39,619 nt of DNA. It comes from Pseudomonadota bacterium. GTDB taxonomy: Bacteria > Desulfobacterota > Desulfobulbia > Desulfobulbales > SURF-16. The position numbers and the translations under genes were made by a program. Each line of letters opens with the position of its first letter. Positions within the stretch are counted from its first letter, which is position 1. This document shows positions 1-39,619 of this stretch, in pieces. The stretch spans positions 1 to 39,619 of the forward strand of contig JAHILF010000036.1 in the NCBI GenBank assembly GCA_018897105.1, read 5' to 3'. Under the pieces are notes generated by a model that was not told the origin of the DNA, made no database searches, and was given only the letters and a program-made list of their open reading frames with translations.

Positions 1-2
1 AA

Positions 3-1676
3 GTGCTCAACGCCTTTCGGCATCGAAGATAAAATCACGTTCATCGTTTCTCTCCTTTCCACCGTGTTATTCAGTGCTCAACGCCTTTCGGCATCGAAGA
101 TAAAATCACTGCCCGTTGTGATCGTCACCGGCATACGCATAGCAGTGCTCAACGCCTTTCGGCATCGAAGATAAAATCACTGCTCCTTGTGTTTTTCCTA
201 TTGCTTTGGCTACTTCGTGCTCAACGCCTTTCGGCATCGAAGATAAAATCACGTCGAAAAACGGTGAGGCGTGTATCAAGTATGAAGTGCTCAACGCCTT
301 TCGGCATCGAAGATAAAATCACGAACAAATTAATCGGAAGCAATTAATCAGATAATGTGCTCAACGCCTTTCGGCATCGAAGATAAAATCACGTTTTTGT
401 GCACGTCCGCAAACCTGGCGATATAAAGTGCTCAACGCCTTTCGGCATCGAAGATAAAATCACCAAGTCTTCCGGCTCTTCATTCCCGCCGTATCTATGT
501 GCTCAACGCCTTTCGGCATCGAAGATAAAATCACCTCAGCCAACTTTATGTGCCCAGGGCTTTCATGGTAGTGCTCAACGCCTTTCGGCATCGAAGATAA
601 AATCACAATCTGTGCCATCATCTGCCTGGTCTGGGTCTAAAGTGCTCAACGCCTTTCGGCATCGAAGATAAAATCACAATTGTATTTTTTGTATCCTTAT
701 ACCAGGGGAAAAAGTGCTCAACGCCTTTCGGCATCGAAGATAAAATCACTGTAACCATCCAGCCTTTGAGCATTCAATACAGAAGTGCTCAACGCCTTTC
801 GGCATCGAAGATAAAATCACTCAAGCAGTGCCCTCATCACTCTATGGCGTCCGTCGTGCTCAACGCCTTTCGGCATCGAAGATAAAATCACTTTTTTATT
901 TCGCTCCCGAAAAATCCGTCACCGTGCTGTGCTCAACGCCTTTCGGCATCGAAGATAAAATCACTGCCCGTTCCCCTTTACCAAGCCAGCCGAAACGGAA
1001 GTGCTCAACGCCTTTCGGCATCGAAGATAAAATCACGATCTTGATGCCGGTTTGGCTGCGATCCAGGCCAGGTGCTCAACGCCTTTCGGCATCGAAGATA
1101 AAATCACGTTATGAAAAAAACGAGGACGGGTTCATCCCCATGTGTGCTCAACGCCTTTCGGCATCGAAGATAAAATCACGTCTGCTGTGGCATTCTGGCC
1201 GCTCATCGACCTTGAGTGCTCAACGCCTTTCGGCATCGAAGATAAAATCACATACCCATCAACAAATAGGTATTCAATACCATTGAGTGCTCAACGCCTT
1301 TCGGCATCGAAGATAAAATCACATACCCAGCTTGCTTAACCAAATTACAAAAATATAGTGCTCAACGCCTTTCGGCATCGAAGATAAAATCACCCAGGCC
1401 AGCAAGTTTCGCAACGGCAAAGGTGCGGGTGCTCAACGCCTTTCGGCATCGAAGATAAAATCACGCGGTGTCAGTGCATGCAAGCGCTGGGGTGATGGAT
1501 GTGCTCAACGCCTTTCGGCATCGAAGATAAAATCACTTGAATTCAACCAGCAGTAAAGCTTTGTCTATCTGTGCTCAACGCCTTTCGGCATCGAAGATAA
1601 AATCACTCACCGGATGCTGCGAGCTTGCTGGAGTCAGTATGTGCTCAACGCCTTTCGGCATCGAAGATAAAATCAC
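3..1676 (-). CRISPR. CRISPR array, 24 identical 36-bp repeats, 23 spacers visible
   Basis: Twenty-four copies of a 36-bp repeat start at 3, 74, 145, 217, 287, 357, 428, 499, 571, 642, 714, 785, 856, 929, 1001, 1072, 1144, 1216, 1287, 1358, 1429, 1501, 1571 and 1641. Spacers are 34 to 37 bp. Read on the plus strand the unit begins GTGCTCAACGCC and ends AAAATCAC; I saw no variant copy. The array starts within two bases of the window edge, so it probably continues to the left. Transcription is inferred to be on the minus strand: in that sense the repeat carries a TGCC-GAAA-GGCG hairpin followed by the 8-nt TTGAGCAC, as expected for a Cas6-made 5' handle. The cas genes also run that way, and the cas2-side flank would then be the leader. 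Perfect repeat identity suggests the array is well maintained. Confidence 0.98.
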
Positions 1677-1925
1677 ACCACCCTATCCGTTCTTTACCAG
1701 AGTAAGGATAGCGGTGACATTTTCAAGCATTACCAGCCAAACATAAATTTTTCAAAGAAAACATGATTCCTTTCTTTTTTCCTTTACGCCTAACATGTTG
1801 AAATTGATGGATTAAATCAACTTCAAGCACCATCTTTGAAACACCTTGCCAAGAATCACAGGCACTGCATGGCATGTCCGATAATACCATCGCTGGCCCA
1901 TTATGAAAAACATGAGGTGCTTGAA
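1677..1925 (-). promoter_or_regulatory. Putative CRISPR leader between cas2 and the array
   Basis: This 249-bp gene-free stretch lies between the cas2 stop and the first repeat on the minus-strand reading. It is AT-rich with runs of T and A around 1745-1790, as CRISPR leaders usually are. A bulged inverted repeat next to the array pairs CTATCC (1683-1688) with GGATAG (1706-1711), and TTAC (1694-1697) with GTAA (1702-1705). I could not identify a clear sigma-70 promoter or a consensus IHF site. The leader role is inferred from position and from repeat orientation. Confidence 0.6.
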
Positions 1926-2222
1926 TCAAAAAATATCGAATTTCGGCTGCGGTTCATGCCATTTATGTTCATGTTCCCTGCTGTCAATCACCCTTTGTGC
2001 GCAACTCTGGCAAAGCCGCACGATCAGCAGATCATCCTCGTCAGTCAGTTCCTTCTCAATCTCCCAGCGCAATTCCTCAACTTGTGCCTTGCTCAAATTG
2101 AGCCGAAAAATCGAATACTGGATATGGTTTCCCCTTCCTTTCAATTTTTTGAATACCTGTCGCCAGCGTTTCGGCTCCCGGATATCGTAACAAAAAAGAT
2201 ACCAGTGTTTTTCCGCAGCCAT
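1926..2222 (-). CDS. cas2: CRISPR-associated endoribonuclease/integrase subunit Cas2
   Basis: The product is 98 residues, the usual Cas2 length. Cas2 dimers bridge two Cas1 dimers in the spacer-integration complex. The N terminus has the ferredoxin-like first strand ending in the conserved acidic position (YLFCYDIREPKRWRQVF) and the usual basic helix, followed by QYSIFRL as the second strand. The ATG at 2222 overlaps the TGA of cas4-cas1 (TGATG), so the two are translationally coupled; a GAGG lies about ten bases upstream. A longer in-frame reading starting at 2267 would lie inside cas1 and adds residues foreign to the family, so it was not chosen. The next feature downstream is the leader and array. 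Confidence 0.93.
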   Translation of the reverse strand: MAAEKHWYLFCYDIREPKRWRQVFKKLKGRGNHIQYSIFRLNLSKAQVEELRWEIEKELTDEDDLLIVRLCQSCAQRVIDSREHEHKWHEPQPKFDIF

Positions 2223-3952
2223 CAGCGTAACCTCAAAGCAGCAAAAAGACCGGCTTGACCGCTCCATTCCTTCTCAAGCAGCCGGGCCTCAAGTTCAATT
2301 GTCCGGGCATAACTCAAGGAATAGTTGAGGACAGGATGCTTCCACTTTTCCTGTTTCCGTGATTCATACACGCTGATCGCTTTTCTCCGACCGTCAGAAT
2401 TCAACCAGACCTGCTTTCCGGTAACAGCAAAATCGTCCTTGGACCATTGTCGCCGGTTGACGGACCCGATGAGTGGAATGTCCCAGAGGATAAGCCGGAA
2501 GAGATCCATGAGGTCAAGTGCCAGAGGATACGCCGCCGAGCGAGGGGTATGCATGAATCCGAAGGAAGGATCAAGACCAACCGCCTGCAGGGCTGCGACG
2601 CAGTCCTTGTAAAGCAGGGCATAACCGAAAGAAAGCAGGGCATTGAAAGGATCACGGGGCGGCCTGCGATTTCTGCCGTCAAAAGCCAGCAAGTCCCCTT
2701 CGGCAAGTTTCAAAATCCTGGGAAGAAGGCTGAAATAAATTCGACCGGCGATTCCTTCATGCCCCCTGACGAAATCAATTACATCCTTGCCGGTCTCTTC
2801 ATTTTCTGTCTCTTTTTCTGCTGCACCATCACCCAGAGAAGAAAGGGTCTTTATGCAGGACCGGAGTTGTTCGATTGCCAGTTCCGTCTCCGCATCCCTT
2901 TCTTCCTCATTTTTGTTCCTGGTCGCACGAAGGATATATCGAAGTTGATTTTCAACCTTGGCAAGGGCAAGCCGCCGGGAAAGCTCCCGGCACATTCCGG
3001 CATCACTCAAGGCATGATACTGCCGGACCCGACGCTGAACACCGCCGGCGCCCGGCTGAAGCCCGCCGACATAATGGCCGCCGAAGGAAAGCCAGTGGAC
3101 GCCGATATTGTTGGCAGCACAAAAATGGATACATTGGGTCGATATCTGTACATTCCCGTGCAGGACCAGAGAACCGATCTGTCGGCCGGGAAGTTGTTTT
3201 TTCGTCCCATCCGTCAGATAGATCACAAATTGCTCGCCATCCTTGCGGATTGACGTACCCTGTTCAACCAGGTGAATAACACGGCGCTCATCATCCTGCG
3301 GAAAAAGCCGCTGTACTTTTCTGTCTCCCTGCTCTTCAGAAAATCGTTCTTCTTCAGGCAGGCATACCGGTGCAAGCGAGCAGGTCCGGCATTGATATTC
3401 CGATGCCGTGACTGGCGGCCTTTGCAATGCACTCCGCAACTGCCATGCCCTTTGGACAGCAGCCTCTACCTCCTTTTCCGCCTCCTCAGGCGAGACTCTG
3501 ATCTTGATCGTCCGGTTGTCGGCATGATAGCGGATGTGCGCCTCACTGATCTTCTCGCCAGTATGTTCCCCCAACAGAAGAGCGTAAGCCAGGACCTGCA
3601 AACGGTCACTGGGCCAGGCTTCTTCCCCTTTATTGGATTTCCCTTTCTTATGTTCCGAAACCAACAATTCACCGGACCGCCTTTTCACGCAATCGATCTT
3701 TCCTCGGATACCCAATCGTTCGCTGGCGAGTTCCAGGGAATAGATATCCGGCCCCTTATCAATCTTGTCATGCAACCGCCTGCCGGAATAGACATTGGCA
3801 TCCGCCACCCGAATTTCCTCAACCTCCTCCAAATAATAAAGTCGTTCACAGTAGGCAAGGGCGTGCAAGGCCATGACCCGGATCAAAGGCTCGTCCGTGG
3901 TTTTTTCCGCGTGATGAAAAGACTGAAATGTATCCTCGGTTTGATCTGTCAT
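2222..3952 (-). CDS. cas4-cas1: Cas4-Cas1 fusion protein (MYXAN-type)
   Basis: A 576-residue fusion of the two adaptation enzymes. Residues 1-205 are a Cas4 RecB-like nuclease with a 4Fe-4S cluster: Cys35 in YCERLYYL, then Cys188, Cys191 and Cys197 in CRTCSLAPVC, with Asp87 and the Glu100-x-Lys102 pair as active-site candidates. Residues from about 225 to the end are Cas1, with catalytic candidates Glu399 (HEGIAGRIYF), His468 (GFMHTPR) and Asp491 (or Asp483). Cas4 trims and orients prespacers by PAM and Cas1 integrates them. The start at 3952 is preceded by GGAAG at good spacing; upstream ATGs at 3964 and 3994 lack a ribosome site and run into the higBA promoter. Cas4-Cas1 fusions are typical of MYXAN/Dev and some other type I systems. 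Confidence 0.95.
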   Translation of the reverse strand: MTDQTEDTFQSFHHAEKTTDEPLIRVMALHALAYCERLYYLEEVEEIRVADANVYSGRRLHDKIDKGPDIYSLELASERLGIRGKIDCVKRRSGELLVSEHKKGKSNKGEEAWPSDRLQVLAYALLLGEHTGEKISEAHIRYHADNRTIKIRVSPEEAEKEVEAAVQRAWQLRSALQRPPVTASEYQCRTCSLAPVCLPEEERFSEEQGDRKVQRLFPQDDERRVIHLVEQGTSIRKDGEQFVIYLTDGTKKQLPGRQIGSLVLHGNVQISTQCIHFCAANNIGVHWLSFGGHYVGGLQPGAGGVQRRVRQYHALSDAGMCRELSRRLALAKVENQLRYILRATRNKNEEERDAETELAIEQLRSCIKTLSSLGDGAAEKETENEETGKDVIDFVRGHEGIAGRIYFSLLPRILKLAEGDLLAFDGRNRRPPRDPFNALLSFGYALLYKDCVAALQAVGLDPSFGFMHTPRSAAYPLALDLMDLFRLILWDIPLIGSVNRRQWSKDDFAVTGKQVWLNSDGRRKAISVYESRKQEKWKHPVLNYSLSYARTIELEARLLEKEWSGQAGLFAALRLR

Positions 3953-3969
3953 TTTAGCTTCCATTGATA

Positions 3970-4011
3970 AAGACTGTTGCGCGTTGCGCAACACAAGATT
4001 ATAATAGATTT
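3970..4011 (+). promoter_or_regulatory. higBA promoter and candidate HigA operator, overlapping a divergent cas4-cas1 promoter
   Basis: A strong sigma-70-like promoter reads into higB: TTGCGC at 3977-3982, a 17-bp spacer and TATAAT at 4000-4005. The predicted start point falls almost on the higB ATG (4012), so the mRNA may have little or no leader. A perfect palindrome TTGCGCAA (3984-3991), with an adjoining TTGCGC half, sits in the spacer and would suit autoregulation by HigA. On the opposite strand a second TATAAT occupies 4003-3998 and could serve cas4-cas1, though its -35 is poor. Promoter elements are seen directly; operator function is inferred. Confidence 0.6.
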
Positions 4012-4290
4012 ATGATAAAGTCGTTCAAACACAAGGGTCTGAAAAAATTCTTCGAAACCGGAAATGTGTCGGGCATAAGGCCTGAGCATAAGCAGAAACT
4101 CCGGATCATGATTGCCGCCCTGGACACTGCCACATGTATCGAGGATATGGACCTCCCCGGCTTTCGGCTCCACCCGCTCAAGGGAAACAGACTTGGTTTA
4201 TGGGCGGTGGATGTCAGTAAAAATTGGCGCATGGTTTTTGAATTCAGAGACGGAAACGCCTATATCGTAACCTATGAGGATTATCACTAA
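4012..4290 (+). CDS. higB: HigB/RelE-family toxin (plasmid maintenance killer type)
   Basis: Ninety-two residues beginning MIKSFKHKGLKKFFETG, the characteristic opening of the HigB/PemK-like killer proteins of the RelE superfamily. These are ribosome-dependent mRNA interferases. The central RLHPLKGNRLGLWAVDVSKNWRMVF and the C-terminal YEDYH match the family pattern, in which basic residues and a C-terminal His/Tyr line the mRNA-cleaving site. The ATG at 4012 is preferred to an in-frame one at 3964 that lies in the promoter. The stop overlaps the higA start by one base. The pair lies on the strand opposite to the cas genes, between cas5 and cas4-cas1, which is unusual. Identification is by sequence pattern and by the partner gene. 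Confidence 0.9.
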   Translation: MIKSFKHKGLKKFFETGNVSGIRPEHKQKLRIMIAALDTATCIEDMDLPGFRLHPLKGNRLGLWAVDVSKNWRMVFEFRDGNAYIVTYEDYH

Positions 4291-4580
4291 TGAGCATGCA
4301 CAATCCGCCGCACCCCGGTGAGTTTATCAGGGAAGTCTTTCTCGATCCCTATCAGATCAGTTACCGCAAGGCTGCCGAAAAACTCAAGGTAGCGCCTTCG
4401 ACATTTCTTCGTCTTATTCAGGGAAAAAGCAACGTCAGCCCCGAAATGGCTCTGCGTCTCTCCAAAACTCTCGGCAGAAGCCCGGAAAGCTGGCTGACCA
4501 TGCAGGACAACTTCAACCTCTGGAAGGCCAGACAAACCACCAATCTCGATGAGGTGGAACCGCTGGTCATCAACGGCTGA
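4290..4580 (+). CDS. higA: HigA-family antitoxin, XRE-type helix-turn-helix
   Basis: Ninety-six residues starting MSMHNPPHPGEFIREVFLDP, the hallmark N terminus of HigA antitoxins. The HTH region ISYRKAAEKLKVAPSTFLRLIQGKS (about 24-48) is followed by SPEMALRLSKTLGRSPESWLTMQ, typical of the family. HigA binds and neutralises HigB and represses the shared promoter, where the palindrome at 3984-3991 is a fitting operator. Translation is coupled to higB by the TAATG overlap; a second ATG two codons on (4296) is an equally plausible start. Toxin-before-antitoxin order is normal for higBA. Confidence 0.92.
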   Translation: MSMHNPPHPGEFIREVFLDPYQISYRKAAEKLKVAPSTFLRLIQGKSNVSPEMALRLSKTLGRSPESWLTMQDNFNLWKARQTTNLDEVEPLVING

Positions 4581-4711
4581 GCAAGACGCATTCAATAGCC
4601 AAGGGTTACCCAGGCTTTTTCCGGGATATCCCGGCTTGGTTTCTCGCCCGGCGCAAAAAGGGCTGATTTCGTATTGGCAATATTCGCCCTGTCGATGGTG
4701 ATAGTCAATAG
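4581..4711. other. Convergent intergenic region between higA and cas5, with a 14-bp palindrome
   Basis: The genes on both sides converge here. A perfect palindrome CCGGGATATCCCGG lies at 4621-4634 and is preceded by a short T run on the plus strand (CTTTTT), so it may act as a weak bidirectional terminator; no U tract follows it on the plus strand. A short direct duplication, AGTCAATAGTCAAT, lies near 4705 just beyond the cas5 stop. No gene is visible. Confidence 0.4.
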
Positions 4712-5368
4712 TCAATCAGTATGGCCTGTCTGTTTATTATCAATTGTGATCCAGCGGGGGTCTTTTTCTGCGGGCAACTCCAGATTCCCATGCTGCAAAG
4801 AAAATTGTTTCCATACCGTATTTTTTGATCCAACATGATCAACCCAGATCGGCAAAGGGTATTCCCCCTCCTGATCCTGAACAAGCCAATGGCCCTCCTT
4901 GGCTGATAAATTCGGGTTCCATAGAATGTCATTGATCAGGTCATGGCTTTCCCCCAGACATAATCCTCCAAAACGTTTTGTCTGAGCAGAATTTTGTCCG
5001 ACTGCATTGATACGTTCGGCAAACTCTCCACCTTTCACCCAGATCGCCATTTCCAGGCCGGTAAGTATTTCCTGGTAGTCAGGACGTTTGTTCTGTCCGG
5101 TGCCCGGAGGAATTTTTTTGTCTTTCATCCTCCAGACTGTTCGCAGGATCACTGAAAGCTCCGGTTTACTCAAAACGGCATAGGCCAGGTCCGTCCCCCG
5201 ATACCTGTAACGATCTTCTTCTCCCACCAGAGAGAGCAGAAAACCATAGACTGTTGAGGGTGGTGGAATCTCTTCAGTTTCCAGGTATTCCCTTGCATAG
5301 CCTTTACGAAAACTGCAAACCGGAACCGAAAGATAGAGTGTTGCACCATTATCCTTGGTTGCTTTCAT
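4712..5368 (-). CDS. cas5: Cascade subunit Cas5 (DevS-like)
   Basis: A 218-residue Cas5-family protein. The N terminus LYLSVPVCSFRKGYAREYLETEEIPPPSTVYGFLLSLVGEED contains the conserved Cas5 pattern, where PPPSTVYGFL and a following Gly-rich turn form the RRM core that grips the crRNA 5' handle. The start overlaps the end of cas7 by 20 bp, consistent with coupling. It is the last gene of the interference block; higBA follows on the other strand, so cas4-cas1 and cas2 may depend on a separate promoter or on read-through across higBA. Assignment to the MYXAN/Dev branch rests on gene order and on the Cas4-Cas1 fusion. Confidence 0.9.
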   Translation of the reverse strand: MKATKDNGATLYLSVPVCSFRKGYAREYLETEEIPPPSTVYGFLLSLVGEEDRYRYRGTDLAYAVLSKPELSVILRTVWRMKDKKIPPGTGQNKRPDYQEILTGLEMAIWVKGGEFAERINAVGQNSAQTKRFGGLCLGESHDLINDILWNPNLSAKEGHWLVQDQEGEYPLPIWVDHVGSKNTVWKQFSLQHGNLELPAEKDPRWITIDNKQTGHTD

Positions 5369-6476
5369 CTTTCAGACCCAATTTTTCTTTGATGATCTCT
5401 TGAGCTTTTTTCACAGCTTCCTTTATTCCGCCAAAAACAGCTTGCACACCCATGTCTTTGATCTCAGGCAATTCGGCAATCGCACCTCCCACGATCAACT
5501 CATCCTTATCGATATCGCCGGCCTTGACTTTGCGGGCCAGTTCTTCTGCATTGATTTTGCCGTTATTATCTGCCAGACAGTAGAGAATTCTCGGGGCAGG
5601 ATCATTGGATATGCGGAGGATGATTGATTCCGGAGAAAAATCGAAAAGGAAACGGCTGTGGTTTCCAGCAACTTCGCCCAAACTGCTGATCGCGTCAAGG
5701 GCAGCAAGACACCGAGCTTTAATTTTCAACCTTTCGGGGGTCATACAGAATCCATATTGATATCTGGTTGCATGCATCTCGGTCCCGTACAGCGATGTAC
5801 GGCTTTTGACCCCGCTTCTGGCGTTAAAAGAAATATCCCCCGCATACGGTGTTGTTGAAATCGCACGGCTGACCTCAAGAACGCCGCGTCTCACTATAGC
5901 CAAACTTTTTAACCCAGCTTGCTTTCTAATTTTTTCGATATTATCCTCAAGTTTTTTAATTTTGATTTCATCACCTTCTTGAATTGCATCTCCCAATTTT
6001 CCCCTGGCTTCGACAAGACTAGTTATCGCCTTCTCAAACTTTGTTAATGCTTGTTGAGATTTTTCTTTATTTTTTGCGTTTTCAACTTGCAGTTGGAGTT
6101 CTGTTCTTCGCCTTGGAATTTCAAACATCATCTCCGATTCTTCATTTCCCGCCGAAGCATCCATAAAGCCAAGCAAATCATCATCAAGAAACGACTTTCC
6201 TGTCGGATTTGTCGGATGCCATGCTTGATAGTTTTGATCCTTGAAAGAATGATCATTTTTTATATCGTCCCAACTTCGATTAATTTGACTATCAAGTCCA
6301 GACGTCTGCCAATAGTAACGCAGAGCCCAACGAATAGCCTCTGCAGAAACGACTGTATGCACTTGCCCTTTCCAAAGTAACTTCTGGAGAGTCGTTATAT
6401 TTCCTTCGGTTTCACCACGGTTATTTGCTGCGCAACCATATCCAGTTAAAATATTACCAAAAACATGCAAACTCAT
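5349..6476 (-). CDS. cas7: Cascade backbone subunit Cas7 (DevR-like) with coiled-coil insert
   Basis: A 375-residue Cas7. Several Cas7 copies coat the crRNA in Cascade. Visible family signatures are SLHVFGNILTGYGCAANNRG at the N terminus, the RWALRYYW helix, KSFLDDDLLGFMDA, and RRGVLEVSRAISTTPYAGDISFNAR with the start of the thumb. Between residues about 121 and 192 there is a highly charged, heptad-like stretch (ELQLQVENAKNKEKSQQALT and onward) that looks like an inserted helical hairpin and makes the protein longer than I expect for DevR/Cas7 of this branch. A GGAGG ribosome site precedes the ATG. The stop overlaps cas5. Confidence 0.92.
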   Translation of the reverse strand: MSLHVFGNILTGYGCAANNRGETEGNITTLQKLLWKGQVHTVVSAEAIRWALRYYWQTSGLDSQINRSWDDIKNDHSFKDQNYQAWHPTNPTGKSFLDDDLLGFMDASAGNEESEMMFEIPRRRTELQLQVENAKNKEKSQQALTKFEKAITSLVEARGKLGDAIQEGDEIKIKKLEDNIEKIRKQAGLKSLAIVRRGVLEVSRAISTTPYAGDISFNARSGVKSRTSLYGTEMHATRYQYGFCMTPERLKIKARCLAALDAISSLGEVAGNHSRFLFDFSPESIILRISNDPAPRILYCLADNNGKINAEELARKVKAGDIDKDELIVGGAIAELPEIKDMGVQAVFGGIKEAVKKAQEIIKEKLGLKDESNQG

Positions 6477-6488
6477 TCTCTCGCCTCC

Positions 6489-8033
6489 TCAAACTCTTTG
6501 TTTTTCTAAATGATCTGAATTATTTTTTGTATCTGTTTCTTTCCCCATATAGGACGCTAAGGCAAGCAAGGCGAGATCCCGCGTTTTTTGCCAGTCTGAC
6601 CCGGTAAAAAGAGAGAGAAGCCTTTCCCAGTTTTGCTGTAATTCTTTATTGATCCCGCCCCGCGCAAAGAGATCAGCAATTTCTGCCCGCATTGTTTGAG
6701 CATTTTTTGCTCGCATTAATGATGTCCTGATTTTTTCACGCATCTTTGTAAACTCATGGGATAAAGAAGCTCGATGGTTGTTACGATTGGCAAGTTCTCC
6801 AAATCTATTTCTCAGAGCAGTATGAATAGCTTCAACAAACAACTTATCCTCTTCATATGGCCAGTGTGTCGTCTGTTCATTTATCATTGTATGTAACCCC
6901 TTCCTGTCATAAAATGTCTCTTTAGCGAGAGTTCTTGAACTCATCACTTTCTTGAAATCATAAAACCACGGTCTGTCAGCAGCTATGTTTTCCGCCAAGA
7001 GCCCCCGGACCATGCTGGCTCTTACATAGTAAGTATTATCTTCATTGATTACTATTTTGTTGTGGAGTAACTGATAGATACTACAAAAAAAGGAAAGCTT
7101 TTTAATATTAATATTACGAATTTGTTTAATGGCCGTTCTATTTTTCTGTTGTTTTGCCCAAGGAGTAATTCCCATGGTAAATATTGTACAACTATCAATA
7201 TCAAGTTCACGCAGCATTCCATCTGCATTTTTTAATGACAATGTTACCAATGCATTCAGACCAGCATCACCCATGCTGTTTGCATATAACATGTCAACTG
7301 GAGAGTGTAGATAGTTTCGAAAACAATAATCATATGATTCAAGATCTTTTAAATGAGGTAAGACAATCGCTGCTTTTCTTCTCTTATCAAATTTCCCCTC
7401 ATGATTTTTCGTTGAAATCAGAAAAAATAATGAGCCTATTGGTGCAAATATTAGTTTCAAAAAATTTCCATGAGTATTCGTTAGTTTAGTTGATTTACTA
7501 TATGCATTATGGCGCACAACACCACCAGGATAATTCCAGTTTACTAATTCGTTCTCCCCCATAAAAGCACCAGACTTATTGAAAAGTATTTTTTCATATT
7601 TTTTCTGTGTATTATGAAAATACCAACTAACAGGTTTGTATGTTGACAAAATTATTTTTCCGTCAAATTCACGTACCACGTTACGATTATTCGATGTGCC
7701 GCGAACTTGTCCGTGCTGCAAATAAGTTAGGAGCAGAGCGTTATGTATATGTATTTGCTCAATATTTCCAATTCCAAGTTTTTCATGAACAAGGAACTCG
7801 ATAATGCCATCATTTGTTATGTTAAAAGCCTTTTTAAGTATTGGCGAAATCAATTCTCTCGGATTGTTTTTCCAAAAAAGCTCTATTGATGTTTTGCTCA
7901 ACTTCCACCCGCCATACTTTTCGTAATCGACGGTCTTTAATTGCTTTAGTGTCATATAGAGCCCCGCTAAACCAACACGGTGAAGCGGGGTCATTCCCGG
8001 CTCAAATAATCTCAAATTCATCCGGTTTTGCAT
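6489..8033 (-). CDS. cas8: Cascade large subunit, Cas8a1/DevT-like (MYXAN type)
   Basis: A 514-residue protein in the position of the Cascade large subunit, between cas3 and cas7. Large subunits recognise the PAM and recruit Cas3. The N terminus MQNRMNLRLFEPGMTPLHRV, followed by GLAGLYMTLKQL, resembles the opening of Cas8a1/Cmx-type proteins; otherwise these proteins are too divergent to show a clear motif, so the call relies on size, order and the N terminus. The chosen ATG (8033) has GGAGGGA at ideal spacing and overlaps the cas3 end by 32 bp; a second ATG at 8021 has no ribosome site at proper distance. Base composition is noticeably AT-richer than in cas3 and cas6. Confidence 0.8.
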   Translation of the reverse strand: MQNRMNLRLFEPGMTPLHRVGLAGLYMTLKQLKTVDYEKYGGWKLSKTSIELFWKNNPRELISPILKKAFNITNDGIIEFLVHEKLGIGNIEQIHIHNALLLTYLQHGQVRGTSNNRNVVREFDGKIILSTYKPVSWYFHNTQKKYEKILFNKSGAFMGENELVNWNYPGGVVRHNAYSKSTKLTNTHGNFLKLIFAPIGSLFFLISTKNHEGKFDKRRKAAIVLPHLKDLESYDYCFRNYLHSPVDMLYANSMGDAGLNALVTLSLKNADGMLRELDIDSCTIFTMGITPWAKQQKNRTAIKQIRNINIKKLSFFCSIYQLLHNKIVINEDNTYYVRASMVRGLLAENIAADRPWFYDFKKVMSSRTLAKETFYDRKGLHTMINEQTTHWPYEEDKLFVEAIHTALRNRFGELANRNNHRASLSHEFTKMREKIRTSLMRAKNAQTMRAEIADLFARGGINKELQQNWERLLSLFTGSDWQKTRDLALLALASYMGKETDTKNNSDHLEKQRV

Positions 8034-10257
8034 ACTTCCCTCCCCAAAATGGGTCATATTCAATTAGTCCTTTCGGTGCGATGACATATTTACCCTTGGT
8101 AGGCCAGTTCCAATTTTTCCCGTGAGGAATCGGCATGGGAATCGCCAGTTCAGCTAAATGTCCATTCGCCAGATCCTCTTCGCGAACCATCTCAACAGTA
8201 TAACCCGGTTCCATCAAGGCATGCTTGCTTGTTTCCGATCTCCAGGGGGTATCCACCCAGTCACTGAAGGGCAGCTCGAATGATTCCGCAGAGCTGAGAT
8301 CGACTGCAAGAAAGGCTTCGAACAAATCTTTCTGAGATTTCCCGGTGTTATCCGCCACACGGTCCAGCCATGCCTCAATGCGCTCCCAGTATGAATCCTC
8401 ATTTTCTTTTTTTTCATAAGGCAGTGCGTTTTCAGGACGAAGAAAAAGAGCTGGCGCAGTATGCTGAGGGACCTCTTCAAAACGATTCAGACGACCGAGT
8501 CTTTGAATCAGGGCAGGCATCGGAGCATATTCGGTTATGAGCAGGTCTGCCGAAAGGTCAAGCGACATTTCGGCTACTTGAGTCGTGACGGCAAGCATCG
8601 CCGGTTTATCGGGAAGAAATCCGTCGATAACGGTTCTCTGCCGGACAAGACGGTCCTTGTAACGATAACGGCTATGGTAGGGTTCGACCGGGTAATTCAT
8701 TTCATTGGCACGCTTTGCAACATCGATCGCCCTGCTGATGGTGTTGCATATCCAAAGAACCTTTCCGCCCTCGGAAATCGCATTTGCACACTGATCCCAG
8801 GCATCTTCCTCGGTTGACCTGGTTAAAGAATAACGTTTGGCTGTTTCCCGCTTTATAGGACCTTTAAGCACGGCAATGCCTCCCCGCTCGACGCAAATTT
8901 CTTTCAGAGCTTTCTTTCTGGCAGACGACAATGTCGCTGTCATCAACAAAACCGGGGTGTTCTGAAAAAATTGGAGAAACCTGAGAAGATGGGCAAACAG
9001 CAATTCTGAAAAAGCATGTATTTCATCAAAAACAAATACCCCGCGAATCAGGGAAGGCCAGGCATACAAACCGCGCCTGGTATTTTGCAGAATGCCAAGA
9101 ACTGTATGCGCCGTGCAGACGACTGCAGCAGCAGGCCAGGTTTCAATTGCTTCGAGACCAAGATAGGATAGTTCTCTCTGGGCAGGGGATCTTGGCGGCA
9201 TATTCGCCAAAAGTCGGTAATCAATCGCCATCCGTGAATGAACCAGCAGTGTTTCAAAGTCTGGTTCCTGGAGATAATTACTGAAACCCTCCGAAGCGGT
9301 AGCAGTAGTCGGATAACAGAAAAACAGTTTTTTGCCCCTGGCATGTTGCGCTGCCCACTGATAAGCTGCCACTGTTTTTCCTGCGCCGCAACCAGCTTCA
9401 ACCAGCACAGTGATTTCTTTTGCTTCTGCAACCTGTTTTTGAAAAGGCTGAAGAGTCTTACCCGAAAGCTTCCCGGCAACAACTGCTGCTAATTCGTCCC
9501 CGCTGAAAATGGTTTGCAGACGAGGTTTCAGCCAACCCGCGATAGATAATTTTTTCCCAGGCAAAGCAGATCCCGCAAGATCCGCACACATGAGGGTACT
9601 TTTCAGAATTGAGATGAATTTCTTTTGTTTTTCGGAAAAATCGAAGGTGTAACGTCGTATAATTTTTGAAAGCACATCTTTTAATTCATTCTCATCAAAG
9701 GGGCGTAGAGAAAAAACGTGCTTGGGAAAAGAGGGTGGTTCCGGAAGAGAAAGCAGGTCTTTGCCAATAGTTAACAGAGATTGTATCTGCGGATGATTTC
9801 CTAAAAAAATTACTTCCTGACGGATAACGCCTGACCGTTTTTTCGTATCTGGGAATTTCAGATGATGTCCAGCCAAGGAAAACAGCAATGCAGGTTTAAA
9901 CCAGTCGGGATATTGTTGCCAGAAACCGGTCAACCATGAATCAAGAACCTTGTCGATTATGATGATACTCAGAGATTCATGTCGAAATCCCTGTCTGAAT
10001 GACTTGTTTCGCAGGGTCAACTGAAAATGATCGTTAGCTTTGCCGATGTCGTGAAGCCATGCTGCACAATAGACAGCATCATCCCACATCTCTAAGGTGG
10101 CATCAGAAGGAAGAAACTGGCTGACATGCTCCCTCAATATGGCATTAATAACTTGTGCCCCTTCAATAACTTGAGAGGTATGCCCGACCAACGTGGCCGC
10201 TTCCGGCGGATTGTCCGGATCATCGCAGCTTTTGGCGAGCAGGTGTTTGAATTCCAT
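8002..10257 (-). CDS. cas3: Cas3 nuclease-helicase with N-terminal HD domain
   Basis: 751 residues. The HD nuclease domain (about 15-250) shows His26, the WLHDIGKAN motif with His69-Asp70, and GHHLKF near 130. The superfamily 2 helicase part has Walker A GCGAGKT (289-295), DEIH in place of DEAH/DExH at 411-414, MTATLS near 439 and motif VI QRLGRLNR (585-592). Cas3 unwinds and degrades target DNA after Cascade binding. The start at 10257 overlaps the cas6 TAA by one base (TAATG) and has GGAGCG seven bases upstream; the longer reading from 10272 begins inside cas6. The gene looks intact, so the locus should be able to interfere. Confidence 0.96.
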   Translation of the reverse strand: MEFKHLLAKSCDDPDNPPEAATLVGHTSQVIEGAQVINAILREHVSQFLPSDATLEMWDDAVYCAAWLHDIGKANDHFQLTLRNKSFRQGFRHESLSIIIIDKVLDSWLTGFWQQYPDWFKPALLFSLAGHHLKFPDTKKRSGVIRQEVIFLGNHPQIQSLLTIGKDLLSLPEPPSFPKHVFSLRPFDENELKDVLSKIIRRYTFDFSEKQKKFISILKSTLMCADLAGSALPGKKLSIAGWLKPRLQTIFSGDELAAVVAGKLSGKTLQPFQKQVAEAKEITVLVEAGCGAGKTVAAYQWAAQHARGKKLFFCYPTTATASEGFSNYLQEPDFETLLVHSRMAIDYRLLANMPPRSPAQRELSYLGLEAIETWPAAAVVCTAHTVLGILQNTRRGLYAWPSLIRGVFVFDEIHAFSELLFAHLLRFLQFFQNTPVLLMTATLSSARKKALKEICVERGGIAVLKGPIKRETAKRYSLTRSTEEDAWDQCANAISEGGKVLWICNTISRAIDVAKRANEMNYPVEPYHSRYRYKDRLVRQRTVIDGFLPDKPAMLAVTTQVAEMSLDLSADLLITEYAPMPALIQRLGRLNRFEEVPQHTAPALFLRPENALPYEKKENEDSYWERIEAWLDRVADNTGKSQKDLFEAFLAVDLSSAESFELPFSDWVDTPWRSETSKHALMEPGYTVEMVREEDLANGHLAELAIPMPIPHGKNWNWPTKGKYVIAPKGLIEYDPFWGGKYAKPDEFEII

Positions 10258-10838
10258 TATTTGCCGCTCCACGGTTCAAAAAAACCGCAGCCCATCTTGC
10301 GGCGGCCACCGAGCCCCTGTTCCTGAAGGGCAATGGATTCCTCGGCGGTAAGTTCCGAAGCCAGCATCGAATATCCCACCACCTGTTTCCCATGCACTTT
10401 AAAGGTCTTCCGTTTGCCGATGGCTATCTTGCCTTTGCATTGCAGAGCAGCCAGTTGACGTTGAATTTCTTCCATGAAACGATCCTGTTGATCACCGTTT
10501 TTGGTGGTTACGCAATGTGAATAAAGCGCGACAGACGGTGTCAGTCCTCTGGTGTTCGGGACACCCAACCTGATTGAATGTCCATCGAGATCCAGCGTTT
10601 TTCCGGCCAGGTTGATATAGGAGGGCAGAGCCTCCACCGGTAGCCGGAGCGTCAGACGGGTATTTTTCCCGAGGGCCAGTTTCCCGTCCCCGACATATCT
10701 GCCCCGGATTAAGGCAAGCCCCACATCCTCCGTTGCATGGAATTCGGTTTGAATGCGACTGACAGCGGCAAAAAGCGCATAGCCGTGATCCACTTTGATC
10801 TCTGACCCAACTACTTGAAATTGCAGATCTACTTTCAT
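10257..10838 (-). CDS. cas6: crRNA-processing endoribonuclease Cas6 (MYXAN type)
   Basis: A 193-residue Cas6, first gene of the operon. It matches the short MYXAN Cas6 pattern: N-terminal VDLQFQVVGSEIKVDHGYALFAAVSRI, then GLALIRGRYVGDGKLALGKN, and a C-terminal glycine-rich LQEQGLGGRRKMGCGFFEPW, the G-rich loop that contacts the crRNA stem. His17 in DHGYALF is a candidate catalytic residue. It would cut the repeat hairpin at 3' GGCG to leave the 8-nt handle. GGGTGG precedes the ATG. The upstream region (10839-11526) should contain the operon promoter, but no strong consensus is evident. Confidence 0.92.
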   Translation of the reverse strand: MKVDLQFQVVGSEIKVDHGYALFAAVSRIQTEFHATEDVGLALIRGRYVGDGKLALGKNTRLTLRLPVEALPSYINLAGKTLDLDGHSIRLGVPNTRGLTPSVALYSHCVTTKNGDQQDRFMEEIQRQLAALQCKGKIAIGKRKTFKVHGKQVVGYSMLASELTAEESIALQEQGLGGRRKMGCGFFEPWSGK

Positions 10839-11526
10839 GTTTTTCCACCCTGCGTTTCACGCCATTATTCTCATCAACTCCGGCAAATTTTCAGCCTCTG
10901 CCCACATAAAGGTTCAATAACTATTCACTATTCTTACTCCATCATACGGATAAAACCTTTTATTTTTTGCACCTTCACCGATATTTGACTGTCTCGTTAG
11001 TCCCCCCGACAGCCCTGCAGTGCATGATAAGTTCCAGATCTATTGCCACGAGAATTCGGCGTCGGAACTTCTTACAAAGCCATCAATATTTCTTAACGGC
11101 TGCCATTTTCCTGCGTCTGTCCTTCAAGGCTATGGACGCAATATTTCATGTAAAAAAATGTTTCAGCGGTTAGTGGCTAAGCGCTCAAACGCTCCGGCGA
11201 TTCACCGTTTAAATGTTTGACCATTCTTCCCCCCATCCTACCTGACTCACTGTGTCAACCAGTGACGTAGTCAAAAATATTTTTTTTGTTTTTCCCATCC
11301 CCCGGAATAAGTGAAGCAATGTTAAACGTTTCAATGTTTAAGTAATCGCACAGATCAGCCCACAATAAAAACACATCCCATCATCATGCCGTAAAACTGC
11401 AAAAATTTGTTAATGCCGAGTATCTGCCTGCCTTGACTTTAACGGCAACCGAAATTATCTTAATTATTACAAAACTTAACATGCTGATATGAAAAAGAAA
11501 AATAACCGGCAGACGGAGGATGAAGC
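10839..11526. other. Gene-free divergent region between cas6 and hsp20
   Basis: About 690 bp separate cas6 (minus) from hsp20 (plus). Open frames here (for example around 10967-11220) have no ribosome site, poor composition and no recognisable product. The region should hold the cas operon promoter. It contains an imperfect copy of the CRISPR repeat outline at 11181-11205 (see findings), an AGCG-CTCAAA-CGCT hairpin at 11180-11193, and the hsp20 promoter near 11433-11460. A T-rich stretch lies at 11280-11300. Confidence 0.5.
11433..11460 (+). promoter_or_regulatory. Sigma-70-like promoter for the hsp20 pair
   Basis: TTGACT at 11433-11438 and TTATCT at 11455-11460 are separated by 16 bp, giving a start point near 11467, about 60 bases before the first hsp20 ATG. 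The preceding CC makes the -35 read CCTTGAC, which partly fits a heat-shock sigma-32 -35, but no CCCCAT-like -10 is present. I saw no CIRCE or ROSE-type element. Confidence 0.5.
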
Positions 11527-11970
11527 ATGATCAGAAGACTCAACGACATAGACAGAATTTTCGGGACAATGGATTTCTTCAAAAACCAGATGAACAGGTT
11601 TCTTGAAGACTTTGAGAGCGGCCGGGGCAATCTTTCCCAGGGTGGCGTATGGCCGCCCACCAATTTCTATGACGATGGCGATCATATCCTTGTTTACAGC
11701 GAACTTCCCGGCGTCAACGAAGAGGAAATCAATATCAAACTCCACAACAATATGCTCACCATTAAAGGTGAACGCCGAGAGAACACACCGGAAGGTTACG
11801 CCATTCTGCGCCAGGAACGTAATGTAGCCTCCTTTTCACGCAGTTTCACTCTCCCGGTGGAAATTGATCCGGAAAAGACCTCTGCCAGCTTGAAAAACGG
11901 CATTTTGGCGGTGAAACTTGTTAAGGTCCAGACAGCAAAACCAAAAAAAATTGTTGTGCAGGCAGCATAA
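11527..11970 (+). CDS. hsp20: Small heat-shock protein, Hsp20/alpha-crystallin family
   Basis: 147 residues. An N-terminal arm (MIRRLNDIDRIFGTMDFFKN) is followed by the alpha-crystallin domain from about residue 45: YDDGDHILVYSELPGVNEEEINIKLHNNMLTIKG, and the closing ASFSRSFTLPVEIDPEKTSASLKNGILAVKL with the A-x-x-x-N-G-I-L box. The C terminus KPKKIVVQ supplies an I-x-V-type tail. These proteins hold unfolded clients as an ATP-independent chaperone. GGAGGA lies seven bases before the ATG. It forms an operon with the next hsp20, 13 bp downstream. It resembles the Hsp20 at 39005-39451 in its N-terminal arm and spacing, so the two are probably paralogues. Confidence 0.95.
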   Translation: MIRRLNDIDRIFGTMDFFKNQMNRFLEDFESGRGNLSQGGVWPPTNFYDDGDHILVYSELPGVNEEEINIKLHNNMLTIKGERRENTPEGYAILRQERNVASFSRSFTLPVEIDPEKTSASLKNGILAVKLVKVQTAKPKKIVVQAA

Positions 11971-11983
11971 CAGGAGGTCAGCA

Positions 11984-12370
11984 ATGAGTACGGAACGTGA
12001 AATGACTAAACCGGCCCAGGATGCACCGGAAGTTCTCAAACCTGGCAAGATCAACACCCCGGATGTGGATATTTTTGTCAATGATGACGAAATACTGCTG
12101 GTGGCTGATTTGCCCGGAGTTGCCAAGGAAGATATGTCAATCAACCTTGAAAACAATACCCTGACCATAGAAGCCGCTTATTCCGCCAGCTTTACCGGGA
12201 CATGCCAGCGGCGGGAATTCGACGCCAAGGATTATCGCCGGGTGTTCACCCTGCCGAAAGGCATCAATGTGGAAAAAACCGCGGCGGAATTCAGCAATGG
12301 AGTTCTCTATCTCCATCTGCCCAAATCCTCTGCCGTGAAACCTTACCAGATCAAAGTCAAAAGCCTCTAA
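11984..12370 (+). CDS. hsp20: Small heat-shock protein, Hsp20/alpha-crystallin family (second gene)
   Basis: 128 residues with a short charged N terminus (MSTEREMTKPAQDAPEVLKP), then an alpha-crystallin domain: DIFVNDDEILLVADLPGVAKEDMSINLENNTLTIEA and FTLPKGINVEKTAAEFSNGVLYLHLPKS. The tail KPYQIKVKS provides the I-x-V motif. The start at 11984 has AGGAGGT upstream; a longer frame from 11918 overlaps the previous gene and is rejected. Class-A/class-B pairs of this kind often co-assemble into mixed oligomers. Its counterpart in the right-hand cluster is the gene at 38570-38956, which has the same short charged arm. Confidence 0.95.
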   Translation: MSTEREMTKPAQDAPEVLKPGKINTPDVDIFVNDDEILLVADLPGVAKEDMSINLENNTLTIEAAYSASFTGTCQRREFDAKDYRRVFTLPKGINVEKTAAEFSNGVLYLHLPKSSAVKPYQIKVKSL

Positions 12371-12384
12371 AGAGCAGGGGGGCG

Positions 12385-13500
12385 TTACTGCTCCCCTTCT
12401 TCCTCTTCCGCCGGGTATTCCTCGTCGATTTTCCGTAAGCCATCCATCAGCAGCTTCATGAAACTGGCAATGGGCGGCGCACCCATCTCTTCAAGGGAGA
12501 TTGATGAAGAGAACTTGAAACGCCCCTGCTGCTCCTTGAGAATCGCATAAAAGGCCTCGGCGCCGTCCAGGCCTTTATAATGAACCCGCACCACCTCTCC
12601 ATCGCTGAAGATGACCGTGGCAGGACCTTCACTGAGGTTAAGTTCCACAATGCCTGTTTTAACATTTTCATTAAGCATCTGGAAAAGCTCTGAAGGCGGC
12701 AGTTCCATGAGTTGTCCGGCGAAGGCCATGGACATCTTTTCAGCCTGACTGAGATTGGTCTCCGCCAGGCGCTGTACCAGCAGACGGGTAAAGGACATCT
12801 GCAGAAACGGGTGCCTGATCAGAATCTGGCTCAGATCCTTGCCGGAAAGGGTCAGGATTTTTACTGGTTCCACGGCCTTGATTGAGGCGCAGACAGGTTG
12901 ACCGCTGAACAGGCTCATCTCGCCGAAAATTTCACCCCGGCCGAGCAAGGCAATGGTGCTATTATTCCCATCAAGTACCGCCACCCGGCCGGAAACGATA
13001 AAATAGAGATATCGTCCGGGATGGCCGCGGTGCAGGACCAATTCATCCGGCCTGAAGTTCTTCATGGTGAGACAGGAAAAGATATCTTTAAGACTGTCCT
13101 CTTCCAGCGTCTGGAAAAAGGAAAAGGTATTCATCAAACTGAAAAGAGAACCCATTTTCCGGGACTGATCGCGGTTTTCCGCCGCCGCCAGCATGCGCAT
13201 CTGCGGGGTGTAGAATTTGCTCTCTTCCACATAGGCAAACTTGATCAGCCCGCTGCAGCCGCTGCAGTTGAACTCCTTCTTGTCCTTTTTTTCCTTTTTC
13301 TCACTAGGGCCGGGAGTGGCATCAGACCCCATCTTTTCAACAACAATCTCGGTAATCTCCCGTGCCAGAAAAAGGCAGGCAGGTTTGCCGGCCGGCGGGT
13401 GCAGAGCGACCCCGGACAGACGGAACTCTTCTCCATCCGCGTACAAAGGGCAATCCCTGACACTGATAATTTTAAATTGCGCTTCAAGAAGGCTTCCCAT
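12385..13500 (-). CDS. Cyclic-nucleotide-binding domain protein with C-terminal DUF4388 (PATAN) domain
   Basis: 371 residues. Residues 1-75 have no recognised domain; around 76-90 comes CSGCSG, a possible metal knuckle within a Lys-rich stretch. A cNMP-binding domain follows at about 125-250, with GHPGRYLYFIVSGRVAVL and the phosphate-binding-cassette-like GEIFGEMSLFSGQPVCASIKA. The C-terminal part (about 265-360), LPPSELFQMLNENVKTGIVELNLSEGPATVIFSDGEVVRVHYKGLDGAEAFYAILKEQQGRFKF, is the DUF4388/PATAN domain found in PatA-type regulators. The Arg that contacts the cyclic nucleotide phosphate in CRP is not evident (PVCAS), so ligand type is open. No HTH or enzymatic output is visible. It converges with the hsp20 pair. 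Confidence 0.85.
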   Translation of the reverse strand: MGSLLEAQFKIISVRDCPLYADGEEFRLSGVALHPPAGKPACLFLAREITEIVVEKMGSDATPGPSEKKEKKDKKEFNCSGCSGLIKFAYVEESKFYTPQMRMLAAAENRDQSRKMGSLFSLMNTFSFFQTLEEDSLKDIFSCLTMKNFRPDELVLHRGHPGRYLYFIVSGRVAVLDGNNSTIALLGRGEIFGEMSLFSGQPVCASIKAVEPVKILTLSGKDLSQILIRHPFLQMSFTRLLVQRLAETNLSQAEKMSMAFAGQLMELPPSELFQMLNENVKTGIVELNLSEGPATVIFSDGEVVRVHYKGLDGAEAFYAILKEQQGRFKFSSSISLEEMGAPPIASFMKLLMDGLRKIDEEYPAEEEEGEQ

Positions 13501-13882
13501 CTATGCACACTCCCCTGTCAGCCAGGATGCACCAGAAATTTCATAGACTTATCAGGCAATATGCCTCCCCGGCCCCACTGCAGCCCGCAGTAAGAATCAG
13601 AGACAAAATTGATGTAATGTTATCATTATTTGTCAATGTCAGATAAAAGTATATCCTTTTTTCTCTCATCGGTTTGTCAAAGAGTTTTCATGATCTGCTG
13701 CCAGGGAAATCGTGTCCCCGCCGGTTTTACAAAAAAAAGTGGGAACTGAAAGAAGAATCCCGTCTCCCTGCTGGTTCCAGGAGGGAACAGCGGAGGCGGG
13801 ATCTTTCCGGCGAAGGGCGAAAGGAAAGTTTACCGGCTGGCAGCGGCTTTTTCGCCGGCTGATCACAGCTGTCCGCGTCGGT
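13501..13882. other. Intergenic region with terminator-like hairpin
   Basis: About 380 bp between the cNMP gene start and the cytochrome b stop. On the minus strand TTGACA occurs twice (13680-13675 and near 13637) in an AT-rich stretch that may hold the cNMP-gene promoter, but no well-spaced -10 was found. The right half contains the hairpin annotated separately. No convincing gene is visible. Confidence 0.4.
13732..13802 (-). terminator. Probable terminator of the coaD-to-cytochrome b gene string
   Basis: A long imperfect hairpin pairs ATCCCG (13757-13762) with CGGGAT (13797-13802), TCTCC with GGAGG next to it, and GTTCC (13774-13778) with GGAAC (13784-13788), around an AGGAG loop. Read on the minus strand it is followed about 20 bases later by a run of eight T (13739-13732). 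It lies about 80 bp beyond the cytochrome b stop. The distance between stem and T tract is longer than ideal. Confidence 0.45.
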
Positions 13883-14713
13883 TTATCTGCCCAGGGCAAC
13901 AAGGGTGATGCAGCCATAGAGAATCAACCAGGTGACGGCAAACAGCCTGGCTTTCCTTCCCCAGTCCTGGTTATTCTGTAGAAAGGCCAGCGACATCATA
14001 AACACCATAGGCACCATGACCCCGGCCACAAATGGCTGCAGATAGCGAAGCAGTTCCTGCAGCCCGAGAAAAAACCAGGGGCCGGCAATATGAAACACTC
14101 CCATTCTCATGGGCTCCATCGGGGCAGGAAAAATGAGAGCAAAGGCTAAAATTCCCAGCACGAACCAATCGTGTTCGGTAACGCTTACCCGGTAACGGCG
14201 CAGATGATCCCAGGTGGAAATGACCCACAGGACTCCCAGGCCGATAATATGGTTTGCATAGACCCGTTTCATCCCCTCCTCGGCCACGGCAAACAGCAGG
14301 GAATTGAGCATGTTGCCGATGACCGGAATGGAAAGACAGATATTTTCCGCTATCAGCCCGGCAGACTCACCCGTGGCATCCGCGCGCAGCACATAACCGG
14401 TGAACAGCAGCAACAGGGCAACCGGCATGCTGGCAATGAGCCAGATCCATTTTTTCAGGGAAAGCCGGTCGCCGGGACCATAGAGGATGACGACCAGATG
14501 GACAGCTGAAAGCAGAAAAAAAATCTGACTTGAGTAAAAATGCAGTGAGCGCCAGAAACTGCCGAAGGGAATGAGCAGATCAAGTGAAGAAACCGAGTAG
14601 AAAGGGTGCGCTTCGTCATATTGCAGGGCAAGGACGACGCCCGACAGTATCGAGATATAGAGTGCCACGAGGCTCAATGCGCCCCATTTTGTTTCCAGCA
14701 GAATTTGTTTCAT
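13883..14713 (-). CDS. Cytochrome b6-like membrane subunit (b/c complex type)
   Basis: 276 residues with about eight hydrophobic segments. Helix B has His58 and His72, separated by 13 residues (HFYSSQIFFLLSAVH). Helix D has His155 and His170, separated by 14 residues, the spacing of b6 rather than mitochondrial-type b. These four should ligate two haems b. HIAGPWFFLGLQELLRY (208-224) corresponds to the PEWY region of subunit IV, here GPWF. So one chain seems to combine b6 and part of subunit IV. It would oxidise or reduce menaquinol in the membrane. The start at 14713 is preceded by GGACAGG; the longer frame overlaps the Rieske gene. It is last of three genes with the Rieske and molybdopterin subunits. 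Confidence 0.85.
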   Translation of the reverse strand: MKQILLETKWGALSLVALYISILSGVVLALQYDEAHPFYSVSSLDLLIPFGSFWRSLHFYSSQIFFLLSAVHLVVILYGPGDRLSLKKWIWLIASMPVALLLLFTGYVLRADATGESAGLIAENICLSIPVIGNMLNSLLFAVAEEGMKRVYANHIIGLGVLWVISTWDHLRRYRVSVTEHDWFVLGILAFALIFPAPMEPMRMGVFHIAGPWFFLGLQELLRYLQPFVAGVMVPMVFMMSLAFLQNNQDWGRKARLFAVTWLILYGCITLVALGR

Positions 14714-14726
14714 AGCCTGTCCGGCA

Positions 14727-15137
14727 TTACAGAGAGACAATATAACCCTTGGCATTTTCACCGCTCATCCTTTCCACGGGAAAGAGCGGCAGATTCCTTT
14801 TGGCCGGCCCGGAAACCCTTATTCCTTTGGTGGTAAACATACTCTGATGACACGGGCAGATGAGCAGATGTTCCTTTTCACTGAAATTCAGCCGGCAACC
14901 GAGGTGGGTGCAGATGCGGGAAACCGCCCAGGTAGCGGATGCATCACGAAACAGGACAAATTCCTGATCAAGGTAGACATCGCCAACCTTCATCACTTTC
15001 TCCACCTTGACCAACCTGGGTTTCTTCGGCACCTTGAACTTCACAAAGCTGAAAAGCGGGTAACAGAGGGCAGCGGTGGCGGCCAGCCGAATCCAGCCCC
15101 AGCCGTTCCGCAGAAAAATCCTCCGCTCCTCTGTCAT
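14727..15137 (-). CDS. Rieske [2Fe-2S] iron-sulfur protein
   Basis: 136 residues. The N terminus MTEERRIFLRNGWGW is followed by a hydrophobic segment (about 15-33), a twin-arginine/anchor layout usual for Rieske proteins. The cluster ligands are Cys76 and His78 (CTHLGC) and Cys94 and His97 (CPCHQS), with Cys81 and Cys96 placed to form the stabilising disulfide. It would shuttle electrons between cytochrome b and a periplasmic partner. The start overlaps the end of the molybdopterin gene by 4 bp (ATGA type), so the two are coupled. No cytochrome c1 or f gene lies nearby. Confidence 0.93.
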   Translation of the reverse strand: MTEERRIFLRNGWGWIRLAATAALCYPLFSFVKFKVPKKPRLVKVEKVMKVGDVYLDQEFVLFRDASATWAVSRICTHLGCRLNFSEKEHLLICPCHQSMFTTKGIRVSGPAKRNLPLFPVERMSGENAKGYIVSL

Positions 15138-17431
15138 CCTTCACCCCTCGCCTTGACGAAACGGACGAAGTTAACCCGCATGCCCCTTACGCCGCTGAGC
15201 GGATCTTTGCTGCTCCTGGTCATGAGTGAGGTATCCGATACACCCCGATCAAAACCTTCCTTCAGGTGCATGGAACGGCAGCCGTAGCCATGGACCAGAT
15301 AGCTGCAGTCCGGCCGGATGCCCGGCGTGACCTTGACCTTGACAGATTTGCAGGAGCGGATGCCATCCTGATTTTCCAGAAAAACCCGCTCGCCGTCCCT
15401 GATGCCGAAAGCCGCGGCAGAGCTATCGTGCACCCAGATCTCATTTTCAGCGATTTCGTGGTTGAGCCAGGGGTTGTTCATGGTGCTGCTCAAGGTGTGC
15501 ACCGGACTGCGGCCATAGAGCAGCCGCACATAACCTACAGGCGGCTCAGGGGTCGATTCGTATTCGGGCAGCGGAGGGAGTCCCTGCGCGGCAAAAGCAG
15601 AGGAATAGACCTCCACCTGCCCGCTGGCCGTGGGAAAGCTCACCTTGAGTGAGGGACTGGCCGCAGCAGCCGGGCCGGGTGGGGTCTCGTCAGGCTGGAC
15701 CATTGCGGCATCAGCCCCCGGAACCAACGGTGGCGACTCAGGCGTGGCTTCCGGTGCAGCAGCATACGCAACCGGCGGCGGCACCTCCTGCTGCGCTACT
15801 TCTTCATGTACCCGCCTGATCCCGCCGCCAAGTCTGAGATCACCTAAAAACCAGCCCGCCTTGCGCAGCTGGCTGTCGAGAAAGGCCGCGCCATTATCCT
15901 GGAAGAAGGAGTTATTTCTATCAAGCTGATCCGCCAGGTTCTTGACAATCCAGTAAGGCTCTCTGGTTTCAAAGGCGGGTGGCACCACCGGAAAACGGCA
16001 GGCAACCAGGGGATTTTCCAGGTCGGACCAGACCTCAAGGATATCATGGCGCTCCAGGAAAACCGCCTCGGGCAGCACAATATCCGCATAGAGGCTTGCC
16101 TCGCCGGGCAGCACATCACAGCAGAAAACAAAATCCGCCGCCTTGAACGCGGCGATGGTTTTATAGATCGACGGATGATTCTGGAAAGGGTTCTGCCCCC
16201 AACAGCCGACGACCTTAATCCTGCCGGCAATCATCTGCTCCATCAGCGCGGAAAAGGAGACGTCATTACCGGCTTGCGGCCCGGCAAAATCCAGCACCCC
16301 ATCGGGCAGGGCCGCATTCCACGGCAGCTGCAGCCCGCCGGGACGCCCCACCCCGCCAAGCAGGGCGGTGAGAATAGCCTGGGCCCGCACCCGCTGGACA
16401 TCATTGCCGTACCAGCTGAGATGACCGCCGGGATGAATAATAGTGGCCGGGGCCCGGGAGGCCATGAGCTCGGCGGTCCGTACGATATCCTGGGCCGGTA
16501 TGCCGGTGATTCCCGCCACCTTTTCCACCGGGTACTGCTCGAGATGTTGCTCAAGTTCGGCAAAACCGCTGACGTTTTCCGCCACCCACTGCTTATCATA
16601 GAGCCCGGCTGCGACAAGATGATGGCACCAGCCGAGCAGCAGGGCGGTATCGGTGCCGGCCTTCACCGGCAGATAGACGGAAGACTTGGCGGCTATGCTG
16701 GAATAACGGGGATCGGCCACGATGAGCTCCGCCCCTGCCTGCAGGGAGGAGAGCAGTGACTGCAACTGGGGCACCTGCACGTTTTCCCCCATATGGCAGC
16801 CGATCAGCACAATACACTTTGCCCGGGCATAATCCAGCCGGGGCGGGTCGCCCGGGGAAAAACCGAAGGTGGCGGCATAGGCGCGGTTGCGGATCCCGTC
16901 GCAATTACGGAGGGCGGCATCATAGATATTGGCGATGCCCTTTTCAGCAAAAAGCTTTTTGATATAATAGGACGATGGACCTCCGGCCAGCAGGGCCAGG
17001 CTGTCCGCCCCATCGGCGTCCAGGGTTTTCTTGAACTGGTAGGAAATGGCGGCCAGCGCCTCCTGCCAGCTGATGCGCTTCCACTTCCCCTCTCCTCTCT
17101 CTCCCACCCGTTTCAAGGGATACTTCAAACGATCCGGATCATAGAGCAGTTTGATGGCAGCATGCCCCCGGGCGCACACCTTGCTGCCGTTTAACGAACT
17201 GGCGGGATTGCCCTCGATCCTGATTACCCGGCCGTTCTGCACCGTAACCTGCACAGGGCAACGGGCCCGACACATGGCACAGACAGTGGGCACAACAGAG
17301 GTAGAAAGCGCATTGGCATCTGCAGCAATGGTTTCCTGGGCAAATACCGCCTGCCCGGGATTCAGGGTCACGGCCAGGGCGCCCAATCCCGTACTTTGCA
17401 GAAACAACCGGCGGGAATATTTCAAAGTCAT
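15134..17431 (-). CDS. Tat-exported molybdopterin oxidoreductase, PsrA/PhsA-like catalytic subunit
   Basis: 765 residues. The N terminus MTLKYSRRLFLQSTG plus a hydrophobic segment is a Tat signal. The 4Fe-4S motif is Cys51, Cys54, Cys58 and Cys86 (CAMCRARC, then KVCARGH). NCDGIRNRAYAATFG offers a possible Cys ligand for the molybdenum. The C-terminal GRSPVHTLSSTMNNPWLNHE, followed by the pterin-binding domain, resembles thiosulfate/polysulfide reductase and related enzymes. Between about 560 and 610 is a Pro/Ala-rich linker (PPPVAYAAAPEATPESPP and onward) that I do not expect in the family. The ATG at 17431 has AGGACC upstream; ATGs at 17446 and 17449 lack one. The usual PsrB and PsrC partners are absent; Rieske and cytochrome b genes follow instead. 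The substrate is unknown. Confidence 0.88.
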   Translation of the reverse strand: MTLKYSRRLFLQSTGLGALAVTLNPGQAVFAQETIAADANALSTSVVPTVCAMCRARCPVQVTVQNGRVIRIEGNPASSLNGSKVCARGHAAIKLLYDPDRLKYPLKRVGERGEGKWKRISWQEALAAISYQFKKTLDADGADSLALLAGGPSSYYIKKLFAEKGIANIYDAALRNCDGIRNRAYAATFGFSPGDPPRLDYARAKCIVLIGCHMGENVQVPQLQSLLSSLQAGAELIVADPRYSSIAAKSSVYLPVKAGTDTALLLGWCHHLVAAGLYDKQWVAENVSGFAELEQHLEQYPVEKVAGITGIPAQDIVRTAELMASRAPATIIHPGGHLSWYGNDVQRVRAQAILTALLGGVGRPGGLQLPWNAALPDGVLDFAGPQAGNDVSFSALMEQMIAGRIKVVGCWGQNPFQNHPSIYKTIAAFKAADFVFCCDVLPGEASLYADIVLPEAVFLERHDILEVWSDLENPLVACRFPVVPPAFETREPYWIVKNLADQLDRNNSFFQDNGAAFLDSQLRKAGWFLGDLRLGGGIRRVHEEVAQQEVPPPVAYAAAPEATPESPPLVPGADAAMVQPDETPPGPAAAASPSLKVSFPTASGQVEVYSSAFAAQGLPPLPEYESTPEPPVGYVRLLYGRSPVHTLSSTMNNPWLNHEIAENEIWVHDSSAAAFGIRDGERVFLENQDGIRSCKSVKVKVTPGIRPDCSYLVHGYGCRSMHLKEGFDRGVSDTSLMTRSSKDPLSGVRGMRVNFVRFVKARGEG

Positions 17432-17455
17432 AACAGGTCCTGCCATCACATCATA

Positions 17456-17980
17456 TTATTTTACCAGAAAACACTGGCGCAGCTTTTCACAGACATGATC
17501 CGGCACCAGGCCGCTGACATCTCCGCCATGCCGGGCCGCCTCTTTTATGATGCTGGAACTGATATAGATCCAGCGGAATCCCGTCATGAGAAAAACGGTT
17601 TCCACCTCGCGTTCAATACGGCGGTTCATCAACGCCAGCTGAAACTCATAGTCAAAATCGGAAACAGCACGCAGACCGCGGACAATGACCCTGGCGCCTT
17701 TGGTATAGGCATAATCCACCAGCAGGCCTTTCACTGCCGCCACCTCGATGCGCTTATCATCGGGGGGGAAACAGTTCCGGATCATCTCCAGTCTCTCCTC
17801 CAGCGGAAACAGGGTCTTTTTCGCCGCATTTTCGGCAACGGCAATGATAACCTTATCAAACAGATGCAGGGCCCTCTGGATGATATCAAGATGCCCCATG
17901 GTGATCGGATCGAATGTGCCCGGATACACGGCAATGGTCTCTGTCACGTCAGGTGCGACAAACGGCTGATAATCGCTCAC
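17456..17980 (-). CDS. coaD: Phosphopantetheine adenylyltransferase
   Basis: 174 residues. CoaD converts 4'-phosphopantetheine and ATP to dephospho-CoA, the penultimate CoA step. The nucleotidyltransferase signature GTFDPITMGH is at 21-30, RGLRAVSDFDYEFQLALMNR is the substrate-binding region, and YISSSIIKEAARHGGDVSGLVP is the ISSTxxR-like motif with S in place of T and K in place of R. About 14 extra residues precede the usual start. The start codon is GTG at 17980, overlapping the rsmD stop (GTGA). The rsmD-coaD order is common in bacteria. Confidence 0.96.
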   Translation of the reverse strand: MSDYQPFVAPDVTETIAVYPGTFDPITMGHLDIIQRALHLFDKVIIAVAENAAKKTLFPLEERLEMIRNCFPPDDKRIEVAAVKGLLVDYAYTKGARVIVRGLRAVSDFDYEFQLALMNRRIEREVETVFLMTGFRWIYISSSIIKEAARHGGDVSGLVPDHVCEKLRQCFLVK

Positions 17981-18567
17981 AAGCTATCCCTCTCTTTTTC
18001 CATAACCTTTTTCTTATAAAACCAGAAACCGGCCTCACCATATACCCGCTGGTCCACCAGGGAAAACAGGGAAATCGCTGCCGGCAGTTGGCTGCCGGAA
18101 TGCGACTCCGCCACCACAAGGCCGCCGGCACTGACGATATCCCCTTTGCCGAGTTCCAGGATGATCGGTTCCGCCAGCAGAGTCTTATAGGGAGGATCAA
18201 TGAAAACCAGGGGAAACCCGCAGGCAGTGGCATAGGGCTGCAAAAAGGAAAGGCTTCCGGTCAAATCCCTTTGCAACACCACGGATTTTTCCCAAAAGCC
18301 GCACAGTTGGATGTTTTTGCTGATCAGGCTGACGGCCGAACGGCCTTTGTCCACAAAGACGGTCGATTCAGCCCCACGGCTCAATGCCTCCAGACCCAGG
18401 GCGCCTGTCCCGGCAAAAAGATCAAGCACCCTGGCCCCGGCAACCTCACGGGCCAAAATATTGAAAAGCGCTTCTCTGGCCCGGTCCGAGGTCGGCCGGA
18501 TGTCAAACGTACCGCTGCCGGGTGAAACGAGTCTGCGGCCTCTGGCCGTTCCAGCAATAATGCGCAT
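17977..18567 (-). CDS. rsmD: 16S rRNA (guanine-966-N2) methyltransferase RsmD
   Basis: 196 residues. It methylates G966 of 16S rRNA using SAM. MRIIAGTARGRRLVSPGSG, followed by RPTSDRAREALFNIL, is the family opening, DLFAGTGALGLEALSRGA is the SAM-binding loop and FIDPPY is the catalytic (D/N)PPY motif. Translation of coaD is coupled to its end. The upstream ribosome site is a weak AGAAG. Confidence 0.95.
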   Translation of the reverse strand: MRIIAGTARGRRLVSPGSGTFDIRPTSDRAREALFNILAREVAGARVLDLFAGTGALGLEALSRGAESTVFVDKGRSAVSLISKNIQLCGFWEKSVVLQRDLTGSLSFLQPYATACGFPLVFIDPPYKTLLAEPIILELGKGDIVSAGGLVVAESHSGSQLPAAISLFSLVDQRVYGEAGFWFYKKKVMEKERDSL

Positions 18568-18682
18568 TCTTCTATTGTAGACTTTTGCCGACCGGAACTT
18601 GGTCCGCTGCCGCTCGACATCGAGGGCCTCGTTTTCTTTTGCTTAACAGCTCAACAGCTTATCAACTTATCGGCTTACTTTT
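18568..18682. other. Intergenic region between asd and rsmD with a degenerate tandem repeat
   Basis: The region at 18641-18678 is made of imperfect short repeats built on GCTTATCAACTTATC and GCTTAACAGCTCAACAG. The remainder includes a small CGAGGGCCTCG palindrome (18620-18630). No gene is seen. Confidence 0.4.
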
Positions 18683-19711
<1,029 letters not shown>

Positions 19712-19722
19712 GGTGTAAACCC

Positions 19723-21273
19723 TTACTTATTCCTTTCTTTTTTTAAATATACCAAACGGTTCAGGGCGTTCAAGTAAGCCTTGGCCGATGCGGTGATAAT
19801 ATCCGGATCAGCCCCCTGACCAATAACTATTTTTCCCTCATCCTCCACCCGGACCATCACCTCGCCCTGGGCATCCGTGCCGCCGGTAATGGAGCTGACG
19901 GCAAAATAAAGCAGCTTGCTGGTGGTGCCGGTGAGCTTGGCAATGGTGCGGAAGGCACTGTCAATGGGTCCGACCCCAAGGCCGGCATCCTGCACCTCTT
20001 TACCCTCCACCAGCAGTTTCACCGCCGAGGTGGGCATGGTCTTATTGCCGCTCATGGCCCCGAGGGACAGCAGCTGATAGGTCTCCGGAATGCGCACGAT
20101 CTCATCCAGCAGAATGGCCTCCAGATCCTCATCAAACATCTCTTTCTTGACATCCGCCAGCCCTTTGAATCGGTGAAAAACACGATTCAGCTCATCATCG
20201 GTGAGATTATCGTAGCCCAGGGACTTGACCCGTTCCTTCAGGGCATGCCGGCCGGAATGTTTGCCCAGCACCAGATTGCCGGAGGTGAGACCGATATCGC
20301 AGGGATTCATGATCTCGTAAGTCGTCCTTTCCTTGAGCATCCCGTCCTGATGGATGCCTGACTCGTGGGCAAAGGCATTGGCCCCGACAATGGCCTTGTT
20401 GGGCTGCACCATAATGCCGGTGATGGAGCTGACCATGCGGCTGGAGGCATGGATGTATTCGGTGACGATATCGGTGCGCACATTGATCCGATCCGCCCGG
20501 GTACGCAGCGCCATGACCACCTCTTCCATGGCCGTGTTGCCTGCCCGCTCACCGAGACCGTTGATGGTCGCCTCCACCTGGCGCGCTCCGGCGTTGATGG
20601 CGGCCAGGGAGTTGGCCACGGCCAGGCCGAGATCATTATGGCAGTGCACGCTGACAACGGCTTTGTCGATATTGGCAATGTTTTTCATCAGATAGGCGAT
20701 CTTAGCGCCGAATTCCTCCGGCAGGGCATAGCCGGTGGTATCGGGAAAGTTCACCGTGGTGGCGCCGGCCTTGATCACCGCCTCAAATACCCGGCAGACG
20801 AAATCCAGATCACTGCGGGATGCATCTTCCGCGGAAAACTCCACATTAGAGGTGTATTTCGCCGCATGCTGCACCGAGGCAATTGCCAGTTCGAGCATCT
20901 GCTCCCGGCTCATCCGCAGTTTATGTTTCAGATGGATGTCCGAGGTGGCGAGAAAGGTGTGAATCCTCGGGTTCTCTCCTTTTTTTAAGGCCTCCCAGGC
21001 CCTGTCGATATCTTTCTGACTGGCGCGCGCCAGTCCAGCCACCTGCACGCCCTTGATATTGTCGGCAATATTCTTCACACAGTCAAAGTCGCCCACCGAG
21101 GCCACGGGAAATCCGGCCTCAATCACGTCAACCTGCAGCTTGACCAGCTGCTGGGCCAGACGGAATTTTTCCTGCATGTTCATGCTTGCCCCGGGGGACT
21201 GCTCGCCGTCCCGCAGGGTGGTGTCAAATATGAAAACTTTCTCTCTGTCGCTTGCTGCGTTACCGTTTGTCAT
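19723..21273 (-). CDS. leuA: 2-isopropylmalate synthase
   Basis: 516 residues, the usual long LeuA form. It condenses acetyl-CoA with 2-oxoisovalerate, the first committed step of leucine synthesis. The N-terminal DTTLRDGEQSPGASM and the VHCHNDLGLAVANS metal-binding segment identify the HMGL-like TIM barrel; GVNAFAHESGIH-type residues (here GANAFAHESGIHQDG) follow. The C-terminal part from about 390 is the allosteric domain that senses leucine. GAGGATAAC lies eight bases before the ATG. A strong hairpin (21290-21317) stands just upstream of that ribosome site. Confidence 0.97.
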   Translation of the reverse strand: MTNGNAASDREKVFIFDTTLRDGEQSPGASMNMQEKFRLAQQLVKLQVDVIEAGFPVASVGDFDCVKNIADNIKGVQVAGLARASQKDIDRAWEALKKGENPRIHTFLATSDIHLKHKLRMSREQMLELAIASVQHAAKYTSNVEFSAEDASRSDLDFVCRVFEAVIKAGATTVNFPDTTGYALPEEFGAKIAYLMKNIANIDKAVVSVHCHNDLGLAVANSLAAINAGARQVEATINGLGERAGNTAMEEVVMALRTRADRINVRTDIVTEYIHASSRMVSSITGIMVQPNKAIVGANAFAHESGIHQDGMLKERTTYEIMNPCDIGLTSGNLVLGKHSGRHALKERVKSLGYDNLTDDELNRVFHRFKGLADVKKEMFDEDLEAILLDEIVRIPETYQLLSLGAMSGNKTMPTSAVKLLVEGKEVQDAGLGVGPIDSAFRTIAKLTGTTSKLLYFAVSSITGGTDAQGEVMVRVEDEGKIVIGQGADPDIITASAKAYLNALNRLVYLKKERNK

Positions 21274-21289
21274 AATGTTATCCTCAATG

Positions 21290-21317
21290 GACAGCCCACT
21301 TTCAGGGGTGAGCTGTC
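21290..21317 (-). promoter_or_regulatory. Hairpin in the leuA 5' untranslated region
   Basis: GACAGCCCAC (21290-21299) pairs with GTGAGCTGTC (21308-21317), 9 of 10 positions, around an 8-base loop. On the minus strand it ends a few bases before the leuA ribosome site and has no U tract, so it is a possible 5' mRNA stabiliser or translational element rather than a clear terminator. Confidence 0.4.
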
Positions 21318-21318
21318 T

Positions 21319-21528
21319 TTACCCAAATGTTTCCTTTACGATTACGTTTTTTCCATGGTTGTCAAGCATCCGGTAAACCCCCGCCAGGGGTCCGAATAGG
21401 ATAGAGAGAACACCGATGAAAAACAGAGTGATCTGAGGCTCTGGGGCAACGACCATAATGAGCAGTAGATTGGGAAGCAGGTAAACAGAACCGCGCGGAC
21501 TATTGCCCTGTTGATGTTCATTTCGCAT
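21319..21528 (-). pseudogene. pssA: Internally deleted phosphatidylserine synthase (pssA remnant)
   Basis: A 69-residue frame that begins MRNEHQQGNSPRGSVYLLPNLL and continues LIMVVAPEPQITLFFIGVLS. The first part matches the start of CDP-diacylglycerol-serine O-phosphatidyltransferase (basic arm, then YLLPNL). The second matches the last membrane segment and C terminus of the same enzyme (PxxTLFxxGLLYxLSGP). The CDP-alcohol phosphotransferase motif DGxxAR...D is missing. So about two-thirds of the gene seems to have been lost in frame, joined at the Leu-rich segment. Position supports the call: pssA usually stands between psd and leuA in this gene order. The stub may still be translated but cannot be catalytic. 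Confidence 0.65.
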
Positions 21529-21674
21529 CACTTTATTCCCCAAAAATAAAACTCTGCAACAACCCTGCAACGACACAGGCCTGCTGACAGCCGAAAGACA
21601 GCGGATAACGAATGTTATTCCATACTATAATAATTCCCATAAAAGACAAAGCACTATAATTCCAAAGGAAAATA

Positions 21675-22319
21675 TCAGGAAAGGTACCCGAGCACCGTCT
21701 CGCCGCCCTTCACTTTCTGGCCCGGTGCTATCTCAAGCTGGGTTTTTAATGGCAGATAGAGGTCCACCCGGGAACCGAAACGAATCAGCCCGAAACGCTG
21801 GCCGCGGCTGAGTGAATCACCATGCTCCGCCCAGCAGACAATCCGGCGGGCAATGAGACCGGCAACCTGGACAACGGCAAAGCGCTGCCCCGAATCCGTG
21901 GCCATGGTGACTGCACAGAATTCGTTTTCCAGGGCGCCTCGTTCCGTATCGGCCGAATAAAAACGGCCGGGTGAATAGGTGATGGCGTGAACCGTTCCGG
22001 GAAAAGGGATTCTGTTCACATGAACATTAAAGATGTTCATAAAGATACTGACCTTATAAACTTGCTCATTGACGAATCGGTCATCAAAAACCTTTTCCAC
22101 CAGTATCACTTTCCCGTCAGCCGGAGCAACCAGGACATCGGGTTCGACAGGGATAATCCGGCTCGGGTCTCTGAAGAAATAGAGGACAAAGCCGGTAAGC
22201 AGCATGGCCCAGAAGGCGATGATATCATAACCAAGCAAGGCGAAAATCATGGTCACGAAGGCTACGAAACCAATAAAGGGATAACCTTCCCTGGCCACCG
22301 GTATATGCGGTTCTTTCAT
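21675..22319 (-). CDS. psd: Phosphatidylserine decarboxylase, short form
   Basis: 214 residues, the short (Psd-like) form. It turns phosphatidylserine into phosphatidylethanolamine in the membrane. Two N-terminal hydrophobic segments (14-46) are followed by VLVAPADGKV, the FMNIFNVHVNR block, and FGSRVDLYLP, where Gly182-Ser183 is the self-cleavage site that generates the pyruvoyl group. The enzyme depends on PssA for substrate; the neighbouring pssA is a remnant, so another synthase must exist elsewhere if this gene is functional. Confidence 0.94.
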   Translation of the reverse strand: MKEPHIPVAREGYPFIGFVAFVTMIFALLGYDIIAFWAMLLTGFVLYFFRDPSRIIPVEPDVLVAPADGKVILVEKVFDDRFVNEQVYKVSIFMNIFNVHVNRIPFPGTVHAITYSPGRFYSADTERGALENEFCAVTMATDSGQRFAVVQVAGLIARRIVCWAEHGDSLSRGQRFGLIRFGSRVDLYLPLKTQLEIAPGQKVKGGETVLGYLS

Positions 22320-22369
22320 TTATTCAATCCCGACTGGCCCGCAAGAGAACAGGTCTCTCTCCTGAGACG

Positions 22370-22405
22370 CAATAAACCGGTATCCTGTGGGACACCGGTT
22401 TATTG
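22370..22405. terminator. Perfect 12-bp hairpin downstream of ilvN
   Basis: CAATAAACCGGT (22370-22381) pairs perfectly with ACCGGTTTATTG (22394-22405) around a 12-base loop. It stands between the ilvN stop and the psd start. No T run follows on either strand, so it may terminate weakly, protect the ilv mRNA end, or be a processing site. Confidence 0.45.
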
Positions 22406-22456
22406 CCATGATAATGATCAGATCGTTTCCCCATCACCGGACGGGTAAGCAATCGC

Positions 22457-22942
22457 TTAATATTTTTTGTTGGCGCGGGTCATGGCAATTGTGCCTGTCC
22501 GCACGATCTCCTGGATGCCGATGGGACGGAGTATATCAATCATCGCCTGCACCTTGTCACAGGTACCGGTTACCTCCAGGGCATAGCTCTTGGCGCTGAC
22601 ATCCACCACCTTGCCCCTGAAGATGTCGCAGATTCTCAGTATCTCGGCCCTGGTTGACGGCTCGGCCTTGACCCTGATCAGCGCCATTTCCCGTTCGACG
22701 AATTCAAACTCACTGATATCCGTGACCTTGATGATATCGATGAGTTTATGCAGCTGCTTGGTGATCTGCTCGACAATGTTGTTATCGCCTACGGTCACCA
22801 GGGTCAGACAGGAGACATCCGTTTCCAGCGTGGGGGCAACGGACAGGCTTTCAATGTTGAAGCCCCGGCCACTGAACAGACCAGTGACGCGAGACAGAAC
22901 TCCGGGTTTATTTTGCAATAGTACAGATATGGTATGTTTCAT
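22457..22942 (-). CDS. ilvN: Acetolactate synthase small (regulatory) subunit
   Basis: 161 residues. It binds valine and activates the large subunit. The N-terminal ACT domain shows HTISVLLQNKPGVLSRVTGLFSGRGFNIESL, and the second domain includes REMALIRVKAEPSTRAEILRICDIFRGKVVDVS. AGGG lies upstream of the ATG. It follows ilvB by 34 bp in the same operon. The symbol ilvH would be equally appropriate. Confidence 0.96.
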   Translation of the reverse strand: MKHTISVLLQNKPGVLSRVTGLFSGRGFNIESLSVAPTLETDVSCLTLVTVGDNNIVEQITKQLHKLIDIIKVTDISEFEFVEREMALIRVKAEPSTRAEILRICDIFRGKVVDVSAKSYALEVTGTCDKVQAMIDILRPIGIQEIVRTGTIAMTRANKKY

Positions 22943-22976
22943 AAGGATACCCTGCTTTTCTTATCTATTTCCGGTG

Positions 22977-24677
22977 TTAAACCAGAAGCATTTCAGTTGT
23001 CGCTTTTCCGGCGGGAACCATCGGATAAACCCCCTCTTCCCTCGCAATAACAAAATCCATCACCACAAGATTTTTTGTTGCCAGGGCTTCCTTGATGACA
23101 GGCTCAACTTCGCTGGGTTTTGTCGCCCGCAGACCTACTGCGCCATAAGCTCTGGCCAGGGCAACGAAATCCGGCGCCACATCAAGCGGCGTGGCGGAAT
23201 ATTTCTTATCATAAAACAGCTCCTGCCACTGGCGGACCATGCCGAGGTACCCATTGTTTAAGATGGCGATTTTTACCGGCAGCTTATACTGCATGGCAGT
23301 GGCCATCTCCTGAATATTCATCTGGATGCTGCCGTCACCGGCAATATCGATGACCGTTCGGTCAGGGGCCGCCATCTGGGCGCCTATGGCCGCAGGGAAC
23401 CCATAGCCCATGACACCCAGGCCGCCGGAAGTCATGAAGGCCCGGGGATGGTTGAAATGATAAAACTGGGCTGCCCACATCTGGTTCTGGCCGACCTCGG
23501 TGGTGATGATGGCATCCCCATGGGTCAGTTCATGCAGTTTCTGCACGACAAACTGGGGCTTGATCACATCCGGCGTATCTACATAACCCAGGGGATGTGC
23601 CACACGCCAGTCATTGATCTCCCGCAGCCAGGCCGCGTGATTTCCCTTCTCGGTCTTGGCATTGAACTCCTCACTGCGGGCAAACCAGGTATTCATGGCG
23701 GTCAGGGCATGCTTGCAATCCGCCACAATCGGGATATGCACCTTGACGTTTTTGCTGATGGAAGTCGGATCAATATCTATATGGATGATCTTGGCATGGG
23801 GTGCAAAGGCATCAACCCTGCCGGTGACCCTGTCGTCGAATCGAGCGCCCACGGCAATGAGCAGATCGCAGTTGGCCACCGCCATGTTGGCGTAATAGGT
23901 ACCATGCATGCCCAGCATGCCCATGGAGAGGGGATCGGTTCCGGGGAAGCCGCCGAGGCCCATCAGGGTCATGGTAACAGGGATATCAGCGGTTCTGGCC
24001 AGCTGGGTCAGATCATCACTGGCATTGGAAAGAATGACGCCTCCGCCGGCATATATGACCGGTTTTTTGGCCTTCAGAATCGCCTGGCACGCCTTTTCAA
24101 TCTGACCGGGATGCGGCTCATAGGTCGGGCGGTAGGTCCGCATCTTGACCTGCTGGGGCTCCGGGAAGACAAATCTGGTGGCCATGACATCCTTGGGCAG
24201 ATCGACGAGGACCGGCCCCGGTCTTCCCGACCTGGCGATATAAAATGCCTCTCTGATGGTGGGCACCAAGTCGTTGATATTCTTGACCAGATAATTATGT
24301 TTGGTGCACGGGCGGGTGATGCCGACAATGTCAACCTCCTGGAAGGCGTCATTGCCGATAAGCCCCGTGGGAACCTGGCCGGTAAAGACCACGATGGGAA
24401 TTGAATCCATGTAGGCCGAGGCAATTCCGGTAACCGTGTTGGTAGCCCCGGGACCCGAGGTTACCAGCGCAACACCGACATCACCGGTAACCCGCGCATA
24501 GGCATCCGCAGCGTGCACCGCTGCCTGTTCATGGCGGACAAGCACATGGGTAATCTTGTCTTGTGCAAGTATTTCATCGTACAAATCGATGACCGCGCCT
24601 CCGGGAAAACCGAAGATCGTTTCCACCTTCTGTTCTTCCAGGCATTTCAACAACGCCTGTGCGCCTGTAATTTTCAT
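22977..24677 (-). CDS. ilvB: Acetolactate synthase large (catalytic) subunit
   Basis: 566 residues. It is ThDP- and FAD-dependent and forms acetolactate or acetohydroxybutyrate for valine, leucine and isoleucine synthesis. The glutamate that activates ThDP lies in [16 protein letters not shown], the ThDP/Mg motif is [18 protein letters not shown], and [20 protein letters not shown] is the FAD-region signature. AGGAAAA precedes the ATG. A well-spaced promoter lies about 130 bp upstream. Confidence 0.97.
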
Positions 24678-24803
24678 AAGATTTTCCTGCTGTAGTAATT
24701 AATGAATGATATTGAAAAACAAAAAAACCGGTAAAGGCACTGCTGACAATCATGCTGCGGGAGCCAACATATGGTTGATTTCTGACAAGTTAGGCAGGGT
24801 CGC

Positions 24804-24831
24804 AATATAGCCACTGACTTTAAATTGTCAA
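24804..24831 (-). promoter_or_regulatory. Promoter of the ilvBN operon
   Basis: On the minus strand TTGACA (24831-24826) and TATATT (24809-24804) are separated by 16 bp. Transcription should start near 24797, giving a leader of about 120 nt before ilvB. The leader holds a T-rich run (TTTTTTT around 24733-24727) after a modest stem, but I could not define an attenuator. A frame rich in Val, Leu and Ile (24871 leftward, TTG start) lies mostly upstream of this start point and is not taken as a leader peptide. Confidence 0.6.
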
Positions 24832-24925
24832 GCAACAATACATCTATAACCGAAATCGATTGCAGGTTCAATATTTACAGGAATAATTATCACGGAAATC
24901 GGAATAACAATCAGTCCTTCCTTTT

Positions 24926-25759
24926 TCAGGAAATCACAACTTCCCTTTGCGAGGCGGGAAGAATACCCGCATACCGGCCCCGGGCCAGAAATTCACCCAC
25001 CGCGGCAATGCCCACTTTACCCAGATCTTCCGAAAAATCATTCACATAAAGCCCGATGTGACTGGCGATAACCTGATCATCCAGCTCCTGGGCATATCGT
25101 TTAATATAGGAGCGGCTTTTGCCGGCATCGGCAAAGGCCAGCTGCACGCTTTGACTGATGCAGCTCTCGATCTGCCGGATCAGTTCCCTGCCAAGACTTC
25201 TTCTGGCAACAATACCGCCCAGAGGGATGGGATGCCCCGTCTCAGTCTCCCACCAGGCGCCCAGGTCCTGCAGGCAGATGAGCCCATGCTGCGCATAGGT
25301 GAAGCGGCTCTCGTGGATAATGACCCCGCAGTCCACCTCACCCCGGGCCACACTGGGCATGATGGTCTCAAAGGACATGGGTACTGTTTCATAGTCCGCC
25401 CCGCTGAAAAGTTTGAGCAGCATGGCGGCAGTGGTGTAACGGCCGGGGATGGCGATCTTTTTGCCGGCAAGATCCCGGGCGGCCATGGGCTGCCGGGCAA
25501 CCAGCAGAGGCCCGCAGCCGCGGCCCAGCGCCCCGCCCGAACGCAGCAGCACATAATCATCCAGCACATGCCCCAGGGCGTGAAAGGAAATCTTGGTCAC
25601 ATCAAGCCTGGCCTGCTCCATGGCCCAGATATTTAATGTCTCCACATCAGCCAGCAGCGGCTCCGCAAAAGACGGACATGCCGGTCCGGTCAATCCGTGG
25701 ACCAGGCCGTGGAAGATAAAGGTATCATTGGGACAGGGGGAAAAACCGATAGTCAGCAT
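24926..25759 (-). CDS. mqnD: 1,4-dihydroxy-6-naphthoate synthase (futalosine pathway)
   Basis: 277 residues. MqnD converts cyclic dehypoxanthine futalosine to 1,4-dihydroxy-6-naphthoate in the futalosine route to menaquinone. The N-terminal GFSPCPNDTFIFHGLVHG is the family signature, followed by ETLN, the KISFHALG segment and the central EVDCGVIIHESRFTYAQHGL. The fold is that of periplasmic-binding-protein-like enzymes. The ribosome site is weak. It stands near mqnB, separated by a palindromic element. Confidence 0.95.
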   Translation of the reverse strand: MLTIGFSPCPNDTFIFHGLVHGLTGPACPSFAEPLLADVETLNIWAMEQARLDVTKISFHALGHVLDDYVLLRSGGALGRGCGPLLVARQPMAARDLAGKKIAIPGRYTTAAMLLKLFSGADYETVPMSFETIMPSVARGEVDCGVIIHESRFTYAQHGLICLQDLGAWWETETGHPIPLGGIVARRSLGRELIRQIESCISQSVQLAFADAGKSRSYIKRYAQELDDQVIASHIGLYVNDFSEDLGKVGIAAVGEFLARGRYAGILPASQREVVIS

Positions 25760-25774
25760 AATTTTTCAGGAGCC

Positions 25775-25887
25775 GGGAGACAGATTTAATTTTTCTTCCA
25801 GACTGAGGGGACTGAATTTTTTTCGCGGTTTTGGCGAAAATCATTCTGTCCCCGGTTTGGGCAAAAGAAAAATAAAATCAGTCCCTC
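25775..25887. repeat. Nested palindromic element (REP/MITE-like) between mqnD and mqnB
   Basis: Two nested inverted repeats. The outer arms are GGGAGACAGATTTAATTTTT (from 25775) and its near-complement ending GTCCCTC at 25887. The inner arms are GGGGACTGAAT (25807-25817) and ATTCTGTCCCC (25843-25853), with a further TTTTCGC/GCGAAAA pair at the centre. GGGGAC...GTCCCC ends recall dispersed REP-like elements associated with Y1 transposases. It could also serve as terminator for mqnB. Confidence 0.55.
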
Positions 25888-25915
25888 ATCCGAACTTTTC
25901 ACTTTTCACGTCTAA

Positions 25916-26581
25916 CTATATATGGGACAGCTCGGCACTGCTCAACCCACGCACCACCTTAGCCACGGCAAAACCGGCGGTGGCACAGGCATCCTTCAGC
26001 CGCCATTGCGACGGGTTGCGGTCTTCAACCATGTTGCTCACGCAGCGCAGCTCAAGAAAGTCAACCCCGAACCCCTGGCAGACCCTGGCCAGGGCGGCCC
26101 CTTCCATGTTTTCGCAGATCGCCTGATGGGCCGTCTGCAGGTAATCACCACGGATGGCGGTGCCGCTGACGCAGTTCACCGTAAGAAACCTGCCGCTGAC
26201 AAAAGGGATGTTTTCAAAATCCAGAATTTTCCGGGCCTCTTGAAACAGCTCATTTTCCAGATCAAACTCCCGGTTGATCTGCAGGGCATCAATGGTTAAG
26301 GGCTCAATCCGGTTGGTAAAGCAGATGCCAAGATCAGCCAGCACCTCCTGCTGCGCCACACACAGGTCAAGCACCGCCATCCCGGTATGGAGATAGGCTC
26401 CGACCACCCCGAAGTTGATGACCGCCGAGACCTGACAATGCAGGGACAGATAGCGGGTCAGGGCAAAGGCGGCGTCCACCGGACCGACCCCGGACAGGAG
26501 GTAGGCCACATTCTGCGCGCCGGCCAGTGCCTTTCTGGCCGGTTCAAGCTCGAGATCAGTTGCCGCGACAAGGAGGTACAT
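25916..26581 (-). CDS. mqnB: Futalosine hydrolase
   Basis: 221 residues. MqnB releases hypoxanthine from futalosine in the alternative menaquinone pathway. It belongs to the nucleoside phosphorylase/hydrolase fold: LLVAATDLELEPARKAL, the GVGPVDAAFALTRYL block, NFGVVGAY, and a C-terminal ENMEGAALARVCQGFGVDFLELRCVSNMVEDRNP holding the catalytic acidic residues. It begins 2 bp after panD, so they share a transcript. Confidence 0.94.
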   Translation of the reverse strand: MYLLVAATDLELEPARKALAGAQNVAYLLSGVGPVDAAFALTRYLSLHCQVSAVINFGVVGAYLHTGMAVLDLCVAQQEVLADLGICFTNRIEPLTIDALQINREFDLENELFQEARKILDFENIPFVSGRFLTVNCVSGTAIRGDYLQTAHQAICENMEGAALARVCQGFGVDFLELRCVSNMVEDRNPSQWRLKDACATAGFAVAKVVRGLSSAELSHI

Positions 26582-26583
26582 AT

Positions 26584-26979
26584 TCAGACATCACGGGTGA
26601 GGACGCTGTCGGCGAAATGACCCTTGACCCTTTCCTTGATTTTGTTCCGGCTATCAAGGATCACCACCTGGGGCTCAAAATTTTTCAGATCCTCCTCGGT
26701 GTAGAGTGCATAACTGACGATGATGATCAGATCACCGACCATCCCCTTCCTGGCCGCCGCGCCATTGAGACCGATGACACCGGAACCGGGTTCACCCTCA
26801 ATGGCATAGGTATCGAAACGGTCGCCGCTGTGAATATTATACACCTTGATTTTTTCATATGGATAAAGACCCACGGCAGCCATAAGGTCACGATCAATGG
26901 TCAGACTCCCTTCATACAGCAGATCAGCCTGGGTGATGGTTGCCTTGTGGATTTTTGATTTCAACATGTAGCGCTGCAT
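26584..26979 (-). CDS. panD: Aspartate 1-decarboxylase
   Basis: 131 residues. The proenzyme self-cleaves between Gly24 and Ser25 (YEGSLTID) to form the pyruvoyl group and makes beta-alanine from aspartate for pantothenate. MLKSKIHKATITQADL, NIHSGDRFDTYAIEGEPGSG, and NGAAARKGMVGDLIIIVSYA are family blocks. AGGAAA lies upstream of the ATG at 26979; a second ATG at 26967 is possible. panC ends 21 bp upstream. Confidence 0.97.
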   Translation of the reverse strand: MQRYMLKSKIHKATITQADLLYEGSLTIDRDLMAAVGLYPYEKIKVYNIHSGDRFDTYAIEGEPGSGVIGLNGAAARKGMVGDLIIIVSYALYTEEDLKNFEPQVVILDSRNKIKERVKGHFADSVLTRDV

Positions 26980-27000
26980 GATTTTTCCTAAATATAAAAG

Positions 27001-27849
27001 TTATGCCCCTGCAAGCAGGGTATTATCAATTAATCGGGTTCGGCCGATTTTCACGGCCAGGGCCAGCAGTGATCTGTCCGTGATTGCCTCGCAGGATGCC
27101 AGGGTCTCGGCATCGACAATGGCCACATAATCAACGTCCACATCACCTTGGGATGTAATATATTGTTGAATCTCGTCCCTGAGCCCGGCAGCATCTTTTT
27201 CGCCTGCCGCCACCCTTTTCCTGGCAAGCTGCAGGGAGCGGGACAGACAGAGCGCCTTCTCCCGCTCTGCTGCGCTGAGATAGGTGTTGCGGGAGCTCAT
27301 GGCCAGCCCGTCCTTTTCCCGGACAATGGGATGGGCGATAATGTTCACATCCCAGTTCAGATCCGCCACCATTTTTCTGATAACGGCCAGCTGCTGGAAG
27401 TCCTTGGCGCCGAAAACAGCCAGATGGGGTTTGACTATGTGAAAAAGCTTGGCAACCACCGTGGTGACCCCGTCAAAATGGCCTGGTCTGCTCAAACCGC
27501 AGAGGGTCTCGGTGAGGCCGCTGACGCTCACCGTGGTGCGAAAGCCCTCGGGATAGACGTCCTCGGGGGTGGGGGCAAACAGCACGGCCACGCCCGTTGC
27601 CGCGGCAAGCTCCGTATCGCGCTCAAAGGCACGGGGATAGCGGGCCAGGTCTTCACCCACGCCGAACTGCATGGGGTTGACAAAGAGCGATACAACCACC
27701 TCATCGGCGATTTCGCCGGCCCGGCGCATGAGGGCATGATGCCCGTCATGGAAAAACCCCATGGTGGGCACCAGGCAGATCGTTCTGCCCCCCAGCCGGA
27801 CCTTGTCAGCCCAGGCAGCCATCACCCCGGGGGAGGAAATAATTTCCAT
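27001..27849 (-). CDS. panC: Pantothenate synthetase
   Basis: 282 residues. It ligates pantoate and beta-alanine with ATP. The HIGH-like motif is in VPTMGFFHDGHHALMRRA, FVNPMQFGVGEDLARYPR follows, and the KMSKS-like loop is GLAMSSRNTYLS. The start at 27849, five bases after the upstream stop, is preferred; a longer frame from 27885 overlaps the TPR-like gene. Together with panD it forms the pantothenate branch, linked here to coaD 10 kb away. Confidence 0.96.
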   Translation of the reverse strand: MEIISSPGVMAAWADKVRLGGRTICLVPTMGFFHDGHHALMRRAGEIADEVVVSLFVNPMQFGVGEDLARYPRAFERDTELAAATGVAVLFAPTPEDVYPEGFRTTVSVSGLTETLCGLSRPGHFDGVTTVVAKLFHIVKPHLAVFGAKDFQQLAVIRKMVADLNWDVNIIAHPIVREKDGLAMSSRNTYLSAAEREKALCLSRSLQLARKRVAAGEKDAAGLRDEIQQYITSQGDVDVDYVAIVDAETLASCEAITDRSLLALAVKIGRTRLIDNTLLAGA

Positions 27850-27854
27850 TGCCG

Positions 27855-28535
27855 CTACTTCACCGCAAGCTTGGCCTCGACCCACTCCAGCACCGCCGGT
27901 TCCAGTTCAGACTGAGTTTTGAGCATTTCGTAGGTCTCGCGCGCCTTGACGCTGTCATTTTTCTGTTCATAAATCCGCGCCTCGCCAAGATAGCCGATGA
28001 TGACAAAACCGGGTATTTCCCGCAGGGCCGTATACTGGCTGAGGGCATTGTCCAGATCACCATTCATCTCATAGACCTGGCCAAGATCAAACAGGACAAG
28101 CGGGAACAGCGGGCTGCCCGTGCTCACGTCCTTCTTGATGGCCGCCAGTTCTTCCTGGGCCTTGGCATAATCCTTTTTCTCCACCTGCTCGTGGGCCAGG
28201 GTAATCCTGCTCCACATGGCCGCACCGCTGCCGGAGTACTCCTTGATCACCTGCTGCAGATCTTTGTCCCGGGCTTCGGTATCGGTCTGCTGCATGGCCT
28301 TGGCCAGCAGGGCGGAGGAATCATTTTTCTGCTTTTGCGTATAATAATTGTAAAAATTCCAGGCAGAGATTAAGACTACGAAAGCAATCAGGGCAATCTG
28401 CAGGGTCTTGGCATTATCGGCGATAAATTTTCTCGCCTTGGGCGGCAGATTCAACTCATCCAGCAGTGTCCGTTTGGCCGGGGTCACCTCTTCGACATGT
28501 AATTTGGTAAAAGGGCTGTTGTTCTGTTCTGGCAT
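27855..28535 (-). CDS. Membrane-anchored TPR-like (YfgM-type) protein
   Basis: 226 residues. A cytoplasmic N terminus (MPEQNNSPFTKLHVEEVTPA) is followed by one transmembrane helix at about 46-64 (IALIAFVVLISAWNFYNYY) and an extracytoplasmic helical-repeat region: ALLAKAMQQTDTEARDKDLQ, DYAKAQEELAAI, YEMNGDLDNALSQYTAL, YEQKNDSVKARETYEMLK. This architecture is that of YfgM/TPR_21 proteins, which are periplasmic-side partners in envelope folding; the exact role here is not shown. AAGGAT precedes the ATG at 28535. Confidence 0.75.
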   Translation of the reverse strand: MPEQNNSPFTKLHVEEVTPAKRTLLDELNLPPKARKFIADNAKTLQIALIAFVVLISAWNFYNYYTQKQKNDSSALLAKAMQQTDTEARDKDLQQVIKEYSGSGAAMWSRITLAHEQVEKKDYAKAQEELAAIKKDVSTGSPLFPLVLFDLGQVYEMNGDLDNALSQYTALREIPGFVIIGYLGEARIYEQKNDSVKARETYEMLKTQSELEPAVLEWVEAKLAVK

Positions 28536-28555
28536 GGAAATATCCTTATTTGGGG

Positions 28556-28655
28556 GTGAGAAGCCAGGAGACATGAGTCAGGAGTCAGCATAACTGATTC
28601 TGACATCTGGCATTTTCATTCTGAATTCTGAATTCTGTCTCCTGATTCCTGGTAG
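28556..28655. repeat. Dispersed-repeat-like imperfect inverted repeat
   Basis: The sequence is built from repeats of AGGAGTCAG/AGGAGACA and GAATTCTGAATTCTG, arranged so that CAGGAGACATGAGTCAGGAG (28566 onward) is an imperfect complement of CTGTCTCCTGATTCCTGG (28636-28653). It lies in the divergent region before xseA. It resembles small repeats dispersed in many proteobacterial genomes. Confidence 0.4.
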
Positions 28656-28828
28656 TTATAAAATTTATTTGAATTAAAAATCCGGACTGCAACAAAAGAG
28701 TGTGCAGGAGGCTCATAGTCGGCAAAGCCGAAATTTGATCGCGCAGTCGACCAAAATGTCACTTATACAAGCGGTACACAAAAAAATCAACGCCACACTT
28801 CTTCTGTGATTAGAAACCAATAAACTTT

Positions 28829-30172
28829 ATGAGCCTATCACCTTACGCAGCCAGAGTCCAGACCGTCACGGAACTGACCCGCTCCATCCGGGGTCTGCTG
28901 GAAACCGAATTCTCCTTTGTCACGGTAAGCGGCGAGATTTCCAACCTCAAACGCCCCTATTCCGGCCATTGCTATTTTACCCTGAAAGACCGGGAGGCCC
29001 AGATCAAGGTTGTTCTGTTCAAGGGCCAGCAGCGCTACCTGGATACCCCCCTGCAGGACGGCAGGCAGGTCATCTGCCGCGGCAGGATCTCGGTGTACGA
29101 ACCCCGCGGCGAATACCAGATCATCGCCGACTTTGTCGAATCATACGGCACCGGCGCCCTGCAGATCGCCTTTGACAATCTGAAGAAAAAACTGGCGGAC
29201 GAGGGTCTCTTTGACAGTGAGCAGAAAAAGCCCCTGCCCTTTCTGCCGGAAAAGATCTTTCTCGTCACCTCGCCCAGGGGCGCCGCCCTTTTTGATTTCC
29301 TGCGCCTGGCCCGCAGCCGCTTCCCCTCCGTGCCCATTGAGATCTCCCCGGTCAGGGTGCAAGGTGATGGCGCGGCCGAGGAAATCAGTCGTGCCATCAA
29401 GACCATCAACAGCAGGGCAACGGAGGGTGTGATCGTTCTCTGCCGGGGGGGAGGATCCATCGAAGACCTGTGGGCCTTTAATGAGGAAAAAACAGCCTGG
29501 GCCATTTTTGAGTCCCGGCTGCCGGTGGTGTCGGCCGTGGGCCATGAGGTGGATTTCACCATCGCCGATTTTGTCGCCGATCACCGCTCCCCCACCCCCA
29601 CAGCAGCGGCCAGGGACGTGCTGCCTGACCGGGAAACCCTGAGACAACGACTTTCGGCCATCTCCGGCAGACTCATCTCATGCACCACAACACAGCTCGA
29701 AATGCTCCGCCGGCAGGTACGCTACGAGCAGCAGCGCCTGGGCGACCCGACTGCCATGCTGAACCATTTCCGCCTGGTGATCGACCACAGCCAGCTTGCC
29801 ATGACAGGCGCCATGGCCGCCGCCATCCATCACCACCAGGAGAAGCTCAACCGGCTGGAAGGCAGGCTGGCCATGCAAAACCCCGCCCGGCAACTGGTCC
29901 TGCGCCGGCGGTTGGTGGATGAGCTGGGTGAAAAAATCGTTGTCTTTACCCGCATGCAGATGGAGCGCAAACGCCAGGAATTTGCCAAGGCCGCGGTCTT
30001 GCTCGATGCGGTCAGCCCGCTGGCCGTGCTCGGCCGCGGCTACGCCATTGTCAGCCGGGATAGGGACGGCCGGGTCATCCGCTCGGCCAACCAGACCGGG
30101 CCGGGCGAGCTGCTGCGCATCCGCCTGCATGAAGGTAGTTTAATTAGTGAGGTGAAGGAGAGAGAGGGATAA
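28829..30172 (+). CDS. xseA: Exodeoxyribonuclease VII large subunit
   Basis: 447 residues. XseA with XseB degrades single-stranded DNA in both directions and functions in mismatch and recombination repair. The N-terminal OB fold (to about 110) includes VSGEISNLKRPYSGHCYFTLKD; the catalytic region has SPRGAALFDFL, LCRGGGSIEDLWAFNEE and the conserved GHEVDFTIADFVADHRSPTPTAAA. A long coiled-coil region (about 260-380) precedes the C-terminal VLGRGYAIV segment. No strong ribosome site is seen before ATG 28829. No xseB follows; instead the 3' end is repeated downstream. Confidence 0.96.
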   Translation: MSLSPYAARVQTVTELTRSIRGLLETEFSFVTVSGEISNLKRPYSGHCYFTLKDREAQIKVVLFKGQQRYLDTPLQDGRQVICRGRISVYEPRGEYQIIADFVESYGTGALQIAFDNLKKKLADEGLFDSEQKKPLPFLPEKIFLVTSPRGAALFDFLRLARSRFPSVPIEISPVRVQGDGAAEEISRAIKTINSRATEGVIVLCRGGGSIEDLWAFNEEKTAWAIFESRLPVVSAVGHEVDFTIADFVADHRSPTPTAAARDVLPDRETLRQRLSAISGRLISCTTTQLEMLRRQVRYEQQRLGDPTAMLNHFRLVIDHSQLAMTGAMAAAIHHHQEKLNRLEGRLAMQNPARQLVLRRRLVDELGEKIVVFTRMQMERKRQEFAKAAVLLDAVSPLAVLGRGYAIVSRDRDGRVIRSANQTGPGELLRIRLHEGSLISEVKEREG

Positions 30173-30273
30173 TTCTCCAGATCGCCCACCACCCGTAGGA
30201 GGGGGCCATGCCCCCGACTCCGCAACCCGTCAAACCCGGCGGCATCCCTGAGCAGATAATCACCGAGCCGCTG
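30125..30273. repeat. Duplicated unit, copy 1: xseA 3' end, REP, RAYT 3'-end relic
   Basis: This 149-bp unit is repeated at 30344-30492 with the same length and the same order: the last 16 codons of xseA, a short spacer, a REP palindrome and, on the minus strand, the end of a RAYT gene. In copy 1 the xseA part is the real gene end (stop 30170-30172). The RAYT part is a relic reading QRLGDYLLRDAAGFDG, aligned codon for codon with QRVGDYSFWNAIWV of the intact gene but without its stop. Confidence 0.8.
30195..30218 (+). repeat. REP palindrome A
   Basis: GTAGGAG head, then GGGGGC (30201-30206), CAT loop, GCCCCC (30210-30215) and GAC tail. It is one of five near-identical copies around the RAYT gene. 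Heads and palindromes of this kind are the substrates of RAYT transposases. Confidence 0.75.
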
Positions 30274-30343
30274 CGAATTTTCTTCCCGCTGCATGGGCTC
30301 TTTCCGTCCGCTGGTTCATAAACTATCGCGGGCAAGGCCCCGA

Positions 30344-30391
30344 CTGCACGAAGGCAGCCTGATAAACGAGGTGAAAAAAAGGGAGGAGTGA
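30344..30391 (+). pseudogene. Relic of a second xseA 3' end
   Basis: Sixteen in-frame codons read LHEGSLINEVKKREE and stop, compared with LHEGSLISEVKEREG and stop at the true xseA end (30125-30172). Identity of protein and length with different codons shows an old, diverged duplication. Just before it is a partial REP (30325-30344). The rest of the gene is absent. Confidence 0.75.
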
Positions 30392-30413
30392 TTCTTCAGA
30401 TCGCCCGCCGCCT

Positions 30414-30436
30414 GTAGGAGGGGGCCATGCCCCGAC
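30414..30436 (+). repeat. REP palindrome B
   Basis: Same GTAGGAG head and GGGGGC-CAT-GCCCC palindrome, one C shorter than copy A. It lies 11 bp beyond the 3' end of the RAYT gene and belongs to the second duplicated unit. Confidence 0.75.
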
Positions 30437-30447
30437 CCCGCGACCCG

Positions 30448-30957
30448 TTAAACCCAGATCGCGTTCCAGAAAGAATAATCACCGACGCGTTGTACCAAAC
30501 CCGCCCGCACCGGATTGGCGATCATATAGCGGGCCACGGCCCGCAGGTCTTCTTCCCTTCGTAATCCGTGGTCGTGATAGGCCTGCTCCCACAGGGGGCC
30601 CTTCCTTGCCAGCACCCGGTTGGCCCTCCGGGCGATGGCCGATTTGATCCGGTTCACCACCAGGTCCAGGGGTTCCTCTTCACCCAATTGGATGAGCCAA
30701 TGGGCGTGATCCGGCATGAGCACCCAGGCCAGCATGCGGGCATCGCCCAGCAGGGCGCGGTCCTCGAAACAGCGGGCCGCAGCGCAGCCCGCGTGGAAAT
30801 CAGCGAAGAAACATTGCCGCCCAATCGTCGTGCTGGTCACCAGATAGACATGGTTGGCAAGGGATACCCGGCCCCGTCGCAAGGCCCGATGGCCGGATTT
30901 TTCCGGCTGCTGGTGCGGGTCACGCATGGAATGGCGATTGTTGCTCTGCTGGCTCAT
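30448..30957 (-). CDS. REP-associated tyrosine transposase (RAYT, IS200/Y1 family)
   Basis: 169 residues. RAYTs are domesticated single-copy Y1 HUH nucleases that process REP palindromes. The family pattern is clear: RRGRVSLANHVYLVTSTT, then FADFHAGC, the HUH motif MPDHAHWLIQL (His84 and His86), a variable middle KSAIARRANRVLARKGPLWEQAYHDHGLRREEDL, the catalytic Tyr144 in ARYMIANPVRAGLV, and the usual end GDYSFWNAIWV. ATG 30957 is the first start outside the REP sequence; ATG 30927 is an alternative, and neither has a good ribosome site. REP C lies 7 bp upstream and REP B just downstream, so the gene is bracketed by REPs in opposite orientation. Confidence 0.9.
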   Translation of the reverse strand: MSQQSNNRHSMRDPHQQPEKSGHRALRRGRVSLANHVYLVTSTTIGRQCFFADFHAGCAAARCFEDRALLGDARMLAWVLMPDHAHWLIQLGEEEPLDLVVNRIKSAIARRANRVLARKGPLWEQAYHDHGLRREEDLRAVARYMIANPVRAGLVQRVGDYSFWNAIWV

Positions 30958-30963
30958 AATGTT

Positions 30964-30987
30964 GTCGCGGGCATGGCCCGCTCCTAC
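30964..30987 (-). repeat. REP palindrome C, inverted
   Basis: Read on the minus strand it has the GTAGGAG head and a GCGGGC-CAT-GCCCGC palindrome with GAC tail. It sits immediately upstream of the RAYT start. The G-to-C variant of the arm keeps full pairing, indicating selection on the hairpin. Confidence 0.75.
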
Positions 30988-31046
30988 CGCCCGACAGGAG
31001 ATGATTGCAGTAAATTCCGCCCCGAAAATTCCACCACGCTCCAACC

Positions 31047-31070
31047 GTAGGAGGGGGCCATGCCCCCGAC
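31047..31070 (+). repeat. REP palindrome D
   Basis: Identical in sequence to copy A: GTAGGAG head, GGGGGC-CAT-GCCCCC, GAC. It lies between the RAYT gene and the NACHT gene end. With copy C it forms a head-to-head REP pair (BIME-like). Confidence 0.75.
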
Positions 31071-31167
31071 CAATCAATCCCTGATCGCATCCGGCCAAGG
31101 GGTGGTGGAAAAAAATTCCCACTGCCTGCGGCGCCAGGAAAAACCAGAGTAACAGAGCCCAGAGGGA
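31071..31167. other. Short gene-free stretch downstream of the NACHT gene
   Basis: No gene, terminator or template repeat for the NACHT-FGE tail was seen in this stretch. It was inspected because a diversity-generating retroelement would normally place a template near the variable region. Confidence 0.4.
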
Positions 31168-34100
31168 TCAGAGGCCAGAGGTCAATGGGGACGCCACAAC
31201 CCGAATCCCGCTGAGCCCGTCCCTGGAGTGCGAATTGAGCCTGTCCCGGTCGGCGCAACGCACGAGCTGCTCGTCGTTGAAGAACGAGCCGCCGCGCAGC
31301 ACCCGACCATCACTGCTCGATGCATTCAAATTCTCCCGTCCATCGGCAGGATCATAGGGATAGCCCTTATACAGACTTCGACACCACTCCCAGACGTTGC
31401 GGGCCAGTTCCTCCGCGCCATGGGGGCTTGCATCTTTAAAAAAGCACCCCACCGCGCTGGGGTACCCAATCTGCGTTTCGTCATAATTGGCCCGGTTCGC
31501 ATCCTCCTCTTCCCCCCAGGGGTAGACCCGTTTGGCCAGGGCATTCTCCTGATATACAATCGAACCTCCGCCGCCAAACAATGCCAATTCCACCGGTTTG
31601 GCAAACAATGGTTGCGCGGGAATCCGCAGGCCGCCCCGGGCGGCTTTCTCCCACTGGGCCTCGCTGGGCAGGCCAATCTGCCAGCCCGCGCCAAGCAAAC
31701 CTGCTTCCCGCAGGTGGCAGGTCAGCCACCGGGTAAAGGCCAGGGCTTCATACCAGCTTACCCCCACCACAGGGTGATTGCTCAGATGAAGAGGTGCGCC
31801 AAAGTCAACAGGAGCACCACGCCAATCGTCATCGTAGTTCCCCTTGAACCGGCCATCCCGCCAAAAGCCAGCCTGTTCCGCCTCTGGCCAGTAGCTCTTC
31901 TCGCCATAGCCGCCGGCCGCCACAAAGGCCTGGAACTGGGCATTGGTCACCGGGTAGCGGCCGATCCAGCAGTCCTGGGCCACCGCGCGGCAGAGGTGTT
32001 GTTCGTCCCCGTCCCCCATCCAGAACGGCCCGGCGGGCATGAAACAGAACTCCATCTCCTCCACCGTCATGACTTCAGGCCGGGGATCGCCAAGCCCGGC
32101 CAGCACCCGGCCTGCCCCGGCCCGTTCCAGGGCCGGCATTTCCTGGCCGCGCATCAGATACAGCAGGCCGCGTTTTACCCGGTCAACCCTGTCCCGGTTA
32201 CGCTCACTCACCTTGTCCAGATTGGCTGATTCCAGCAGGGCCTGGCCCGCCAGGTACGCCCCCCAACTGTCTGCCGCATCGTGAAGTTTATCATCCGGTT
32301 CCCGGAAGCAAAGGGCCTCAACCAGCAGCCAGATGGCCGCCGCCGTGCCCCGCGTCGTCTTGGCCGCGGCCAGCAGGGCCACCTCGCGCCAGCGGCCGGG
32401 TTCCCGCCGGGCCAACTCGGCGAGCAGGTCCGGAAAATCATGATCAGTGAGATGGCAGGCCGCCAGGTATTCCTGAAAGGTGCGATGGGGAAAGGTGTAG
32501 ACCCCAACACCATGCGGTACCAGCAAGCCGGCCCGCTGGCTGAGATACTCAACCAGGCGTTGCGGTCTGACGTCCGGGTTCTGGCTGAGCCCCATGAGTC
32601 CCGCCACCAGTTCCTTCTCCGCCACGTCGGCGGTGCCAGCCAGATCCGGCTGGGCGGCATGGCCGTCATAGGCCAGTTCATTCAAGAAATCCCGGACCTT
32701 GTCCTTGTCAACCTGCAGCCATTCCGCCAGACTCGGCTGGATGACCGCCACCTGGCCCTGGGCGTCCCGCACCACCCGCTGGCTCTCCCATCGGTCGATG
32801 AGCAGATTGACCGCATCGGCGTAAAGCTCCTCCCTTTTTTCCGGCAGGTTGCCGCCCCGCCAGGCATGGAGGCTGGCCATCAGGGTCAGCAACAGCGGCC
32901 TCTCGGCCAGCCCGCGCAGACGTTCACCGTCAAAGATGGCCTTCTTCAGGTCTTCAGCCCGGCCCTGACTGTCCTGGGCGTCAAGATGGCGCAACTCGGC
33001 GACATGAGCATACCAGCGATCCACGAAACGGCGGATCTGCCCGGCCGAAAAGGGGGCCAGCACCGTGACCCCAAAGTTCGTCAGCCGCCAGTCCTGCTGC
33101 TGATAGGCATAGGTGCGGCCGGTGACCAGTATCCGGCAGCGGGCAAAAACAGCGGCAAAGTCCTCCACCGCCTCCTTGATCTGGGCCCGCCGGCGGTGGG
33201 CTTCCGGGACTTCATCGAGGCCGTCAAGCAGGATGAGGCCGCCCTTGGTCAGCAGCTCCTGGTGCAGGTGAGGGGCATAATCAACCAGGGCAGCTGTCTG
33301 CAGTTCGGTTTTGATGAAACACCACAGATGATCGGCCGTGGCCCGGACTCCCGCGGCAGGCAGACCCCTGGCGGCGAAATCCCGCAGCACCACCCGCACC
33401 GGCAGGATGGGCCCGTGCTCCCAGGTTTGCGGACTTTCCTTACTCTCCTCTTCCTCAGTGTCGTCTTCTTTCGGCAGCGGGGTGGTCAGCAGGGCAAGGT
33501 TGGCGCGCTTGCTCTGCAAGGCCTCGCCAGCCAGGCACAGGGCCACGAAATTGACAAAGGTACTCTTGCCGCTGCCGGGATCGCCCAGCAGCACCAGTCG
33601 GCGGTGCCGGTTCAGCTGATCCAGGGCGGAGAGATGGTGCACCTCTCGCTCCGGTCTGCCGCCGAGTAACATTGCCTCCTGCTTTTCCTGCATCTCCGGG
33701 GTGCGGGTGAGCAAAGCGGTATACACGGCATCCAGGTTAAGCCCGGCCTCGGATTCGTCGGCCGCCTTGGGATCAACCCCGGCCAGGGACAGGGCTCCGG
33801 TCTGCTCGAACAGACGGTTGAGGTAGGCATCGCGCAAATGGGAGACGTCCGGGTCAGGTGTGTCGTGAATATGCACATCCTGGTGTTCGACATAGGTTTC
33901 CGCCTGCACCTGCCGGTTGTGATCGCCGGTTATAATGGTGCTGTCCTGAACCGTATCAACGATAACGCCCCTTTCTCCGGCACCCTTGCTTCCTGCCCCT
34001 TGAACGATGGCTCCTGAGCCTTCCAACCGGGCCTCGAAGTGTTGCAGGTTCAAGGGGCGGATATCTTTCATCAAGGCCGCAATCTCCCCGGCAAGGGAGG

Positions 34101-34377
34101 CATCCTCGGTTAGCACCTTTCTGATCTGCAGCCGCAGGGCCGCCGCGGCATCTTCATCTGCGGGGTGGTCGATCACCTCCTGCACCGCCTCTCGCACCGT
34201 TTCTTTCTCTTCCCTGCCCTGCCAGAGGCTCTGCCACAGGGACTTGGCCTTGCCCCAGCCCTCCCTGCCGATCTCCTGGACAACCGCCTCGGCCGCCTTT
34301 TCCCCGGCTTTTGCCAGGTACGGCGTGAGGGGAATCACCAGGGCCGCCACCTCTTTGGCCAGCATGGCGATATCCAT
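31168..34377 (-). CDS. NACHT NTPase with C-terminal formylglycine-generating-enzyme/C-lectin-like domain
   Basis: 1069 residues. Residues 1-110 form a helical domain (LAKEVAALVIPLTPYLAKAG and onward); 118-175 is a Gly-rich beta-type stretch (GSGAIVQGAGSKGAGERGVI). The NACHT domain has Walker A GDPGSGKST (265-273) and Walker B LILLDGLDEV (381-390), followed by a helical region to about 765. Residues 770-1065 are an FGE-sulfatase/C-lectin-like domain (MPAGPFWMGDGDE, GLPSEAQWEKAARGG, LARNVWEWC, RVLRGGSF). NACHT/STAND proteins are switches that oligomerise on sensing a ligand; several bacterial ones defend against phage. The last 31 residues before the end (1029-1059) have the spacing of a retroelement-diversified variable region. 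GAGGAG precedes ATG 34377; the longer frame from 34473 translates a REP and is rejected. Confidence 0.88.
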   Translation of the reverse strand: MDIAMLAKEVAALVIPLTPYLAKAGEKAAEAVVQEIGREGWGKAKSLWQSLWQGREEKETVREAVQEVIDHPADEDAAAALRLQIRKVLTEDASLAGEIAALMKDIRPLNLQHFEARLEGSGAIVQGAGSKGAGERGVIVDTVQDSTIITGDHNRQVQAETYVEHQDVHIHDTPDPDVSHLRDAYLNRLFEQTGALSLAGVDPKAADESEAGLNLDAVYTALLTRTPEMQEKQEAMLLGGRPEREVHHLSALDQLNRHRRLVLLGDPGSGKSTFVNFVALCLAGEALQSKRANLALLTTPLPKEDDTEEEESKESPQTWEHGPILPVRVVLRDFAARGLPAAGVRATADHLWCFIKTELQTAALVDYAPHLHQELLTKGGLILLDGLDEVPEAHRRRAQIKEAVEDFAAVFARCRILVTGRTYAYQQQDWRLTNFGVTVLAPFSAGQIRRFVDRWYAHVAELRHLDAQDSQGRAEDLKKAIFDGERLRGLAERPLLLTLMASLHAWRGGNLPEKREELYADAVNLLIDRWESQRVVRDAQGQVAVIQPSLAEWLQVDKDKVRDFLNELAYDGHAAQPDLAGTADVAEKELVAGLMGLSQNPDVRPQRLVEYLSQRAGLLVPHGVGVYTFPHRTFQEYLAACHLTDHDFPDLLAELARREPGRWREVALLAAAKTTRGTAAAIWLLVEALCFREPDDKLHDAADSWGAYLAGQALLESANLDKVSERNRDRVDRVKRGLLYLMRGQEMPALERAGAGRVLAGLGDPRPEVMTVEEMEFCFMPAGPFWMGDGDEQHLCRAVAQDCWIGRYPVTNAQFQAFVAAGGYGEKSYWPEAEQAGFWRDGRFKGNYDDDWRGAPVDFGAPLHLSNHPVVGVSWYEALAFTRWLTCHLREAGLLGAGWQIGLPSEAQWEKAARGGLRIPAQPLFAKPVELALFGGGGSIVYQENALAKRVYPWGEEEDANRANYDETQIGYPSAVGCFFKDASPHGAEELARNVWEWCRSLYKGYPYDPADGRENLNASSSDGRVLRGGSFFNDEQLVRCADRDRLNSHSRDGLSGIRVVASPLTSGL

Positions 34378-34431
34378 TATTTTCTTCTCCTCTTTCCTGA
34401 TGTATTCTTCTTTGCACAGCGGGGCAACATT

Positions 34432-34455
34432 ATCGCGGGCATGGCCCGCTCCTAC
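34432..34455 (-). repeat. REP palindrome E, inverted
   Basis: Same element as copy C with one end-base change (AT for GT): head GTAGGAG on the minus strand, arms GCGGGC and GCCCGC. It lies 55 bp upstream of the NACHT start, so the NACHT gene is bracketed by REPs D and E. Confidence 0.75.
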
Positions 34456-34562
34456 CGGCGAATGGGTATGCAATAGTTTTTGCCGAATACGGCATAAGCT
34501 GGATCACCAGAACCGTCACTTTCTAACCAGCGTAGCAAAATCCATTACTTCTCCCTTATTGA

Positions 34563-34612
34563 TGCCAAACATGAATAACGATTCATTATCAGGGAAAAGG
34601 AGTGAAGGCAAT
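34563..34612. repeat. Direct repeat, copy 1 (flank of histidine kinase/CDF region)
   Basis: Starting TGCCAAACATGAATAACG, this roughly 48-bp sequence recurs at 37163 with few changes. It contains an ATGAAT-AACG-ATTCAT inverted repeat and, on the minus strand, GATAATGAATCGTTATTC, which is loosely similar to a Fur-type box. It lies about 190 bp upstream of the NACHT start. Confidence 0.7.
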
Positions 34613-34673
34613 AGAAAATATCGCCGATGGTCTGGATGAGGAATTGAATCAGCCGGGTAAATCCCAAGGGGTC

Positions 34674-35747
34674 TTATTCTTCCCGCTTTTTCCCTTTTGG
34701 CAGGGTAAAACTGAAGGTGCTGCCCTTGCCCACGGCGCTTTCGGCCCAGATCCGGCCTTGATGGGCCTCAATGATGCCCTTGGCAATGGACAGGCCGAGT
34801 CCCGAGCCGCCGGTGTCATGGCTGACCCGATAAAAGGCGTCAAAAATATGGGGAAGATGCATTTCCGGGATCCCTGCGCCGGTGTCCGAAACCTGGACGA
34901 GAATATCATTTTCTTTATCACTTAGCGTAATCGTGATGCATCCTTCCGGTTCCGTATATTTCAAGGCATTCATCAACAGGTTGGAGATGACCCGGTCCAT
35001 CATCATGGCGTCCGCCTGGATCACCACGGGGACATCGGCAGGAGCTTCACAGACGAGTTTGATCCTTTTTTTTTCCGCTTCAAGGCTGGCCATGTCTATA
35101 AGATTTTTCATAGCAAGCCCAAAATCGTAGGCAGCCATGGTTGGTAGATACTCCTTGGTTTCCAGTCGGGAAAATTCAAGAAAATTCGTGATCAGCTTTT
35201 CCAGTTTGCCCAGATTGTCCTGAACCATTTCAAGATAGTTCTTCTGTTTATCCGTGAGAACACCTGTCTTGCCAGACAGAATTCGGGACAAGAGCCCTCC
35301 GGAGGTCATCACCGGGTTCTTCATGTCATGGGCAAACATTGACAGAATGTTTGCCCTCTCCTTGGATAATTTTTTGAATTCGGTGATATCCCGAAATAAT
35401 TCTACTCCACCGATAAAAGTGCCGGCATAGTCAAAAAGCGGAAAAGTTGTTACGGAAATAGAGATAAAATCACCATTTTTCTTCTGAATCACCGACTCGG
35501 TTGCCACGCTTTGTTCATGCCTTTTCAAAGTCCGTTGCAGCAGTGGGCAGGCAGTCGCATCGGCAGTACCGTGCAGAATGGCAAAATGGTATTTACCGAG
35601 GACCTCCTGGCGGCTGAAGCCGGTTATTTCCTCGGCAATTTGATTAAATTCGACAATAGCCCCGGCTTGGTCGACAATGGAAAAACCGAGGGGCAGGTTA
35701 TTTATTATAAGCTCAAAAATCTGCTCTTTTCCCATAGATCCTGACAT
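34674..35747 (-). CDS. PAS-domain sensor histidine kinase
   Basis: 357 residues, no transmembrane segment, so cytoplasmic. A PAS domain (about 8-120) starts IFELIINNLPLGFSIVDQAG, with a PAC-like end GGVELFRDITEFKKL. The dimerisation domain has the H box MFAHDMKNPVMTSGG; the ATPase domain has the N box NLLMNALKYTE, G1 DTGAGIP, and G2 GGSGLGLSIAKG. GGAGGT lies seven to eight bases before ATG 35747; the longer frame (to 35969) overlaps the CDF gene and lacks a ribosome site. No response regulator is adjacent, so the partner is unknown. Confidence 0.92.
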   Translation of the reverse strand: MSGSMGKEQIFELIINNLPLGFSIVDQAGAIVEFNQIAEEITGFSRQEVLGKYHFAILHGTADATACPLLQRTLKRHEQSVATESVIQKKNGDFISISVTTFPLFDYAGTFIGGVELFRDITEFKKLSKERANILSMFAHDMKNPVMTSGGLLSRILSGKTGVLTDKQKNYLEMVQDNLGKLEKLITNFLEFSRLETKEYLPTMAAYDFGLAMKNLIDMASLEAEKKRIKLVCEAPADVPVVIQADAMMMDRVISNLLMNALKYTEPEGCITITLSDKENDILVQVSDTGAGIPEMHLPHIFDAFYRVSHDTGGSGLGLSIAKGIIEAHQGRIWAESAVGKGSTFSFTLPKGKKREE

Positions 35748-35818
35748 GAGGGCCACCTCCGGTAGCAAGGGTAGAGGCAAAGGGGTTTCTGACCGGGCAC
35801 TTCTGTTCAAGGTACCCT

Positions 35819-37048
35819 TCAAGGCGGCAGTGAGGAAAGCGCCTCGTCCAAGGTGGGCTTGTCGGTAAGGCGCATGATTACCCCCGCGTCGCGCAGGACA
35901 TACTCGGGTCCCTTGCCGCGCACATCCTCCTGCAGGAGAACCACGTCGATCTTCAGCGATACCAGCCATTCGGCGACTCGGATACCCTTGGCCTTTTCCT
36001 CGGTACGGTGCGGGTTGCTGATGATACGCTGTTCTTCCACCCCACCGTCAGCACGCCGTATGGTTACCAGAGCGAAGTAAGGCGACTCACCGAAGTGTAC
36101 GCTGACCGCGCCCAGGCGGTCGGCGAGCGGAACCGCGTAGCACAGGTGGGTTACCGCCGGAGATTCGACGTGGAGCAGAACCCGCTCCACGTGCGGCACC
36201 GCCGCGCGCACGGCGGCCTCGATGCGCCCCAGCACCTCCTCCGCCTTCCCGAGCTGGGCGACACGCAGCGTCACCCCTGCCTCGACAAAACGAAATCGTC
36301 CGGCATTGCGCCCGGTCACCCAGCGAAGCTCGGAAACCGCAGGGACGGCGTCGATGACCTGCCGGATGTGCTGCAACGTTTCCGCATCGAGCGAGGCGTC
36401 TAGCAAAACGCGCATCGCATCGCGCAGCACATCCCAGCCGGTCTTGACCACCACGACGACGATGAGCAGCGCTGCGATACGATCGACCGGGAAGCGCAGC
36501 CACTGCGAAAAGAGCGCCACAAAAGCGAGACCGGTGGTGAACACATGAATCCGATACTCCCTGGCATCGGCAAGAAGCGCCGGGGAGTTGGCCTCCCGCG
36601 CGGAGCGCATCTCGAAATGGCTGAAAAAAAGCGGTATCGCCGTGGTGATCAGCAACAGGCCAAGCATCCAGGGTTGCGCGCGAATCGGCGCAGACGGCGC
36701 CAGCAGTGCCTCGCGCACAATCTCATAGGCGCTGACGAAGATCATGACGGCGAGGCCGGACGCTGTCAGGTTCTCCACCTTATAGAGGCCGTAGGGGAAG
36801 GCTTCTGATTTGCGAGTTGCGAGCCTGAGGCCAATAAGAACGGCCACGGCCATGAGGAGATCCACGACGTTATGAATCAGTTCCGCGGCCACGGCAAGGC
36901 TGCCTGAGGCATTGGCGATGAGACCATGGAATGCCGCGAGCAAGACGTTGAGCGCCACCGAGTACCAGCCCCAGCGTTCGAGTCGAACGCCTGGAGCTGC
37001 GATCGCGCGAGGCGTGGAATTCTCGGAGCGGTTATATTTCGTCTCCAT
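35819..37048 (-). CDS. CDF-family cation efflux protein fused to a NifX/NifB-type (Fe-Mo cofactor-binding-like) domain
   Basis: 409 residues. About six membrane segments lie in residues 27-215. The CDF metal site of TM2 is AAELIHNVVDLLMA (HxxxD), the cytoplasmic loop has FPYGLYKVENLTASG, and the TM5 site is degenerate (ADAREYRIHVF in place of ADAxHxxxD). A cytoplasmic CDF dimerisation domain follows (about 225-300). From about 305, CYAVPLADRLGAVSVHFGESPYFALVTI and EWLVSLKIDVVLLQEDVRGKGPEYVLRDAGV form a dinitrogenase Fe-Mo cofactor-type domain. Such fusions suggest iron or iron-sulfur handling. The ATG at 37048 is favoured since the upstream part of the frame (to 37819) has no conserved content; the ribosome site is weak. 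Confidence 0.85.
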   Translation of the reverse strand: METKYNRSENSTPRAIAAPGVRLERWGWYSVALNVLLAAFHGLIANASGSLAVAAELIHNVVDLLMAVAVLIGLRLATRKSEAFPYGLYKVENLTASGLAVMIFVSAYEIVREALLAPSAPIRAQPWMLGLLLITTAIPLFFSHFEMRSAREANSPALLADAREYRIHVFTTGLAFVALFSQWLRFPVDRIAALLIVVVVVKTGWDVLRDAMRVLLDASLDAETLQHIRQVIDAVPAVSELRWVTGRNAGRFRFVEAGVTLRVAQLGKAEEVLGRIEAAVRAAVPHVERVLLHVESPAVTHLCYAVPLADRLGAVSVHFGESPYFALVTIRRADGGVEEQRIISNPHRTEEKAKGIRVAEWLVSLKIDVVLLQEDVRGKGPEYVLRDAGVIMRLTDKPTLDEALSSLPP

Positions 37049-37162
37049 TTCTCGGTGCCCCCCCAGCGCCGAACCGTGTTCTCCCACAGCAGGGCAACCC
37101 GGCAGACTTTCAGCCTCCCATGGCTTTCCGTGTCCGCCGCTCAACGGATCCAACATGACACA

Positions 37163-37212
37163 TGCCAAACATGAATAACGATTCATTATCAAGGAAAAGG
37201 TGTGAAAGCAAC
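37163..37212. repeat. Direct repeat, copy 2
   Basis: Near-identical to 34563-34612, in the same orientation: TGCCAAACATGAATAACG then ATTCATTATCA and GGAAAAGG. It stands about 115 bp upstream of the CDF start. The two copies bracket about 2.6 kb holding the histidine kinase and CDF genes. Confidence 0.7.
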
Positions 37213-37393
37213 GAAAAAGCAGATAGCATAGCCTTCTTTCGAGGGAATCTGCCCGCCAATGGAACTTCCCGGCCGGATATCTCGTCTTTATTAATATAGC
37301 AGTTGCTTTATGGGAAATTTTGTAGAAGATTACGTTGCAGTTGTTTTGGCCATGACAGGAATTCATGTTCACTTTTAAGGAAGGAGTTTCGCG
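37213..37393. other. Divergent intergenic region before the DRR-repeat gene
   Basis: AT-rich sequence between the repeat and the plus-strand gene. No -35/-10 pair with good spacing was found on either strand. Confidence 0.35.
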
Positions 37394-37768
37394 ATGCTTG
37401 ATATCTTTATCGGCAAGCCGCCGAGCATGAACCGGCACATGGATGAAGATCCTCAACCGATACAACAGTCGGTGCGTGAAGCTCTGCGCATCGCCAGAAA
37501 TGCCCGACTGGATCGCCGGAAAATCACCACTGACCGGCGTCAGGCAAATGCAGACTATATTGTCAACCTGTCCCATCGACAGGAGAAGAGGGCTCGTCTG
37601 GACCGGAGACAGAACCAGGAGCTGCTGATAGCGGTTTCCCGCCGGCCGAACCGGCGGAAAAACCAGTTTGACCGGCGCCAGAGCGTCAACTCCGGGGTGC
37701 ATGTAAAACTGTCCACCCAAATTGAAAGACGCTCCGGCATCGATCGCCGGGGCGACAAACCCCTCTAA
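37394..37768 (+). CDS. Small basic protein with repeated DRR motifs, function unknown
   Basis: 124 residues, very rich in Arg. The motif (L/T/F/I)DRR recurs: LDRRKITTDRRQ, LDRRQNQE, NRRKNQFDRRQS, IERRSGIDRRGDKPL, spaced roughly 8 to 30 residues. No membrane segment, signal peptide or catalytic motif is visible. GGAG lies eight bases before the ATG. Codon use looks like that of neighbouring genes and the frame is long and coherent, so it is probably real. Short RRxGxDRR motifs appear in uncharacterised proteins, but I do not recognise the family. An RNA- or polyanion-binding role would suit the charge but is only a guess. Confidence 0.6.
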   Translation: MLDIFIGKPPSMNRHMDEDPQPIQQSVREALRIARNARLDRRKITTDRRQANADYIVNLSHRQEKRARLDRRQNQELLIAVSRRPNRRKNQFDRRQSVNSGVHVKLSTQIERRSGIDRRGDKPL

Positions 37769-37790
37769 ACACCTTCCGTCGGAAAAAAAC

Positions 37791-37826
37791 AAAGAAATGG
37801 CCGGCACCACGCCGGCCATTTCTTTT
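37791..37826. terminator. Bidirectional rho-independent terminator
   Basis: A perfect 15-bp stem, AAAGAAATGGCCGGC (37791-37805) against GCCGGCCATTTCTTT (37811-37825), loop ACCAC. On the minus strand the stem is followed by GTTTTTTTCC, a good U tract for the hsp20 that ends at 37879. On the plus strand the stem's own TTTCTTTT tail serves the DRR-repeat gene. Confidence 0.88.
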
Positions 37827-37878
37827 GTGTTATCTCAACCCTGCCAACCTGGGGTTACACACCCACCCCCGTCATTAT

Positions 37879-38442
37879 CTACTTGATTTCAATCCGCTTC
37901 ACCTCAGTCTGCGGCAGGGCCTTGCGCGGCATGGTCACGGTCAGGACACCGTTCTTAAAGATCGCATTGATCTTCTCCTGATCCGCATCCTCGGGCAATG
38001 ACAGCACTCTCTGGAAAGAACCGTAGGAACGTTCCATCCGGTAGAAATTTTTCTCTTTCTCTTCCGTTTCCTGCTTCTTTTCGCCCCTGATGGTCAGCGT
38101 GTTGTTGGTTATTTCAATTTTCACGTCTTTCTGGTCCACCCCGGGCACTTCGATACTGATGGTATACTCCCTGTCATTTGCCCCGATGTCAAGGGTGGGC
38201 TTTAAGAGTCCGCTGGGCAGCGCCCCGGCAAAGAGTCCTTCATGCCGTCGGGAAGGAAATGAGCCGAACCCGGTGAAAAAATCAGCAAACAGACGGTCCA
38301 TTTCCTGCTGCAATTGCGCAACCGGATGATACAACCTGTCGGCAGACGGGTGAGAAGTTTGCTGCCGTACCGGCACGGTTGACCCGGATTCCTCTTCCTC
38401 TTTTTTGAACCAGTTCCATGGTGCAAGTTTCTTGAAATCCAT
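37879..38442 (-). CDS. hsp20: Small heat-shock protein, Hsp20 family (long N-terminal arm)
   Basis: 187 residues. An N-terminal arm of about 85 residues starts MDFKKLAPWNWFKKEEEES and includes VAQLQQEMDRLFADFFTGFG. The alpha-crystallin domain is LKPTLDIGANDREYTISIEVPGVDQKDVKIEITNNTLTIRG and RVLSLPEDADQEKINAIFKNGVLTVTMPRK. The C-terminal RIEIK gives the I-x-I tail. The start at 38442 has AGGTGG at good spacing; the longer frame to 38469 lacks it. This class resembles the archaeal/bacterial Hsp16.5-type chaperones. It is separated from the next hsp20 by a terminator, so it is transcribed on its own. Confidence 0.95.
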   Translation of the reverse strand: MDFKKLAPWNWFKKEEEESGSTVPVRQQTSHPSADRLYHPVAQLQQEMDRLFADFFTGFGSFPSRRHEGLFAGALPSGLLKPTLDIGANDREYTISIEVPGVDQKDVKIEITNNTLTIRGEKKQETEEKEKNFYRMERSYGSFQRVLSLPEDADQEKINAIFKNGVLTVTMPRKALPQTEVKRIEIK

Positions 38443-38470
38443 AATCCACCTCGCTTTTCCATTTTTCAAA

Positions 38471-38513
38471 AAAGAAGCGGGAAACCGCCCCAGGGACGAT
38501 TTCCCGCTTCTTT
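38471..38513 (-). terminator. Rho-independent terminator of the upstream hsp20
   Basis: AAAGAAGCGGGAAA (38471-38484) pairs perfectly with TTTCCCGCTTCTTT (38500-38513); on the minus strand the stem is followed by a T run (TTTTTTG). It ends the transcript of the gene at 38570-38956. Confidence 0.88.
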
Positions 38514-38569
38514 CACCTCGTTAGCCTCTTCCGATGTCCCCGGCAGCAAAGATACTCAGGCGATTTTTT

Positions 38570-38956
38570 TTATGCCGCCTTGATTTCAATCTGCCGCGGC
38601 TTGGCAGCCTCCGACTTGGGCAGATGCAGTCTCAGCACCCCATCCCGCAGTTCGGCATTGACCTTGCCCACGTCAATGGCCTGGGGCACGGAAAAAATCC
38701 TGGTATATTCCACATCGCCGAACTCGGCCCAGTTGGCAACGCCGGTTGCTGTCATCTTTCGTATGCCGGTTATCGTCAACTTACCGTTGTCAACATTGAC
38801 GGTTATGTCCTCTTTTGCCACACCCGGCATCTCGGCATGCAGGAGAATTTCATCGTTATCCTCATAAATATCCACTACCGGAGCAACCGCAGGTATCTGA
38901 CGGCTGCGCTCAGGGGTTGTTTCTTCTCTCTTGACAAGTTCTGCTTTATCATTCAT
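38570..38956 (-). CDS. hsp20: Small heat-shock protein, Hsp20 family
   Basis: 128 residues, a short charged arm (MNDKAELVKREETTPERSRQ) then DIYEDNDEILLHAEMPGVAKEDITVNVDNGKLTITG and FSVPQAIDVGKVNAELRDGVLRLHLPKSEAAKPRQIEIKA. It is the apparent paralogue of the gene at 11984-12370: same length, same arm type, same LPKSxAxKPxQIxI ending. GGAGGT lies five bases before the ATG. Its partner upstream is the gene at 39005-39451, 48 bp away in the same direction. Confidence 0.95.
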   Translation of the reverse strand: MNDKAELVKREETTPERSRQIPAVAPVVDIYEDNDEILLHAEMPGVAKEDITVNVDNGKLTITGIRKMTATGVANWAEFGDVEYTRIFSVPQAIDVGKVNAELRDGVLRLHLPKSEAAKPRQIEIKAA

Positions 38957-39004
38957 GGCAACCTCCGTTAAATACTTTCTCTCTCTGGCACACCAAAGAA
39001 ATCG

Positions 39005-39451
39005 TTAATTGATTGTTATCTGTTTTGGTTTAGCAGCTTCAGCTTTCGGCAAAGTCAGGGTGAGTATGCCGTCTTTCAAACTCGCCCCAACCTTTTCCGG
39101 ATCCACATCCGCCGGCAGGGTAAAGCTGCGGGTGAAAGAGGCAGCCCCCCGTTCAACCCGATGGACTTTATATCCTTCAGGGGCATCCGCCTTGCGGGTG
39201 CCCCTGATTTCAAGATAATTCCCCTGAATTCTGAGGTTGAGGTCGTCCTTGGTCATGCCGGGAACCTCTGCCATGATTTCAAAGTGATCACCGGCATCAT
39301 AAAGATTGGTTCGCGGTGTTCCCTCAGTAACCACCCAGCCATAGTCATTGCCGTAAGATCTGTCGAAATCACCGAACACTCTGTTCATCCGGGAACGAAG
39401 CAGATCCATGGCGCCAAACATCCGATCAAAATCGCTTACTCTCGTCCACAT
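39005..39451 (-). CDS. hsp20: Small heat-shock protein, Hsp20 family
   Basis: 148 residues. The arm MWTRVSDFDRMFGAMDLLRS matches that of the gene at 11527-11970. The alpha-crystallin domain is TNLYDAGDHFEIMAEVPGMTKDDLNLRIQGNYLEIRG and FTLPADVDPEKVGASLKDGILTLTLPKAEAAKPKQITI. GGAGGA stands six to seven bases before ATG 39451. With the next gene it repeats the order class A then class B seen at 11527-12370, so the two operons are probably duplicates. Confidence 0.95.
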   Translation of the reverse strand: MWTRVSDFDRMFGAMDLLRSRMNRVFGDFDRSYGNDYGWVVTEGTPRTNLYDAGDHFEIMAEVPGMTKDDLNLRIQGNYLEIRGTRKADAPEGYKVHRVERGAASFTRSFTLPADVDPEKVGASLKDGILTLTLPKAEAAKPKQITIN

Positions 39452-39528
39452 ATTATTCCTCCTTTTTTTATCATTGCTATTCAATGTCATTAACTTAAGC
39501 CTTTTCGCCGGTTGCCTGAGCCCAGGTT

Positions 39529-39599
39529 CGTCATTCCGGCGAAGGCCGGAATCCAGGTAGTTACGACAATTCTGGACCCCGGCCTTCGCCGGGGTGACG
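39529..39599. repeat. REP-like inverted repeat pair at the right edge
   Basis: TCATTCCGGCGAAGGCCGGA and the following ATCCAG (to 39556) are mirrored by CTGGACCCCGGCCTTCGCCG and GGGTGACG (39572-39599). Each arm is itself a CCGGCGAAGGCCGG-type palindrome. Sequences of this type are dispersed in many proteobacterial genomes. Its distance from the hsp20 start (80 bp) leaves room for a promoter. Confidence 0.65.
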
Positions 39600-39619
39600 A
39601 CGAGTGTAGTCAGTTTTTC

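Follow-up and report, generated by a model that had tools for sequence, protein, structure and literature searches.

NACHT-lectin proteins have already been published as targets of diversity-generating retroelements (DGRs), and the tips that such elements make on NACHT proteins have been proposed as a form of bacterial adaptive recognition. In the excerpts of Dore et al. 2024 used here (PMC10907252), lectin domains on STAND proteins are described as having had no experimental characterisation so far, and for Thiohalocapsa PB-PSB1 the authors propose that remote targets are reached in trans. In the DGR of Bordetella phage BPP-1, a PCR assay detected essentially no homing once the stem near the variable region (VR) was disrupted (Guo et al. 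2011, PMC3240598, in excerpt). In a 2026 study (PMC12875486, in excerpt), deletion of the inverted repeat impaired repair severely, though not completely.

Here we analyse a stretch of 39,619 nucleotides (the window) from a Pseudomonadota bacterium (GCA_018897105.1, contig JAHILF010000036.1), in which the gene for a NACHT protein very probably ends in a DGR-type VR. The apparent orphan state of this region and the CTCTG-type array behind it are the less familiar parts of the system.

A NACHT protein ending in an FGE-type lectin fold

The window gene and the features that bear on its C-terminal tail are as follows.

31168..34473, minus strand: open reading frame (ORF) of 1101 codons, with the TTG start as listed
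33007..33603, minus strand: NACHT NTPase domain, residues 291-489 (Pfam PF05729, 35.5 bits, cut-off 26.7)
31195..32052, minus strand: FGE-sulfatase / C-type-lectin-fold domain, residues 808-1093 (Pfam PF03781, 132.8 bits, cut-off 23.3; AlphaFold pTM 0.82; TvpA 2y3c Z 16.4)
31201..31293, minus strand: VR-like region from GGSF to GIR, 31 codons (codon test; contrast between framework and variable codons; ungapped fit to the L069 template peptide)
31168..31200, minus strand: block 3′ of the VR including the stop codon, a candidate IMH end (DNA-level conservation with other NACHT-FGE genes)
31144..31182, minus strand: five CTCTG units about 7-9 nt apart, spanning the stop codon (a chain of 5)
31125..31138, minus strand: site at which some other VRs have a GC hairpin; here a stem of at most 4 bp, matched by 73.5% of shuffles
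30448..31122, minus strand: neighbouring Y1 (IS200-like) transposase ORF (Pfam PF01797), not part of a DGR

The ATG at codon 33 (position 34377) is the likelier start, because the first codons of the listed frame cross a REP-type-looking repeat. With its NACHT domain above the curated cut-off the protein classes as a NACHT STAND NTPase, and the PF03781 score above cut-off together with the FGE fold places it in the FGE-sulfatase family. Its first 260 residues match no family at the thresholds used. Against the EruA family of antiphage NACHT proteins it scores 23.1 bits where the cut-off is 1000; it matches none of the PADLOC families at E 0.001 and lies far under every cut-off of the NCBIfam enzyme models. 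The neighbours of the gene (the Y1 transposase ORF, a histidine kinase and a cation-efflux protein) include no DGR part.

Modelled with AlphaFold (pLDDT 74, pTM 0.82), the C-terminal 330 residues match EgtB best (Z 18.8), followed by TvpA 2y3c (16.4), human FGE (15.8), TaqVP (9.6) and MTD (9.3). Because part of the tail (model residues 292-303) is modelled with confidence below 50, the positions of the variable residues were not taken from the model. A first-pass annotation had described the tail as closing an FGE/C-type-lectin domain at the C terminus of a NACHT protein, which is what we find; the residues numbered 1029-1059 there are residues 1061-1091 of the TTG-started frame, and the two numberings agree once the count begins at the ATG at codon 33.

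Relatives with a template or a DGR-type reverse transcriptase

In a genome of the same order (G034), the locus that we call L069 holds a complete-looking DGR with two targets, the first a NACHT-FGE gene and the second carrying a KAP NTPase, together with a template, a reverse transcriptase and an Avd (PF22296, 62.9 bits). All 14 differences between the L069 template and the first target fall at template A, as do 9 of the 11 that separate it from the second. The window tail aligns to the peptide of this template without gaps, in line with the ungapped fit to a DGR pattern noted on first inspection.

The regions fetched from the Chloroflexi MAG THP_Bin_29 (G059) contain six reverse transcriptases with the motif GLPIGNLTSQ. 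One NACHT-FGE gene of this MAG (L043) encodes a protein that shares, over its best segment, 52% identity with that of the window, and all mismatches to its template (9/9) fall at template A; at a further locus, L132, two targets stand with a template from which they differ at template A in 12/13 and 11/12 cases. In the MAG RI_153 (G062), two NACHT-FGE genes (L041) adjoin an Avd-like ORF and a GLPVGNLTSQ reverse transcriptase, as judged by eye, and no template for the two tails was found in the 12 kb around that enzyme. A tree of the FGE domains scatters the genes beside a reverse transcriptase among genes without one (5 changes), and a single clade of such genes was rejected on this count; since they do not form one group, the window gene may have arrived already orphaned. 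The orphan state may have a second case in G058, the genome that carries the homologue L036, where RVT_1 matched nothing at E 0.001.

Codons and DNA conservation in the tail

The 93 nt at 31201-31293 (minus strand) read, in frame, GGSFFNDEQLVRCADRDRLNSHSRDGLSGIR. The 13 codons that the first-pass annotation had listed as rewritten AAC positions are all present, and all 13 have C as their third base. As those codons had been picked post hoc, we redid the codon test on columns fixed from templates. Eleven columns were defined as those with AAC or AAT in at least half of five templates, the templates having been identified via mismatches at template A, and the expected number of C-endings was computed from the amino acids and from the codon use of a 553-codon part of the window ORF. 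On these columns 9 of the 11 codons end in C where 3.7 are expected (p=0.0004); on a wider, hand-chosen set of 14 columns, 11 end in C where 5.1 are expected (p=0.0005).

We compared 38 FGE tails, confined to those that fit the search expression and lie in frames of at least 120 codons. The window tail ranks second, a place that it shares with L040 when 14 columns are scored. For the six tails whose own locus holds a template, p runs from <0.0001 to 0.14 (14 columns). Seven ordinary GGCW-type tails fail the test (0.16-0.91 on 11 columns, 0.16-0.78 on 14), whereas three other ordinary-looking tails (L147, L151 and L158) reach 0.005-0.044 on 11 columns and 0.05-0.22 on 14. The L156 tail, whose DGR status is unknown, gave p 0.0008. 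The homologues L044 and L036 and both L041 genes fail. Because some ordinary-looking tails pass and some homologues fail, the codon test alone is insufficient for calling a VR. Overall C-richness is by itself unremarkable: it is equalled in 22 of the 1071 31-codon segments of the gene, that of the tail included. By this imperfect test, the lectin-fold C terminus carries codons that A-site rewriting of NNC would explain. The skeleton GGS..R.A.R..GFR, taken alone, is ordinary for the FGE fold.

DNA identity with homologues separates the framework codons of the tail from the predicted variable ones. The values below are, in order, for the pre-tail domain, the framework codons, the variable codons and the nucleotides after the tail.

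L044 (same genus): 400/720 (56%); 43/51 (84%); 16/42 (38%); 29/30 (97%)
L132 target (Chloroflexi, own template): 368/720 (51%); 36/51 (71%); 14/42 (33%); 25/30 (83%)
L037: 487/849; 34/51; 16/42; 23/30
L038: 456/777; 37/51; 14/42; 16/21
L043 (contrast weak): 489/840; 31/51; 18/36; 12/18
L041, one gene: 365/675; 39/51; 20/42; 5/12
L041, other gene (framework contrast reversed): 454/756; 20/51; 19/42; 22/30

Framework DNA exceeds the pre-tail domain in conservation for L044, L132, L037, L038 and one L041 gene. A conserved framework and VR end are thus shared with templated targets, clearly with L132 and weakly with L043.

The conservation extends beyond the tail. Between the window and L044, the block at 31168..31200 differs at 1 of 33 nt. 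Searched alone against an earlier set of the loci, the post-tail DNA matched the 3′ ends of NACHT-FGE genes at L044 (E 1.6e-28), both variable regions of L132 (3.9e-11), L037 (1.6e-9), L041 (8.5e-7), L038 (3e-6) and L043 (0.005), with weaker matches (E of at least 0.065) also falling elsewhere. The stretch that matches lies 3′ of the stop codon in L038 and in one L041 gene, so that protein constraint is no explanation of the shared block in those two. The L043 and L132 templates differ at the block-side end of the VR. As a 23-base pattern, the block had 0 matches in viral contigs. The codon test, the framework contrast, the shared 3′ DNA and the templated relatives L132, L043 and L069 agree, and on this comparative evidence the tail at 31201-31293 is very probably a DGR-type VR on a NACHT/FGE protein, as first proposed.

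An array and a hairpin site behind the tail

The CTCTG chain after the window gene numbers 5 units; 26 further gene ends of the window were counted, and they have 0-2. To place this figure we scored chains of CTG or TTG at 6-9 nt spacing in 63 template/variable pairs (53 cellular and viral loci), which remained of 95 after reduction by similarity and exclusion of flanks shorter than 60 nt. Over these pairs, which are not independent, the chains average 2.33 after VRs and 1.16 after templates (Wilcoxon p=2e-6). A chain of at least 4 follows 15/63 VRs and 0/63 templates; the remaining 48/63 VRs lie below a chain of 4, and a strong array is thus missing from most. Among 466 gene ends, with duplicates and ORFs mostly covered by longer ones dropped, 16 reach a chain of 5, the window's included, and 16/16 read as FGE or other lectin-type tails (one partly masked); this rate is not genome-wide because loci entered the set for having a reverse transcriptase or an FGE gene, and some of the loci scored had also served to design the chain measure. 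An array period of exactly 8 was rejected, about 7 fitting better. A CTCTG-type array is present also at L038, in the same MAG as L036. A literature search that took in excerpts of PMC3240598 and PMC12875486, most subscription papers being outside its scope, returned no report of such an array.

Further 3′, the targets of THP_Bin_29 (L043, L132, L127 and L131) have a hairpin of 7-9 bp at 48-57 nt. The homologue of the window gene in the same-genus genome G002 has a 5-bp stem. The stem of at most 4 bp at the window is compatible with loss of function and is no proof of it, because many templated VRs likewise show no long perfect stem in the scan.

The shared 3′ DNA might, at odds that we put a little below even, be a general repeat or terminator and carry no retrohoming signal, with the tail still a former VR. 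Some ordinary genes of the genus are followed by heptamer-like arrays in other letters (L149, L146 and two ends in L050), T runs come after several hairpins, and three-quarters of the VRs scored (48/63) have no chain of 4. Such a general element would not, however, be expected from the ends with a chain of 5, all of which are FGE or other lectin-type tails, or from chains of at least 4 that follow VRs and never templates. More tentatively, and as a proposal that we consider doubtful at present, a pyrimidine-TG array (CTCTG, TTCTG or TTTG, 6-9 nt apart) before the hairpin could be an undescribed part of the retrohoming target site in some cellular and viral DGR VRs. Orphans would then be recognisable without a template, and the genome would keep the receptors of lost retroelements as a fixed inherited repertoire.

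Search for a template and reverse transcriptase

A DNA search of the 4.95 Mb assembly (177 contigs) for a template repeat of the tail returned only the tail itself and short chance matches, the best at E 0.7. In a control, a template built on the scheme of the first-pass annotation and planted in 4.9 Mb of random sequence was recovered at E 7e-19 to 1e-34 (local BLAST, for which the settings may differ from those of the genome search). The window holds no template/variable pair, as had been noted, the two pairs reported by the finder being copies of one 36-nt repeat; no template was seen in the other stretches of this genome that were scanned, and none elsewhere in the genome for the paralogue tails on contigs C124 and C158.

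The RVT_1 profile matches this genome at three places. Two are CRISPR-side fragments, which were rejected as a DGR enzyme: they best match RT/Cas1 models and are located at contig ends. QGSPISP replaces the GN..SQ form in them, which we take to mean a non-DGR, CRISPR-side enzyme. One of the two adjoins repeats that, by eye, resemble a CRISPR array. The fragments are probably one CRISPR-type reverse transcriptase split over two contig ends, so that sequence is missing at contig joins.

The third place, on contig C54, is a DGR-type fragment. Its best PDB sequence match is 8ub7, a reverse transcriptase that we take to be the BPP-1 DGR enzyme. A 334-codon enzyme of G034 with the motif GLPIGNLVSQ shares 69-71% identity with the fragment. 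The first part of the same enzyme was found at the end of contig C99 (61% over 69 residues), 5′ of which lies a gene for an FGE domain and a caspase-like part (66.4 bits, under cut-off). An accessory ORF on C99, likewise 5′ of the enzyme part, looks disrupted, by eye, beside its G034 relative, which has an HRDC domain. The two enzyme parts are separated by a palindromic MITE-like element flanked by repeated GGTGCGCGATC, and the C99 and C54 ends overlap by about 120 nt inside this element (by eye). On C54 the catalytic half of the reverse transcriptase is absent, and what comes next is an ORF that is presumably folC-like. The sole DGR-type reverse transcriptase in the assembly is therefore a broken relic of another cassette. 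A separate remnant on C124 consists of an FGE gene end with a VR-like tail, then a hairpin, then an Avd-like ORF cut short, after which no reverse transcriptase was found. This truncated ORF, below cut-off and on a different contig from the window, is the only Avd match in the genome.

The first-pass annotation had supposed that the tail is diversified in trans, and held that the absence of a DGR reverse transcriptase and template from the complete genome would refute a retroelement-made tail. What the draft assembly contains is largely that absence: on the enzyme side the broken C54/C99 relic only, on the template side nothing. With no intact DGR reverse transcriptase and a truncated Avd, diversification in trans is unsupported.

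At E 1e-30, a reverse transcriptase of the L069 kind was found in 22 of 257 genomes of the class, and neither this genome nor the same-genus genomes G001-G005 are among the 22. DGRs are not absent from the genus: G002 has an intact-looking one (L136, motif GLPIGNLTSQ), whose pairs show 29/32 and 24/27 mismatches at template A and whose reverse transcriptase is 30% identical to that of L069. The L136 DGR was rejected as writer of the window tail, its template peptide reading as the end of a non-FGE protein. RVT_1 detects the G002 enzyme (G002:C142) at 5e-15, and the same search would thus have revealed its like in the present assembly.

A live VR, served in trans by a reverse transcriptase and template that fall in assembly gaps or on a lost contig or plasmid, is improbable. 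The fragmentation into 177 contigs, with a CRISPR-type enzyme probably broken across two of them, would allow it, as would the action on remote targets proposed for Thiohalocapsa PB-PSB1 in the text excerpted from PMC10907252; the CTCTG-type array 3′ of the VR is retained, and G002 has a DGR, albeit of another kind. Yet no template match was better than E 0.7 where planted templates were recovered many orders of magnitude lower, this genome and its five congeners fall outside the 22 with the L069-kind enzyme, and the hairpin is not seen at the window.

A frozen paralogue and a probably orphaned tail

A paralogue in the same genome shows that a VR-like tail can stay unchanged in this genus. The NACHT-FGE protein encoded on contig C8 (1043 aa) passes the codon test (p 0.0014 and 0.0016), and in the 31 codons of its tail not one letter differs from the orthologue in a second species of the genus (G002:C145), the genes being 93% identical over 3.4 kb. 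At least one VR-like tail has thus not been rewritten since the two species parted. The G002 copy of the gene is broken by a stop.

The best reading of the window tail, to which we assign a probability of about 0.78, is an orphaned, frozen variable region whose matching reverse transcriptase and template are gone from the genome. As the writer is missing from the assembly, the tip is best read as fixed. The loss of the cassette is probably real rather than an assembly gap. An ordinary FGE tail that was never diversified, in which a normal GGS..R.A.R..GFR skeleton meets a C-rich third base, is very improbable: ordinary FGE proteins do have the skeleton, 22/1071 segments of the gene are as C-rich and three ordinary-looking tails reach p 0.005-0.044 on 11 columns, but the window values (0.0004 and 0.0005) lie far below those of the GGCW-type tails, the 3′ DNA is common to templated genes and partly outside coding sequence, and framework DNA is conserved above the pre-tail domain in five comparisons.

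We propose that, in this genome or an ancestral one, the C-terminal FGE/C-type-lectin domain of a NACHT (STAND-type) switch was a DGR target. An adenine-rich template would have supplied new letters at roughly twelve codons through retrohoming, sparing the framework codons and the DNA immediately 3′. The matching reverse transcriptase and template would then have been lost, leaving the last-written tip to be inherited as ordinary fixed sequence, probably still functional as a sensor tip of fixed specificity that switches the NACHT domain. The lectin tip would bind a ligand, and probably senses it while the NACHT part switches, as proposed for published NACHT-lectin DGR targets (PMC10907252, in excerpt); the window protein may be a defence sensor. 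Retention of several tips after the loss of their writer would point to their usefulness as fixed receptors, and an orphan NACHT-FGE protein offers one specificity that can be examined without ongoing change. The post-VR array, if confirmed, would serve to find orphans and would open one element of retrohoming, a poorly understood step, to experiment.

Comparison with known systems

Ordinary proteins of the FGE-sulfatase, EgtB and GldK families have the fold and skeleton of the window domain in common, and differ from it in that the seven GGCW-type tails fail the codon test and the three other ordinary-looking tails pass it weakly. The DGR variable proteins TvpA (Treponema denticola, PDB 2y3c) and TaqVP (Thermus aquaticus, PDB 5vf4) share the FGE-type C-type-lectin fold; the window protein gives a sequence match to 2y3c at E 0.0015, in which no single stretch is significant alone. 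To our knowledge, neither TvpA nor TaqVP is fused to NACHT.

Among the close counterparts are the clade 5D NACHT/nSTAND-lectin DGR targets, as described in the excerpted text of Dore et al. 2024 (PMC10907252). This assembly differs from them in having no template or intact DGR reverse transcriptase and in that its two separate DGR remains are broken. Common to both are a NACHT switch fused to a VR-bearing lectin fold and MITE-like elements that replace DGR parts, and some clade 5D targets are distant from their reverse transcriptase. The relatives of the window gene also resemble the BPP-1 DGR, as far as the excerpted text of PMC3240598 describes it, in the succession of a VR, a short conserved end and then an inverted repeat. 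In BPP-1 an 8-bp hairpin lies near the VR, whereas in the THP_Bin_29 targets a CTCTG-like array comes first and the hairpin follows 48-57 nt on.

Remains of diversity-generating retroelements on other contigs

The assembly that carries the window holds two further sets of diversity-generating retroelement (DGR) remains and a second NACHT gene with an FGE-sulfatase/C-type-lectin (FGE) domain:

Contigs C99 and C54, L049:1-2756 and L045:1-480: dead DGR
Contig C124, L047:3-680: second DGR remnant
Contig C8, L046:7171-10302: second NACHT-FGE gene with a tail resembling a DGR variable region

The cassette on C99 and C54 is a dead DGR: a MITE-like palindrome with repeated flanks splits its reverse transcriptase, and neither the catalytic part of that enzyme nor a template was found. 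Its target gene encodes a caspase-like/FGE protein, and its accessory ORF appears disrupted. For the C124 remnant, neither a reverse transcriptase nor a template was found. That remnant comprises the last part of an FGE gene whose tail resembles a variable region, an 8-bp hairpin and a truncated ORF resembling the DGR accessory protein Avd.

NACHT-FGE homologues and the start of the window ORF

The C8 gene and the orthologous gene of a second species in the genus have tails that agree at every letter, and no template was found in the L046 stretch examined. A homologue of the window gene in G002, a genome of another species of the same genus, is divided in its conservation. Its N-terminal 180 residues, in a separate 193-codon frame (L044, G002:C136:2982-3530), are 77% identical to the window protein, whereas identity across residues 206-946 is only 40%. 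This split may reflect either module exchange or a break.

Two sites in the window, picked out by eye, appear to carry the same REP-type repeat:

About 30955-30995: apparent copy near a Y1 transposase ORF
About 34435-34473: apparent copy within the opening codons of the ORF as listed from TTG

The apparent repeat inside these codons favours the ATG at codon 33, rather than the listed TTG, as the start of the NACHT-FGE ORF.

CRISPR-type features

Window, near 285, 640, 856 and 1287: 36-nt repeat GTGCTCAACGCCTTTCGGCATCGAAGATAAAATCAC
Contigs C97 and C138 of the same assembly, L001 and L002: CRISPR-type reverse transcriptase

By its recurrence, the repeat looks like a CRISPR array. The reverse transcriptase is probably split across two contig ends, one of which adjoins repeats that also resemble a CRISPR array.

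A motif array downstream of some variable regions, and DGRs in other genomes

Comparison of the 3′ flanks of 63 template/variable pairs, together with 466 gene ends, revealed an array of CTCTG, TTCTG or TTTG motifs spaced by 6-9 nt downstream of some DGR variable regions. Chains of at least four occurred 3′ of 15 of the 63 variable regions and of none of the 63 templates; the array was also present at 16 of the 466 gene ends. A literature search found no report of such an array after DGR variable regions.

G002:C142:3000-14000 (L136): intact-looking DGR of a non-FGE kind, with two variable regions

The genome with this element belongs to the same genus as the window genome. Farther afield, a single Chloroflexi MAG, THP_Bin_29, encodes, within the regions retrieved from it (L127-L132), six DGR-type reverse transcriptases that share one common motif.
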